Shown: positions 1-64,000 of the stretch, piece after piece
How positions within the stretch are numbered: the stretch's first letter is position 1
Layout: every line of letters starts with the position of its first letter
The notes under the pieces: model-generated
Told to the model about the DNA's origin: nothing
What the model saw: the letters and a program-made list of their open reading frames with translations, nothing else
Database searches by the model: none
Made by a program: the position numbers and the translations under genes
From: Undibacterium umbellatum
Lineage (GTDB): Bacteria > Pseudomonadota > Gammaproteobacteria > Burkholderiales > Burkholderiaceae_D
DNA: 64,000 nt
Assembly: GCF_014284125.1 (NCBI RefSeq)
Contig: NZ_JACOFX010000001.1
Location: 186,001 to 250,000 of the forward strand
Direction of reading: 5' to 3'

Positions 1-509
1 TTACATTTAGTGCTGATTTTTCCAAGCGGTTTTCAGAAAGACTCGATGCCGAGCCGGTTATCTTGGCACCCACTGCCATGCAAAAAAACAATGGCCAGAA
101 TGATCAAGGTAGCCATAAAAAGCAGAAATTTCTGGGCACTTATGCAGCCGTAGCGAGCATGGCCGCAGCAGCAGTATTCGCCTTTGTCATGATCCCTCAA
201 ATTCAGTCTTTCCAAGCTTCACCTGATGCGGCGAGCCAAATTATTAGTAAAGCTCCAGTTGCAGGCAATGTGCAGTTGGCCAAGCACGCTGAGAAGCCAG
301 GGGTCAATACACTGGCAGTGAAGGAAGCTGTCACGCAATCCCCTCAAAGTATTGACGGTAGCGATAAAAAGCCAGTCGAAATTGATATGCTGCGTGATCC
401 GCGAATTGACAGCTATCTGTTGGCGCATCAACGTTTTTCCCCTGCCATCAATAACGGAGCGCAGTACGTTACGCACGCTAACGCCGTTTCATCTGCTTCG
501 GAAAAATAA
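1..509 (+). CDS. rseA: Anti-sigma-E factor RseA (5' truncated by window edge)
   Basis: Partial gene; the frame is open from base 3 and the start lies left of the window. RseA-family proteins are inner-membrane anti-sigma factors that hold sigma-E (RpoE) until envelope stress triggers their proteolysis. The visible part has the end of the cytoplasmic domain (DFSKRFSERLDAEP, a family-typical stretch), a basic segment, one membrane segment (FLGTYAAVASMAAAAVFAFV) and a periplasmic tail of about 100 residues ending in the family-typical DPRIDSYLLAHQRFSP. It is followed 2 nt later by rseB, its usual periplasmic partner. A TTG at 63 could be read as a start, but homology-like sequence continues upstream, so truncation is the better reading. 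Confidence 0.88.
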   Translation, partial: TFSADFSKRFSERLDAEPVILAPTAMQKNNGQNDQGSHKKQKFLGTYAAVASMAAAAVFAFVMIPQIQSFQASPDAASQIISKAPVAGNVQLAKHAEKPGVNTLAVKEAVTQSPQSIDGSDKKPVEIDMLRDPRIDSYLLAHQRFSPAINNGAQYVTHANAVSSASEK

Positions 510-511
510 AT

Positions 512-1528
512 ATGATGTGCGTATGGCGTTTTGACATCGTATTGGCTTGCATTACCTGCCTGCTGGGTTTGTTGTCACCAGCAATGGCGCAAGAGGCGAT
601 AGACGACAAGCGTGAAGTGCATAATATATTGCGCAAAATGCAAACTTCGGCACAAAGACTGAATTATTCAGGCACTTTTGTTTATCAACAGGCGAGTCAA
701 ATAAGGACTTCCAGAATTACTCACGTTCTCGATGGTAACAATGAGCTGGAAAAACTGGAAATCCTTGATGGGCAACCAAGAGAATACTTGCGAAAAAACG
801 AAGAAGTAACCTGCTACCTGCCTGAAAGCAAAACCTTGCAGGTAGAAAAAAATGCTACACAAGAAGTATTCCCGGCCTTGCTAACCTCAAATGCGCAATC
901 CCTCCCAGATTTTTACGCAATAAAAAAGGCTGAGCTGAGTCGCGTTGCTGGTATCGATTGTCAGACATATTCACTTGATCCACGGGATGGTTTCCGCTAT
1001 GGCTACCGTCTTTGCGTAGAAAAAAATTCTGGCTTGCTCTTGCGAGCGCAAACCGTTAATACCAAAAATGAAGTGATAGAACAAATTGCCTTCACTCAAT
1101 TGACTATTGGGGATATAGACAAGCAGAGAGTAAAACCTACTTTTCAAAATACTGCACAGTGGCAGGTTGAAAATTTGACGGTGCAATCCAATATTAACTC
1201 CGGTTGGGTTGTGAAGTCTCTGCCAGCCGGGTTCAAAAAAACCCGTGAAATGAAGCGACTGATTCCTGCTGCAGGAAATGCAAAAAATAGCGACGGTACA
1301 GCGATCAAATCACATCAGGTAGTGCAAATGATTTTCTCCGATGGCTTGGCGGCAATTTCTGTTTTTATAGAGCCGGACAGCGAAAACCGGACTGAAGGTA
1401 GTTTGCAGCAGGGCGCCATGACTATCATGGGCAAGCGTCATGCTGAATACTGGCTGACCGTTGTGGGCGAAGTACCTGCCAGCGCTATCCGTCAAGTAAT
1501 GAACTCAATTGAATTTAAACCTAAATAA
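512..1528 (+). CDS. rseB: Sigma-E regulatory protein RseB/MucB, periplasmic
   Basis: A 338-residue protein with a Sec signal peptide (hydrophobic core to about residue 24, then SPAMA-QEA). MucB/RseB proteins bind the periplasmic part of RseA, shield it from the site-1 protease, and are released by off-pathway lipopolysaccharide or porin signals. The N-terminal lipoprotein-carrier-like domain spans roughly residues 35-215 and the smaller C-terminal domain roughly 235-330. Two cysteines (CYLPES and the GIDCQTY/RLCVE region) are visible. It lies 2 nt after rseA and 12 nt before mucD, so all three are probably co-transcribed. Confidence 0.93.
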   Translation: MMCVWRFDIVLACITCLLGLLSPAMAQEAIDDKREVHNILRKMQTSAQRLNYSGTFVYQQASQIRTSRITHVLDGNNELEKLEILDGQPREYLRKNEEVTCYLPESKTLQVEKNATQEVFPALLTSNAQSLPDFYAIKKAELSRVAGIDCQTYSLDPRDGFRYGYRLCVEKNSGLLLRAQTVNTKNEVIEQIAFTQLTIGDIDKQRVKPTFQNTAQWQVENLTVQSNINSGWVVKSLPAGFKKTREMKRLIPAAGNAKNSDGTAIKSHQVVQMIFSDGLAAISVFIEPDSENRTEGSLQQGAMTIMGKRHAEYWLTVVGEVPASAIRQVMNSIEFKPK

Positions 1529-1540
1529 GCGAATGACACC

Positions 1541-3022
1541 ATGAAAGCGAATAGACTTTTTCCTTTTGAAAAAATTGCTTCCACCCTGGTCCTGAGTGCC
1601 TGTGTGGGTTTTATTGCGCCGACTGCAATCAATGCCAATCCTATGGCTGAAGCTGCAGCCACAATTGGTCTGCCTGATTTTACTGAGCTGGTTGAAAAAT
1701 CCGGGCCGGCAGTAGTGAATATCAGAACCACGGAAAGAATTCAGCAAAATCAAGGTGGTGGCAGTGCTGAGGATGAGCAGATGCAGGAATTTTTCCGCCG
1801 CTTCTTTGGCACACCTATGCCCATCCCAAAACAGCAGCCGACACCGAAAGGTCGTAAGGCACCTCAGCAGCAAGAAGAGGAAGTTTCACGGGGTGTGGGT
1901 TCAGGTTTCATTATTTCCCAGGATGGCTATGTATTGACGAATGCGCATGTGGTAGATGGCGCGTCCGAGGTCTATGTCAAACTGACCGATAAGCGTGAAT
2001 TCAAAGCCAAAGTTGTTGGTGCGGACCGCCGCACGGACATTGCAGTATTGAAAATTGATGGCAGCAAATTGCCGCGTGTGACAGTTGGCGATTCTGACAA
2101 AATCAAGGCAGGTGAATGGGTGATTGCCATTGGTTCACCGTTTGATCTCGACAATACTGTCACTGCAGGTATTATCTCGGCCAAAGCGCGCGATACTGGC
2201 GATTACCTGCCATTGATACAAACGGATGTGGCAGTCAACCCAGGTAACTCTGGCGGCCCGTTGATCAACATGCGTGGCGAAGTAATCGGTGTGAACTCGC
2301 AAATTTATAGCCGCTCAGGTGGCTATATGGGTATTTCATTCGCGATTCCGATTGACGAAGCCATGCGTGTTGTTGATCAGTTAAAGTCTTCAGGCAAGGT
2401 GGTACGAGGCTATCTGGGTGTAGAGCGCATCGATGTCCCAAAAGACGTTGCAGAAGGCCTGGGACTGGCAAAAGCGCAAGGGGCGCTGATACAGCGCGTG
2501 ATGCCAGGTTCTCCTGCTGAAAAAGCGGGTGTGGAAGTGGGTGACGTAATTCAAAAGGTTAACGGCACTGTGATTGATAAAGCGGTTGATTTGAACCGTG
2601 TTGTTGGTGACATTAAACCAGGCGGCAAAGCAACAGTGACCATCTGGCGTAAAGGTGGCGCCAAGGATATCGTCATTACTGTTGCTGAAGCTGATGCAGA
2701 AAAAAGCCCGGTAAAAACAGGAAAGCAAAAGCCTGAGCCATCTGCCAATGTATTTGGACTTTCTATTACGGATCTGACTGAAGTGCAGAAACGTGATGCC
2801 CGTGTCAGCGGTGGCGTGATACTGGAAAGCGCAGAAGGGGGCGCCGCACGTGCCGGACTGCAAGCTGGCGACATCATTACACGTATCTTTAACGCAGATA
2901 TCAAAGACGCCAAAGAGTTTGCTGCTGTCATGGCAAAAGTTGATCAAAAGAAACCTGTTTTGTTATTGGTCAAGCGTGGTGACGTCTCCAAATTCGTGGC
3001 AGTTCGTCCAACAAATCAATAA
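1541..3022 (+). CDS. mucD: Periplasmic serine endoprotease MucD (DegP/HtrA family)
   Basis: A 493-residue Do-like protease with an N-terminal signal peptide (to about residue 32). The catalytic triad is readable: His136 in TNAHVV, Asp166 in RRTDIAVL and Ser237 in GNSGGP. Two PDZ domains follow (about 275-365 and 400-490), the normal DegP/DegQ architecture and length. A Q/P-rich loop after the RRFFGTP motif corresponds to the LA loop. It degrades or chaperones misfolded envelope proteins; its position after rseA-rseB is the usual mucD arrangement, where it limits sigma-E activation. A strong hairpin terminator follows. Confidence 0.95.
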   Translation: MKANRLFPFEKIASTLVLSACVGFIAPTAINANPMAEAAATIGLPDFTELVEKSGPAVVNIRTTERIQQNQGGGSAEDEQMQEFFRRFFGTPMPIPKQQPTPKGRKAPQQQEEEVSRGVGSGFIISQDGYVLTNAHVVDGASEVYVKLTDKREFKAKVVGADRRTDIAVLKIDGSKLPRVTVGDSDKIKAGEWVIAIGSPFDLDNTVTAGIISAKARDTGDYLPLIQTDVAVNPGNSGGPLINMRGEVIGVNSQIYSRSGGYMGISFAIPIDEAMRVVDQLKSSGKVVRGYLGVERIDVPKDVAEGLGLAKAQGALIQRVMPGSPAEKAGVEVGDVIQKVNGTVIDKAVDLNRVVGDIKPGGKATVTIWRKGGAKDIVITVAEADAEKSPVKTGKQKPEPSANVFGLSITDLTEVQKRDARVSGGVILESAEGGAARAGLQAGDIITRIFNADIKDAKEFAAVMAKVDQKKPVLLLVKRGDVSKFVAVRPTNQ

Positions 3023-3041
3023 GTTTTTTAAGTGATGTGAA

Positions 3042-3070
3042 GGCCACCTGTTTTTCAGGTGGCCTTTTTT
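3042..3070 (+). terminator. Rho-independent terminator after mucD
   Basis: A 9-bp perfect stem (GGCCACCTG at 3042-3050 with CAGGTGGCC at 3056-3064), a TTTTT loop, then six T residues. It ends the rseA-rseB-mucD unit. Confidence 0.9.
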
Positions 3071-3073
3071 ACT

Positions 3074-3102
3074 TTGTTGCTCTGATATTAGCGACTTATA
3101 AT
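3074..3102 (+). promoter_or_regulatory. Candidate sigma-70 promoter for glutaredoxin-rnhB-methyltransferase unit
   Basis: TTGTTG at 3074-3079, a 17-nt spacer and a perfect TATAAT at 3097-3102, directly after the mucD terminator and about 55 nt before the glutaredoxin-like gene. It suggests that gene starts its own transcription unit. The assignment is by eye. Confidence 0.6.
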
Positions 3103-3157
3103 GCAGGCATAGAGAATGCACGCATGATGTTAGCGACCTCAACCACTTTAGGCAGGA

Positions 3158-3412
3158 ATGATGATTCAATTTACACTCTATTCACGCAGTTATTGTCACC
3201 TCTGTGACGATATGCTTGAACAACTGCAGGCCTATAGTCCTGAATATGGCTTTACCGTCAAGGTCACCGATATCGATCAGGATGACGAATTGTTAGCTCT
3301 ATACGATGAGCTTGTGCCAGTTTTGGTCGGCCAGAAAGAAGGGCAGAGCCAACAAAGAATTTGCCACTACTACCTTGACCCCGCAGCGCTGAAAGCTTTT
3401 TTTCATGCATGA
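3158..3412 (+). CDS. Glutaredoxin-like protein (DUF836 family)
   Basis: An 84-residue thioredoxin-fold protein with a redox Cys-x-x-Cys near the N terminus (Y12-C13-H-L-C16) and the cis-proline region as [11 protein letters not shown]836 glutaredoxin-like proteins are small cytoplasmic dithiol proteins whose substrates are mostly unknown. In Burkholderiales a member of this family commonly follows mucD. Either of two adjacent ATGs (3158, 3161) could be the start. The 3' end overlaps rnhB by 8 nt, implying translational coupling. Confidence 0.85.
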
Positions 3413-4010
3413 TCTGACACCTGGTTTATCTTTGTTTGACTATGAGAACGAAGTGATTTGTGGCGTCGATGAAGCGGGCAGGGGGCCATTGGCTGGCCCA
3501 GTCATCGCTGCAGCTGTGATCCTCGACCCAAATCGCCCGATTGCAGGTTTGCGCGATTCAAAAAAACTAAGTGAAGCAAAGCGTGAGCAACTGGCAATAG
3601 AGATCAAGGAAAATGCCCTGGCCTGGTGTATTGCCGAATGTTCAGAGCAGGAGATTGATGAGCTCAATATCCTGCAAGCCACCATGCTGGCTATGCGACG
3701 TGCCGTCGAAGGCTTGTCTGTCCAGCCTACACTGGCATTAATAGACGGAAATCGTTGCCCGGTCATGGCGATTGCTTCAGAAGCTATCGTCAAGGGTGAT
3801 GATAAGGTGGCGGCAATATCCGCAGCATCCATACTCGCAAAAACTGCACGCGATCATGTGTTGATGCAGTTACATGAAACTTATCCTCAATACGCGCTGG
3901 ATCAGCATAAGGGCTACCCTACAGCCTTGCACCTGGAACGCTTGCGTGAACATGGTGTATCACCCATACACAGAAAATCTTATGCACCTGTGAAAGCCTT
4001 ACTCAAATAA
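3405..4010 (+). CDS. rnhB: Ribonuclease HII
   Basis: A 201-residue type 2 RNase H, which cuts the RNA strand of RNA-DNA hybrids and starts removal of single ribonucleotides from DNA. The family signature is clear: [14 protein letters not shown] (Asp22-Glu23 bind metal), LIDGN and the [15 protein letters not shown] helix, ending with HKGYPT and HRKSYAPV. Length is normal. It overlaps the glutaredoxin-like gene by 8 nt, and the next gene begins at the base after its stop codon. In many relatives rnhB follows lpxB instead; here lpxB is 47 kb away (see findings). Confidence 0.96.
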
Positions 4011-4808
4011 ATGAAATCGATTACTTCCCGCGACAATCCCCTTTACAAGGAATTCAAGCATCTCGCCACAAGTTCGCAGGCAAGGCGCAAAGCCGGCCGT
4101 ACCTTGCTCGATGGTGTGCATCTGTGCGAAGCCTATTTTCAACATCTGGGCGCGCCAGAATATTGCATCGTTGCAGAAAGCAGCCTGTATCATACTGAGG
4201 TGGCCGTAGTGCTGGCGCAAAGTGAGGAACACCGGACGCAATGTATTTGCCTGCCGGACGCTTTGTACAAGACATTAAGCCAGGTTGAGCATGGGGTGGG
4301 TGTGATGTTCATCATTGCCACGCCTGCACCTGATTTCCCTGTAGCCCTGGCTGCATCTTCAGTAGTGTTGGATAATTTACAGGACCCCGGCAATCTTGGC
4401 TCCATCTTGCGAAGCGCAGCGGCTGCGGGCATACAAAATGTGTTTTGCAGTCCCGGCACCGCATTTGCCTGGTCACCCAAAGTCATGCGAGCTGGAATGG
4501 GCGCACATTTCTTGCTGAATATTTTTGAAAATGTCGATCTACCTGCATTGCTGAATAAAGCCACGATTCCAGTGCTGGCTACCAGTTCGCATACCAAACA
4601 GACCATTTATCAAAGTGATTTAAGCCAGGAAATAGTCTGGTTGTTTGGTCATGAAGGGCAGGGTGTTGCACCTGAATTGATGTCTTTGGCGACCAGTACA
4701 GTGACCATACCGCAACAGGCGGCGATAGAGTCACTGAATGTTGCTGCCAGTGCTGCCATCTGTTTTTTTGAGCAGGTGCGGCAGCAGTTAAACACGAGAG
4801 CTCAGTAA
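4011..4808 (+). CDS. SpoU/TrmH-family 2'-O-ribose RNA methyltransferase
   Basis: A 265-residue SPOUT-class methyltransferase. The N-terminal substrate-binding part ([15 protein letters not shown], then [17 protein letters not shown]) is followed by the knotted SAM-binding domain with the three family motifs: [23 protein letters not shown] and [16 protein letters not shown]. Members methylate ribose 2'-OH groups in rRNA or tRNA using S-adenosylmethionine; the exact target (for example G2251 of 23S rRNA as in RlmB) cannot be read from sequence. The start codon abuts the rnhB stop. The 3' end overlaps convergent ppsR by 7 nt. Confidence 0.9.
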
Positions 4809-5650
4809 ATCCGTACGTCAGACTTAATTTCCTGCAAAATCGTAGTCGAAATCTCTTCTATCGATTTTGCGGTTGATGACAGCCAGCGTATGCCTTCGCG
4901 CTTCATCATCAGTTCTGCCTCGTTGACTTCGTAGCGACAGTTTTCCAGTGAGGCATATTTGCTGCCGGGGCGACGCTCGTTACGAATTTCCGACAGGCGT
5001 TCTGGCGCGATGCTCAGTCCAAAAATCTTGCTTTTAAATTCAGGTAGAGCTGATGGCAACTTGCCACGTTCAAAATCATCAGGGATCAAAGGATAGTTTG
5101 CTGCCTTGATACCATATTGCATGGCCAGATACAGTGTGGTTGGGGTTTTGCCCGAGCGTGAAACACCGACCAATATCACATCTGCTGTCGATAAATTCTT
5201 GTTGGATTGGCCATCGTCATGCGCCAAAGAAAAATTGATGGCTTCTATCCTGTTTTTATACTCTTCAGAATCTGTAATATTGTGGCTACGCCCTATGGTA
5301 TGGGTGGATTTGACACCAAGCTCTTGCTCAAGTGGCGACACAAAGGTTTGTATCAAATCCATGTGCAAACCCCTGGACTTGAATACAACACCAGCCAGAT
5401 CAGTTTTAACCAGGGTAGAAAATACAATGGGACGATTGCCTTCTGCTGTATAGGCATCATTGATCTTGCGCACGGCTTCGTGGGCCTTTTCCAGCGTATC
5501 AATAAAGGGTAGGCGAATTTGCTTGAATTTGAGGTCAAATTGCGTCAAAACCGAATGTCCAAAAGTTTCTGCAGTGATGCCAGTGCCATCCGAGACGAAA
5601 AAGACGGTACGATTCGCTGCAGGCCGTGCTTGCTGGGGAGTATCTGACAT
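4802..5650 (-). CDS. ppsR: PEP synthase regulatory kinase/pyrophosphorylase
   Basis: A 282-residue DUF299-family protein (PSRP). These bifunctional enzymes inactivate PEP synthase by ADP-dependent threonine phosphorylation and reactivate it by phosphate-dependent dephosphorylation. The nucleotide-binding loop [15 protein letters not shown] is clear, as are the N-terminal [18 protein letters not shown] and the C-terminal [18 protein letters not shown] motifs. It is divergent from ppsA, its target, the usual pairing. The stop codon overlaps the convergent methyltransferase gene by 7 nt. Confidence 0.95.
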
Positions 5651-5767
5651 GATAATTTTATATAAATAATGACAATAGACTGGACGGAATATATTTGTAC
5701 TCTTAGAAACAAAAAAGACTGCAAATTCTTATTCCGTTTGGATAAATCTTGCAGGACACAATGTAAA

Positions 5768-5782
5768 ATGCTGCAACAGCAT
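5768..5782. promoter_or_regulatory. Inverted repeat between ppsR and ppsA, possible operator
   Basis: A 15-bp perfect palindrome with a 3-nt centre (ATGCTG-CAA-CAGCAT), roughly midway in the 232-bp divergent region. It has no T-tract, so it looks more like a protein site than a terminator. No regulator can be named from sequence. Confidence 0.35.
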
Positions 5783-5882
5783 GTCAAGCGTAGCTCGCCT
5801 CAAGAATAACAAAAAAACAGCGGGATACGAAGCAGCACGGCATTAAACAGCAAAGATTTCTTACCATCAAAAAGAGGTTGTT

Positions 5883-8300
5883 ATGTCCAACGCAGCAATT
5901 ACCGAAGCAACTTATGTTGCCTCGTTTGAGCATTTACGCATGACGGATGTTGAATCCGTCGGCGGAAAAAATGCTTCTTTAGGCGAAATGATCAGCCAAC
6001 TGGCCACAGCTGGCGTCCGTGTTCCTGGTGGTTTTGCCACCACTGCTCAGGCTTTCCGTGATTTCCTGACGCATAGCATCGATGGCGGCTTGCCACTTGA
6101 AACCCGCATTGCCGACCGCCTTGAGAATCTTGACATTGACGATGTCAAGGAACTGGCAAGAGCCGGTGCAGATATCCGTCAATGGATCATAGATACACCG
6201 TTCCAGCCACGCTTGCTGATAGAGATAGAAGATTTCTACAACAAGCTGGTGTCTGACTCTACGGCTGAAATGTCATTCGCCGTGCGTTCTTCGGCGACGG
6301 CAGAAGATTTGCCAGATGCCTCTTTCGCCGGTCAGCAAGAAACTTTCTTGAATGTTGTCGGAATTGACAATATTCTGGAAGCAATGAAGCACGTATTTGC
6401 TTCACTGTATAACGACAGAGCTATTTCTTACCGAGTCCATAAAGGCTTTACCCATGCTGAAGTGGCATTGTCCGCTGGCGTGCAGCGTATGGTGCGTTCT
6501 GACCTGGGTGCTGCAGGCGTCATGTTCACGATAGATACAGAATCCGGTTTCAAGGACGTAGTCTTCATCACTTCCAGCTATGGCCTGGGCGAGACGGTGG
6601 TACAGGGTGCGGTCAACCCTGACGAATTCTATGTTCACAAACCTATGCTGGAACTGGGAAAATTGCCAGTAATACGTCGTAATATTGGCTCCAAACTCAT
6701 CAAGATGGAATTTACTGGTGAGGCCAAAGCTGGTCGCTCGGTCAAAACGGTGGATGTGCCCGTGGAATTGCGTAATCGCTATTCACTGAATGATACCGAA
6801 GTGGTGGAACTGGCCAAGTACGCGACCATCATCGAGAAGCATTATGGTCGCCCAATGGATATTGAATGGGGCAAGGATGGCCGTGATGGCAAGCTGTATA
6901 TCCTGCAAGCTCGCCCAGAGACTGTTAAATCCCAGCAAAAAGCGACCGATGCACAACAGCGCTTCAAACTCAAAGGCAGTGGCACGGTATTAGCCTCTGG
7001 CCGTGCGATCGGCCAAAAAATTGGTGCGGGCCGTGTGCGCGTTATTCATGACCCATCCGAGATGGAAAGAGTACAACCTGGCGACGTACTGGTTGCCGAC
7101 ATGACAGATCCCAACTGGGAACCCGTCATGAAGCGCGCTGCCGCCATCGTCACCAACCGTGGTGGTCGTACCTGCCATGCAGCGATCATCGCGCGTGAGT
7201 TGGGTGTTCCAGCCGTAGTGGGCTGTGAAGATGCTACTGACATGCTGAAGGACGGCACTCTGGTTACCGTGTCTTGTGCTGAAGGTGATGAAGGCAAGAT
7301 TTACGACGGTTTGCTGGAAACTGAGGTTACTGAAGAGCTGCGCGGCGAATTGCCGAAGTTGCCTTTAAAGATCATGCTCAATGTCGGCAATCCTCAACTG
7401 GCATTTGACTTCCAGTCGGTGCCGAATGAAGGTGTTGGCTTGGCACGTCTGGAATTCATCATCAACAATAATATTGGCGTGCATCCAAAAGCGATTCTGG
7501 AATACCCGAATATTGATGCTGACTTGAAAAAAGCGGTGGAATCTGTCGCCCGTGGTCACGCGTCTCCAAGAGCATTTTATGTCGACAAACTGGCAGAAGG
7601 TATTGCGACCATTGCTGCTGCATTCTGGCCAAAGAAAGTCATCGTCCGCTTGTCTGACTTCAAATCAAATGAATACAAGAAGCTCATAGGCGGATCCCGT
7701 TACGAACCGGATGAAGAAAATCCTATGCTGGGTTTCCGAGGTGCAGCGCGTTATCTTGCACCGGATTTTGCTGAGTCATTCGAAATGGAATGCCAGGCCA
7801 TGAAACGTGTACGTAATGAGATGGGCCTGACCAATGTAGAAATCATGGTGCCTTTCGTACGTACTTTGGGTCAGGCTGAAAAAGTCGTCAACCTGCTGGA
7901 AAAAAATGGGCTTAAACGTGGTGAGAACGGCTTGCGCCTGATCATGATGTGTGAAGTCCCATCGAATGCAATTCTGGCGGAAGAGTTCCTGCAATTCTTT
8001 GACGGTTTCTCTATAGGCTCCAATGACTTGACTCAGTTGACGCTGGGACTGGATCGCGATTCTGGTATGGAATTGCTGGCAGTGGATTTTGATGAACGTG
8101 ACCCGGCAGTACGGGCCTTGTTGTCTCGTGCCATCGCTGCTTGCCGCAAACTCAACAAGTATGTCGGCATTTGTGGTCAGGGACCGTCCGATCATCCTGA
8201 CTTTGCTGAATGGTTGATGAAGGAGGGAATAGAATCGATTTCCCTGAACCCTGATTCAGTGATTGATACCTGGCAGAAATTGGCGGCAGTCGGAAAATAA
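5883..8300 (+). CDS. ppsA: Phosphoenolpyruvate synthase
   Basis: An 805-residue enzyme that converts pyruvate and ATP to PEP, AMP and phosphate, the entry to gluconeogenesis. Domains in order: N-terminal ATP/pyruvate-binding domain (about 10-350, with [20 protein letters not shown]), the swivelling phosphohistidine domain with [14 protein letters not shown] (His432 is the phosphorylated residue), and the C-terminal PEP-binding barrel (about 480-800) with [11 protein letters not shown] and [13 protein letters not shown]. Full length. AGAGG precedes the ATG. Activity is expected to be controlled by the divergent ppsR product. Confidence 0.97.
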
Positions 8301-8324
8301 GTAGTCTGAATTAAAATATAAAAG

Positions 8325-8357
8325 CGGGAACTCCTTGTATAAGGGTTCCCGTTTTTT
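8325..8357 (+). terminator. Rho-independent terminator after ppsA
   Basis: Stem CGGGAAC (8325-8331) with GTTCCCG (8345-8351), extended inside by CCTT/AAGG around one bulged base, then six T residues. Confidence 0.85.
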
Positions 8358-8479
8358 CTTGTTGGTGCGTTGCAACATAAATCGAATGTGACCCCTTGTA
8401 TTTTTTAAAATTAGGACTAGACTACCGATGTCGAAACTTAAGAAAAAGAAAATCAATACTTCAACAAAATTCTTGGAAA

Positions 8480-8516
8480 AGCCCTCATTACCACATCAGG
8501 TAACGGGGGCTTTTTT
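8480..8516 (+). terminator. Second terminator downstream of ppsA
   Basis: A 13-bp stem with one mismatch and one G-T pair (8480-8492 with 8499-8511), loop ACATCA, then TTTTTT at 8511-8516. The ppsA transcript already has a terminator 120 nt upstream, so this one may end a separate short transcript. Confidence 0.75.
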
Positions 8517-8624
8517 GTGGGTAAAATTCTATGATAATTACCGATGAAAAATATAAGTTTGTCGTAGAGAATGATAATGTAGCAGTGTTGATCAGTACAA
8601 AAATTCAATAAGGAGAATAAAAAA

Positions 8625-9059
8625 ATGAGCGGATGGATGATGTGGATGATACTAGCTGGTCTGGTCATCATATTTGAATTGTTCACGGGTACGTTTTACT
8701 TGCTGATGATTTCAATTGGCCTGGTGGCAGGTGCTTTGGCTGCTGTTTTTCAATTGGGTCCAGAGAGTCAAATGATCGTTGCTGCAGTTGTTGGCTCACT
8801 CGCAACCCTGGCTTTGCACAAAAGTAAATATGGCTGGAAAGAAAATGCAAATGTTGCCCGCGATCCTAATGTGAATATGGATATAGGCCAGACCTTGCAA
8901 GTCAATGAATGGAAGGATTTGGGCAATGGCACGTTTTCTGCAAGAACCATGTATCGCGGTGCCATGTGGGATGTTGAATTACAGCACTCGGCAGGCTATC
9001 CCGGTGCTTATGTCATTGAAGAAATACAAGGTAGCCGGTTGATAGTCAAACCTTCATAG
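8625..9059 (+). CDS. NfeD family membrane protein
   Basis: A 144-residue short-form NfeD protein: two membrane segments in the first 65 residues (MMWMILAGLVIIFELFTGTF and LMISIGLVAGALAAV...), then a C-terminal OB-fold domain (about 80-143, with MDIGQTLQVNEW and RTMYRGAMWDVEL). NfeD proteins are encoded next to SPFH proteins and are thought to act with them in membrane organisation or quality control; this short form lacks the serine-protease domain of long NfeD. Start fixed by AAGGAG 10 nt upstream. The SPFH gene follows after 55 nt. Confidence 0.9.
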   Translation: MSGWMMWMILAGLVIIFELFTGTFYLLMISIGLVAGALAAVFQLGPESQMIVAAVVGSLATLALHKSKYGWKENANVARDPNVNMDIGQTLQVNEWKDLGNGTFSARTMYRGAMWDVELQHSAGYPGAYVIEEIQGSRLIVKPS

Positions 9060-9114
9060 TAGTAAAAAATTAATATAAATATAAAACAGTCTGAATAACA
9101 ATAAAGGTAAGCAT

Positions 9115-10065
9115 ATGGAAAATATAGGTAGCGTCGCTCTGGTTTTATTGGTGTTGGCCATGGTATTTGTCTTCAAAACCATCAATGTCGTTCCACAACA
9201 GCATGCATGGGTGGTGGAACGTCTGGGTAAATATCATGCCACGCTGGGACCAGGTTTAAATATCGTGGTGCCTTTTGTTGATCGCATCGCTTATAAGCAC
9301 ATATTGAAAGAAATCCCGCTGGATGTGCCGCCGCAAGTTTGTATCACCAGGGACAATACGCAGTTGCAAGTGGATGGCATACTGTATTTCCAGATTACCG
9401 ATGCCATGCGCGCCTCATATGGTTCCTCGAACTATATAGCAGCGATTACACAACTTGCGCAAACCACCTTGCGTTCAGTCATCGGCAAAATGGAATTGGA
9501 TAAAACCTTTGAAGAACGCGATCACATCAATACTACGATCGTTAATGCTATTGATGAATCTGCTGCCAACTGGGGTGTCAAGGTCTTGCGCTATGAGATC
9601 AAGGATTTGACGCCGCCAAAAGAAATTTTGCATGCGATGCAGGCCCAAATTACTGCTGAACGTGAAAAACGTGCGCTGATTGCCGCTTCTGAAGGCCGCA
9701 AGCAAGAGCAGATTAATATCGCCACTGGCGAGCGTGAAGCGTCGATTGCCAAATCTGAAGGTGAAAAGCAGGCATCGATCAATCGCGCTCAAGGCCAGGC
9801 TGCTGCCATTCTGTCGATCGCAGAGGCCAGCGCAGAAGCGATACGCAAGACTGCCGCAGCGATACAATCGCCAGGTGGTTCTGATGCGGCCAACTTGAAA
9901 GTGGCTGAACAATATGTAGCAGCGTTTGCCAATTTGGCCAAAACCAATAACTCGATTATTGTTCCTGCTAATCTGGGCGATATGAGTGGCTTGATTGCGA
10001 CAGCGATGCAAGTTGCCAAATCTCAGAAACCTGCTGTGATTGAATCACCACGCCGACCTGTTTAA
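9115..10065 (+). CDS. SPFH/band-7 (stomatin-like, QmcA type) membrane protein
   Basis: A 316-residue protein with an N-terminal membrane anchor (about 5-22), the SPFH/band-7 domain (about 25-190, including VPQQHAWVVERLGKY and KMELDKTFEERD), then an Ala/Glu/Lys-rich coiled-coil (about 190-265) with repeats such as EGRKQEQIN-ATGEREASI-KSEGEKQASI that drives oligomerisation, and a short C-terminal tail. Family members form large membrane-associated assemblies and often modulate FtsH-type proteases. Paired with the NfeD gene, the standard operon. A strong terminator follows. Confidence 0.92.
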   Translation: MENIGSVALVLLVLAMVFVFKTINVVPQQHAWVVERLGKYHATLGPGLNIVVPFVDRIAYKHILKEIPLDVPPQVCITRDNTQLQVDGILYFQITDAMRASYGSSNYIAAITQLAQTTLRSVIGKMELDKTFEERDHINTTIVNAIDESAANWGVKVLRYEIKDLTPPKEILHAMQAQITAEREKRALIAASEGRKQEQINIATGEREASIAKSEGEKQASINRAQGQAAAILSIAEASAEAIRKTAAAIQSPGGSDAANLKVAEQYVAAFANLAKTNNSIIVPANLGDMSGLIATAMQVAKSQKPAVIESPRRPV

Positions 10066-10114
10066 AGGATTGAGGAGCCTGACATGCTCTTCGACATCCA
10101 GAGGATATCAAAAA

Positions 10115-10144
10115 AACCGGCTGATCTCCATCAGCCGGTTTTTT
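10115..10144 (+). terminator. Rho-independent terminator after the NfeD/SPFH pair
   Basis: A 10-bp perfect stem AACCGGCTGA (10115-10124) with TCAGCCGGTT (10131-10140), loop TCTCCA, and six T residues from 10139. Confidence 0.92.
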
Positions 10145-10200
10145 AAATTTTTTTCGAAGAAATTTGTTTTTTTGCAGAGTGAAACAAGGATAGCGTAAGC

Positions 10201-10899
10201 ATGGAAGTGAATAATGTAATCGATAACTTTCAACTCTCCTTATCAAGAGTCGCTGATTCACAACGTGCTATTGCCATGCGTGCGTATATGAAAAATCAAT
10301 TTGAATTTCTGGGTATTTCAGCACCTGAAAGACGCAAAGCATGCGCAGCAGACATACAAGAGTTAAAAACGGCAGACCCTGCGCAATTGCTGGCTATTGC
10401 GCAGGCATTGTGGGCATGTAAAGAGCGTGAGTATCACTATGTGGCTATCGATATACTGGCTAAGCACTGGCGCAGTCTGAGACCAGACGATTCACCGTTG
10501 CTATTGTTGTTGGCGCAGCAGAAATCCTGGTGGGATACTGTTGATGGGCTGACAGGCGTAATTGGTGATTTATTGCGGAAAAATTTGACTGGAGGCAGGC
10601 AAATACAAATCAGCATGGACGCAGCGCTTGAACACCCTGATTTTTGGGTAAGGCGTATCGCGCTATTACATCAATTGGGTTGGCGCGAACTCACAGATGT
10701 GGACAGATTGTTTCATTACGCCCTGGCATTGGCAGATGAAAAAGAGTTTTTTATCCGTAAAGCCATAGGCTGGGCATTGCGTGATTATGCCTGGCATGAA
10801 CCTGCGGCCATACATGGTTTTCTACAAGCGAACCAGAGTAGATTTTCTGGATTGACCCTGCGCGAAGCTGCAAAAAATTTAAAGAAGCTAGGAGAATAG
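10201..10899 (+). CDS. DNA alkylation repair protein, AlkD-like
   Basis: A 232-residue all-helical HEAT-like repeat protein of the AlkD/DNA_alkylation family; studied members remove N3- and N7-alkylpurines without base flipping. Family features: YMKNQFEFLGISAPERR near the N terminus, CKEREYHYVAIDIL, the WWDTVDGL signature (about 108-115), DFWVRRIALLHQL, EFFIRKAIGWALRDYA and the terminal SGLTLREAAKNL. Length is normal. It stands alone between the SPFH terminator and the deacetylase-caspase gene. Substrate specificity cannot be inferred. Confidence 0.9.
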   Translation: MEVNNVIDNFQLSLSRVADSQRAIAMRAYMKNQFEFLGISAPERRKACAADIQELKTADPAQLLAIAQALWACKEREYHYVAIDILAKHWRSLRPDDSPLLLLLAQQKSWWDTVDGLTGVIGDLLRKNLTGGRQIQISMDAALEHPDFWVRRIALLHQLGWRELTDVDRLFHYALALADEKEFFIRKAIGWALRDYAWHEPAAIHGFLQANQSRFSGLTLREAAKNLKKLGE

Positions 10900-11020
10900 T
10901 TACAAAAAATCCGGCAATCCAAGTTGTTGGCGCGTATTTAAGTACCCATGTGGTGTGGCATTTGCAATATGATATCTGGTTGTTTGTAAATTGCTAAACT
11001 GCCAGCTTGCATTATTTCTG

Positions 11021-13690
11021 ATGAAACCTAAAAACCTTATCTTGTCTGCCATCGCCGTAGTCAGCGTGGCTGTCACTTCTTATTTCCTTGTACAAAAGTC
11101 TAACCAGACTCCAGAGAGCAAAGCGGTAGCTTCTCAGTCTGAGCAAAAGGATACATTTGATCCTGCCAAATTGCCAGAAGACTTGAATGGCTTGCTGGTA
11201 GCCTATCGCAAAATTATCATCTTGCTTGCCGATGAGAAAAAGCTCAATGCCAAAGAACGCAATGAAGCTAACCGGGTAGGTCAGGCTTTATTCCATGAAA
11301 ATCTGGTCAGACTCAATGACCTGGATACTTTTTTCAGTAAATTGAAATCATTCAGCAATGCAAAACGAGAATCCAGCTTTGATACTATCCTGACCTATAT
11401 TGAATCAGGTGAAGATTTATATGATGCAGATCGTCTCGCATTCCGCGAAGTTTTGCTCAAGATGCAAAAACTGATAGCGACAGAACAGACCCTGCCAGCT
11501 ATTAAGCTACACAAACGCGTTACCGATGACTTGAATGCACTCAGTGAAATCGAAAAAGAATACGACAAAGAACTCAAAGAAATTTTCTCTCGTTTTGAGT
11601 CGCGTTCCATAGAACTGAAGCGCGAGCGCTGGGATGACTACATCGCCAAGCTGCGCAAGCTGCATAACCGCGAACAAATCCTCAAGGATTACGGTTTCAT
11701 CCTGCCTTATCCGGAAAAACCGGAAGCAGCCGATGAAAAGGATAGAGAAATTTTCGGCCAGGGCCTGCCTGCCAAGACAGTGGTGCTGACCTTTGACGAT
11801 GGTCCACATGCTACTTACACCGATGAAATCGCGGCGATACTCAAGCAATACAATGTGCCAGGCGTGTTCTTTCAGGTTGGCAAGAACGTCGGCAGCATTG
11901 ATGCGCAGGGCAAGGAATCGCTGAATAAAAATGCAGCAACCAGCAAGAAGCTGTTGAGCGCTGGTCATGTGTTGGCCAACCATAGCTTTAGTCATGCTTT
12001 ACTGTCCAAGCAAAGCGGCAATAATCTGAATGCCGAAATCGAACAGACAGATAAATTGCTGAAGGCCATAGACCCGGCACGATCATCTTTGTTCCGCTTC
12101 CCTTACGGCGCGAAAAACAAAGAAGGCATGCAAATCCTGCAAAAGCTGGGCTTGCGTTCAGTGATGTGGAATATTGATTCCCTCGATTGGGCTGACCCTG
12201 TACCTAATTCGATTGCAGGACGTGTACTTGGCACTTTGGAGAAAGAGCAGCGCGGTATTATTCTTTTCCACGATATCCATGAACGTACGGTTAAGGCCTT
12301 GCCGCTGGTACTCGATAAACTGATTGCTGATGGCTATAGCTTTGCATCATGGGATGGGACGGACTTCAAAATTGCCAAGGGTGGCAAGCCTACGCCAGAA
12401 AAAGTCAGTATCAGTACCGACTATCAAAATAGCTGGGCTATCGTCATTGGTATCAACGACTATGCAAAGTGGCCCAAGTTGCAATATGCAGTGCAAGATG
12501 CCAATGCTATCCGCGACACCCTGATCAATCGTATGGGCTTTGCCGGCGACAAAGTATTGACGCTGACCAATGCAGACGCGACCCGCAATAATATCCTTGC
12601 CTTGTTCCATGAAAAACTGGGACATGGGCAATTGAAAAAAGATGACAGGGTCTTCGTCTTTTTTGCTGGTCACGGAGCAACCAGGAAGCTGAGTTCTGGA
12701 CGCAACCTGGGTTACATCATTCCCGTTGATTCTGACCCTGAGCAATTGTCGGTCGATGCCATCCCCATGACAGATTTGCAGAACATCGCCGAAAGCCTCA
12801 ATGCCAAACATATACTGTTTGTTATGGATGCCTGTTATAGCGGGCTGGGGCTGACGCGCGGTGGTGGCACCAGCGCATTCTTGCGTGAAAATGGCAAGCG
12901 TTTGGGTCGCCAAATGCTGACTGCAGGTGGTGCTGATCAACTGGTTGCTGACGGTGGACCTAATGGCCACTCTGTCTTCACCTGGACTTTGCTGCAGGCC
13001 CTGAGTGGCAAGGCCGACATGAATGGCGATGGTATGATTACCGCGACAGAGTTGGCAGCCTATATTGCGCCCGCCGTATCCAGTGTGTCGCAGCAAACGC
13101 CTGCATTTGGCAGCTTGCCAGGTTCTGAAGGTGGAGAATTTGTTTTTGAAACAAGAGGAGAGGGAGAGTTCCTCAATGCAAAAACCAATCAGTTATCTGC
13201 TGATGCCATTGCTCTCAACAACAAATTGGATGGCGCAGCCAAAGCAGGTGCAGATGCACCGATAGTCATCAAAAACCTGACTGGTGGCGAACAGAAAATC
13301 GCCGCACCTAAAATGGTGGATGGCTCATCAAGACAGCTGGCACAAAGAGCCAATGACCATGGGCTGCAATTGTATAAAGAGAAGCAATATGCACAGGCAG
13401 AAGCCGCATTTACAGAGGCTCTGAAGTACAGGCCTGACTTTGGTCTGGCGGCAAACAACCTGGGATTTGTTTACTTCAAACAGCAAAAATATGCAGAAGC
13501 AGCACGCTGGTTTGAGAATACTTTGCAGATTGATCCTTCTCGTTCAATCGCCTATTTAAATCTGGGTGATGCCAGGGCGCTTTTGAATGACAATGAAAAA
13601 GCAAAAAAAGCTTATGCCAGCTTTCTGGAGTTATCGCCGAATAGTCCAAATGCCAGTTATGTCAAAGAAGCGCTTAAAAAATTGAACTGA
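11021..13690 (+). CDS. Polysaccharide deacetylase-caspase (C14)-TPR fusion protein
   Basis: An 889-residue protein from ATG 11021 (an upstream start at 10991 would add ten residues before the signal sequence). Visible parts: a signal peptide/anchor (LILSAIAVVSVAVTSYFLV); a charged, helical, coiled-coil-like region (about 35-235); a NodB-type deacetylase (about 250-445) with TFDDGPH (Asp259/Asp260), NHSFSH (His321, His325), RFPYG (Arg359) and LFHD (His417); a caspase-like C14 domain (about 471-715) with the dyad His551 (FFAGHGA) and Cys605 (MDACYSG); and a TPR tail (about 775-889). An EF-hand-like loop, D-x-N-x-D-G-x-I-x-x-x-E at 666-677, sits in the caspase domain. The signal predicts an exported or membrane-anchored protein. 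All catalytic residues are present, so both enzymes could be active. The biological role is unknown. Confidence 0.88.
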   Translation: MKPKNLILSAIAVVSVAVTSYFLVQKSNQTPESKAVASQSEQKDTFDPAKLPEDLNGLLVAYRKIIILLADEKKLNAKERNEANRVGQALFHENLVRLNDLDTFFSKLKSFSNAKRESSFDTILTYIESGEDLYDADRLAFREVLLKMQKLIATEQTLPAIKLHKRVTDDLNALSEIEKEYDKELKEIFSRFESRSIELKRERWDDYIAKLRKLHNREQILKDYGFILPYPEKPEAADEKDREIFGQGLPAKTVVLTFDDGPHATYTDEIAAILKQYNVPGVFFQVGKNVGSIDAQGKESLNKNAATSKKLLSAGHVLANHSFSHALLSKQSGNNLNAEIEQTDKLLKAIDPARSSLFRFPYGAKNKEGMQILQKLGLRSVMWNIDSLDWADPVPNSIAGRVLGTLEKEQRGIILFHDIHERTVKALPLVLDKLIADGYSFASWDGTDFKIAKGGKPTPEKVSISTDYQNSWAIVIGINDYAKWPKLQYAVQDANAIRDTLINRMGFAGDKVLTLTNADATRNNILALFHEKLGHGQLKKDDRVFVFFAGHGATRKLSSGRNLGYIIPVDSDPEQLSVDAIPMTDLQNIAESLNAKHILFVMDACYSGLGLTRGGGTSAFLRENGKRLGRQMLTAGGADQLVADGGPNGHSVFTWTLLQALSGKADMNGDGMITATELAAYIAPAVSSVSQQTPAFGSLPGSEGGEFVFETRGEGEFLNAKTNQLSADAIALNNKLDGAAKAGADAPIVIKNLTGGEQKIAAPKMVDGSSRQLAQRANDHGLQLYKEKQYAQAEAAFTEALKYRPDFGLAANNLGFVYFKQQKYAEAARWFENTLQIDPSRSIAYLNLGDARALLNDNEKAKKAYASFLELSPNSPNASYVKEALKKLN

Positions 13691-13733
13691 GGTCTATTCA
13701 TAGAAGTAATTAAATTTTGGGCAAAGAATAAAT

Positions 13734-14204
13734 ATGAATGGTGTAAGTTTGAAGGCTATGCGCAGCTTGCTGCGTTTCAGCCATAATGAAGCGGCAGAAC
13801 TGATTGGTGGCGTTCCGGTGCGAACCTGGAGTAGCTGGGAAGCAGGCACGCAAAAGATACCACAAGATGTGATATCCATGATTAATTACCTCATGGTGTG
13901 TCGCAAGAAGGCTATTACAGATACGCAGGCAGCGATAAAAACCTATTACTTGCAAATGCCGCCAGGCACCAGCAAAAAACCGGTTGCACTGGTCTGGTAT
14001 GACAGTTTTGAAGACTGGTGCACCTTGCCCTACCGTGAATCGATCATGTGGAGGCCACAGCAATCTGTAGTGGCCCATCTGATCTCGGTAGAGAATTGTA
14101 GCGTTGTACAGTTTGAGGCTGAAGCCTATGAAAAATGGCTGGGCCGACGTCCAGATAGTGATTCCATGCGCAATCAGTGGGCGGATGAACAGTCACTGGC
14201 CTGA
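13734..14204 (+). CDS. YdiL/Aca2-type helix-turn-helix protein
   Basis: A 156-residue protein. Residues about 5-50 form an XRE-like helix-turn-helix (LKAMRSLLRFSHNEAAELIG, then VRTWSSWEAGTQKIP), as in the Aca2/YdiL-like family (DUF1870). The rest resembles the second domain of that family (ALVWYDSFEDWCTLP, then a FEAEAYEKWLGRRPDS tail). Aca2 represses anti-CRISPR operons in phages, while YdiL is an uncharacterised chromosomal relative. No phage genes surround this copy, so a chromosomal regulator is more likely. The stop is 49 nt from the convergent oxidoreductase. Family assignment is from memory of motifs. Confidence 0.6.
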   Translation: MNGVSLKAMRSLLRFSHNEAAELIGGVPVRTWSSWEAGTQKIPQDVISMINYLMVCRKKAITDTQAAIKTYYLQMPPGTSKKPVALVWYDSFEDWCTLPYRESIMWRPQQSVVAHLISVENCSVVQFEAEAYEKWLGRRPDSDSMRNQWADEQSLA

Positions 14205-14253
14205 TGAGTTCTGGCAAAGCTGCATTACGCAGTTTTCCCAAGCTACTTATGTA

Positions 14254-15369
14254 TTATCTTTGCCCTATGCGGGTGTCACCAAACAGGTTTTTCTGATCAC
14301 GCGGTTGAGAGCGCCAGTACTGCTTTGGTGCATCTACTGTCGCACCCAATTGCGCGGCTGCATGCCAGGGCCAATGCGGGTCGTACAAAATGCCACGAGC
14401 GATGGCGATGGCATCAGCTTTGCCAGTTGTAATAATTTCTTCTGCCTGATGGGCATCCGTGATCAGGCCAACGGCAATGACAGGTATGCTGCAATGCTGT
14501 TTGATTTCTTCCGCCAGATGAACCTGATAACCTGGTCCCAGTGGGATTTTCTGATCAGGTGAAACTCCACCGCTGGAAACGTGGATAAAGTCACATCCGC
14601 GCTTCTGCAATTCTTGGACAAAGAGTTTGCTTTGCGAGATATCCAGACCACCTTCCACCCAGTCTGTTGCGGACAAACGCAGGCCAACTGCCATGCTATC
14701 TTTCGGAACCGCTGCCCGCACAGCATCAAATACTTCCAGGGGAAACCGTAAGCGGTTTTCCACTGAACCACCATATTGATCTGTGCGCTGATTGGAAATG
14801 GGGGATAAAAATTGATGCAGCAAATAACCATGTGCTGCATGTATCTCAACTGCATTGATACCCAAACGGTGTGCTCGCAAAGCGGCATCAACAAAGGCCT
14901 GTTTCACGCGTTGCAGACCGGCTTCATCCAATGCCAATGGTGCGCGCTCAGCTTGCGCATGCGGCACGGCAGAGGGCGCAACCATTTGCCAGCCACCGTC
15001 TTCCAGTGCAATCAATTGACCACCAAGCCAGGGAGCCTGGCTGGACGCTTTACGTCCAGCATGACCCAATTGTATCGCAATAGGCATGGCAGAATGCCGA
15101 CGTATCGATGCCAATACTTTAGCCAGCGCAGTTTCAGTCTCATCTGACCACAAACCCAGGTCACCGGGAGAAATGCGGCCTATCGCTTCTACAGCGGTAG
15201 CTTCAAGTATCAATAAACCGGCACCTGACAAGGCAAGCCCACCCAGATGAATAAGATGCCAGTCAGTCGCCTTGCCATCGTCGGCAGAGTACTGACACAT
15301 GGGGGCAATGATGATGCGATTTTTTAAGCTTAGCGAACCAAGCTTGATAGGTGAGAAGAGCGCGCTCAT
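14254..15369 (-). CDS. NADH:flavin oxidoreductase, old yellow enzyme (YqjM/NamA class)
   Basis: A 371-residue FMN-dependent TIM-barrel ene-reductase. Family motifs: RIIIAPMCQYSADDG with the Cys typical of the thermophilic-like/YqjM class, QLGHAGRK, the His-x-x-His pair in EIHAAHGYLLHQFLSP, NRTD-type SNQRTDQYGGSVENR, and the phosphate-binding IAIARGILYDP. Such enzymes reduce activated C=C bonds or nitro compounds with NAD(P)H; the natural substrate is unknown. It is preceded by a 10-bp-arm inverted repeat, 19 nt upstream of the start. Confidence 0.93.
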   Translation of the reverse strand: MSALFSPIKLGSLSLKNRIIIAPMCQYSADDGKATDWHLIHLGGLALSGAGLLILEATAVEAIGRISPGDLGLWSDETETALAKVLASIRRHSAMPIAIQLGHAGRKASSQAPWLGGQLIALEDGGWQMVAPSAVPHAQAERAPLALDEAGLQRVKQAFVDAALRAHRLGINAVEIHAAHGYLLHQFLSPISNQRTDQYGGSVENRLRFPLEVFDAVRAAVPKDSMAVGLRLSATDWVEGGLDISQSKLFVQELQKRGCDFIHVSSGGVSPDQKIPLGPGYQVHLAEEIKQHCSIPVIAVGLITDAHQAEEIITTGKADAIAIARGILYDPHWPWHAAAQLGATVDAPKQYWRSQPRDQKNLFGDTRIGQR

Positions 15370-15387
15370 ATCTTGGAGAAATGTCTG

Positions 15388-15416
15388 AATGAAGAAAGTA
15401 TTCTGATTTCTTCATT
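15388..15416. repeat. Inverted repeat upstream of the old yellow enzyme gene
   Basis: Perfect 10-bp arms AATGAAGAAA (15388-15397) and TTTCTTCATT (15407-15416) around a 9-nt centre, 19 nt before the minus-strand ATG at 15369. It lacks a T-tract on either strand. An operator for a repressor, or a weak terminator of the preceding gene, are both possible. Confidence 0.4.
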
Positions 15417-15457
15417 ATGCCTGCGCTTTTCTTTTGCTGCAGGGAGCGACCAATTCT

Positions 15458-15682
15458 TCAGCTTGCTTCCAGAGCTTCAACTATTGCCTTGATTTTGACT
15501 GCTTTTTCAAAGTGATCAAACTTGTTATCCATGATCCACCACGTGGCAGCTTCCATCAGTAATTGCGGGTCATCGTTTTTGTTGGCAAAGAAGGCGTAAA
15601 AGGATAGACCAACATTGCTGCCTTTTTGTTCTATTTTGTTATTGCATACTTCGATGATCTTTTTTCTCAGAGTGCTTCTCAT
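15458..15682 (-). CDS. Small conserved hypothetical protein (possibly DUF6500)
   Basis: A 74-residue, probably cytoplasmic helical protein (LRKKIIEVCNNKIEQKG, LSFYAFFANKNDDPQLLMEA, FDHFEKAVKIKAIVEAL). It resembles what I remember of the DUF6500 family; no function is known to me. Its ATG overlaps the stop of the Nudix gene by one base (TAATG), implying translational coupling and a shared transcript. Confidence 0.65.
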   Translation of the reverse strand: MRSTLRKKIIEVCNNKIEQKGSNVGLSFYAFFANKNDDPQLLMEAATWWIMDNKFDHFEKAVKIKAIVEALEAS

Positions 15683-16233
15683 TATTTATTCGTATTCCAG
15701 GTTAATGCGTGCAAGCCTCGGTAAAACGAGGCTATGTGCAGTGCTTGTGAAAACTCGTAGGTTTCTATTTTTTGCTGTATTTCGGGAATTGCCAGAAAGT
15801 CGAATTCTATATCTTCAGATACATCCAGCTGCTGCTCACCCTTTAAATCAAGCCCGGTAGCAAAAAACAAATGAATGGTATTTGTTTGACGGGCGGGGTT
15901 GGCATACATGGTTCCCAAAGTTTGCCAGTGTGTAGCGGTGTAGCCTGTTTCTTCCAATAATTCTCTTTGTGCAGCTAGGATAGGTGTCTCACCTTCATCA
16001 ATGACACCACCAGGTAATTCAAGGCAAATCTTTTTTACGCCATAGCGAAACTGCTTTACCGTCAATATACGGCCATCATCTGCCTGGGCAAACACATGCA
16101 CCCAGTCTGCTTCATGGAGTACATAATAGGGTGCTATTGTTTGTCCATTGGGAAGTTGGCAGGTATCCGCGGTCAATGTTAACCAGTCATCGCTGATTAG
16201 TATCTTTGAGCTTAAGTTTTCCCAAGGTTTCAT
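15682..16233 (-). CDS. Nudix hydrolase, ADP-ribose pyrophosphatase-like
   Basis: A 183-residue protein when read from the ATG at 16233 (MKPWENLSSKIL); an in-frame ATG at 16284 would add 17 residues without family resemblance. The Nudix box G-x5-E-x7-REUxEExGU is complete: VIDEGE, then QRELLEETGY. The Gly-Pro-x-Pro-like Y-A-N-P region after the box and the overall shape fit the ADP-sugar pyrophosphatase subgroup (NudF-like), which splits ADP-ribose to AMP and ribose 5-phosphate; the substrate is inference. Coupled to the downstream small gene through TAATG. Confidence 0.85.
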   Translation of the reverse strand: MKPWENLSSKILISDDWLTLTADTCQLPNGQTIAPYYVLHEADWVHVFAQADDGRILTVKQFRYGVKKICLELPGGVIDEGETPILAAQRELLEETGYTATHWQTLGTMYANPARQTNTIHLFFATGLDLKGEQQLDVSEDIEFDFLAIPEIQQKIETYEFSQALHIASFYRGLHALTWNTNK

Positions 16234-16391
16234 AATAAGGTCCAGACTTGCGAAGGAAAAAATCAATCCATCATATCTTCTCATGAAATTATCTAATTCA
16301 TATTATTTAATGCCATGTGATCTGATAAGCTGATTTTCAAGGGCCATGAGCTTATATATTAATTGCTATTGAGTTTGACTTCGTCGCGCCC

Positions 16392-16425
16392 ATTTGCATC
16401 TGATCAACGAATGTCAGATGCAAAT
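16392..16425. repeat. 12-bp-arm inverted repeat upstream of mtfA
   Basis: Perfect arms ATTTGCATCTGA (16392-16403) and TCAGATGCAAAT (16414-16425) with a 10-nt centre, 30 nt before mtfA and in the divergent gap to the Nudix gene. No T-run follows on either strand, so an operator or mRNA hairpin is more likely than a terminator. Confidence 0.5.
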
Positions 16426-16455
16426 CACATTCGCAATCCTGATTAGGTTGTCGAC

Positions 16456-17262
16456 ATGGAATGGTTAATTCTTATTATTGTTTTACTGGTACTTGGCATC
16501 CTTGTCTTGCCCAGGCTGCGCTTGCGTCATGTGTTATCCCAGGCTTTTCCTTTGAATTACTCAAAAATTTTACGCAAAAACCTGCCGGGCTATACACGCA
16601 TGCCGACTGATCTGCAAATGCAGTTGAAAAAACGTATACGCCAGTTTCTCTATCAAAAAACTTTTGTTGGTTGTGGTGGTTTGGTCATCACTGATGAAAT
16701 CAGGGTAACGATAGCGGGCAAAGCTTGCTTGCTGCTGTTGAACCGTGAATCGGATGTATATCCGCAGCTTACGCATGTGCTGGTATATCCATCAGCGTTT
16801 GTGGCCCCTAGAACCCAGATGAATGCTGATGGCATCGTTACGCATACCAATCAGGGGCTCAGTGGCGAATCATGGAGTGATGGTCGTGTCATTTTGGCCT
16901 GGGATCAGGTGGCGCATAATTCCGACAATGAGGCACGGGGGCAGGATGTGGTTATCCATGAATTTGCTCACCAGCTTGATAGTGAAACTGGAACTACCAA
17001 TGGCGCGCCAGCCTTGAAGTCAGCAGCAGCTTATAAGGCATGGTCTGCGTTGATGGAAAGAGAGTATGCCCAATTACATCAGGCAATAGCCAACGATATT
17101 CCTACCATCATTGATCCTTATGGTGCGACCAATCCGGCAGAATTTTTTGCTGTGGTGACTGAATCCTTCTTCAAGAAAAGCCGTGATCTTGCTCAGTACC
17201 ACCCCGCCTTATACGAGCAGTTGCGGGCGTATTACCAAGTTGATCCATGTGACTGGGTTTAA
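16456..17262 (+). CDS. mtfA: Zinc-dependent peptidase MtfA (Mlc titration factor family)
   Basis: A 268-residue protein with one N-terminal membrane segment (about 2-19) and a gluzincin-type domain. The zinc motif is HEFAHQLD (His168, Glu169, His172), with a downstream NPAEFFAVVTESFF segment carrying the third ligand Glu. In E. coli MtfA binds the glucose repressor Mlc and is an aminopeptidase related to the anthrax lethal factor fold. No Mlc homologue is in this window, so the link to sugar control is not shown here. A bidirectional terminator follows. Confidence 0.92.
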   Translation: MEWLILIIVLLVLGILVLPRLRLRHVLSQAFPLNYSKILRKNLPGYTRMPTDLQMQLKKRIRQFLYQKTFVGCGGLVITDEIRVTIAGKACLLLLNRESDVYPQLTHVLVYPSAFVAPRTQMNADGIVTHTNQGLSGESWSDGRVILAWDQVAHNSDNEARGQDVVIHEFAHQLDSETGTTNGAPALKSAAAYKAWSALMEREYAQLHQAIANDIPTIIDPYGATNPAEFFAVVTESFFKKSRDLAQYHPALYEQLRAYYQVDPCDWV

Positions 17263-17280
17263 TCCTTGGATCAAGAAAAC

Positions 17281-17304
17281 AAGGGGCGCTACATGCGCCC
17301 CTTT
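17281..17304. terminator. Bidirectional terminator between mtfA and the ABC-F gene
   Basis: A 9-bp perfect stem AAGGGGCGC (17281-17289) with GCGCCCCTT (17295-17303), loop TACAT, located between two convergent genes. T residues follow on the plus strand and A residues precede it, so it can serve both. Confidence 0.8.
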
Positions 17305-17307
17305 GCT

Positions 17308-19293
17308 TTATTCTACCGCTTCCAGAAATTCCTGCTGTTCCAGCCAGTCAGCTTCTATCTGCCCCAGTTCCTTGACGACGTAAGCCTGATCAAGTAACAA
17401 GGCCTTCAGTTTTTCCTTGTTGGCATCGTTATAAATATCACCGTCTTCAAGTTGTGCATCTATGTCTTTCTTTTTGATGTTCAACTTGGCCATCTGTTCT
17501 TCTAAACGTTTGATGCGTGTTTCTATAGGTTTGCGCAGATTAGCGAGGCGCAGGCGATCATCGGCGTCGCGTTTGCGTTGCTCCTTGTCATCGACCTTGG
17601 CAACGGGAATGGGCTTGGCTTGTGGCAAAGCAGCTTCCTGCGCCTTGGTTTTTTCTGGCAGGGCAGGGTTGGCTTTTTCCAGTTTGTTTTTGAACAGCCA
17701 GTCTTTGTAATCGTCCAGATCGCCATCAAATGGTTGCAGCTTGCCGTCGGCAACGATGATGAACTGATCCGTAGTTGCACGCAGCAAATGCCTGTCATGG
17801 GAGACAACTACCAGTGTACCTTCAAACTGCGCTAGGGCATCGGTCAGGGCTTCGCGGGTTTCCAGATCCAGATGGTTGGTTGGTTCATCCAGCAGCAAGA
17901 GGTTAGGACGTTGCCAGACGATCATTGCCAGCGCAAGGCGGGCTTTTTCACCGCCTGAGAACGGTTTGATCGGGCTGCTCACCATGGTGCCAGGGAAGTT
18001 GAAGCCACCGAGGAAGTTGCGTAATTCCTGCTCACGCACATCAGGGGCGATATGAGCCAAATGCCACAGCGGTGATTCATCATGGCGCAGCATCTCTACC
18101 TGGTGCTGGGCAAAATAACCGATGGACAGGCCTTTGCCGGTTTGCATGACGCCATTTAATGGTGCGATGTCGCCAACGATGGTCTTGATCAGCGTGGATT
18201 TACCTGCACCATTGACACCTAAGAGGCCAATACGCTGGCCGATTTGCAGTGTGAACTTGACGTCTCCAACGATTTTTTTCTCTGTGAAGCTGTGATCAGT
18301 TTCTGATTCTATACGATAGCCGCAATCAACATCTTCCATCACCAGCATAGGGTTTGGCGCACTGAGTGGCTCGCGGAATTCAAAAGAGAATTCAGCAGCA
18401 GCACGCAAAGGTGCCATTTCTTCCATACGTGCCAGCGCCTTGATACGGCTCTGCGCCTGTTTGGCTTTGGATGCCTTGGCCTTGAAGCGATCGATAAAAG
18501 ATTGCAAATGGGCGCGCTTGCGGGTCTGTTTCTCTAGCATGCCTTGCGCCAGTTCCAGTTGCGCTGCACGCTGGCGTTCAAAACCGGAATAATTGCCACC
18601 ATAGCGCTTGAGCTTGCGTTCATCAATATGGACGATGACGTTCACCACGCCGTCAATAAAATCGCGGTCATGGGAGATAATGATCAACGTGCCTTCATAG
18701 CGTTTCAACCAGTCTTCCAGCCAGATAATGGCATCCAAGTCCAGATGGTTGGTTGGTTCATCGAGCAGCAGCAAATCGGATTTGCACATCAGTGCCTGTG
18801 CCAGATTCAAGCGCATGCGCCAGCCACCAGAAAAACTGGCAACTGATTGTTCCAGTTCATTGATCTTGAAACCCAGGCCTAGCAGTAATTGTTCTGCACG
18901 CGGGCGCACGGTGTAGGCATCTGCATCAGCCAGTGCACCATACATATTGCCGATGGCAATACCGTTTTCATAGCTCTCTGGCTGAGCTTCCAGCTCTGCC
19001 AGTTGCGCCTCCAGTTTGCGCAAGGCGACGTCTCCGTCTATTGCGTAATCTATGGCGCTGCGTTCCAGCGGTGGCGTTTCTTGCGCCACGTGAGCAAGCT
19101 GCCATTTTGCCGGGAAATCGATGCTGCCCTGGTCAGGATGCAATTCACCACGCAACATGGCAAACAAACTGGATTTGCCCGCACCGTTGGAACCGATCAA
19201 GCCTATCTTGTCGCCGGGATTGAGCGTCACATCGACGCTGTCAAATAATGGTTTGATGCCGCGCGCCAGGACGACTTGTTGAAGACGTATCAT
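17308..19293 (-). CDS. ABC-F family ATPase (YheS-like)
   Basis: A 661-residue soluble protein with two ABC ATPase domains and no membrane domain. First domain: Walker A GSNGAGKSS (34-42), signature SFSGGWRMRLNLAQA, Walker B LLLLDEPTNHLDLDA. A charged linker (LEKQTRKRAHLQSFIDRF) matches the P-site tRNA interaction motif of ABC-F proteins. Second domain: GVNGAGKST, PFSGGEKARLALA and a second DEPTNHLDLET. The C-terminal coiled-coil (about 560-655) is lysine/glutamate-rich. ABC-F proteins act on stalled or initiating ribosomes. YheS is the closest subfamily by linker sequence; this is a judgement by eye. Confidence 0.92.
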   Translation of the reverse strand: MIRLQQVVLARGIKPLFDSVDVTLNPGDKIGLIGSNGAGKSSLFAMLRGELHPDQGSIDFPAKWQLAHVAQETPPLERSAIDYAIDGDVALRKLEAQLAELEAQPESYENGIAIGNMYGALADADAYTVRPRAEQLLLGLGFKINELEQSVASFSGGWRMRLNLAQALMCKSDLLLLDEPTNHLDLDAIIWLEDWLKRYEGTLIIISHDRDFIDGVVNVIVHIDERKLKRYGGNYSGFERQRAAQLELAQGMLEKQTRKRAHLQSFIDRFKAKASKAKQAQSRIKALARMEEMAPLRAAAEFSFEFREPLSAPNPMLVMEDVDCGYRIESETDHSFTEKKIVGDVKFTLQIGQRIGLLGVNGAGKSTLIKTIVGDIAPLNGVMQTGKGLSIGYFAQHQVEMLRHDESPLWHLAHIAPDVREQELRNFLGGFNFPGTMVSSPIKPFSGGEKARLALAMIVWQRPNLLLLDEPTNHLDLETREALTDALAQFEGTLVVVSHDRHLLRATTDQFIIVADGKLQPFDGDLDDYKDWLFKNKLEKANPALPEKTKAQEAALPQAKPIPVAKVDDKEQRKRDADDRLRLANLRKPIETRIKRLEEQMAKLNIKKKDIDAQLEDGDIYNDANKEKLKALLLDQAYVVKELGQIEADWLEQQEFLEAVE

Positions 19294-19343
19294 ATAAACT
19301 TAATTAATGGGTAATGCTATTGTTGATGCAAGAAAATGGAAAA

Positions 19344-19367
19344 ACGGGCAAAACTGGTTTCGCCCGT
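19344..19367 (-). terminator. Terminator downstream of prmB
   Basis: ACGGGC (19344-19349) pairs with GCCCGT (19362-19367). Read on the minus strand the stem is followed by TTTT, 25 nt after the prmB stop. It ends the dap unit before the ABC-F gene. Confidence 0.65.
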
Positions 19368-19391
19368 CTTCATTGTGTTTACTTCTATGGA

Positions 19392-20294
19392 CTATGTGGT
19401 GAAATCTGTCAGTTGACCGGCTTCCACCAAAAATACCATGTCATCACCTGCGCTGGTACTTAACCAGGTCAGGTTCAGTTCTGGGAAGGCAGCTTCGGCG
19501 AAGGCGCGTTCATTGCCAATCTCGACCATCAGCAAACCATCTTCGGTCAGGCGCTGTGCAGCACCGGCAACGATCTTGCGCACCAAGTCCATGCCATCAT
19601 CACCACCAGCCAAGGCGATTTGTGGCTCATGCATGTATTCCTTGGGCAGTTTGGCCATGGAGCCGGAGTTCACATACGGTGGGTTGGTGATGATCAGGTC
19701 ATATTTCTTGTCCGGCACATTGCTGTACAGGTCAGACTCGATCAGAGTAATGCGGTCCTGCAATTCATAGGTTGCCACATTACGCTTGGCCACTTCCAGC
19801 GCATCTTTGGAAATATCGACAGCATCCACATGCGCCTCAGAGAACATATCTGCCAGCATGATGGGCAGGCAGCCAGAACCAGTGCACAGTTCAAGGATGT
19901 TTTTGATGGCTTCCGGGTCTGTCACCCATGGTGAAAAATGCTCGGGTATCAGTTCTGCGATGAATGAACGTGGCACTATCACCCGTTCATCCACATAGAA
20001 ATTATATGTGCCGAGCCAGGCTTCATTGGTAATGTAGGAAGCAGGTACGCGGTCTACTGCACGCTTGTCGATCACGCGCAAAACGGCATCTATTTCTGAT
20101 GGCAATAAATGCGCATCCAGGAATGGTTCTATCTTGTCCAGTGGCAGGTGCAAAGTATGCAGCAGCAAATAGGCTGCTTCATCCAGGGCATTGGCACTGC
20201 CATGGCCAAAGAAAAGTTTCTCTTTGTTGAAGCGAGTGACGGCATAGCGCAGCAGATCGCGCAGGGTCAGAAAGGTGGTAGCGGGTGTAGTCAT
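19392..20294 (-). CDS. prmB: Ribosomal protein L3 glutamine N5-methyltransferase
   Basis: A 300-residue SAM-dependent methyltransferase. It has an N-terminal helical domain and a Rossmann methyltransferase domain with the motif ELCTGSGCLPIM, an acidic DAVDISKDAL ribose-binding region, and the catalytic LIITNPPYV motif of glutamine methyltransferases. PrmB methylates a glutamine of ribosomal protein L3; the related PrmC acts on release factors. It is last in the dap gene run, a position often seen for prmB in betaproteobacteria. Confidence 0.93.
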   Translation of the reverse strand: MTTPATTFLTLRDLLRYAVTRFNKEKLFFGHGSANALDEAAYLLLHTLHLPLDKIEPFLDAHLLPSEIDAVLRVIDKRAVDRVPASYITNEAWLGTYNFYVDERVIVPRSFIAELIPEHFSPWVTDPEAIKNILELCTGSGCLPIMLADMFSEAHVDAVDISKDALEVAKRNVATYELQDRITLIESDLYSNVPDKKYDLIITNPPYVNSGSMAKLPKEYMHEPQIALAGGDDGMDLVRKIVAGAAQRLTEDGLLMVEIGNERAFAEAAFPELNLTWLSTSAGDDMVFLVEAGQLTDFTT

Positions 20295-20325
20295 ATTGTT
20301 TCCGTATCGGCCAGTGGTGAACTGA

Positions 20326-21827
<1,502 letters not shown>

Positions 21828-21831
21828 ACTT

Positions 21832-22974
21832 TTATACGTTCAGGGTAAATTCTGTGAAAGAAGCTTCTTCTTTGGTTTCTGGTTCTGGTTCTGGCTTTGC
21901 TGCTACGGCGGTGGATGCTTCATTGTTCAGCAGCCATAACAAGTTATTGGCAGAATCGGAATTTGCCAGACCTTCTTCTTGCGTGATCAAACCTTCGCGT
22001 ATCAAATGCATGAGGGCGCGCTCAAATGTTTGCGAACCAGGTGACAAACTTTTCTCGATCGCTTCCTTGATCTGGAAGATATCACCTTGTTCTATCAACT
22101 CAGCCACATAACGGGTGTTGAGCATAATCTCGACTGCAGGCGCACGACCGCCATCCTTCGCACGTATCAGGCGCTGCGAGATAATGGCGCGTATGGACGA
22201 AGACAAATCCAGCAGCAAGGCACTACGAGTTTCCATAGGGAAGAAACTGATGATACGGTTCAAAGCCTGATAACTATTATTCGCATGCAGAGTCGCTAAT
22301 ACAAGATGGCCAGACTGCGCATAGGCAATCGCCGCCATCATGGTTTCGAGATCACGAATCTCACCAATCAGAATGCAGTCAGGTGCCTGACGCAATGAGT
22401 TCTTCAGCGCAGTTTTCAGACTTTCAGAATCACTACCAATTTCACGCTGGTTAACGATGGACTTTTTACTGCGGAACAAAAATTCTATCGGGTCTTCCAG
22501 CGTCAGGATATGGCCAGTCTTGACTTCATTCCTGTGATCCAACATGGATGCAATCGTGGTTGATTTACCTGAGCCGGTAGAACCGACCAGCAAGATCAAA
22601 CCACGTTTTTCCATAATCAGCTCAGCCAGTACTGGCGGCAGATGCAGGGTATCCAACTTGGGAATATCACCGGGCACATAACGGAAGACCGCAGAGATCG
22701 AGCCGCGCTGGCGGAACGCCGAAAGACGGAAGCGACCTATGCCAGCAGCACCGATACCGACATTAAGCTCGTTCTCGGCTTCCAGTTGCTCCATGTGTTC
22801 AGGCTCTACCACTTCGCTGAGTAGCGAGAGGATATTTGCCTGATCCATTTTCTGCTGATTGATAGGGAGCAGATTGCCATTGATTTTCAAATGTATGGGC
22901 GAATTCATCGCGAAAAACATGTCAGAAGCCTGTTTTTCCTTCATCAGTTGAAATAACCTCTCCATCGCTGCCAT
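21832..22974 (-). CDS. pilU: Type IV pilus retraction ATPase, PilT/PilU family
   Basis: A 380-residue GspE-superfamily ATPase. Motifs in order: ASDMFF N-terminal PAS-like domain, Walker A GSTGSGKST, Asp box LTLEDPIEF, Walker B CILIGEIRD, and His box LATLHANN. The C-terminal tail is acidic and about 30 residues beyond the PilT core (PEPEPETKEEASF), which fits PilU or a PilU-like paralogue. PilT and PilU power pilus retraction. No other pilus gene is in this window; the gene sits 4 nt upstream of the ArsC-like gene and inside the dap run, so it is probably co-transcribed with lysine genes. Confidence 0.85.
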   Translation of the reverse strand: MAAMERLFQLMKEKQASDMFFAMNSPIHLKINGNLLPINQQKMDQANILSLLSEVVEPEHMEQLEAENELNVGIGAAGIGRFRLSAFRQRGSISAVFRYVPGDIPKLDTLHLPPVLAELIMEKRGLILLVGSTGSGKSTTIASMLDHRNEVKTGHILTLEDPIEFLFRSKKSIVNQREIGSDSESLKTALKNSLRQAPDCILIGEIRDLETMMAAIAYAQSGHLVLATLHANNSYQALNRIISFFPMETRSALLLDLSSSIRAIISQRLIRAKDGGRAPAVEIMLNTRYVAELIEQGDIFQIKEAIEKSLSPGSQTFERALMHLIREGLITQEEGLANSDSANNLLWLLNNEASTAVAAKPEPEPETKEEASFTEFTLNV

Positions 22975-23035
22975 GATGTTTCCCTAAGCTGAGCTAATTA
23001 TTATAATAAGACGCAAAAACCGTAAAAAATACGAA

Positions 23036-23863
23036 TTAAGCGCCGCGCAACAATTCATTGATGCTGGTTTTCGAACGTGTCTGCGCATCCACACGCTTCA
23101 CAATCACTGCGCAATACAGGCTGTATTTGCCATCAGCAGATGGCAAGTTGCCTGAAACAACCACAGAGCCTGAAGGTACACGGCCATAGCTGACTTCACC
23201 TGTCGCGCGATCATAAATCTTGGTGGACTGGCCGATGTAGACGCCCATGGAAATCACGGAATTTTCTTCAACGATCACGCCTTCCACGATTTCTGAACGT
23301 GCACCAATGAAGCAATTGTCTTCAATGATGGTGGGGTTAGCTTGCATAGGTTCCAACACCCCACCGATACCAACGCCACCAGACAAATGCACGTTTTTAC
23401 CGATTTGCGCACAAGAACCGACAGTCGCCCAGGTATCAACCATTGTGCCTTCATCGACATAAGCGCCGATATTGACATAAGAAGGCATCAACACCACGTT
23501 TTTTGCTATAAAGCTGCCACGACGTGCAACTGCTGGTGGCACCACGCGGAAGCCACCTTTGACGAAATCTTCAGCCGTGTAATTGGCGAACTTGGTTGGC
23601 ACTTTGTCGAAGAACTGCATGTGTTCGCCAGAAGGCATGGTGATATTGTCTTCCAGACGGAAAGACAGCAATACAGCTTTTTTGATCCACTGATTGACTT
23701 GCCAGCTACCTTCAATTTTTTGCGCAACGCGCAGAGTGCCGGCATCAAGTTCGCTCAAGACATGAGCAACTGCTTCGCGGATTTCTGCAGGCGCAGATTT
23801 TGGCGAGAAATTTGTGCGGTCGTCCCAGGCTTGATCAATGATTTGCTGTAATTGTTGAGTCAT
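23036..23863 (-). CDS. dapD: Tetrahydrodipicolinate N-succinyltransferase
   Basis: A 275-residue enzyme from the ATG at 23863 ([15 protein letters not shown] matches the family N terminus; an upstream TTG adds five residues). It transfers succinate from succinyl-CoA to tetrahydrodipicolinate. It has an N-terminal helical domain and a left-handed beta-helix of hexapeptide repeats in the C-terminal half ([39 protein letters not shown]). GAAGA precedes the ATG at a suitable distance. Follows dapC, precedes pilU. Confidence 0.96.
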
Positions 23864-23936
23864 GTTGAGTGTCTTCAAATGAAAATGTAAAAAATAGAAA
23901 CCGAAATAATCTTGTGTTTGTTGTCTGGCTGCAATA

Positions 23937-25169
23937 TCAGACTGCTGCCGGAGTAAAATTCTTGCAAAAGCTGACTATCCTTTGTGCCGCTTCCAGGCAT
24001 TCTTCGGGCTCAGCCACCAAAGCCATGCGTATGCGGTTTTGTCCAGGGTTGATGCCATGGGCCTCGCGCGCCAGATAACTGCCGGGCAGAACTGTTACAT
24101 TATATTCCTCGTACAGACGGCGGGCGAATTCTGTATCTGATAAACCCATGGCATCAGGAATTTTTGCCCATAGGTAAAAGGCTGCGTCAGGCAGCTTTAC
24201 GTCCAGCACTTCTTGCAAAATCGGCATGATCTGGGCAAATTTGCGTATGTACTTGTCGCGATTTTCTTGCACATGCACTTCGTCATTCCATGCCACGACC
24301 GAGGCAGCCTGTATGTTGGGGCTCATGGCACTGCCATGATAAGTCCGGTACAGCAGGAATTTCTTGATGATTTCCGCATCTCCCGCCACGAAGCCAGAGC
24401 GCATGCCAGGTACATTCGAGCGTTTTGACAGGCTGGACAGGGTAATCAGGCGTTGATAATCATTCCTGCCCAGTGCGCGCGCGGCTTGCAGGCTACCCAG
24501 TGGCGCTTCTTCTTTAAAGTAAATTTCGGAATAGCATTCATCTGCAGCAATAATAAAACCATAACGATCTGACAGGGCAAACAGCTCTTTCCAGTCGTCC
24601 AGATTCAGCACTGCGCCAGTAGGATTGCCGGGGGAGCAGATATACAGCAGTTGTACGCGCTTCCAGATTGATTCTGGGATGCTCTTGTAGTCAGGCGCAA
24701 AATTTCGGTCAGGGTCAGCATTGGCAAAATAGGGCTCAGCCCCTGCCAGATACGCTGCGCCTTCATAAATCTGATAAAAAGGATTGGGACACACCACTAA
24801 TGGCGGCCCATACTTGCAGGCACTGGGGTCTATGACGGTTTGCGCCAGAGCGAACAGGGCTTCGCGTGAACCGATGACAGGCAAAATCTGAGTTGCCGCA
24901 TCCAGCGGCGGTATATTGTAGCGGCGTCCCAGCCAGGCAGAAATGGAGTTGCGCAGCGCATCTGAGCCAGCAGTCGATGGGTAACTCGCCAAGCCTGCCA
25001 TATTTTCGACAATGGCATCCTTGATCAAGGCGGGAGTAGGGTGCTTGGGTTCGCCTATACCCAGGCTGATCGCTGGAAACTTGGGATTTGGCACATCATC
25101 GGCAAACAGGCGCTTCAGTTTCTCGAACGGATACGGCTGCAACTTACTGAGATAGGGATTAAATGTCAT
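23937..25169 (-). CDS. dapC: Succinyldiaminopimelate aminotransferase
   Basis: A 410-residue class I/II PLP-dependent aminotransferase. The PLP-binding lysine is in the [15 protein letters not shown] segment. Other fold-type I features are [21 protein letters not shown] and the C-terminal [10 protein letters not shown] arginine. DapC produces N-succinyl-LL-2,6-diaminopimelate from the keto precursor, using glutamate. It heads the minus-strand run dapC-dapD-pilU-arsC-like-dapE-prmB; identity rests on this context because the fold alone does not separate DapC from related aminotransferases. Confidence 0.92.
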
Positions 25170-25472
25170 TTTTCGAATTGTTGTCGACGCTAAACAGGCT
25201 TTTTAGCTTATTTCTCTGGTCTGCTTGAATTTGCTGCTTTTTATTTGCAATCCGTATTATAGCGTCCTGAGGATTCTATAGAGAAAGGCTTTCACCTGTA
25301 CTTGCGTGAAATACTGATTAATATGTAAATTGTGTCATAAGTTTGAAAACTGAAAATTTTGCTCTTACGATGGTATGATGCAGCGATACAGGAACGCGGC
25401 TGGCATTGATAGCCTTGGCATATATACGATACGCGGTAGATTTGACTGCAAAAGATAATAAAATTATATAAA
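25170..25472. other. Divergent promoter region between dapC and smc
   Basis: 303 bp, AT-rich, with no supported gene. It must hold promoters for dapC (minus) and smc (plus). A TTGACT at 25442-25447 with TATATA at 25465-25470 (17-nt spacer) lies too close to the smc start codon at 25473 to serve it. I cannot assign either promoter confidently. Confidence 0.5.
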
Positions 25473-28400
25473 GTGCGATTAACTTCTATTAAATTAGCGG
25501 GATTTAAATCTTTTGTAGATCCCACCCATTTTCAGGTTCCTGGCCAACTGGTTGGCGTTGTCGGCCCTAATGGTTGCGGTAAATCCAATATTATTGATGC
25601 TGTGCGCTGGGTTTTGGGTGAATCCAAAGCCTCTGAGCTGCGCGGCGAATCCATGCAGGACGTTATCTTTAACGGTTCTACCCACCGCAAACCCGCTGGC
25701 CGTTCATCCGTCGAGCTGGTTTTTGATAACAGCATGGGCAAAGCTGCCGGTCAATGGAGTCAATACGGTGAAATTGCCGTCAAACGTACCTTGACGCGTG
25801 ATGGCACATCTACTTATTACATCAACGGGCAACCAGTGCGCCGCCGCGATATCCAGGACATATTCCTCGGTACCGGTCTCGGACCGCGTGCCTATGCGAT
25901 TATCGGCCAGGGCATGATTTCGCGCATCATCGAAGCCCGACCGGAAGAATTAAGAATTTTCCTCGAAGAAGCTGCCGGTGTATCCCGCTATAAGGAGCGC
26001 CGCCGCGAGACAGAAAACCGCATCCATGACACCCATGAAAACCTGGTGCGTGTGGAAGACATCCTGCGCGAATTGAATAACAACCTGGACAGGTTGGGTG
26101 CGCAGGCCGTTGTTGCCAATAAATTCCGCGAATTACAGACTGATCAGGAAGAAAAGCAAAAGCTGCTGTGGTTGCTGCGTAAAAAAGAAGCAGAAAACGA
26201 ACAAAAAAAGCATTTCGCCGAAATAGAAAAGACACAGACCGACCTCGAAGAACAAACAGCCAAGCTACGCCATGTCGAGCTGGAGCTGGAGCAAATGCGC
26301 CAGGCGCACTATGCAGTCGGTGACCGCATGCATCAGGCGCAAGGTCATTTGTACCAGACCAATGCCGAGATTGGCAGTCTGGAAGCGCAAATCAAGTTCG
26401 TCATTGAATCGCGTAGCCGTTTGCAATCACAATTGCAGTCCCTTACAGCACAGCGCGATCAATGGCAAAACCAGAGCCGCCAGTTCCAGGATGATTTGTC
26501 TGAAGGCGAAATACATGTCGAAGAGCTGGCCATGCGCGCTGAGCAGGCACTGGAAGTCAGTCAGCAACAGCAAGACAAGCTGCCCGCGATGGAGCAAATA
26601 TGGCGTGAGTCGCAACTGAAGACGACAGAATCACGCGCCAAGATCATGCAAATGCAGCAGCAGATAGAGCTGGAATCTGCGCATCAGCGCAATGCTTCGA
26701 ATATCCTGAACACTCTGACAACCCGGCGCGAGCGCCTGATGCAGGAGAAACAGGGCCTGGTATTGCCGGATACGACGCATCTGGACAATCTCTCCATGCA
26801 GTTGGAGGAGAAAAAGCAGGTGCTGGAAGAGCTCACCATGCAGCTGGAAGAAGCGCAAGAACGCTTACCCCTGCTGGAAGATGAGCGCAAACAGGCGCAG
26901 CAGCAAGTGAACCAGGACAGCGCCGAATATGCGCAACTGGAAGCGCGCCTGCTAGCCCTGAAACAATTACAGGAAAAAGTACAAAGCCAGGGCAAGGTGC
27001 AGCCTTGGCTGGAAAAACACGAATTGAGTGGCTTGCCAAAAATCTGGCAAAAGCTGCATATTGAAGCTGGTTGGGAAACTGCGCTGGAATCCATCTTACG
27101 CGAACGCACTGCAGCCTTGGAAATGTCAAACCTGGAATGGGCCAAAGCCTTTTTCGGCGATGCTCCACCTGCCAAATTGGCTGTTTGTGCGCCTACCATA
27201 GTCGCTGAGGCTGTCACACCTCTGGCCGGTTTCAAGCCCTTCATCGACTTGCTTCAACTGAATGATGCAGGTTTGCGTGGTTTGATGCAGGATTGGTTGC
27301 ATCAGGTGTATATCGCTGAAGACATTACGTCTGCCTTCATGGACAGGGTTAAATTGCCCGCCGGCGCCTGTTTTATCACAAAGCAGGGCCATGTCATTGC
27401 TCGCTCCAGTGTGCGTTTTTATGCATCTGATTCCGAGCAGGATGGCGTGCTGGGACGTCAGCAAGAGATAGAAAACATCACCAAGCAATGCCGTGCCAAG
27501 CATATGCTGGCGGACGAGTCCAAAACCCGTGCCGTACGTTCTGAATCTGCTTACACTCAGGCTACGCAGCAATTACAAGACTTGCGCCAGCGCGTGGGCA
27601 GCCTGACGCAGACTACCCATAGTCTGCAAATCGAATTCATGAAATTGTCTGAAGTGCAGGAACGCTTTAATCAGCGCAGCACACAGATAGGCAGTGATCT
27701 GGCAGAAATCGCCGCGCAAGAGAGTGAACAACAGCAAATCAGGGCCGAGTCCGAGCAAAAATTTGAACAACTGGACATGGACCTGGCAGAACTGCAGGAA
27801 ACCCATGAAGAAGGCCAGACTGCTTATCTGGAAAAAGAGCAGCAATTGAATGAAGCCAGACAGCGTCTGCGTGACCTGGAGCTGGCCGCGCAAGAAGCTG
27901 CCTTTGCAGAAAAATCCCACCGCAGCAAGATGGAAGAATTGCGCCGCAGTATTGCGACCGCGCTGGAACAATCAGCACAATTATTCGCCAGCATGCAGCA
28001 AGGTCAGCTTGAGTTGGAATCCATGGATGACCAGACTGCACAAGCTGGCTTGCAAGATTTACTGGATAGACGCAGCTCTCAAGAAGTGGCACTGGCAAAT
28101 GCCCGTCATGAGCTGGATCAACTAACACAGCAATTACGCCATCACGAAGAATCGAAAATGCAGGTCGAGCGTAGCCTGCAGCCGCAACGTGACCGTATAG
28201 TTGAGTTGCAATTGAAAGAGCAGGCTGCACGCCTGAGCCAGGAGCAGTTCTCGGAACAATTGCGCAATTTTGAAGTCGATGAAGAAGCCCTGGCGCAAAA
28301 ACTGCACGATGATCTCAAGCCATCTTATTTGCAGGGCGAAGTTACCCGCCTGACCAATGCGATTGCAGCATTGGGTGCCGTGAATATGGCTGCTCTTGAC

Positions 28401-28993
28401 GAGTTGGCGCAGGCAACTGAACGCAAGACTTTCCTGGATGCACAGCATGCTGATCTGACTGAGGCGATCACCACTTTGCAGGATGCCATCCACAAGATTG
28501 ATATTGAAACACGCGACTTGTTGCAAGACACCTTTGATAAGGTCAATCATCATTTCGCTGAGCTTTTCCCAATTTTATTTGGTGGTGGCCAGGCGAAACT
28601 GATCATGACAGGTGATGAAATTCTGGATTCTGGCGTCCAAGTCATGGCGCAGCCACCTGGCAAAAAGAATGCAACCATTCATTTGCTGTCTGGTGGTGAA
28701 AAAGCCCTGACGGCAACGGCATTGGTTTTCTCGATGTTCCAGTTGAACCCTGCACCTTTCTGTTTGCTTGATGAGGTTGATGCGCCGCTGGATGACTCAA
28801 ATACTGAGCGTTTCTGTAATATGGTGAAACGCATGTCGTCAAACACACAATTTTTATTTATCTCCCATAACAAGATTGCGATGGAAATGGCACAACAATT
28901 GATTGGTGTCACCATGCAAGAACAGGGGGTTTCACGAATCGTGGCGGTAGATATGGAATCTGCCGTCAATTTTGCTACTGAGGTTCAAGCAGC

Positions 28994-28997
<4 letters not shown>
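25473..28997 (+). CDS. smc: Chromosome segregation ATPase SMC
   Basis: A 1174-residue SMC protein. It starts with GTG at 25473 (MRLTSIKLAGFKSF is the family N terminus). The head contains Walker A GPNGCGKSN (31-39). Two long coiled-coil arms (about 170-500 and 660-1010) flank a hinge (about 510-640). The C-terminal head has the signature HLLSGGEKALTA and Walker B CLLDEVDAPLDD. SMC condenses and segregates the chromosome, usually with ScpA/ScpB, which are not in the window. It overlaps zipA by 4 nt (ATGA). Confidence 0.97.
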
Positions 28998-32145
<3,148 letters not shown>

Positions 32146-32146
32146 A

Positions 32147-33022
32147 ATGAGAAAAATTAAAAAAGCCGTATTTCCAGTGGCAGGCTTGGGTAGCCGCTTC
32201 TTGCCAGCAACCAAGGCACAACCAAAAGAGATGTTGCCTATCGTTGATAAGCCGCTCATACAATATGCGGTGGAAGAAGCGGTAGAGGCGGGAATTACTG
32301 AAATGGTATTCATCACAGGTAGAAATAAGCGTGCGATTGAAGATCATTTTGATAAAGCCTATGAACTGGAAAGCGAACTCGAAGCGGCAGGGAAGGAAGC
32401 CTTGCTGGATCTGGTTAGAAATGTGATCCCTAAGAACATTAATTGCATATACATACGCCAGACTGCAGCTCTTGGTTTGGGGCATGCGGTTTTGTGCGCC
32501 CGCCCTGTCATTGGTGATGATCCGTTTGCTGTTTTGTTGGCGGATGATTTGATGGACGCGGATGCTGGTCAGCCTTCTGTCATGGCACAGATGGCGCGTC
32601 AGTATGAGGCTGAGGGTGGCAGTATCATTGCTGTGCAAAATGTACCGCGTGAATTTACCCGTCAATACGGCATTGTCAGCGGTACGCCATACACTGATAC
32701 TTTGGAGAGAGTGCAGGGCATCGTTGAAAAACCTATGCCTGATGTTGCCCCATCGACTCTGGCGGTAGTTGGTCGCTATATTTTGTCTGGACGTATTTTC
32801 TCTTATCTGGAAACCTTGGGTAAAGGTTCTGGCGGTGAAATCCAATTGACTGACGGCATTGCTGCCATGCTCAAGGATTTCCCGGTGTATGCCTTCCGTC
32901 CCAATGCGACCCGCTATGATTGCGGCTCAAAACTCGGTTATCTGAAGGCCAGCGTTGCTCTGGGTTTGAAACACAAGGAAACCAGCGCGGAATTCTCCGA
33001 ATATCTGCAGTCCTTGAAGTAA
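32147..33022 (+). CDS. galU: UTP-glucose-1-phosphate uridylyltransferase
   Basis: A 291-residue nucleotidyltransferase making UDP-glucose for cell-surface polysaccharides. The N-terminal signature is [20 protein letters not shown] (uridine- and phosphate-binding), followed by [25 protein letters not shown] and [12 protein letters not shown], with GSKLGYLKA near the end. Start is 1 nt after the ligA stop; possibly transcribed with smc-zipA-ligA. A hairpin follows. Confidence 0.96.
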
Positions 33023-33031
33023 GTAATACAA

Positions 33032-33060
33032 AATACGGCCAGACAGCACCTGGCCGTATT
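33032..33060 (+). terminator. Hairpin terminator after galU
   Basis: An 11-bp perfect stem, AATACGGCCAG (33032-33042) and CTGGCCGTATT (33050-33060), with a 7-nt loop. The following tract is TATATATAAAT rather than a clean T-run, so termination may be partial. Confidence 0.65.
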
Positions 33061-33104
33061 TATATATAAATCATTCATTACATTCATTAAACATCTGGTG
33101 CACC

Positions 33105-33638
33105 ATGATTCATCCTATCTTGAAAATGGGCGATGCCCGGCTATTGAGAGTTGCGGAGCAAGTGACTGCGTTTGATACGCTAGAATTGCATGAGCTCATC
33201 AAGGATATGTTCGAGACCATGATTGCAGCCAATGGCGCAGGTCTGGCGGCACCGCAGATCGGTGTGAACCTGCAACTGGTGATTTTCGGTTTCAAGAATA
33301 ACCCACGCTATCCTGATGCCCCTGTCGTGCCAGAGACTGTGCTCATCAATCCGGTATTGACACCTTTATCTGAAGAGACTGATGACGCATGGGAAGGGTG
33401 TTTGTCTGTTCCTGGTATGCGCGGCCTGGTGCCACGCTGGAGTGCTCTACGTTATGAAGGCTATGATCAGTTCGGTACGCGAATCTCACGCGATGTAGAT
33501 GGCTTCCACGCCCGTGTTGTGCAACATGAATGCGATCATCTGAATGGCATCTTGTATCCAATGCGCATACGCGATCTGACGCAATTTGGTTTTACTGAAG
33601 TCTTGTTTCCTGAACTTGATCCTAACGACGATGATTGA
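33105..33638 (+). CDS. def: Peptide deformylase
   Basis: A 177-residue metalloenzyme that removes the formyl group from nascent protein N termini. All three motifs are present: [18 protein letters not shown] (metal ligand Cys99) and QHECDHLNG (ligands His141 and His145, catalytic Glu142). It stands alone here, away from its frequent partner fmt, after the galU hairpin. Such solitary def copies are often a second deformylase; whether another exists in this genome is not known. Confidence 0.95.
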
Positions 33639-33655
33639 GTCATTTATTGCAGGAA

Positions 33656-33689
33656 AAAGGGGGTAAGAATTTAGATTCTTGCCCCCTTT
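33656..33689. terminator. Bidirectional terminator between def and the pseudouridine synthase gene
   Basis: A long hairpin: AAAGGGGGTAAGAAT (33656-33670) pairs with ATTCTTGCCCCCTTT (33675-33689), one G-T pair, loop TTAG. It lies between two convergent genes, with A-rich and T-rich flanks serving both directions. Confidence 0.9.
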
Positions 33690-33706
33690 ATTTTGTAAGT
33701 TGAAAA

Positions 33707-34453
33707 TTAAAACTGCTCGTCTTCGCGCAGATAACGCCATTGCCCCTCAGGCAATTTGCCCAGCTTGATCTTACCTATGCGTACACGCTTGAGGCCTATG
33801 ACTCGCAAGCCTACCATTTCACACATACGCCTGATCTGGCGCTTCTTACCTTCCCGCAGAATAAAATTCAACTGATCTTCATTTTGCCAGGTGACTTTGG
33901 CAGGCAAGAGTTTTTTTCCATCCAGTGACAGTCCATGATTCAAGCGGCGCAATTCAGCATCTGGCAAACGTCCTGGTTTGCTGTATTGCACGCGCACCAG
34001 ATATTCCTTCTCCACGACCGTGGTTTCACCTATCAGATGTTTAGCAATACGACCATCCTGGGTTAGCACCAGCAAGCCGACTGAATCAATATCGAGGCGA
34101 CCAGCAGGCACAAGGCTGCGTAACTGAGTAGGGTGGAACTGGGTGTCGACTTCATCTTCCGGCCAGCGGTTTTCTGGCTTGATCAGGGCGATTGCAGGTG
34201 TGTAACCATCTTCAGCCTGGCCACTGACGAAACCGACAGGTTTGTTGATGAGGACTGTGACGCGCTTCGATTGCTCTGCAGCAGCCTGCCTTTCCACGGT
34301 CACTTTTTGATGGGGCAATACCTTGCTGCCTAGTTCGGAGATGATATTGCCGTCAACTCTTACCCAGCCGCGCGCTATCCATTCGTCGGCCTCGCGGCGA
34401 GAGCAAAGGCCAAGTTCGGACATGCGTTTGGAGAGTCGTACAAGTTCAGTCAT
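33707..34453 (-). CDS. rRNA pseudouridine synthase, RsuA family (RluF-like)
   Basis: A 248-residue protein with an N-terminal S4 RNA-binding domain (LSKRMSELGLCSRREADEWI) and an RsuA/RluB/E/F catalytic domain. The catalytic Asp is in AGRLDIDSVGLLVLT. The C-terminal REGKKRQIRRMCE and WRYLREDEQF resemble RluF, which modifies U2604 in E. coli 23S rRNA; the exact site in this organism is inference. A short insert (about 85-110) lies before the catalytic loop. Confidence 0.87.
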   Translation of the reverse strand: MTELVRLSKRMSELGLCSRREADEWIARGWVRVDGNIISELGSKVLPHQKVTVERQAAAEQSKRVTVLINKPVGFVSGQAEDGYTPAIALIKPENRWPEDEVDTQFHPTQLRSLVPAGRLDIDSVGLLVLTQDGRIAKHLIGETTVVEKEYLVRVQYSKPGRLPDAELRRLNHGLSLDGKKLLPAKVTWQNEDQLNFILREGKKRQIRRMCEMVGLRVIGLKRVRIGKIKLGKLPEGQWRYLREDEQF

Positions 34454-34540
34454 GATGCTTTTAGAGTGGTCTTGCCTGTGGCATTGTGAGAAGCAGGCAA
34501 GGGTAGGGATTAATCGGTTAAGACATTAAAAATGCCGGGT

Positions 34541-37093
34541 TTAAATTCTTAGCGCATCCAGCAAATCAGTTTCAAACTGTATCTGGCTGCGGGCACCTTG
34601 CAGAGCCTGGCCATCAACAATGAAAACGTCTTCGACCCTTTCGCCCAGGGTCATGATCTTTGCGGTATGCAAATTGATTTTATACTTGGTCAGAATATTT
34701 GCAACAGCATATAGCAAGCCATTTCTATCATTCGCAGAGATGGACAATAAATAATACTGCCCCCGGTCATCAGGCCGTAAATCTACTGTCGGCACGATAG
34801 GGAAGGTGCGTGACATGCGTGACAAGCGCCCGGGATTTGGTGGAGATAAAGGGGTTTGACGCGTCAGAATTTCAATCAATTCGTGCTCGATCAAATTAAT
34901 GATGTCACGATAATTTTTGGCAAAAGCCGGTTCTATCACCAGGAAGGTATCGAGAGCATAACCATTTTTACTGGTATGAATTTTTGCATCGAGAATGCCG
35001 AAATTTTTGCTGTCAAAATAATTGCAGATGCGTGCAAACAAGTCTGGCTGATCTTTGACATAGACAGTAATCTGCAGGCCTTCGCCTATAGGTGACAGAC
35101 GACATTTCACTACGGGTATCTGGCTGTCTATGCGGTCATGCAGAGCGCGTGTTTGCCAGGCGATATCGGAAGCATCGTGTCGCAGGAAATAGGCAACATC
35201 AAGCTGCTGCCAGAATTTTTCATGCGCGTCAGGTGCCAGACCATACAGGCGCAAGGCTTTCAGCGCGTCTTCCTGACGATTCTTCAGCTCCCTGTCCTTG
35301 CTGGGCGTTTCGCCACCCAGTACCCGCAGGGTCATGCGGTACAAGTCTTCCAGTAACTTGCCTTTCCAGGCATTCCAGACCTTGGGGCTGGTGCCACGAA
35401 TATCTGATACAGTCAGCAAATACAGGGCGGTCAGATGGCGTTCATCCTTAACCACATTGGCAAAATTTTGCACGACGTCAGGATCCGACAAATCCTGTTT
35501 TTGTGCCACATGCGACATCGTAAGGTGTTTCTCCACCAGAAAGATGATCAGCTCGGTATTGGCTTTGCTAAGACCGTGGTCGTAGCAGAATTTTTTTGCA
35601 TCGGTCATGCCTAGCAGCGAATGATCGCCACCACGCCCCTTGGCGATATCGTGGAATAAAGCCGCGATATACAAAACCCAGGGTTGATTGAAGTTGGCCA
35701 TCAACTGGCTGCAGAAGGGATATTCATGCGCATGCTCAGGCATGGTAAAACGGCGCAAATTGCGCACTACCATGAGGATGTGCTGGTCTACCGTGTATGC
35801 ATGAAACAGATCATGTTGCATCTGGCCAATGATGCGACGGAAATTCGGCAGATAGCGGCCCAGTATGCTCATCTGATTCATGCGTCTCAAGGCATGAGTG
35901 ATGCCTTGTGGTGATTGCAGGATCTGCAGAAATAGTGAACGATTGAAGATGTCATGGCGGAATTCAGCATCAATCAATAACCGCGCATGCCACAGGGCAC
36001 GCAGGGTCCTGGCCGTCATGCCTTTAAGCTCGGTGTGCCTGGCCATGACTAGAAAAATTTCCAGTATGGTCGATGGATTTGCGTCAAAGGTATCATCTCT
36101 GGCGATATCAATGAAGCCATTCACCTCATTGAAATGCTCATCGATGGGTCTTGGTACCGAAGGCTGAGGAAACAAGACTGCTTCGATATTTTGCAATAGC
36201 ACAGTATTAAGTTGCGTAACAGCCTTGGCAGCCCAGTAATAGCGCTGCATCAGGTACTCGCTGGCGCGTCTGGATTCTGTGGTCTTGAAACCAAAGGTTT
36301 CTGCTATCGGCGTTTGTATATCGAAAATCAGGCGATCTTCACGGCGGCCTGCATGGATATGCAGTCGTATGCGTATGTCTTTGAAGGCGCGTTCGTTGCG
36401 TTTCAACTGACGTGCCTCAGCATCAGTGATCAGGCCACGCTCTGCCAGTTCGCGCCAGGAATTACCAAGATTTGCTGCCTTGGCGACCCAGAGTATGACT
36501 TGCAAGTCTCTCAGTCCGCCTGGGCTTTCCTTGCAGTTTGGCTCCAGACTGTAGGGCGTGTCTTCGTATTTGACGTGGCGCTGTTGCAGTTCCAGGAGTT
36601 TTTCCTGGAAAAATTTTTGCGGCTGCATGGCTTCCGCATACTGCTGCTGCATTTCCTTGAATAATTTGCGGCTGCCAGTGACCAGTCGTGCTTCAAGCAG
36701 GCTGGTTTGTACAGTTATGTCTGCCGCAGATTCCTGCATGCATTCATCAATGGTGCGTATGCTATGGCCTATATCCAGGCCTATGTCCCAAAAGAGTTGT
36801 ACCAGCCTTTCCAGTTTGTCGCGAAAGGCGGCGTCTGGCCTTTGCTGCAGCAAAATCAGTACATCGACATCGGAATAGGGAAACAACTCGCCACGGCCAT
36901 AGCCGCCGACGGCAACCAGCGCTGCCTCTTTCGGAAAATCAAAATAACGCCAGATCTTGCTAAGCTGCTGATCGACATTGCGACACAAGTCATGCAGCAG
37001 TTGTTCTGCCTTATGATTTTCCTTGAACGCATTAATGACGATCAGTTGCGCTGATTTCAGCTCTTCCTTGAAAGAGAGTGCCGATGTCTGCAT
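34541..37093 (-). CDS. glnD: [Protein-PII] uridylyltransferase/uridylyl-removing enzyme
   Basis: An 850-residue bifunctional nitrogen sensor that uridylylates PII when glutamine is low and removes UMP when it is high. The N-terminal nucleotidyltransferase has VGGYGRGELFPYSDVDVLI. The HD hydrolase region has ALFHDIAKGRGGDHS. Two C-terminal ACT domains bind glutamine (about 680-760 and 790-850). It follows map on the same strand with a 21-nt gap, the typical map-glnD pairing. Confidence 0.96.
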   Translation of the reverse strand: MQTSALSFKEELKSAQLIVINAFKENHKAEQLLHDLCRNVDQQLSKIWRYFDFPKEAALVAVGGYGRGELFPYSDVDVLILLQQRPDAAFRDKLERLVQLFWDIGLDIGHSIRTIDECMQESAADITVQTSLLEARLVTGSRKLFKEMQQQYAEAMQPQKFFQEKLLELQQRHVKYEDTPYSLEPNCKESPGGLRDLQVILWVAKAANLGNSWRELAERGLITDAEARQLKRNERAFKDIRIRLHIHAGRREDRLIFDIQTPIAETFGFKTTESRRASEYLMQRYYWAAKAVTQLNTVLLQNIEAVLFPQPSVPRPIDEHFNEVNGFIDIARDDTFDANPSTILEIFLVMARHTELKGMTARTLRALWHARLLIDAEFRHDIFNRSLFLQILQSPQGITHALRRMNQMSILGRYLPNFRRIIGQMQHDLFHAYTVDQHILMVVRNLRRFTMPEHAHEYPFCSQLMANFNQPWVLYIAALFHDIAKGRGGDHSLLGMTDAKKFCYDHGLSKANTELIIFLVEKHLTMSHVAQKQDLSDPDVVQNFANVVKDERHLTALYLLTVSDIRGTSPKVWNAWKGKLLEDLYRMTLRVLGGETPSKDRELKNRQEDALKALRLYGLAPDAHEKFWQQLDVAYFLRHDASDIAWQTRALHDRIDSQIPVVKCRLSPIGEGLQITVYVKDQPDLFARICNYFDSKNFGILDAKIHTSKNGYALDTFLVIEPAFAKNYRDIINLIEHELIEILTRQTPLSPPNPGRLSRMSRTFPIVPTVDLRPDDRGQYYLLSISANDRNGLLYAVANILTKYKINLHTAKIMTLGERVEDVFIVDGQALQGARSQIQFETDLLDALRI

Positions 37094-37114
37094 GTGGCCA
37101 GGCCTTAATCGAAT

Positions 37115-37924
37115 TTAAGCGAGTTTGATGAAGTCTGGGATGGGTGGGTAGCCTGCCGACAAGGTCAGCACTTCATAACCGGTTTCAGTAACCAGAACTG
37201 TATGCTCCCACTGGGCTGACAGACTGCGATCCTTGGTCTTGATGGTCCAGCCATCCGGCATTTCCTTGATATCACGGCGACCAGCGTTGACCATGGGTTC
37301 TACCGTAAAAATCATGCCCGGTAACAGTTTTTCCATAGTGCCCGGCTTGCCGTAATGCATGACTTGTGGCGCTTCGTGGAAAATCTTGCCTATGCCATGA
37401 CCACAAAATTCGCGGACTATGCTGTAGCCAGCTCTTTCAGCATGTTGTTGTATGACATGGCCGATATCACCCAGATGGGCGCCTGGTTTGATTTTATCTA
37501 TGCCCAGCCACATGCATTCATAAGTGATGGCATTCAGTCGCTTGGACAAGATGGATGGCTCGCCCAGCAAAAACATGCGGCTAGTGTCGCCGTGGTAACC
37601 ATTTTTGATGACAGTAATATCCAGATTAACCGAGTCGCCATCTTTTAAGACCTTGTCGCCAGGTATTCCATGGCAAATAACATCGTTGACCGATGTGCAA
37701 ATGGCTTTTGGGTAAGGGGTATAGCCTGGCGGGCAGTAGTTCAGGGGGGCAGGAATGGTACCTTGCACATTTGTCATAAATTCATGGCACAAGCGGTCAA
37801 TCTCACCAGTCGTTACACCAATCTTGACAAAAGGCGTGATGTAATCAAGGACTTCCGAAGCCAGTTTGCCAGCGATGCGCATGCCGGCGATATCTTCCGG
37901 CGTCTTTATAGTGATAGCTTCCAT
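37115..37924 (-). CDS. map: Methionine aminopeptidase, type I
   Basis: A 269-residue metallopeptidase that removes N-terminal Met from nascent proteins. The pita-bread fold ligands are present: VNLDITVIKNGYHGD (two Asp), GHGIGKIFHEAP (His), FTVEPMV (Glu) and the late WEHTVLVTE (Glu). It is divergent from rpsB across a 391-bp gap, the conserved arrangement. Confidence 0.97.
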   Translation of the reverse strand: MEAITIKTPEDIAGMRIAGKLASEVLDYITPFVKIGVTTGEIDRLCHEFMTNVQGTIPAPLNYCPPGYTPYPKAICTSVNDVICHGIPGDKVLKDGDSVNLDITVIKNGYHGDTSRMFLLGEPSILSKRLNAITYECMWLGIDKIKPGAHLGDIGHVIQQHAERAGYSIVREFCGHGIGKIFHEAPQVMHYGKPGTMEKLLPGMIFTVEPMVNAGRRDIKEMPDGWTIKTKDRSLSAQWEHTVLVTETGYEVLTLSAGYPPIPDFIKLA

Positions 37925-38128
37925 ACGTTTTCTTGTCGTTTGCCAAGACTTGCGTATTGCGTAGCGAGTAGATGACTTTCACCTGACATTTTGCCAGGCG
38001 TCGCCAGGTTCGCTTGCCAATTACGGTCTTGGGCTGTGTAAAATTGCGAAAGTGTTGCAGAACCGGAATTATAGTCCATGAAAGGCAGCGCCGTATTGCT
38101 CCCAGCATTATGCTCATCAACGAATCAC

Positions 38129-38158
38129 TTGAGGAAAGTACTATTTTCATAGTAGAAT
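38129..38158 (+). promoter_or_regulatory. Candidate rpsB promoter
   Basis: TTGAGG at 38129-38134, an 18-nt spacer and TAGAAT at 38153-38158. This predicts a start near 38165 and a leader of about 150 nt. The spacer contains the palindrome at 38139-38154. Confidence 0.45.
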
Positions 38159-38218
38159 AGATGGTTAGCTTGTAGATGTATAGAAATGCGGTACTTGCTA
38201 ATTTATATTTTATCAATC

Positions 38219-38310
38219 GAATCCGGTCGAAAAGGGTGTCTTGCAGCGCTTAATCCATTAAGCATTAGGCTGTTCAGATCACTGGCTGGATTCAAGACCT
38301 AACCCTGGAG
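38219..38310 (+). promoter_or_regulatory. Putative structured leader of rpsB
   Basis: AGGGT (38233-38237) can pair with ACCCT (38302-38306), and GTCTTG (38238-38243) with CAAGAC (38293-38298). The pairing ends at the Shine-Dalgarno GGAG (38307-38310). Inside is a small hairpin CTTAA-TCCA-TTAAG (38249-38262). Ribosomal protein S2 represses its own operon in E. coli through the rpsB leader; that this leader works the same way is inference. Confidence 0.4.
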
Positions 38311-38315
38311 TTATT

Positions 38316-39062
38316 ATGTCTGTAACAATGCGTGAAATGCTGGAAGCCGGTGTGCACTTTGGTCACCAAACTCGTTTTTGGAATCCAAAAATGGCACCGT
38401 ATATCTTCGGCCATCGCAACAAGATTCATATCGTCAACCTGGAAAAAACCCTGGCAATGTACCAGGACGCGATGAAGTACATCCGTCAATTGTCTTCCAA
38501 TCGCGGCACAGTGTTGCTGGTTGGTACTAAGCGTCAATCCCGTGACATCATCGCAGCAGAAGCACAGCGTGCTGGCATGCCTTTCGTTGATCAACGTTGG
38601 TTGGGCGGTATGTTGACTAACTTTAAAACAGTTAAAACATCCATCAAGCGTCTGAAAGACATGGAAGCGTCCATCGAAGACGGTTCTGTTGAAAAGCTGT
38701 CCAAAAAAGAAGCCCTGATGTTCCAGCGCGAAATGATCAAGCTGCAAAAGTCCATCGGCGGTATCAAGGATATGGGCGGCATTCCTGACGCAATTTTCGT
38801 AGTCGACGTTGGCTACCATAAAGGTGCGATCACTGAAGCAGCGAAACTGGGTATCCCGGTTATCGGCGTGGTTGATACTAACCACTCCCCAGAAGGTGTT
38901 GCATACATCATCCCTGGTAATGATGACTCCTCCAAAGCAATCGCTTTGTACGCTCGCGGTGTTGCCGATTCCATCCTGGAAGGCCGTGCAAACGCAGTGA
39001 ACGAAGTTTTGGAAGCTGTTAAGCCAGGTTCTGATGAGTTTGTAGAAGTAGAACAAGCTTAA
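38316..39062 (+). CDS. rpsB: 30S ribosomal protein S2
   Basis: A 248-residue S2 protein, full length. Family motifs: [57 protein letters not shown] and [23 protein letters not shown] 5 nt upstream fixes the start. First gene of the rpsB-tsf-pyrH-frr cluster. Confidence 0.98.
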
Positions 39063-39081
39063 TTGCCTGTTCTGGCACATG

Positions 39082-39146
39082 GTTTCAAGCTGCCTGTGGC
39101 AGCTTGAAACAAAAAAATGGGGCAACAGTCGTTCGCCCTTTTTTTT
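39082..39146 (+). terminator. Two tandem hairpins between rpsB and tsf
   Basis: First a perfect 12-bp stem, GTTTCAAGCTGC (39082-39093) with GCAGCTTGAAAC (39099-39110), followed by A residues, not T. Then a shorter stem GGGCAAC...GTTcGCCC (39120-39138) followed by eight T residues (39139-39146). The second can act as an attenuator or terminator; the first may be an mRNA-stability or processing hairpin. Confidence 0.65.
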
Positions 39147-39200
39147 AAACAAAATTTGATATCGGTGTTTTTTTAAACACCCTTGAACTAGGAGAATGAC

Positions 39201-40082
39201 ATGGCAGCGATTACAGCAGCTTTGGTAGGTGCACTGCGCGCAAAAACAGATGCGCCAATGATGGAATGCAAAAAAGCGCTGACAGAAGCAGAAGGCGATA
39301 TGGACCGTGCGGAAGAAATTCTGCGTGTAAAACTGGGTAGCAAAGCTTCCAAAGCATCTTCCCGTATTACTGCAGAAGGCGTTGTCGCATCTCACATAGC
39401 TGGTAATGTTGGCTCCCTGATCGAAGTTAACTGCGAAACAGACTTCGTGACCAAGAATGATGATTTCCTGGCGCTGGCAAATACTTGTGCAAAACTGATC
39501 GCTGAGCACAACCCTGCTGACATCGCAGCTTTGGGTGCATTGCCTCTGGATGGCAAAACAGTTGAAGAAGTGCGCGCAGCACTGGTTGGTAAAATCGGCG
39601 AAAACATGTCTTTCCGTCGTTTTGTCCGCTTTGATACAACTGCCAAACTGGTTTCTTACCTGCACGGCACACGGATAGGCGTGGTTGTTGAATTCGATGG
39701 CGCGGATGAGCAAGTTGGTAAAGACGTAGCGATGCATATTGCTGCGATGAAGCCAGTATCTTTGTCTTCTGACCAAGTGCCTGCTGATCTGATCGAAAAA
39801 GAGCGCTCTGTAGCAGCTCTGAAAGCAGCAGAATCTGGCAAGCCAGCAGAGATCGTTGAAAAAATGGTTGAAGGTTCCGTACAGAAATTCCTGAAGGAAG
39901 TTTCTTTGCTGAATCAAACATTTGTCAAGAATGACAAGCAAACAGTTGAGCAGATGTTGAAATCTGTTAATACAACTGTCAAAGCATTCACCATGTTCGT
40001 TGTTGGTGAAGGCATTGAGAAGAAGCAAGATGACTTCGCAGCGGAAGTGGCAGCGCAAGTGGCTGCAGCAAAACAAGCGTAA
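39201..40082 (+). CDS. tsf: Translation elongation factor Ts
   Basis: A 293-residue nucleotide-exchange factor for EF-Tu. N-terminal UBA-like domain ([20 protein letters not shown]), the core [10 protein letters not shown] motif (the EF-Tu P-loop contact), and two core subdomains. AGGAG precedes the ATG. Follows rpsB after a 138-nt gap with hairpins; a strong terminator follows. Confidence 0.98.
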
Positions 40083-40092
40083 TTGGCGAAAT

Positions 40093-40122
40093 AAAAAAAC
40101 GGGCCGAAAGGCCCGTTTTTTT
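40093..40122 (+). terminator. Rho-independent terminator after tsf
   Basis: Stem ACGGGCC (40099-40105) and GGCCCGT (40110-40116), extended by an A-run/T-run, with a GAAA tetraloop and seven T residues. It separates rpsB-tsf from the pyrH unit; the remaining 200 bp to pyrH probably hold its promoter, which I could not assign. Confidence 0.92.
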
Positions 40123-40328
40123 AAACCCAGCGATTGTAAGTATTTGTGTCTGAGCATCAAATTTGCGTATTCAGGTGTAAATATGAACGCACGGTGCTCC
40201 ATTTGCTTTGTGTATTGGCTGACTGGGCTAGTTTACAAATCAAATGGTTATTGAAGAGTCTTATCCAGGCTGTTTCATCCAGTACGCATTTCTTTTAAAC
40301 TATTTAAACTACCAGAAGGAGTCCTATC

Positions 40329-41045
40329 ATGACAAAACCTGCTTACAAGCGTGTGCTCTTGAAGCTCTCTGGCGAAGCCCTGATGGGCGATGATCCGTTT
40401 GGCATTAACCGTGCGACTATTGAGCGCATGGTGGCCGATGTGGCTGAAGTATCGAGGATGGGTGTCGAGTTAGCCATCGTCATTGGCGGCGGTAATATTT
40501 TCCGTGGCGTCGCACCTGGTGCGCAGGGTATGGACAGAGCTACTGCTGACTACATGGGGATGCTGGCCACCGTCATGAATGCCCTGGCATTGTCAGATGC
40601 AATGCGTCAGGTCGGCTTGACTTCGCGCGTCATGTCAGCGATCGCGATTGATCAGGTTGTTGAGCCTTATGTGCGCCCAAAAGCCTTGCAATACCTTGAA
40701 GAGGGCAAGGTCATTGTTTTTGCTGCAGGAACTGGCAATCCCTTCTTTACTACCGACACTGCAGCAGCTTTGCGCGGTTCGGAAATCGGCGCTGAAATCG
40801 TCCTGAAAGCGACCAAGGTCGACGGTGTCTATACCGCTGATCCTAAAAAGGATGCCACGGCCACTCGCTATACGACGATTTCATTTGATGAAGCCATTGC
40901 ACGTCACCTGCAAGTCATGGATGCAACTGCCTTTGCGCTTTGTCGTGATCAGAAGCTGCCTATCAAGGTATTTTCCATCATCAAACCGGGGGCATTGAAG
41001 AATGTCATTCTGGGGGCAGACGAAGGCACCTTAGTGCACGTATAA
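40329..41045 (+). CDS. pyrH: Uridylate kinase
   Basis: A 238-residue hexameric UMP kinase of the amino-acid-kinase fold, making UDP from UMP. Motifs: [39 protein letters not shown] and the [14 protein letters not shown] metal/ATP loop. Start preceded by AAGGAG. It is the first gene of the pyrH-frr-uppS-cdsA-dxr series. Confidence 0.97.
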
Positions 41046-41130
41046 TCCTGCACTTCGGATTGTTTCATATTAATTCGGCAAGGAGCGCGGCAAGATCCGT
41101 CGCTCGTGCCCAGATGTACAGGAGAGCGCT

Positions 41131-41691
41131 ATGAGCGTAGCAGAGATTAAGAAAAGTTCTGACCAGCGTATGCAAAAGTCTATTGAGACTTTGAAGGCTG
41201 ATTTGTCTAAAGTACGTACCGGTCGTGCCCATACCGGCATTCTGGATCATGTCCAGGTTGATTACTACGGAACACCTACCCACATTACCCAAGTTGCCAA
41301 CGTTACTTTGATCGATGCTCGCACGATTGGTGTGCAGCCTTGGGAAAAGAAAATGCTGGGCGCGATTGAAAAAGCAATCCGCGATGCTGATCTGGGTTTG
41401 AATCCTTCATCCCAGGGTGAGCTGATCCGTGTGCCAACTCCGCCATTGACTGAAGAGCGTCGTAAGGAAATGGTCAAGCTGGTCAAGACTGAAGGCGAGA
41501 GCGCCAAGATCGCAATACGCAATATTCGTCGTGATTCCAATGAATCCTTGAAGAAGTTGCTCAAAGAAAAAGAATGCTCGGAAGATGATGAGCGTCGTGC
41601 GCAAGATGACATCCAGAAACTGACAGACAAGTTTGTTGCAGAAGTGGACAAGTTGCTGGCAGACAAAGAAAAAGAAGTGTTGACAGTTTAA
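41131..41691 (+). CDS. frr: Ribosome recycling factor
   Basis: A 186-residue protein of standard length that splits post-termination ribosomes with EF-G. The family signatures are [44 protein letters not shown] and [13 protein letters not shown] lies 9 nt upstream of the ATG. Follows pyrH as usual. Confidence 0.98.
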
Positions 41692-41726
41692 GTCGTCGCC
41701 CGCGTATCAACACATTCTGGATTTAC

Positions 41727-42506
41727 ATGACCCATACAAGTTCTACCAAGGAAATTCCGGCAGTTGGCGCAATTCCTAAACATATCGCAATTATTATGGA
41801 CGGCAACGGGCGCTGGGCAACCAAGCGCTTTTTGCCGCGTGTCGCTGGTCATGTCAAGGGCGTGGAGGCTGTCAGAGGTATGGTCGAAGCCTGTGCCAAG
41901 CGCGGCGTTTCATACCTGACCTTGTTTGCCTTCAGCTCGGAAAACTGGCGCCGGCCCGCTGAAGAAGTGTCACTATTGATGCGCTTGTTTGTCACCGCTC
42001 TTGAAAAAGAAGTGGCCAAGATGCACGCCAATAATATACGTTTGAAAGTGGTTGGCGACCTCACTCGCTTTGATGCGCACTTGCAGAAAATGATTATTGC
42101 TGCTGAGGAAAAAACAGCAAATAATCAAGGGCTTACTGTGACTATTTGCGCCAATTATGGCGGACGCTGGGACATTATTCAAGCCATGAACCGCTTGCAA
42201 AAAGATCGTCTTATTGCGGGCCAAGCAGAGCAGGAAGTGACGGAAGAGCAGCTTGCTGCTTATCTGTCCATGGCATATGCGCCGGAGCCTGATTTGTTTA
42301 TCCGTACTGGTGGGGAAACACGTATTTCCAACTTCCTGCTATGGCAACTTGCGTACAGTGAATTCTATTTTACTGATACCTTTTGGCCAGATTTCGATGC
42401 TGAGGCACTGGATATATCCATACAATCTTACCAAAACCGCGAGCGTCGTTTTGGCAGGACCAGTGCGCAAGTGACCGAACAAACTTCCACACAAGAAAGC
42501 AAGTAA
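41727..42506 (+). CDS. uppS: Undecaprenyl diphosphate synthase (cis-prenyltransferase)
   Basis: A 259-residue enzyme that builds the C55 lipid carrier precursor for peptidoglycan and O-antigen synthesis. Catalytic Asp25 lies in [12 protein letters not shown], followed by [21 protein letters not shown] and the C-terminal [16 protein letters not shown] motif. Its stop overlaps the cdsA ATG by one base (TAATG). Confidence 0.97.
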
Positions 42507-43327
42507 TGCTGAAAACCCGTGTACTGACTGCCCTGGTTCTATTGGCGATCTTGCTGCCAGTCCTGTATTCGGCAAATTTTTATGCCTTTTCTGCGCTGGC
42601 CCTGGCATTTTTTGCTGCCGCAATGTGGGAGTGCCAGCGCCTGTTCAAAAAACCTGCTCCCATTGTCATGGCGGTACTTTGGACGGGCTTGCTGGCATAT
42701 TGTTTGTTTCATTTAAAGGATTTTTCCTATCTGCTGCTGTTCGCGCTGAGCACTGCCTTCTGGGCACTCAGACTGGTCCCGACTTTAGCCCGGGGATTGC
42801 CAGAAGCGCATAATTTTTCCAGTGGCATATTGAGCGCCTTGTATGGCATCAGCATTTTTGCCTGCTTTGTAGCAATTGCTGTTTTCTTTCAGCAGCAATC
42901 ACCCATGTATCTGTTTTCTGTCATGGCTATTGTCTGGATTGCTGACATTGCGGCCTATTTCTCCGGCAAAGCCTTTGGCAAGCGCAAGCTTGCGCCTAGC
43001 ATATCTCCGGGAAAATCCTGGGAGGGGGCAATTGGTGGCTGGATTTGTGTCTTAATTCTGGCTGGAGCGACCAGTTTTGTCCCTGCTTTGCAAAACACTT
43101 TTACAGCACAATTGCTCGCCAGAAAAGGCTGGCTGATCTTTGTTGTGATCATGACTTTGATCACGGCTGCCAGTGTAATAGGGGACTTGTTTGAATCGTC
43201 CCTGAAGCGTCGTGTTGGAATGAAAGATAGCAGCAATCTCTTGCCAGGACATGGCGGCGTGCTGGACAGAATCGATGCATTGATTCCCGTTCTTCCTCTT
43301 GCTGCATTAGTAGACTTGTGGCGATAA
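42506..43327 (+). CDS. cdsA: Phosphatidate cytidylyltransferase
   Basis: A 273-residue polytopic inner-membrane enzyme (about eight membrane segments) that makes CDP-diacylglycerol from CTP and phosphatidate. The family signature, S-x-x-K-R-x4-K-D with [21 protein letters not shown], is intact near the C terminus, as is the [18 protein letters not shown] motif. Coupled to uppS through TAATG. Confidence 0.96.
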
Positions 43328-43332
43328 ATTCC

Positions 43333-44517
43333 ATGCAAAAAAAACAGCAGCTTTGCATATTAGGGGCGACAGGGTCCATCGGTGTTTCAACTTTGGATGT
43401 GGTCGCTCGTCACCCTGATCGTTATGGTGTTTTTGCCCTTACTGCACATACTCAGGTAAAAAAACTTGCTGAGCAATGCGCGCAGTTTTTGCCTCAGGTC
43501 GCCGTTGTCGGCACTGCGCAGGCCGCTGATGAGCTGTCTATACTGCTCAAAGAAAAGCTTTTGTCGCAGATCCAGATATTATTTGGTCCTGAAGCTTTGT
43601 GTGCTGTCGCCAGTGCTAGCGAGTGTGATAGCGTAATGGCAGCCATAGTCGGTGCGGCTGGCTTGCCTGCTTCATTGGCAGCGGCAAGAGCGGGCAAAAA
43701 GGTCTTGCTGGCAAATAAAGAAGCACTGGTCATGTCAGGCCAATTGTTTATTGATGCGGTCAAAGACAGCGGCGCTGTTTTGTTGCCTATTGATAGCGAG
43801 CATAATGCTATCTTTCAGTGTTTGCCCGGTAACTATAATCGCCAACCTGGCCAGCATGGCATCCATAAGATATTGCTTACGGCATCAGGTGGCCCATTTT
43901 TGAATCGGGAAGTAAGCACCCTTGATGATGTTACGCCCGACCAGGCAGTGGCGCACCCCAACTGGGTGATGGGACGCAAAATCTCTGTCGATTCAGCGAC
44001 AATGATGAACAAAGGCCTGGAGGTTATAGAGGCGCACTGGTTGTTTGCTACTCCGGCTGATCAGATCGAGGTCGTGATCCATCCACAGAGTGTTATTCAT
44101 TCCATGGTGTCCTACACTGACGGCTCGGTCCTGGCACAGATGGGCAACCCTGATATGCGCATACCTATTGCTTATGGCATGGCTTATCCTGAGCGTATAG
44201 ACTCTGGTGTTGCACCTCTGGATTTATTGAAAGTATCCAGTCTGAATTTCATTAAACCAGATTTTCTGCGTTTTCCTTGCCTGCAATTGGCCTATGACGC
44301 TTTAAAAGAGGGTAAGTCTGCAGCAATTATATTGAACGCAAGTAATGAAATTGCTGTCCAAGCGTTTTTGGAGAAGAGAATAGGGTTCCGCATGATCAAT
44401 CAGATCATTGAGCGCACGCTGTGCAAAGTGGTGGCATCAGATACCCCGGATCTGAAAAGTATACTTGCTTGCGATGCTGAGTCTCGTCGTGTAGCTGAGG
44501 CAATGCTCAGCCTATGA
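43333..44517 (+). CDS. dxr: 1-deoxy-D-xylulose 5-phosphate reductoisomerase
   Basis: A 394-residue enzyme, the committed step of the MEP isoprenoid pathway (DXP to MEP with NADPH). NADPH loop [16 protein letters not shown], active-site [12 protein letters not shown], and [18 protein letters not shown]. The ATG at 43333 ([11 protein letters not shown]) is preferred; a GTG at 43318 overlapping cdsA would add five residues. Neither has a strong ribosome binding site. It supplies precursors for the uppS product encoded upstream. Confidence 0.95.
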
Positions 44518-45908
44518 TCTGGCTACAAAACGCACTTGCTTTTCTGGTGACCCTGGGCATCCTGGTCTCAATCCATGAGTTTGGGCACTATATCGTTGCG
44601 CGCTGGTGTAACGTCAAGGTGTTGCGCTTTTCCCTTGGCATGGGAAAAGTCATTTATTCAAAAAGGCTAGGTAAAGATCAGACTGAATGGGCGATTTCCA
44701 TATTGCCTTTGGGTGGCTACGTCAAAATGCTGGATGCCAGGGAAATGGGGGCAGAAAATATTGCCGCCAGTGAACTACCGCGCGAATTTTGTCAGCAATC
44801 TGTTTGGAAACGTATTGCCATCGTGTCTGCAGGTCCCATCGCCAATTTTTTATTGGCTATATTCCTTTACACGATTTTGTTTGTGCATGGTGTACCTGAG
44901 CCTGCAGCAAAGTTGCGCGTTATTCCTGATACCTCTATTGCGTATCAGGCTGGCTTGCGTTACGGGGATTTGATTACCGCTGTCAATGGACAGCAAGTGC
45001 AAGGCTGGACTGAGTTTCGCTGGAAAATGATGCAGGCCGGCTTGGCTGAAGGTAACACCCTGCTCGAAGTGCTGCGAATTGATGGCACTGCGCAAGAGGG
45101 CGGGAAGAATGTTTCTATTGAAATACCCTTGAAACAATTCAACAGTAAAGACGCTGATAGTGACATTCTTAATTTCCTCGGCCTAAATCTTGCGCGCAGC
45201 CGGGAAATTATTTTGAAAGGCTTTTTGCCGGAAAGTCCTGCGTTTCTTGCTGGTTTGCAGGTTGGTGACCGTATCGTTGAAGTGGAGCAAAAGCCTTTAC
45301 TTGATGTGATAGATTTTGTACAAGTTGTCAACGCGAACCCTAGCAAACCGTTGAAGCTACTGGTTCAAAGACGGCAAGAAAAGTTTGTATTGGAAGTAAC
45401 GCCAGTCAGTCAAGAATCTAATGGTAAGACGGTAGGGGCTCTTAGGGTAGAGTTGCAAGTTGCGCCCCTCGAAATGACGGTTGTGCAAGCAAATCCCCTG
45501 CAGGCCTTCGCGAAATCCGTTGAGAAAACCTGGGATACCAGCATCTTTAGCCTGAAAATGATAGGCAAAATGCTGACGGGCAATGCTTCTCTTAAGCATG
45601 TAACCGGGCCTTTGACAATAGCGGACTATGCTGGGCAGACTTCACGGACCGGCTTGATTACCTACCTGAGCTTTATCGCCGTCATCAGTATCAGTCTGGG
45701 TGTTATGAATTTGCTTCCCATACCGGTTTTGGATGGAGGGTATTTGTTGTATTATTCGCTGGAAGTTTTGACAGGGAAACCTTTGCATGATCGTTATATC
45801 GAAGTGGGGAAGCAAGCTGGACTTTTTTTGCTATTGATGATGATGGCAATAGCTTTTTTTAATGACATTGTCCGACTGATACCATACTTTGGCAGACTAA
45901 TGTCATAA
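44514..45908 (+). CDS. rseP: Site-2 intramembrane zinc protease RseP
   Basis: A 464-residue RIP metalloprotease. Zinc site HEFGH (His21, Glu22, His25) in the first membrane segment and the third ligand in PVLDGG (Asp407). Two PDZ domains lie in the periplasmic loop (about 110-320). RseP performs the second cleavage of RseA to release sigma-E, linking this gene to the rseA-rseB pair at the left edge. It overlaps dxr by 4 nt (ATGA). Confidence 0.97.
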
Positions 45909-45977
45909 TAGTCGGCTTGATGACAGAAACTCATTTCAGATAGCAATATTGAGAGTATTGAAAGAAATTTATACCCA

Positions 45978-48326
45978 ATGAAATTACATATCGAGCAGTT
46001 CACTTTAGCCCATTTTCGTCGTCGTGCTTTATCTCTGGCTGCACTCGCACTTTGCACCGGGAATGCGCTCGCGATTGAGCCCTTCACCGTTAGAGATATA
46101 CGAGTAGAAGGCTTGCAACGGACGGAGGCCGGTACTGTATTTAGCTATTTGCCTGTCAAAGTCGGTGAAGTATTTGATGATGCAAAAAGTACAACTGCAA
46201 TCAAATCCCTCTATGCGACAGGCTTTTTTAAGGATGTTCAGATAGAAGCGCAGGATGGCATCCTGATTGTGTTGCTGGAAGAACGCCCAACCATCGCTGG
46301 TGTGGAATTTACCGGCACCAAGGAATTTGAAAAAGATGCCCTGGTCAAGGCATTGAAAGATATTGGCGTTGGTGAGTCGCGCATTTTTGATAAGGCGACT
46401 GTAGACCGTGCCGAGCAAGAATTAAAACGCCAATACTTGTCCAAAGGCTTGTATGGCATGCAAATTACCACCACGATCACACCTATAGAACGTAATCGTG
46501 TGAATGTTACTTTTGCGGTCGATGAAGGCGAAGTTGCCAAAATCGCGCAAATCAATATTATCGGGAACAAGGCTTTTTCCGATGGCGAAATTCGTGATTT
46601 GTTGACTTTGACGACACCAGGCTGGTTTACCTGGTACACCAAAGCCGATCAGTATTCCAAACAAAAACTGTCTGGTGATATAGAAACTCTGCGTTCTTTC
46701 TACCAAAACCGTGGTTATCTGGAAATGCAAATCTTGTCCACGCAGATTTCCATCACCCCGGATAAAAAGGATATCTACATCACCATCAATCTGGACGAAG
46801 GTGATAAATATACGGTTTCTGATATCAAGCTCGAAGGTGATACTCTGGGGCGCGAAGAGGAACTAGCAGCACTGCTATTGCTCAAGAGCGGCAATGTCTA
46901 CAATGCCGCACGCCTGACCGAGAGCACAAAACGCATTTCTGAACGCATGGGTAATTTTGGTTATGCCTTTGCCAACGTGAATGCCAATCCGGTCTTGAAT
47001 AAAGAAAAGAAGGAAGTCGCATTTACCATTTTTGTCGATCCAGGCAAGCGCGTCTATGTCCGTCGTATCAATCTGGCAGGTAATACGCGTACACGTGACG
47101 AAGTTATCCGTCGCGAATTCCGTCAGTTTGAAAGTTCATGGTATGACGGTGAAAAAATCAAAACTTCACGTGATCGTGTTGAGCGCCTTGGCTATTTTAA
47201 AGATGTCACAATAGAAACGCCTGAAGTGCCAACCAGTGTTGATCAAGTCGATGTCAATTTGACCGTGACAGAAAAACCTACTGGTAACCTGATGTTTGGT
47301 GCAGGCTATTCTAGTGCAGAAAAATTGACACTGACCGGCTCAATCCAGCAGGCCAATGCTTTTGGTAGTGGTGATACTATAGGCTTGGACATTAATACCA
47401 GTCGCCAAAACCGTACCATCGCCGTGGCGCATACCGATCCCTACTTTACCGACGATGGCGTGAGCCGTAATGTTGAATTGTATTTGCGCACGACTCGCCC
47501 TATCATCGGCAGCAGTGGTGACTACAAAATTCAAACTACAGGTGGTGCCTTACGTTTTGGCGTGCCATTCTCTGAAGTTGATACTGTATTTTTTGGTCTC
47601 GGTTTTGAGCGTACCAAAGTTGAAACTTATTATTTGAGTCCTTCGCGCTATTTGCAATATGTCGCCGACTATGGCAATGGCAGCAAAGATATCAATAACA
47701 TTAATTATGGTATCGGTGAAGCCGTAACCAATTCTTATCCTTTGACTGCTGCCTGGCAGAGGGATAGCCGGGACAGCGTATTGACACCAACGATAGGTCG
47801 CTATCAGCGTGCCAATCTGGAGCTGGCTGCTTTCGGTAGTTTTAAATACTATCGTGCAATTTACAATGCACAATTATTCCAACCTATATACCGCTCGGTT
47901 GTTTTGGCATTGAATGGTGAAATTGACTATGGACATGGTTTGGGTGGCAAACCTTTCCCATTGTTTAAAAATTTCTATGCTGGTGGTATAGGCTCAGTGC
48001 GTGGTTATGAACCTTCCTCATTGGGTACCAGGGATCCAGCCGGCGATGCGCTTGGCGGTTCGACCAGAGTGCTGGCCAACGTAGAATTGCAAATACCTTT
48101 CCCAGGTGCTGACAAGTCCTTGCGCTGGTTCACTTTTGTGGACGGTGGCAATGTATTTGACGAAGGACAAAAAATCAGGCCAAAAGACTTACGCTTTTCT
48201 GCTGGTATAGGTATAAGCTGGATATCGCCAGTTGGCCCGTTGAAATTGAGCTTCGGTAAAGCTTTGAACGCCAAACCGGAAGACAAGAAGCAAACATTCC
48301 AGTTCCAGATGGGAACAGGCTTCTAA
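45978..48326 (+). CDS. bamA: Outer-membrane protein assembly factor BamA
   Basis: A 782-residue Omp85 protein that folds beta-barrel proteins into the outer membrane. Signal peptide (to about residue 32, ALAIEP), five POTRA domains (about 33-430) and a C-terminal 16-strand barrel with VRGYEPSSLG (loop 6 VRGF/Y motif) and a terminal Phe in QFQMGTGF. It is between rseP and skp, the conserved position. Confidence 0.97.
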   Translation: MKLHIEQFTLAHFRRRALSLAALALCTGNALAIEPFTVRDIRVEGLQRTEAGTVFSYLPVKVGEVFDDAKSTTAIKSLYATGFFKDVQIEAQDGILIVLLEERPTIAGVEFTGTKEFEKDALVKALKDIGVGESRIFDKATVDRAEQELKRQYLSKGLYGMQITTTITPIERNRVNVTFAVDEGEVAKIAQINIIGNKAFSDGEIRDLLTLTTPGWFTWYTKADQYSKQKLSGDIETLRSFYQNRGYLEMQILSTQISITPDKKDIYITINLDEGDKYTVSDIKLEGDTLGREEELAALLLLKSGNVYNAARLTESTKRISERMGNFGYAFANVNANPVLNKEKKEVAFTIFVDPGKRVYVRRINLAGNTRTRDEVIRREFRQFESSWYDGEKIKTSRDRVERLGYFKDVTIETPEVPTSVDQVDVNLTVTEKPTGNLMFGAGYSSAEKLTLTGSIQQANAFGSGDTIGLDINTSRQNRTIAVAHTDPYFTDDGVSRNVELYLRTTRPIIGSSGDYKIQTTGGALRFGVPFSEVDTVFFGLGFERTKVETYYLSPSRYLQYVADYGNGSKDINNINYGIGEAVTNSYPLTAAWQRDSRDSVLTPTIGRYQRANLELAAFGSFKYYRAIYNAQLFQPIYRSVVLALNGEIDYGHGLGGKPFPLFKNFYAGGIGSVRGYEPSSLGTRDPAGDALGGSTRVLANVELQIPFPGADKSLRWFTFVDGGNVFDEGQKIRPKDLRFSAGIGISWISPVGPLKLSFGKALNAKPEDKKQTFQFQMGTGF

Positions 48327-48376
48327 TTGTTTTTGCTTGGCTATATTTTGTTTTAGTACGTGTTACGGAGATTATT

Positions 48377-48895
48377 TTGAGTCAACATACTACCCCGACC
48401 AAATTGTTGCAACGCTTGATGGTTTGTGCGGCTTGCGTTTTCAGCGTGGCTCAAGCTCAGGCGCAGGACACCAAAATAGCTATCTTTGATTCTCAAAGGG
48501 TGATGCGAGAATCCGTGCCAGCAAAAGCGGCAGAAGCCAAACTGAAAGTTGAATTTCAAAAGCGTGGCGAAGAGTTGGAAAATTTGGCAAAGAAATTAAA
48601 GGCAACAGCTGAAAAGTATGAGAAAGATGCGCCTTTATTGTCAGAAGCGGACCGTGTTATACGCCAACGTGAGATCACTGAGCTGGACCAAACCTTTAAA
48701 CGCAAGCAACGATCTTACAACGAAGATGTGAATCAGCGTCAGAATGAAGAGATTGCGTCACTTGTAGAGCGTGCGCAAAAAGTGATCAAGCAAATCGCAG
48801 AAGTTGAAAAAATTGATCTGGTCTTGCAAGACTCTGTCTATCATAGTGCCCGTATCGACATTACTGACAAAGTTCTCAAAGCACTCTCTAAATAA
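48377..48895 (+). CDS. skp: Periplasmic chaperone Skp (OmpH family)
   Basis: A 172-residue protein: signal peptide ending AQAQAQ, then an N-terminal strand ([13 protein letters not shown]) and a long charged coiled-coil (about 60-140), the jellyfish-tentacle architecture of Skp. It carries unfolded outer-membrane proteins to BamA. The start is a TTG at 48377 with GGAG 6 nt upstream; an ATG at 48419 would cut the signal peptide short. Confidence 0.92.
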
Positions 48896-48900
48896 TTCCT

Positions 48901-49962
48901 ATGACCGCAAGCATTCGGCTAGGTGAATTGGTCGATCGCTTCGGTGGTCAATTGACTGGTTCACCTGAAATTACTGTCACTGGCATTGCCCCTCTGAGTG
49001 AAGCCAGTGAACAGCATATTACTTTTTTATCCAATCCCAAATTACGTCTTCAAGCCGCAGCTACGCAGGCCGCAGCCTTGATATTGACGCAGGCTGATTT
49101 CGAGCATATTGGAAAAAACTATGCTGGCATTTGCCTGATAGTTCCCCAGCCATATGTCTACTTTGCACGAGCAGCGCAATACTTTGCCTCACTCAATGCC
49201 ATACCTGCAGTGACAGGCGTGCATCCTGCTGCCTGGGTCAATCCGATGGCCGTCGTTGCATCCACTGCCAGTGTAGGCGCAAATGCCAGCATCGATGCTG
49301 AAGCGGTGATTGGTGAGCATGTTGTCATCAAACCAGGTGCTGTGATAGGTCGTGGTGTGGTGATCGGTGACAATAGCCTGATCCATGCGAATGTCAGCAT
49401 TTATGACTACTGCGTCCTGGGACAACGTTGCATCATTCATTCTGGCGCTGTCATAGGTGCTGACGGTTTTGGCTTTGCCAATGAAACAGGTCAATGGATA
49501 AAAATCCCGCAAACGGGCAGAGTGGTGATCGGTGACGATGTCGAAATTGGTGCGAATACCAGCATAGACCGCGGTGCTCTGGCTGACACCATCATAGAAG
49601 AAGGCGTGAAGCTGGATAATCAGATACAAATAGGCCATAACTGCCACATAGGTGCGCATACTGCCATGGCAGGTTGCGTAGGGGTGGCAGGCAGTGCCAA
49701 GATAGGCAAATATTGCACATTTGGTGGTGCAGCCATGGTTTTGGGACACTTAACCATCGTCGACAATGTGCATATTTCCTCTGCCAGCATGGTGTCACGC
49801 TCTATTCTTGAGCCTGGGCAATATACCGGCTTTTATCCTTTGGCAAAAAATGCTGATTGGGAAAAAACTGCTGCCATCGTACGCAATTTATCGGGTATGC
49901 GCGAAAAAATGCGTTACCTCGAAAAAACAATGAAAACACTGACTGAAAAAGATCATGAATAG
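48901..49962 (+). CDS. lpxD: UDP-3-O-acylglucosamine N-acyltransferase
   Basis: A 353-residue trimeric acyltransferase, third step of lipid A synthesis. N-terminal uridine-binding domain (about 1-105, ITFLSNPK), then a left-handed beta-helix of hexapeptide repeats (about 105-300). Catalytic His246 is in [11 protein letters not shown]. The C-terminal helix follows. It overlaps fabZ by 8 nt. Confidence 0.97.
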
Positions 49963-50416
49963 CCTGGACATTAATCAAATCAAAGAATATCTGCCACACC
50001 GTTACCCGATGTTGTTGGTGGATCGTGTGCTGAGCTGGGAAAATGGAAAGACCATTACCGCCATCAAGAATGTCACGGCGAATGAAGAGTTTTTTAACGG
50101 ACATTTCCCGAATAAACCCGTCATGCCTGGCGTATTGATGATAGAAGCGATGGCACAAACTGCTGCCATACTCTCATTCCTGACCATGGGCCAAAAACCG
50201 GATGAAAATACCATCGTGTATTTCCTTGGCATTGATGGCGCACGTTTCAAGCGTCCAGTTGAACCTGGTGACCAGTTGAAGATGGAAGTAGAAATCATCA
50301 AGGTTGCCCGCGGCATCTGGAAATACAAGGCCAGGGCAACTGTTGATGGCCAATTGGCAGTAGAAGGTGAACTGATGTGCACCATGCGTACGAAAGAAGA
50401 AGCCAAGGAGAGCTAA
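49955..50416 (+). CDS. fabZ: 3-hydroxyacyl-[acyl-carrier-protein] dehydratase
   Basis: A 153-residue hot-dog fold dehydratase of fatty-acid elongation. Catalytic residues His50 and Glu64 lie in the [19 protein letters not shown] helix. [11 protein letters not shown] is the N-terminal signature. Standard fabZ position between lpxD and lpxA. Confidence 0.97.
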
Positions 50417-50419
50417 ATA

Positions 50420-51208
50420 ATGCACATCCACCCAAGCGCGCTGATTGACCCCAAGGCTCAACTGGATAGCTCAGTTGAAGTGGGTGCCTATTCCATTATC
50501 GGTCCCAATGTAACGATAGCAGCGGGGACCAAAATAGGCCCGCATGTCGTGATTGAGGGATATACGACGATAGGCCGCAACAATACTTTTTACCAGTTCT
50601 CGTCCATAGGTGCAGCGCCGCAAGACAAAAAATATGCGGGCGAGCCTACGCGTCTGGAAATTGGCGACAACAACGTTATCCGTGAATTTTGCACTTTCAA
50701 CCTGGGCACAGTTCAGGATAATGGCGTGACCCGTCTGGGTAACGATAACTGGATCATGGCTTATGTGCATCTGGCGCATGACTGCCAAGTCGGTAATAAC
50801 GTCATATTCGCCAATAATGCCGCATTGGCTGGTCATGTGCACGTCGGTGACTGGGTGATTTTGGGTGGTTTTACCAATGTGCATCAATTCTGTAAGATAG
50901 GTGCGCATGCCATGTGCGGCATGGGTACTTCTTTGCTGCAGGACGTGCCACCCTTCGTCATGTTGAATGGAAACCCAGCAGCTGCCCATGGCATTAATGT
51001 CGAAGGTTTGAAGCGTCGTGGCTTTAGCCGCGAACAAATTTCAGCCATACGTCAGACTTATAAGCTGATCTATAAATCCGGTTTGACCCTGGAAGAAGCC
51101 AAAGCAGTGATAGATCAACAGATTGCTGAACTGGAAGCAGATGCGGCTCTTCACGTGCGATCCATGCGTCATTTTCTTGATGCTGCAACACGCGGCATCG
51201 TCCGTTAA
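50420..51208 (+). CDS. lpxA: UDP-N-acetylglucosamine O-acyltransferase
   Basis: A 262-residue hexapeptide-repeat trimer that starts lipid A synthesis. Catalytic His120 is in [11 protein letters not shown]. The beta-helix occupies about 1-190 and the C-terminal helical part has the [12 protein letters not shown] motif. It begins 3 nt after the fabZ stop. Confidence 0.97.
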
Positions 51209-51214
51209 GCTGCT

Positions 51215-52375
51215 GTGACAACTCAAGCTAATCGCCCCATCATTGCGATGGTAGCCGGAGAGACCTCCGGCGATATGCTGGCCAACCGCCTCCTGTCCGG
51301 CTTGCGCCCGGCTTTGCCTGATGCTCGTATGCACGGTATAGGTGGCCCACGCATGGCTGAACATGGCTTCATCAATGACTGGCCCATGGAAAAACTTTCT
51401 GTCCGTGGCCTGTTTGAAGTGCTGGCGCATTACCGGGAAATTACTGGTATACGCAAGCAATTGCGTGAACAGTTGCTACTGGAAAAGCCCGATGTTTTCA
51501 TTGGTGTCGATGCGCCAGACTTTAACCTGGATCTGGAAATCCAGTTGAAACGTGCTGGCATTCCTACCATGCATTACATCAGCCCATCGATCTGGGCATG
51601 GCGTGGTGGTCGCATCAAAAAGATTGCCGAAGCAGTTTCTCATATGCTGGTAGTATTTCCCTTTGAAGAAGAGATATACCGCAAGGCTGGCATACCAGTG
51701 ACCTATGTAGGTCATCCGCTGGCACAAGTCATTCCCATGGAAACGGACATGGCAGCGGCCAGGGACGAGCTGGGCCTGGATAAAAATGCCAGGGTGGTGA
51801 CGATCTTGCCAGGCAGCCGCATGTCCGAGATCAAATACAATACTGAAGCATTCATACAAACAGCAAAAATCCTTTGCCAGCGTGATCCGCAGTTGCAGAT
51901 AGTCGTGCCCATGGCAGGCGACAAGCAGCGCAGCTATTACATCAAACTGGTGGTTGACGCCAGGCTGGATGATGTACCAGTTTTGCTGATAGATGGCCGT
52001 TCGCATACTGCCATTGCAGCAGCGGATGCGGTACTGGTTGCTTCTGGTACAGCCTCGCTGGAAGTGGCTTTATTCAAAAAGCCCATGGTGATTGCCTACA
52101 AAATGATGGAAGCCTCATGGCAGATATTGCGCCATATGGGTTACCAGCCCTGGATAGGCTTGCCGAATATTCTTGCGCGTGAATTTTTGGTACCGGAATT
52201 TTTGCAATCAGCAGCCAGGCCAGATGCAATGGCTGATGCATTGTGGCAGCAGTTGAGTGATGAAGCCTTGCAGGAGCGACTGAAGCAGCGCTTCGTCGAT
52301 ATGCACCATTCCCTCTCGCGCGATACCGCCAACGTCTCGGCGCAAGCCGTATTACAATTAATTTCAGCAAAATGA
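51215..52375 (+). CDS. lpxB: Lipid-A-disaccharide synthase
   Basis: A 386-residue GT19 glycosyltransferase that joins UDP-diacylglucosamine and lipid X. N-terminal AGETSGDMLANRL, YISPSIWAWRGGR and PGSRMSEI motifs, and the nucleotide-binding VASGTASLEVALF. It begins with GTG at 51215 (MTTQANRP...); the next ATG would remove the first strand. Last of the lpx run; in many relatives rnhB would follow. Confidence 0.96.
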   Translation: MTTQANRPIIAMVAGETSGDMLANRLLSGLRPALPDARMHGIGGPRMAEHGFINDWPMEKLSVRGLFEVLAHYREITGIRKQLREQLLLEKPDVFIGVDAPDFNLDLEIQLKRAGIPTMHYISPSIWAWRGGRIKKIAEAVSHMLVVFPFEEEIYRKAGIPVTYVGHPLAQVIPMETDMAAARDELGLDKNARVVTILPGSRMSEIKYNTEAFIQTAKILCQRDPQLQIVVPMAGDKQRSYYIKLVVDARLDDVPVLLIDGRSHTAIAAADAVLVASGTASLEVALFKKPMVIAYKMMEASWQILRHMGYQPWIGLPNILAREFLVPEFLQSAARPDAMADALWQQLSDEALQERLKQRFVDMHHSLSRDTANVSAQAVLQLISAK

Positions 52376-52435
52376 GGCTTTAGTCCCGGTTTGCCGATAT
52401 GGTTACACGCCAGATTCACTTGAAGAGTAGCAAGC

Positions 52436-53215
52436 ATGTACGTTGATTCCCATTGTCATATCAATTTTCCCGAACTGGCTGAACGTTTGCCAGAGATATT
52501 GGGCAAGATGCAGGAAAATGGGGTGACCCACGCGCTATGCGTCTCGGTTGATCTGCCTGATTTTCCGCAAGTTCTGGCATTGGCTGAACAGTATCCACAC
52601 ATTTATGCGTCAGTAGGTGTACATCCTGACTACGAAGAAACAGAAGAGCCAACAGCAGAGCAATTGGTCAGGCTATCCGATCACGACAAAATTATTGCCA
52701 TCGGTGAAACCGGTCTTGATTATTTCAGATTGAAGGGTGACCTGGAGTGGCAACGCGAACGGTTCAGGCAGCATATCCGCGCCTCCCGCATTTGTCGCAA
52801 ACCCTTGATCATTCATACCCGTGCAGCGGCGGAAGATACCATACGCATTATGCAGGAAGAGGGCGCAGGCACAGCTCAGGGTGGTGTTGCTGGCGTCATG
52901 CATTGTTTTACAGAGTCACTGGAAGTTGCGCAAGCAGCAGTAGATTTGGGGTTTTATATTTCTTTTTCCGGCATCCTGACCTTCAAGAGCGCCAAAGATT
53001 TGCAGGCAGTAGCCAAAGCCTTGCCTCTTGAGCGTATTTTGATAGAAACTGATTCGCCTTACCTAGCACCAGCCCCGCATCGCGGCAAAATGAATGAACC
53101 CGGTTTTGTCCGTCATGTGGGTGAATTTCTGGCAGATTTGAAAGGTATCTCCGTCAAAGAAGTGCAGGAAACTACGACCAGAAATTTCTTTCAATTGTTT
53201 CAATTTGCTCATTGA
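52436..53215 (+). CDS. TatD-family metal-dependent hydrolase (YcfH-like)
   Basis: A 259-residue TIM-barrel metallohydrolase. The metal ligands are in VDSHCHINF, AIGETGLDYF, LIIHTRAA, MHCFTES and IETDSPYLAP. Family members are thought to be DNases or D-amino-acyl-tRNA-related hydrolases; the substrate is not read from sequence. The 3' end is 8 nt before the ankyrin gene start. Confidence 0.9.
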   Translation: MYVDSHCHINFPELAERLPEILGKMQENGVTHALCVSVDLPDFPQVLALAEQYPHIYASVGVHPDYEETEEPTAEQLVRLSDHDKIIAIGETGLDYFRLKGDLEWQRERFRQHIRASRICRKPLIIHTRAAAEDTIRIMQEEGAGTAQGGVAGVMHCFTESLEVAQAAVDLGFYISFSGILTFKSAKDLQAVAKALPLERILIETDSPYLAPAPHRGKMNEPGFVRHVGEFLADLKGISVKEVQETTTRNFFQLFQFAH

Positions 53216-53223
53216 GTCCTGAT

Positions 53224-53907
53224 ATGCAAACAGCCTTGTCATCCGCATCCTTTTCTGGGAAATTTAATCTGCGTTGCGTGGCTTGTTTGCTATTGTGGCT
53301 CTCTTCTGCCTGTGCTTTTGCTGATGATCATGATGACCTGTTTTTTGCGGTACGCTTCGACGACGTAAACAAAGTCAGTGAGTTGGTCAAACGCGGTCTG
53401 AGTGTCAATGCCACAGAATCTATACGTGGCGAAACTTTACTGATGATTGCATTGCGTGAAAACTCGAAGAAAGTTTTTCAGGTCTTACTCGATCACAAGG
53501 ACATCAAACTTGAAGCCAGAGCCAGTAATGGCGATACCATCTTGATGCTGGCCAGTTATTTAGGCGACTTCCCCGTCGTGAAAAAACTGGTAGAGCGGGG
53601 CGCAGAGATCAATCAAGTTGGCTGGACAGCATTGCATTATGCGGCAGTAAGTGGCGATAAGAATATCGTCGCTTTATTATTGGAAAGCTCCGCCTATATT
53701 GATGCTGAATCACCAAATAAAACTACCCCTCTGATGATGGCAGCTCGCTCTGGCAAACATATCATCGTCGGTTTACTGCTGGAAGAGGGTGCTGACCCAT
53801 ACTTAAAAAATGATCTGGGTTTAAATGCACTCGACTTTGCTATCGACGTAGAGCAAAGAGAAATAGCAGCCATTTTGAAAGCACGCATGCAGGCCAACAA
53901 AAAATAG
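53224..53907 (+). CDS. Exported ankyrin-repeat protein
   Basis: A 227-residue protein with a signal peptide (LLLWLSSACAFA-DD) followed by about six ankyrin repeats filling the rest (consensus-like GDTILMLASYLGDF, GWTALHYAAVSGDK, TTPLMMAARSGKH, GLNALDFAI). Likely periplasmic and protein-binding. The partner is unknown. The ATG at 53224 is preferred; a TTG at 53212 overlaps the tatD-family stop. Confidence 0.85.
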   Translation: MQTALSSASFSGKFNLRCVACLLLWLSSACAFADDHDDLFFAVRFDDVNKVSELVKRGLSVNATESIRGETLLMIALRENSKKVFQVLLDHKDIKLEARASNGDTILMLASYLGDFPVVKKLVERGAEINQVGWTALHYAAVSGDKNIVALLLESSAYIDAESPNKTTPLMMAARSGKHIIVGLLLEEGADPYLKNDLGLNALDFAIDVEQREIAAILKARMQANKK

Positions 53908-53944
53908 TTGGTGTTCACGCGCCTGATATTTGAAGGAGGACTTC

Positions 53945-54067
53945 TTGAAAGCTGACGAGGTAAAACGGGCACTCGAAGTTGTGGTCGAATGGGGTCGCTT
54001 TGGAGAGTCATACAACTATGATTATCATACCGGTCGCCTGACTCTGCCTGAAGATAATCAAAAGTAA
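53945..54067 (+). CDS. Small 40-codon frame resembling the ABC-ATPase AAA-associated C-terminal domain
   Basis: TTG start at 53945 with a strong Shine-Dalgarno AAGGAGGA at 53933-53940. The product (MKADEVKRALEVVVEWGRFG, then ESYNYDYHTGRLTLP) resembles the terminal piece of the AAA-associated C-terminal domain found at the end of some nitrate/sulfonate-type ABC ATPases (WGRyaElFdYd-x-x-GrLtL pattern). No ATPase is encoded upstream. It could be a genuine micro-protein or a remnant of a lost transporter gene. The strong ribosome site favours a translated product. Identification is from memory of the domain. Confidence 0.45.
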   Translation: MKADEVKRALEVVVEWGRFGESYNYDYHTGRLTLPEDNQK

Positions 54068-54095
54068 TTATCGCGTCTTTGCAGGGTAGGTGAGT

Positions 54096-57000
54096 TCAGC
54101 AAAAATTCCTGCTACCCACTTCCAGTTGCCCCAGGAGGTGTGACATATCTACCAGACGTTTGGCAACCAGATGCCTGACTTCCGCCTCACATTGCCAGAT
54201 ACCATATACGCCCAACAGCGGTGCACTCAAGACTTCACTACGTTGCTTTTCCAGTACATTTGGCCAAATAATGACATTCACCGGGCCAGTCTCATCTTCT
54301 ATGGTGATAAAGATGACGCCTTTGGCAGTCTGTGGTCTTTGCCTTACCGTAACCAGGCCACAGCCACGGGCAAATTGCCCTTGTTGAAAAGTATTTAGCA
54401 TTTCTGCTGGCAAGAAGCGTTTGGCTAGTAATTGTGGTCTCAACAAGGCAAGGGGATGGCGCTGCAGGCTGAATCCGGTCGCATGATAGTCGCTATAAAT
54501 TTCCTGTGCTTCTGAAGGTGCTTTCAGTTGTGGCACTTGCTCCTGTATGCTGGTGGCCCGCAACAAATCCTTGTCCGGTATTGCACCTACTGCCTGCCAC
54601 AGTGCCTGCCTTCTATGTCCGGCCAAGCCTGACAAGGCATTACCTGCTGCCAGTATATGCAAATCATGTTGACTCAATTGCGCGCGTTTTGCCAGATCAT
54701 GCACATCATCAAAGGCTTGTTCCTGACGTGCCTGCGTGATACGCAAAGCTGCATCCTTGGACATGCCATATAGCAGAGAAAACCCCATGCGCACAGCAGG
54801 TTGCATGGTCCCGGTAAATTTATTGAGCTGCGTCTCAGCCTCAAGTGAAGAATCCCAATTACTGCAAGTCACATCGATTGCGCTGACTTGCACATCGTGA
54901 CGGCGTGCATCCTGTATCAATTGCGAGGGTGAATAAAATCCCAGGGGTTGCGAATTCAACAGTGAACATAAAAAAACGGCAGGTTCATGGCGCTTGATCC
55001 AGCTACTGAAATACGCCAGGATGGCAAAGCTGGCAGAATGGCTTTCAGGAAAGCCATAATCACCAAACCCCTTCATTTGCTCGTAGATCCCTTGAGCAAA
55101 ATCACGCTCATAGCCATTCTTGACCATGGTTTCCACTATTCTGGCTTCATACGCTTCCAGCCCGCCTTTACGCTTCCAAGCTGCCATTGCGCGGCGCAAA
55201 CCATCTGCTTCCCCCGGCGTAAAGTCCGCCGCATGCATTGCGATCTGCATGACTTGCTCCTGAAAAATAGGTATCCCCAGCGTACGCTCCAGCGCTGCCC
55301 GCATGCCTGGGTTTTCATGGATTTCTATAGGTTGCTTGCCCTGACGCCTTTGCAGATACGGATGCACCATGCCTCCTTGTATAGGACCCGGCCGCACAAT
55401 GGCAACTTGTATCACCAAATCATAAAATTGTCTGGGCCTTAGGCGCGGCAACATACTCATCTGTGCACGGGATTCAATCTGAAACACACCTATGGTATCT
55501 GCCTTGCAAATCATGTCATAGGTCAGCGAGTCTTCCCTTGGGACATCCTGCATGCACTTAGGCTTACCTGGCAATGTAGCCATCAGGTTAAAAGCACGGC
55601 GCAATGCCGACAGCATGCCAAGGGCCAGCACATCAACCTTGAGCAAACCTAGAGATTCAAGATCATCTTTATCCCATTGGATCACATTGCGTTTTTCCAT
55701 CGCCGCATTTTCTATAGGCACCAACCTGGATAATTTGCCGCGTGCGATGACAAAGCCACCACTGTGCTGGGATAGATGACGCGGAAAACGCAGCAATTTC
55801 CCTGTCAACAGAGCCCATTGCTGGGCTATAGGCGAGTTGGTATCGAGGCCGCATTCAGTAAATCGTTGAAATAACTCTTGCTTGCTATCAAACCAGCGAT
55901 GCGATTTTGCTACGGCATCAACAATCGCAAGATCTACGCCCAAGGCCTTTCCCACATCACGCAAGGCGCCACGTGGGTGATAGGTGTGTACTGCGGCCGC
56001 AAGGGCAGCGCGATCACGTCCATATTTGTCGTAGATGTACTGCATGACTTCTTCACGGCGCTGATGCTCAAAATCGACATCGATGTCGGGCGGCTCACCT
56101 CTTTCCTTTGACAGGAAGCGTTCAAATAGCAGGGTATGTGTTTCTGGGTTAACTTCGGTGATGTGCAGGCAATAGCAGACGACAGAATTGGCTGCCGAGC
56201 CGCGTCCCTGACATAGAATCTCTTTTTTCCTGGCGAAATTAACGATGTCAAACACCGTCAAAAAATAAGGCTCATAAGCAAGATCATTAATCAGGTGCAA
56301 TTCATGTTCTATTTTGTGGGTTACTGATGATGGCAAGCCTTGTGGATAGCGCGAGTGCGCTCCTTTATACACCTGCAACTTTAAATAACTGGCAGGCGTG
56401 TATCCTTTAGGTACCAGCTCGTGCGGGTATTCATAGCGCAATTCATTCAATGAAAAGCTGCACAGCTCGGCAATTTTCACTGTTTCAGCCAGGGAATGCA
56501 GCGGGTAGATCGTCGCCAGCCGCAAGCGGGAACGCAGGTGCTGCTCTGCATTCATCGCCAACGCATAACCACATTCGGTGATGGGCTGACACAGCCGTAT
56601 GGCAGTCATCGTATCTTGCAAGGGCTTGCGGGATCTGACATGCATTGTGACCTGGCCAATTGCAACAACTGGCAATTGCACGGTCTCGGCTACCGCATCA
56701 ACTTGTTGTTTTTGATATTCATCTGCAATTTGCATCAATAAATTCAAACCTATCCAGGCACGACCAGGAAAGTGTTGCTTCAACCAATTTGCTTGTCTCA
56801 GCAGTACATCGCTTTCTGCCGGGTAGGCTGGCACCAGTATCAACAGGCAATCTGGCAAGCCAGACAAATGCTCTAAACCTGTTGGTGGCGTGACGAAGTC
56901 CCTGGGTGTCAATAAGTAACTGCCTTTGGTTGCCCGGCATCGCCCAAGGGTGATCATTTCAGAGAGATTGCCATAGCCTTCGCGGTTTTGTGCAAGGGCA

Positions 57001-57260
57001 ATCAGATGCACACTACTTGCAGGTGCTTCTATATCTTCCAGTTTGAAGTGGGCACCGATGATGAGATGCAAGCCCGTATTTTTTGCTGCTGTATATGCTC
57101 TTGCCACGCCAGCCAAGGAACACTCATCGGTAATGGCGAGGGCACGATAATCCAGTTTAATGGCACGTGCCACCAATTCTTCTGAATGTGATGCTCCATG
57201 CAGGAAGCTGAAATTGCTCATGCAAAATAATTCGGCATATTCGGGCAGGAAGGCACTCAT
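54096..57260 (-). CDS. dnaE2: Error-prone DNA polymerase III alpha subunit DnaE2 (ImuC)
   Basis: A 1054-residue C-family polymerase. N-terminal PHP domain (FLHGASHSEELVARA), the polymerase palm with the DIDVDFEHQRREEV acidic motif, RGSAANSVVCYCL, and HhH/OB parts toward the C terminus. DnaE2 is shorter than replicative DnaE and lacks a tau-binding tail. With ImuA and ImuB it forms the SOS mutasome for lesion bypass. Third gene of the imuA-imuB-dnaE2 run, 17 nt after imuB. Confidence 0.95.
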   Translation of the reverse strand: MSAFLPEYAELFCMSNFSFLHGASHSEELVARAIKLDYRALAITDECSLAGVARAYTAAKNTGLHLIIGAHFKLEDIEAPASSVHLIALAQNREGYGNLSEMITLGRCRATKGSYLLTPRDFVTPPTGLEHLSGLPDCLLILVPAYPAESDVLLRQANWLKQHFPGRAWIGLNLLMQIADEYQKQQVDAVAETVQLPVVAIGQVTMHVRSRKPLQDTMTAIRLCQPITECGYALAMNAEQHLRSRLRLATIYPLHSLAETVKIAELCSFSLNELRYEYPHELVPKGYTPASYLKLQVYKGAHSRYPQGLPSSVTHKIEHELHLINDLAYEPYFLTVFDIVNFARKKEILCQGRGSAANSVVCYCLHITEVNPETHTLLFERFLSKERGEPPDIDVDFEHQRREEVMQYIYDKYGRDRAALAAAVHTYHPRGALRDVGKALGVDLAIVDAVAKSHRWFDSKQELFQRFTECGLDTNSPIAQQWALLTGKLLRFPRHLSQHSGGFVIARGKLSRLVPIENAAMEKRNVIQWDKDDLESLGLLKVDVLALGMLSALRRAFNLMATLPGKPKCMQDVPREDSLTYDMICKADTIGVFQIESRAQMSMLPRLRPRQFYDLVIQVAIVRPGPIQGGMVHPYLQRRQGKQPIEIHENPGMRAALERTLGIPIFQEQVMQIAMHAADFTPGEADGLRRAMAAWKRKGGLEAYEARIVETMVKNGYERDFAQGIYEQMKGFGDYGFPESHSASFAILAYFSSWIKRHEPAVFLCSLLNSQPLGFYSPSQLIQDARRHDVQVSAIDVTCSNWDSSLEAETQLNKFTGTMQPAVRMGFSLLYGMSKDAALRITQARQEQAFDDVHDLAKRAQLSQHDLHILAAGNALSGLAGHRRQALWQAVGAIPDKDLLRATSIQEQVPQLKAPSEAQEIYSDYHATGFSLQRHPLALLRPQLLAKRFLPAEMLNTFQQGQFARGCGLVTVRQRPQTAKGVIFITIEDETGPVNVIIWPNVLEKQRSEVLSAPLLGVYGIWQCEAEVRHLVAKRLVDMSHLLGQLEVGSRNFC

Positions 57261-57277
57261 GTTGATATATCCAAATG

Positions 57278-58789
57278 CTATCCAAAAATACCATGCAAGA
57301 ACCAGACAGGCTCTTCACTTTCAGGATCATTGGCTCGCTCGCGATAAATCCAGTAGCGCACATGGCGCTTATCGACAGCGATGTAGTAATCCCGGGTTTG
57401 TATCTGCTCATTCCACCAGCCGGATTCTATGCGCTCAGCCGGAGAAACAAGTTTCAATTCTGATCCGTAATAGGGACGATGCTCGTGAATGTCCAGCGCC
57501 AGCGGCTGCGGTAACAACCAGTTGGGGCGCAAGACATAGCCTGCCAATGCGTGAGCAGGGCAGGGCGGTGGGGGTTTCTTGATGACAGAAATCCAGTGAT
57601 TGGCAATATCCGCCCTATGGTCTGCATGCGGTGCCGGCTGCAAGACATTATCTTCGCCCAGACGTGCAATCAAGAGTTCAAGTAAGCGCTTATGTTCATT
57701 TTCCTGCCCACCGGGTTCAGGAAACAAGGTATAGCTTTGCGCCTCGCGCAATATGGTCTGCTTTACTTCCAACAGCATGCCGATGACGGCACTATGCAGT
57801 TTTAGCTGGCTCAACTTTTCTTTGAACAAGCTGAGTAGATGCGATTCTTGCCAGCATGCTTGTGCCAGATGCAAGTCAAACATGGTCGGCGGGATGGCCT
57901 GGCGACCACGCTCATGCAATAACTCCATGTGTATATGCGTCACTGCCAGTTGCTGCGCTGCCAGCCAGCCCAACAACTGCGCCAGCAAGCTGCGGGCAAA
58001 GATTAGTAGTGATTCTGCTTGCTCTATACGGTCTGGTAATTCCATTTTGACTTTGAATTCTGGCGCTGCGAGATACCATTCATGCACCTCGGCCTGCTCG
58101 CCATAGGCTTGATCCAGTTCTATGAGTAAAGCCTTGCCTCCGCGTCTTTGCAGGCCGGGGCGAGGCAAGTGCCGTAAATCTCTCAAGCTATAACAGGCTA
58201 TGCCCTGTAATAACTCAGTCAAAGGCTGCGCCGCAGTGAGCAATTTGACTGGTAGCCTGTCCAGGCGTTGCGTTAATCGCTGCATTTTAAAAACGTGCTG
58301 TCCTCTGAGTAGTTTACGTGATGCTTCCTTGGCCAACAGCCAGGCAGCCCTGGCAACGGGGGCTATGCCTGTGGTTGCTGTATAACCCAAAATGCGCATG
58401 CTCTCTTGCACACGTTTACGCAAAGCACGTATGCCACCAAATAAACTCAGGCTTGCGCTGATATCAACCAGTATGCAATCATCTTCTGCGAGGCAGACTT
58501 GTGGTGAGTATTGCAGCAACGTAGTTGCCACCGCCTGTAATGCCAGCTTTTCTTTAATTTGATCACGTTGATAGCACTCTGCACCAGCGCACAGCATTTG
58601 CACGCCGCCCGTGCGCATGTTCAAACGTATACCCATATGATTCGCAGACTCAGACATGGACGTTACCCGCCCGTGATGGAGGATGACACTGACTTGCGTC
58701 TCTTGCTGAGCAAACAAGGGAGTGACAAAGACCTCAAGCTGGAGTAAAGGCAGGTGCACGGCTATCCACAGTGGAGGGCAAGTTACCAT
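57278..58789 (-). CDS. imuB: Y-family polymerase-like protein ImuB
   Basis: A 503-residue protein from the ATG at 58789 (MVTCPPLWIAVHLP); an upstream in-frame ATG lies wholly within imuA. It has the Y-family fold, but the DxD catalytic start is replaced (LWIAVHL) and the second acidic motif reads LVDIS rather than the catalytic DE pair. ImuB is thought to be a catalytically inactive hub that binds the beta clamp and DnaE2. The start overlaps imuA by 56 nt. Confidence 0.88.
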   Translation of the reverse strand: MVTCPPLWIAVHLPLLQLEVFVTPLFAQQETQVSVILHHGRVTSMSESANHMGIRLNMRTGGVQMLCAGAECYQRDQIKEKLALQAVATTLLQYSPQVCLAEDDCILVDISASLSLFGGIRALRKRVQESMRILGYTATTGIAPVARAAWLLAKEASRKLLRGQHVFKMQRLTQRLDRLPVKLLTAAQPLTELLQGIACYSLRDLRHLPRPGLQRRGGKALLIELDQAYGEQAEVHEWYLAAPEFKVKMELPDRIEQAESLLIFARSLLAQLLGWLAAQQLAVTHIHMELLHERGRQAIPPTMFDLHLAQACWQESHLLSLFKEKLSQLKLHSAVIGMLLEVKQTILREAQSYTLFPEPGGQENEHKRLLELLIARLGEDNVLQPAPHADHRADIANHWISVIKKPPPPCPAHALAGYVLRPNWLLPQPLALDIHEHRPYYGSELKLVSPAERIESGWWNEQIQTRDYYIAVDKRHVRYWIYRERANDPESEEPVWFLHGIFG

Positions 58790-59462
58790 AGTTTGTCGCA
58801 AGTTTTTCTTTGCCTGGGTGAGCATAGGCATACAAATAAGGATGATCTGGCACATGCAATGCCAGCGGCGCATCGCGCTGGCTGCCACGGCGCTTGAGAA
58901 TGCTCAGCTCCAGGCCATATTGAGTGGCTTGTACACTCAATCGCAAGGGCGCGGGAGAGGCTTGCTGCGCAGCCCGCATATCACGCATTAAAAAAAATAA
59001 AGTCTCTGAGCTTTGCGCTGCCAGATGCAAACGACGCAAAGCTTCACTACGGATGCTGGATGTCCAGAATAACAGCGCGCCACAACTGCTATTGCGCAGC
59101 ACCTGCTCTGCCGCCCACAGGGCATCGACATGCTTGTTACAGCGTATCCATATCAACTGCGATGGCTGCAAGCCTGTGCTTGCAAAAGCCAATGCTTGCG
59201 GTATATAAGGCGGTGTCAACAAAGCAATGGGACGGCCATCAAGTTGACTTAAGGCGGGTTTGAGTAGACTGAGCTCGGCAGTGCCAATCTGCGGTAACAA
59301 AATCTCGGTTAATTGCCCCTGCGGCCAGCCATTTCCGGGCAGCTCAGTATTGAGTTCAGCATAACCACTGGGCAAATAGCCACCCTGACCACGCGCCAGT
59401 TGCGATGCACGCCACAATGCGGGGTGTATGTGTTCAGGATAAAGTGAGGAAGCGTAGGTCAT
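58734..59462 (-). CDS. imuA: Translesion synthesis accessory protein ImuA
   Basis: About 242 residues from the ATG at 59462 (MTYASSLYPEHIHPALWRA); an ATG nine nt upstream at 59471 is an alternative. A longer in-frame reading to 59675 crosses the LexA box and promoter, so it is rejected. ImuA is a RecA/SulA-like protein (PGNGWPQGQLTEILLPQIGTAE near the N terminus, then a degraded ATPase core). It is required for ImuB-DnaE2 mutagenesis. First gene of the cassette. Confidence 0.85.
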   Translation of the reverse strand: MTYASSLYPEHIHPALWRASQLARGQGGYLPSGYAELNTELPGNGWPQGQLTEILLPQIGTAELSLLKPALSQLDGRPIALLTPPYIPQALAFASTGLQPSQLIWIRCNKHVDALWAAEQVLRNSSCGALLFWTSSIRSEALRRLHLAAQSSETLFFLMRDMRAAQQASPAPLRLSVQATQYGLELSILKRRGSQRDAPLALHVPDHPYLYAYAHPGKEKLATNYGNLPSTVDSRAPAFTPA

Positions 59463-59472
59463 ATCGCACATA

Positions 59473-59488
59473 CTGATTAAATATACAG
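59473..59488 (-). promoter_or_regulatory. LexA (SOS) box of the imu operon
   Basis: CTGTATATTTAATCAG on the minus strand is a CTGT-N8-ACAG-type site with one mismatch (TCAG instead of ACAG). It overlaps the -10 element by two bases and ends 1-11 nt before the imuA start codon, an ideal repression position. Confidence 0.75.
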
Positions 59489-59515
59489 TATATGTAATAT
59501 ATCGGGAGACTTCAA
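59487..59515 (-). promoter_or_regulatory. imuA promoter
   Basis: Minus strand: TTGAAG (59515-59510), a 17-nt spacer and TATACT (59492-59487), overlapped by the LexA box. The transcript would have a very short 5' leader before imuA. Confidence 0.7.
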
Positions 59516-59566
59516 AGTTTATTTTATGGTCGGTACTACGTGACTGGAGCAAAAGAGTACAGAGAG

Positions 59567-59698
59567 ATGAGAAAACCACAGCTTTACAAATTACTGATTG
59601 CACATACAGTTGTTTGTGATAAAGTTCGCTCCATGGACGAACGCATGGATGTCTTGATGACCGTTCCTCTATCACATACCAACCGATATGGAGATTGA
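59567..59698 (+). CDS. Small hypothetical frame divergent from imuA (43 codons)
   Basis: MRKPQLYKLLIAHTVVCDKV... to TGA at 59696. It starts 105 nt from the imuA start on the opposite strand, with only a weak AGAGAG ribosome site; a GTG at 59540 could extend it by nine residues. I do not recognise it. Its stop is 2 nt before the next small gene's ATG, which suggests translational coupling. Confidence 0.35.
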   Translation: MRKPQLYKLLIAHTVVCDKVRSMDERMDVLMTVPLSHTNRYGD

Positions 59699-59700
59699 AT

Positions 59701-59928
59701 ATGGCAAACCTCGAACAGTCCTTTGATACACGCTTCAGCTTGCAATTCGCCCCGACATCATTTCTGATGCGTCTGGGGCGTCGTGAAATTTTTGTCTGCC
59801 GCGACTTTAGGCAGCGCTCTTACTATGTCAATCCTGTACTGGATTGCAGTACAGGCATACAAGCTGGGCACCTGGAAATACTGATGTTCCGTAAATGGCT
59901 GATTATTTTATCCAAAGCTAATTGGTAG
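59701..59928 (+). CDS. Small hypothetical protein (75 residues)
   Basis: MANLEQSFDTRFSLQF, then RLGRREIFVCRDFRQRSYY, VNPVLDC and an Ile/Leu-rich C terminus (HLEILMFRKWLIILSKANW). A beta-rich fold is plausible; no family is recognised. It follows the 43-codon frame by 2 nt. It is the larger and better supported of the two, and might be SOS-linked through the nearby LexA box, which is untested. Confidence 0.45.
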   Translation: MANLEQSFDTRFSLQFAPTSFLMRLGRREIFVCRDFRQRSYYVNPVLDCSTGIQAGHLEILMFRKWLIILSKANW

Positions 59929-60397
59929 CAATGAGTCATGCTTAAGCTGGCTATTAAATACATTCCACAATTGAACAAATAACTCTTGGTAGCAAATATA
60001 TCCGTCACATTGTTCAGATATATTTACTTCAGGAAAGTCCAGTTCTGTAAGATATCAATTTTTAGTGAATATACAATTGAACACTTAATGTCCAATTGCA
60101 AATCCTAAGCACACAAGAAATGGCCAGGGGCAGGGCATGCATTATCTGTTATACGTCACCAATGCTTATTAACATCCCTGTATTGCGCTCCAAGCTAGAT
60201 AGCGTCAACAAAACTGGGTATCTTTCAGGGTATGAGCGTAGGTGCTTTTGCCCCAACGAATGAGCATGAACTGCATCACAATGATCTTGTAGAAACCATC
60301 TGGTTGTATAAGTCGATAAATTGCCCTGAGTTTAAATAAATTCAAGGGGATGACGCATGTGTATCCCTATCCCCTTACTGAAAATTATATATGTATA
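59929..60397. other. AT-rich intergenic region without supported genes
   Basis: 469 bp. An 11-bp direct repeat, ACAATTGAACA, occurs at 59967-59977 and 60073-60083. A 35-codon frame (60232-60339, MSVGAFAPTNEHELHHND...) has only a weak ribosome site and is not called. A hairpin near 60344-60376 may end the synthetase gene. Nothing else stands out; it may contain gene debris. Confidence 0.5.
60344..60376 (-). terminator. Possible terminator downstream of the peptide synthetase gene
   Basis: AAGGGGAT (60344-60351) pairs with ATCCCCTT (60369-60376), 22 nt beyond the minus-strand stop at 60398. The loop is long (17 nt) and only a poor T-tract follows on the minus strand, so confidence is low. Confidence 0.35.
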
Positions 60398-63300
60398 TCA
60401 AGAACCCGTCATTGCAGCGGGGCAACCATGCCAACTGGAATTGGTGGGAATATATTCCCCCTTCATCACCAGCGTCAATGCACCAAGACTGGCACCATCT
60501 GCTACCACGGCGCTATACAAAACCGAGCTGCGCGGCCCCATGTACACACGTTTACCAATACTGACGTAATCAATTTTCATGACCCGGTCTTCAAACAAAT
60601 GTGTTTGCGGGCAAGCAAGGGCGTTGATTTCGCTATATTCACCAATGCTGACGCAGTCAAACTCGGTAATATCTGTAGTATCCATATATACCCCTCGTCC
60701 GATTTTGCAACCAAGCAGATTGAATGCCAAAGGCAGCCATGGCGTACCACGCAGGTAGCGCATGAAATTCGGCACTGCAATTCCTTCATACAGATTGGTA
60801 ATGCCTTCTGATATCCAAACAAAGGGCGTCCACATGGGCACGCTGCTTTTCTTGTAGCGGAAAATCAGCAACCATTTCAACATCAGGATGAAGGCAAAAC
60901 TGCCCACACCATACAACAAACCTGCAACGACCAGGTAATACAAGACTTCACTCCAGCGATCATCGCCTGCCAAAGGCATCAAATCAAGAACTATGGTATA
61001 GCCAACGGCAATCACCATCGCATGCGGCGCAATGATGCGGAAAGCCTCGATCAAACCCCGACCCAGACGGCGAATTGCTGAAGGCCGGAAGGTCAGATTC
61101 TCAGGGAAACCCTTGGTTTCTTCGCGGGCAGGCAAATGGATTGCTGGAGAACCCAACCAAGTGTCACCTTCATGCATCTGCTCGTTACTTGGTGCACTGG
61201 AGTGGACACCAATTAAGACGTTTTCAGGCAAGATCGTGCCATCTGGAATATATGCGCCATTGCCAACAAAGCTGCGACGCGAAATCACCGTAGGGTGCAT
61301 GCTCATCCAGCCGCAATCAATTTGCTCATCACCCAGCAATACCGCATCGGCAATAAAGGTTTCATCACCTAAAGTCAACATATCTGGGACTACACCCAAG
61401 GCTGTGGAAATCTCAGCCCCACGACCAACTTTTGCGCCCAGCAAACGATACCAGAAGGGCGCATAGACCGTTGCATATACACCGTGCAAGACGTTCAGGC
61501 TGGATTCCTGAATTTGATTGACTAACCATTTACCGCAATAAGTATTGCCATGTACGGGATATTGCCCTTGCTTTAAGGTTGGCAAAATACTCCAGCGTAT
61601 ACCGGCAGAAAGTAGGGCGGTGCACACAATCAACACAGCAGTGGCGGGAAAAGCCAGCAAGAAATATTTTACGAGCTGAAAGGCCACTGAGTTGCTTTGC
61701 AGTCCTGGGAAAAGTTCGGAGTTATCAAACCAGTCTATAGTCATAAAACTGGGAAAAACCGGCATAAAGAACAGCGCGCTGATCAAGAGTGAACCAAACA
61801 CAAAAAACACAGTTTCACCAAGCAGGCGCAAGCGCGTAGCCTGAGGTCTTGGTGGAAAGGTCGCGGCATCAAACAAGCCCACATCTCTGGCAGGCGATCC
61901 TTTCCATATTCGGGATCTTGGTATCCGTTGTCCCTCACTCAGTGCAGATTGCCCATCAAGATGGCCGCCGGCTTCTAAATAGACATTGCCTTCCAGTACA
62001 GCATACGAGCCAACATACGCATCATCTTCCAGCGTGATTGCTCCCAAGATTAACTCGCCATGCTGTACCCTGGCATTTTCAAAATTGCTCGCATTACCTA
62101 TACTGCAACGATCGCCTATGGACAACAAATCCGGCACACGCAAAGTCATGGAACCTATCACCACATCAGAGCCTATCTTTGCACCCAGGGCGCGCAACCA
62201 CCAGGTGTATAAAGAAGAGCCACTCAGCATATAAGCAGGCGCCGCTTCCACTAGCCTGTCAACCAGCCACCATCGATAATATGTCCATCCCCATAAGGGA
62301 TAACGCCCGGCTTTCAAACGTCCGGCAATCAGCCATTTCGCCATGATGGCGACCGCAAATTCGGCCAGGGTCAACAATAGGAAAACACCAACAGACAAGA
62401 GCACTGCTCTTGCAATAGAATCATCAGGGTCACCTGTAAAGAAGTGGTAAGCAAAAAAAGGGGCCAACCATTGCACCATGCGCATGGCCACCAACCAAGG
62501 TATGGCCACTGCCTGCCCCAGACCGCACAGCCAGCGCTTCCAACCTGGAGCAGCTACCCATTGTGACTTACTGATTGCCGTAGCGGCATCCTGGGTTTGT
62601 CCGGTGGATTCAAGAACATCCACCATCTTTGTGATGATGCGATGTGCATAAATGTCACTTATCCTGAAATAGGCAAAGCGAGGGTGTTTGCGTAAAATCG
62701 ACACCAACTTTGCCGCCATTAAAGAATGGCCACCCAGGTCTGTGAAAAAATCTGATGTCCGCTTTATTGCCTGTCCAGGAAACAGGCTGGCCAAAGCTTC
62801 AAACAGCACAACCTCTGTTTCGGTTTGTGGAACATCAGAATCATTATTTGCCACCTGCTTGACCAACTCGATTTTTTTGAGCGCATTGCGGTCAATTTTG
62901 CCTGAAGTTAGCCTCGGCATTTCAGCTAAGTATTCAAACCTGGCTGGCACCATATAAATCGGCAAGACCCGGCCCAGCTCTACACGCAAGACGGCGGCAT
63001 GCTGTGCAAAAGTGCTGGCATCAGAATCTGCAGGCAATTGATCCTTGACAATGAAAGCCACAATCTGATCAATCTCCTCATCCTTACGCAAAACAACAGC
63101 AACCGCACCCACGCCATTTTGTTTGGCTAGAACAGATTCAATTTCACCCAGCTCAACTCGGAAACCACGGATTTTTACCTGATCATCAGCTCGTCCCAGG
63201 CATTGCACACTGCCGTCGGGATTAAAACAAGCCAGATCACCAGTGCGATACAGCCTGGCCTCATGCGAATTCCTGGCCCAGGGATTAGGCAAGAATTTTT

Positions 63301-64000
63301 CAGCAGTCAGATCAGGTCGACCAAGATAGCCAAAAGCAACGCCGGGGCCGGAAATGCAAAGTTCGCCAGTTTCTCCTGCAGGCAAGAGGTGCAAACCGTT
63401 TTCAACATCGGACGCGATAACAAGCAAAGAATAATTCGGCAATGGCCTGCCTATATTGACAGCCTGACCTGCCTGTAATTGCGCCAAGCTGGCTGATACA
63501 CTGGCTTCTGTCGGCCCATAAGTATTGAACATCAGTCGTCCGGGACGCGACCAACGCTTGACCAGTACTTCAGGGCACATCTCACCACCCAGATTAATCA
63601 GGCGCAGGCTATCAACTTCATGGCTGAACAAAGCGAGCAAGGTGGGGACTGCATGCAAGACGCTGATGCGGTTTTCATTCAAAGCCAGCGGCAGGGCATC
63701 TGGATCAGCCGTAATTTCTTTCGGTGCCAGCCACAAAGTTGCACCTACCAGATAACTAATCCAGATCTCTTCAAACGACATATCAAATGCCAACGAAAAT
63801 CCCTGATACACACGATCATCATGTCGTATACCCAACACATGGTTTTCGCTCCGCAAAAAGTGGCAGATACTGGCTTGACTCACCAGTATGCCCTTGGGTT
63901 TTCCTGTAGAGCCAGAGGTATAGATCACATAAGCCGGGTCACTCGCTTTGACGGACTCCCGTCTTAGCATGAATTGCCCGGCGTTAATCAATACATCTTC
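60398..64000 (-). CDS. Pls/PosA-type nonribosomal peptide synthetase, C-terminal part (N terminus beyond window)
   Basis: The frame is open to the right edge, so at least the first part of the adenylation domain is missing; 1200 residues are visible. Present: adenylation motifs YTSGSTGKPKG, AFDMSFEEIW, NTYGPTEASV, YRTGDLA, RGFRVELGEIE and SGKIDRNALKK; a carrier domain with GGHSL (attachment Ser at 62723-62725); then about 700 residues in which hydrophobic membrane segments alternate with three hexapeptide-repeat blocks. This is the layout of the NRPS terminal domain (TIGR02353) and of epsilon-poly-lysine synthetase Pls (A-T, six membrane helices, three tandem soluble domains). No condensation or thioesterase domain is seen. 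Such enzymes make amino-acid homopolymers or short amides; the substrate here is unknown. Confidence 0.88.
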   Translation of the reverse strand, partial: EDVLINAGQFMLRRESVKASDPAYVIYTSGSTGKPKGILVSQASICHFLRSENHVLGIRHDDRVYQGFSLAFDMSFEEIWISYLVGATLWLAPKEITADPDALPLALNENRISVLHAVPTLLALFSHEVDSLRLINLGGEMCPEVLVKRWSRPGRLMFNTYGPTEASVSASLAQLQAGQAVNIGRPLPNYSLLVIASDVENGLHLLPAGETGELCISGPGVAFGYLGRPDLTAEKFLPNPWARNSHEARLYRTGDLACFNPDGSVQCLGRADDQVKIRGFRVELGEIESVLAKQNGVGAVAVVLRKDEEIDQIVAFIVKDQLPADSDASTFAQHAAVLRVELGRVLPIYMVPARFEYLAEMPRLTSGKIDRNALKKIELVKQVANNDSDVPQTETEVVLFEALASLFPGQAIKRTSDFFTDLGGHSLMAAKLVSILRKHPRFAYFRISDIYAHRIITKMVDVLESTGQTQDAATAISKSQWVAAPGWKRWLCGLGQAVAIPWLVAMRMVQWLAPFFAYHFFTGDPDDSIARAVLLSVGVFLLLTLAEFAVAIMAKWLIAGRLKAGRYPLWGWTYYRWWLVDRLVEAAPAYMLSGSSLYTWWLRALGAKIGSDVVIGSMTLRVPDLLSIGDRCSIGNASNFENARVQHGELILGAITLEDDAYVGSYAVLEGNVYLEAGGHLDGQSALSEGQRIPRSRIWKGSPARDVGLFDAATFPPRPQATRLRLLGETVFFVFGSLLISALFFMPVFPSFMTIDWFDNSELFPGLQSNSVAFQLVKYFLLAFPATAVLIVCTALLSAGIRWSILPTLKQGQYPVHGNTYCGKWLVNQIQESSLNVLHGVYATVYAPFWYRLLGAKVGRGAEISTALGVVPDMLTLGDETFIADAVLLGDEQIDCGWMSMHPTVISRRSFVGNGAYIPDGTILPENVLIGVHSSAPSNEQMHEGDTWLGSPAIHLPAREETKGFPENLTFRPSAIRRLGRGLIEAFRIIAPHAMVIAVGYTIVLDLMPLAGDDRWSEVLYYLVVAGLLYGVGSFAFILMLKWLLIFRYKKSSVPMWTPFVWISEGITNLYEGIAVPNFMRYLRGTPWLPLAFNLLGCKIGRGVYMDTTDITEFDCVSIGEYSEINALACPQTHLFEDRVMKIDYVSIGKRVYMGPRSSVLYSAVVADGASLGALTLVMKGEYIPTNSSWHGCPAAMTGS

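Follow-up and report, generated by a model that had tools for sequence, protein, structure and literature searches.

Bacterial caspase relatives are often discussed as cell-death proteins. In the 64,000-nucleotide stretch of the Undibacterium umbellatum genome analyzed here (the window; host genome size 6.46 Mb), one gene joins such a protease to a polysaccharide deacetylase, which raises the question of what a single, apparently exported chain might do with both enzymes. The frame runs uninterrupted from an ATG at 11021 to the last base of the stop codon at 13690 and encodes 889 amino acids; a near named relative of the protein, at 97% identity, comes from Undibacterium pigrum. Scanning for a promoter and a terminator at the gene gave nothing that stood clear of shuffles. 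The gene and its parts are as follows.

11021..13690, + strand: whole gene, 889 aa, with anchor, helical domain, CE4 deacetylase, C14 caspase and TPRs (open frame, Pfam, orthologues)
11036..11092, + strand: hydrophobic segment at the N-terminus (residues 6-24), predicted to act as membrane anchor or signal-anchor (hydropathy, model helix)
11156..11749, + strand: unnamed conserved alpha-helical domain, residues 46-243, eight helices (own fold model)
11753..12379, + strand: CE4/NodB deacetylase, residues 245-453, with D259/D260/H321/H325/R359/D389/W390/H417 (PF01522, SpPgdA match, CE4 structures)
12407..13156, + strand: C14 caspase/metacaspase-like domain, residues 463-712, with dyad H551/C605 and S1 acids D493/D603 (PF00656, structure matches, alignments)
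12836..12910, + strand: loop following the catalytic Cys (residues 606-630), a self-processing candidate with basic residues at five positions (81-row alignment, low pLDDT)
13016..13051, + strand: EF-hand-like loop of 12 residues (666-677), flanked by helices 652-664 and 675-687 (sequence, model, 81-row alignment)
13322..13687, + strand: C-terminal TPR array, residues 768-889 (Pfam, AlphaFold2 model, structure matches)

Pfam matched PF01522 (Polysacc_deac_1) to residues 249-380 (E 6.9e-28), PF00656 (Peptidase_C14) to residues 472-686 (E 1.7e-19) and several TPR families to about residues 780-885, amounting to about three TPRs. This bears out the initial annotation, which had placed a deacetylase, a caspase and TPRs on one polypeptide. 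In an AlphaFold2 model of the full-length protein (mean pLDDT 70.7, pTM 0.36) the individual domains are well formed, and TPR structures fit residues about 769-889 with a VIA Z near 20. Because a pTM of 0.36 leaves the mutual arrangement of the domains unreliable, the model does not support coupling in cis of protease and deacetylase. The linkers, for which structure prediction had been proposed, fall at residues 454-466 and 713-768, both with pLDDT under 50, and the second is among the least conserved parts of the protein (27-49% identity outside the closest relatives).

The combination had been called unusual, and a survey of its co-occurrence was suggested. Rarity held up across the class, where 3 of 369 genomes, the window's own included, match the full profile at E<=1e-60; novelty did not, because the architecture was described in 2012 by Asplund-Samuelsson et al. 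as the "Xanthomonas-type metacaspase" (PMC3501461). The available text of that article counts 17 deacetylase-containing metacaspases, usually in the order deacetylase, caspase, one to three TPRs, with TPRs missing from some members and the His-Cys dyad present in all. The window's protein has the same domains in the same order, with the dyad, in one gene, and its computed mass of 98.0 kDa compares with 97-100 kDa reported for the Xanthomonas-type metacaspase. The taxa named in the available text are Xanthomonas, Xylella, Stenotrophomonas and two Acidobacteria, with Oxalobacteraceae not among them, and the question of a role outside Xanthomonas is raised there (PMC3501461). Among the open-access matches listed we found no study of any Burkholderiales member, the names searched being Undibacterium and Janthinobacterium. 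The fusion is a new branch of this known family, not a new kind of system, and what is gained over the known family is more detail on anchoring, on predicted specificity and on calcium sites.

The answer that we favor, and to which we give about an even chance of being right, is that the protein, tethered to the membrane and facing the periplasm, remodels the envelope when triggered by stress or by a partner. Relatives lie at 65 places in the searched genome contigs, and full-length orthologues occur in Undibacterium, Massilia, Duganella, Janthinobacterium, Rugamonas, Roseateles and others. At E<=1e-60, 78 of 294 genomes in the bacterial family and 7 of 398 in the phylum match the full profile (own genome included in both), one of the seven (G483) being a broken copy; by contrast, some C14 domain is found in 88 of 200 phylum genomes. 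Within the genus, 10 of 35 other members carry the gene near full length and three more in pieces, and this patchiness counts against triggered envelope remodelling, as does the existence of decayed copies. The bacterial family contributes 80 matching rows. Most of these (71) are near full length in a single frame without a stop, which rules out that a frameshift merges two genes, the event named beforehand as able to undo the one-gene reading. Five rows span the deacetylase half only (three of the five were checked), and four, from three genomes (G807, G809 and G1022), are broken by stops or frameshifts. The broken copy of G483, a distant genome, contains a stop and encodes its deacetylase and its caspase in separate frames; we read this as apparent decay or an error in sequencing. 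We considered TAG recoding for the G807 copy (L154:4171-7150) and rejected it, decay being likelier given three in-frame TAG codons at differing residue types, DACN for DACY and a divergent C-terminus. A plasmid-borne family was likewise rejected: none of 72,556 plasmid records, a set that may omit records near the window's own genome, covers 80% of the protein in one place, and 434 have some match.

We aligned 81 full-length rows, the window included, of which 74 are distinct; left aside were five duplicate loci, own-genome repeats, contig-edge fragments, one non-family match, L110, L112 and the broken copies of G807, G809, G1022 and G483. Residues D259, D260, H321, H325, R359, D389, W390, H417, H551 and C605 are identical in 81/81 rows, so that the catalytic residues listed in the initial annotation (all of these except D389 and W390) are both correctly placed and invariant. 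Domain order and content are fixed throughout the full-length rows, even in L102, which is 41-64% identical per domain.

Kinship to the published family emerged from four genomes, labelled g190, whose genes match the fusion profile nearly full length at 1452-1461 bits and, in the three checked, align full length with the fusion at 70-71% identity in the caspase and 60-62% in the deacetylase. Their gene order is rnpA-yidC-[gene]-mnmE (Pfam on examples). The available text of PMC3501461 places the Xanthomonas, Xylella and Stenotrophomonas genes in an mnmE/yidC/rnpA context with conserved mnmE adjacency, and this match of context, which is what links g190 to Xanthomonas, argues for the envelope-remodelling reading. 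A quick tree of the 81 rows unites the g190 rows, four in number, in a single clade (support 100) and draws it among Burkholderiales rows, a placement that depends on midpoint rooting and on a fork with support 88; the positions of L102 and L153, both on long branches, are unsure. One copy from Undibacterium, L013 (identical in protein to U. jejuense L083), clusters with Solimicrobium, apart from the window's clade, which hints at possible transfer or hidden paralogy.

The two branches differ at the N-terminus and in their surroundings: the window's branch has a hydrophobic anchor and no mnmE neighbor (a DNA_alkylation and an Aca2/YdiL-like gene flank the fusion in the window), whereas g190 has a lipobox-like motif, found in 5 of the 81 aligned rows (the four g190 genomes and L102). 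Residues 6-24 are the sole strongly hydrophobic stretch of the fusion, with a mean hydropathy of 2.38 over 19 residues against a maximum of 1.17 from residue 31 onward, and the AlphaFold2 model has a helix at residues 3-25. By eye we found no consistent signal-peptidase site after this segment in the window's branch, where the linker is polar or Ala/Pro-rich. Since a hydrophobic anchor in one branch and a lipobox-like motif in the other both fit tethering, the protein looks, from its sequence, membrane-tethered on the periplasmic side, a sidedness that we infer from the families of its domains. Of the earlier description as secreted, the N-terminal export or anchor helix thus stands, and free secretion fits less well than a tether.

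Neighboring genes speak to the idea that the fusion is an anti-phage or abortive-infection caspase. The PADLOC caspase model matches the fusion (E 2.2e-18), and an Aca2/YdiL-like protein is encoded directly downstream at 13734-14204, with a DNA_alkylation protein upstream (both by Pfam). This pair of neighbors recurs in L032-L034 and is absent from L036 and L083, also Undibacterium; the Aca2/YdiL-like gene adjoins the fusion only in some Undibacterium-type loci (the window, L032-L034 and L088). Neither of these two window neighbors, which were the neighbors scanned against PADLOC, has a match there. Neighbors chosen by a composition rule were compared across 62 of the 65 named loci, several of them truncated at contig ends; each neighbor family is found in 15 loci at most, and sharing tracks lineage. 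A defence island is not supported by these results. With an apparently extracytoplasmic protein, and a gene that in g190 sits between yidC and mnmE, we consider a defence role very unlikely. The same comparison found no partner gene travelling with the family; because neighbors are common only within lineages, the fusion probably works alone.

How far does the deacetylase half support envelope remodelling? The full CE4/NodB motif set comprises TFDDGP, H-x3-H, R-x-P-Y, D-x2-DW and L-x-HD; it is complete in the fusion, with its catalytic residues identical in 81/81 rows. CE4 structures fit model residues about 236-453 with VIA Z up to 23.5, and a PDB sequence search matched SpPgdA at 4.9e-28. 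None of the 25 NCBIfam models listed is matched above its cut-off (PgdA scores 115.3 bits, with 800 required). It has the CE4 fold and complete motif set in common with the peptidoglycan deacetylases SpPgdA, BC1960 and Bd3279, from which it differs in being joined to a protease. By family resemblance, the substrate of the enzyme is probably peptidoglycan or a related envelope glycan, whose GlcNAc-type sugars it would deacetylate. The presence of both CE4 and C14 folds in the model, with domains and residues intact, argues for the envelope-remodelling reading.

The preceding helical domain (residues 46-243), folded alone, forms eight helices with a mean pLDDT of 78.3 and a pTM of 0.74. It has no Pfam match and no PDB match at E<=0.001 by Foldseek, and its best VIA Z against known structures is 7.6 (AFMP4P, 121 residues, 3.5 A). 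A BAK/Bcl-2-like identity was dismissed as helical noise, the best Foldseek hit having E 0.37 and an rmsd of 13 A and such proteins being absent from the 50 VIA matches listed. Deacetylase-only homologues that keep the helical domain occur within the same bacterial family (Pfam on one example); because they hold just these two parts, the helical and deacetylase half can stand alone, a point in favor of envelope remodelling. Such homologues may be the ancestral module of the fusion or reduced fusions.

These homologues, together with a stand-alone caspase relative (L157), are what one would expect if the fusion were co-localisation alone, two envelope enzymes on one anchor with no proteolytic switching. 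The poorly ordered linkers, the second of them poorly conserved, suit this account too, as do the members without TPRs noted in the available text of PMC3501461. Set against it is the fixed order and content of the full-length rows, down to the per-domain identities of L102, and we hold this simpler account to be somewhat unlikely. Three of the deacetylase-only homologues are L150:4445-5887 (G899), L151 (G863) and L152 (G837); the starts of L150 and L152 resemble a signal peptide by eye, and G899 carries its deacetylase-only copy and a full-length copy on separate contigs. A different caspase fusion, L016 (G057), is a 686-residue frame whose caspase is 42% identical to that of the window's protein and whose N-terminal part reads by eye like GAF plus a nucleotide cyclase.

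The S1-pocket aspartates of the protease are among the evidence for triggered envelope remodelling. MALT1 and metacaspases fit model residues about 466-712 with VIA Z of 19.5-21.2 (21.2 to MALT1, 20.1 to metacaspase 4). The domain is like metacaspases and the paracaspase MALT1 (C14B) in its fold, dyad and S1 acidic residues and unlike them in carrying an N-terminal anchor and a deacetylase, in lacking the four-aspartate calcium site by alignment and in having an EF-hand-like loop in its p10 part. D493 aligns with the helix-1 Asp of Yca1 and plant metacaspases, D603 pairs, in a weak alignment (E 0.00089), with the Asp located two residues ahead of the catalytic Cys of Yca1, and both are invariant in the 81 rows. 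The corresponding S1 residues are given as Asp95 and Asp211 in TbMCA2 and Asp365 and Asp462 in MALT1 in the available text of PMC4357240; ours were assigned via alignment to Yca1 and plant metacaspases, not directly to TbMCA2 or MALT1. Because D493 and D603 are present, the protease is predicted, on family grounds, to cut after Arg or Lys and not after Asp.

This prediction bears on a proposal made for Xanthomonas-type metacaspases, that the protein is a programmed-death effector: once activated, its two enzymes would attack the envelope of the very cell that made them, with lethal effect. In favor of this, the available text of PMC3501461 ties a homologue in X. campestris pv. glycines to programmed death, and PMC4006831 reports DEVD-type activity in dying X. 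campestris. If it came from this protein, that activity would misfit an Arg/Lys specificity, as the S1 residues do not predict cleavage after Asp. Nor does PMC4006831 tie the activity to a fusion-type gene, since the words 'metacaspase' and 'deacetylase' are both absent from its available text. We judge a death effector unlikely. The Arg/Lys specificity predicted from the pocket gives a concrete test of whether the Xanthomonas 'caspase-3-like' activity could come from such a protein.

Residues 606-630, just after the catalytic Cys, are a candidate, no more, for the site of self-processing: this stretch has conserved basic positions in excess and is poorly ordered. Lys or Arg stands at 613, 622, 626, 627 and 630 in 98-100% of the 81 rows, which makes 5 such positions in 25 residues against 21 among all 468 residues of 245-712, and residues 607-627 have pLDDT under 50. 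The loop also holds many conserved residues besides the basic ones, which counts against the argument. Self-processing was suggested in PMC3501461, the available text of which points out that the reported enzyme measured 55 kDa although the gene encodes about 100 kDa; this supports its place in the envelope-remodelling reading.

Under that reading, a protease of metacaspase/paracaspase type, with the activity expected of its family, would cut after Arg or Lys. As to trigger, self-processing, coupling and biological role, our guess is that a partner docking on the TPRs, perhaps together with calcium at the EF-hand-like loop, would set off the protease; that it would then cut itself in the loop after Cys605, perhaps also at the linkers; that this cut would change how active the deacetylase is or whether it is released; and that nearby envelope proteins might be cut as well. 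Culturable Oxalobacteraceae (Massilia, Duganella, Janthinobacterium) carry this conserved, apparently membrane-tethered extracytoplasmic caspase together with its wall-type deacetylase, and the role of the family could be studied there with little difficulty.

The initial annotation had also proposed calcium control, as in some metacaspases, from an EF-hand-like loop inside the caspase domain. The loop lies where it was placed, at D666-E677, and fits the 12-residue EF-hand consensus between two helices; D666, N668, D670 and E677 are identical in 81/81 rows, and at G671 (loop position 6) 70 rows have Gly and the other 11 Ser. No EF-hand family model is among the Pfam matches of the fusion at E<=0.001. 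The comparison with metacaspases is not supported in the form in which it was made. The TbMCA2 calcium site consists of four aspartates (Asp173, 189, 190 and 220), said to be conserved in Yca1, in the available text of PMC4357240. At the Yca1-equivalent stretch after the catalytic His (residues 552-570), the fusion has no acidic cluster in the 81 rows. Position Cys605+7, which we take to correspond to TbMCA2 Asp220, is Thr in 79/81 rows and Ala in 2/81. Given these two features, the four-aspartate site looks absent from the alignment, and the EF-hand-like loop is a feature distinct from it. According to the available text of PMC6426788, bacterial metacaspases retain an Asp in p10 that matters for calcium in those of type III; D639 and D644, invariant in the 81 rows, are candidates for it by conservation, so the protein may still bind calcium.

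A bolder reading is a one-chain envelope switch, in which a change in periplasmic calcium (entering or leaving, for example on outer-membrane damage) would be read by the EF-hand-like loop, the Arg/Lys caspase would cut itself and the peptidoglycan deacetylase would be released or activated. We think this specific version doubtful, with little more than a slim chance; if true, it would put the chemistry of the cell wall under the control of a caspase. The fusion is not alone in having the loop, because canonical loops occur at the same place in 2 of 12 rows of non-family caspases (Deinococcus L158 and Rhizobium L160, both on plasmids), a sample in which seven rows, from six loci, were hand-picked out of the 434 matching plasmid records. 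A Runella loop (L162) deviates once, and in the other nine rows the loop is degenerate, carries a longer insert, is absent or is unreached. The survey used profile alignment, a regular expression having matched just 3 of 35 loci, and many C14 caspases in the phylum sample align over the p20 part only, so that the loop was not judged there. EF-hand motifs are reported in seven archaeal orthocaspases in the available text of PMC6426788. The Deinococcus and Rhizobium caspases share the place of the loop with the fusion and differ in not being this fusion, having been found through the caspase part only. In L158 (Deinococcus aetherius pDAETH-2), the gene for the EF-loop caspase directly follows that of an I42 protease inhibitor, and a C1 peptidase is encoded another two genes upstream.
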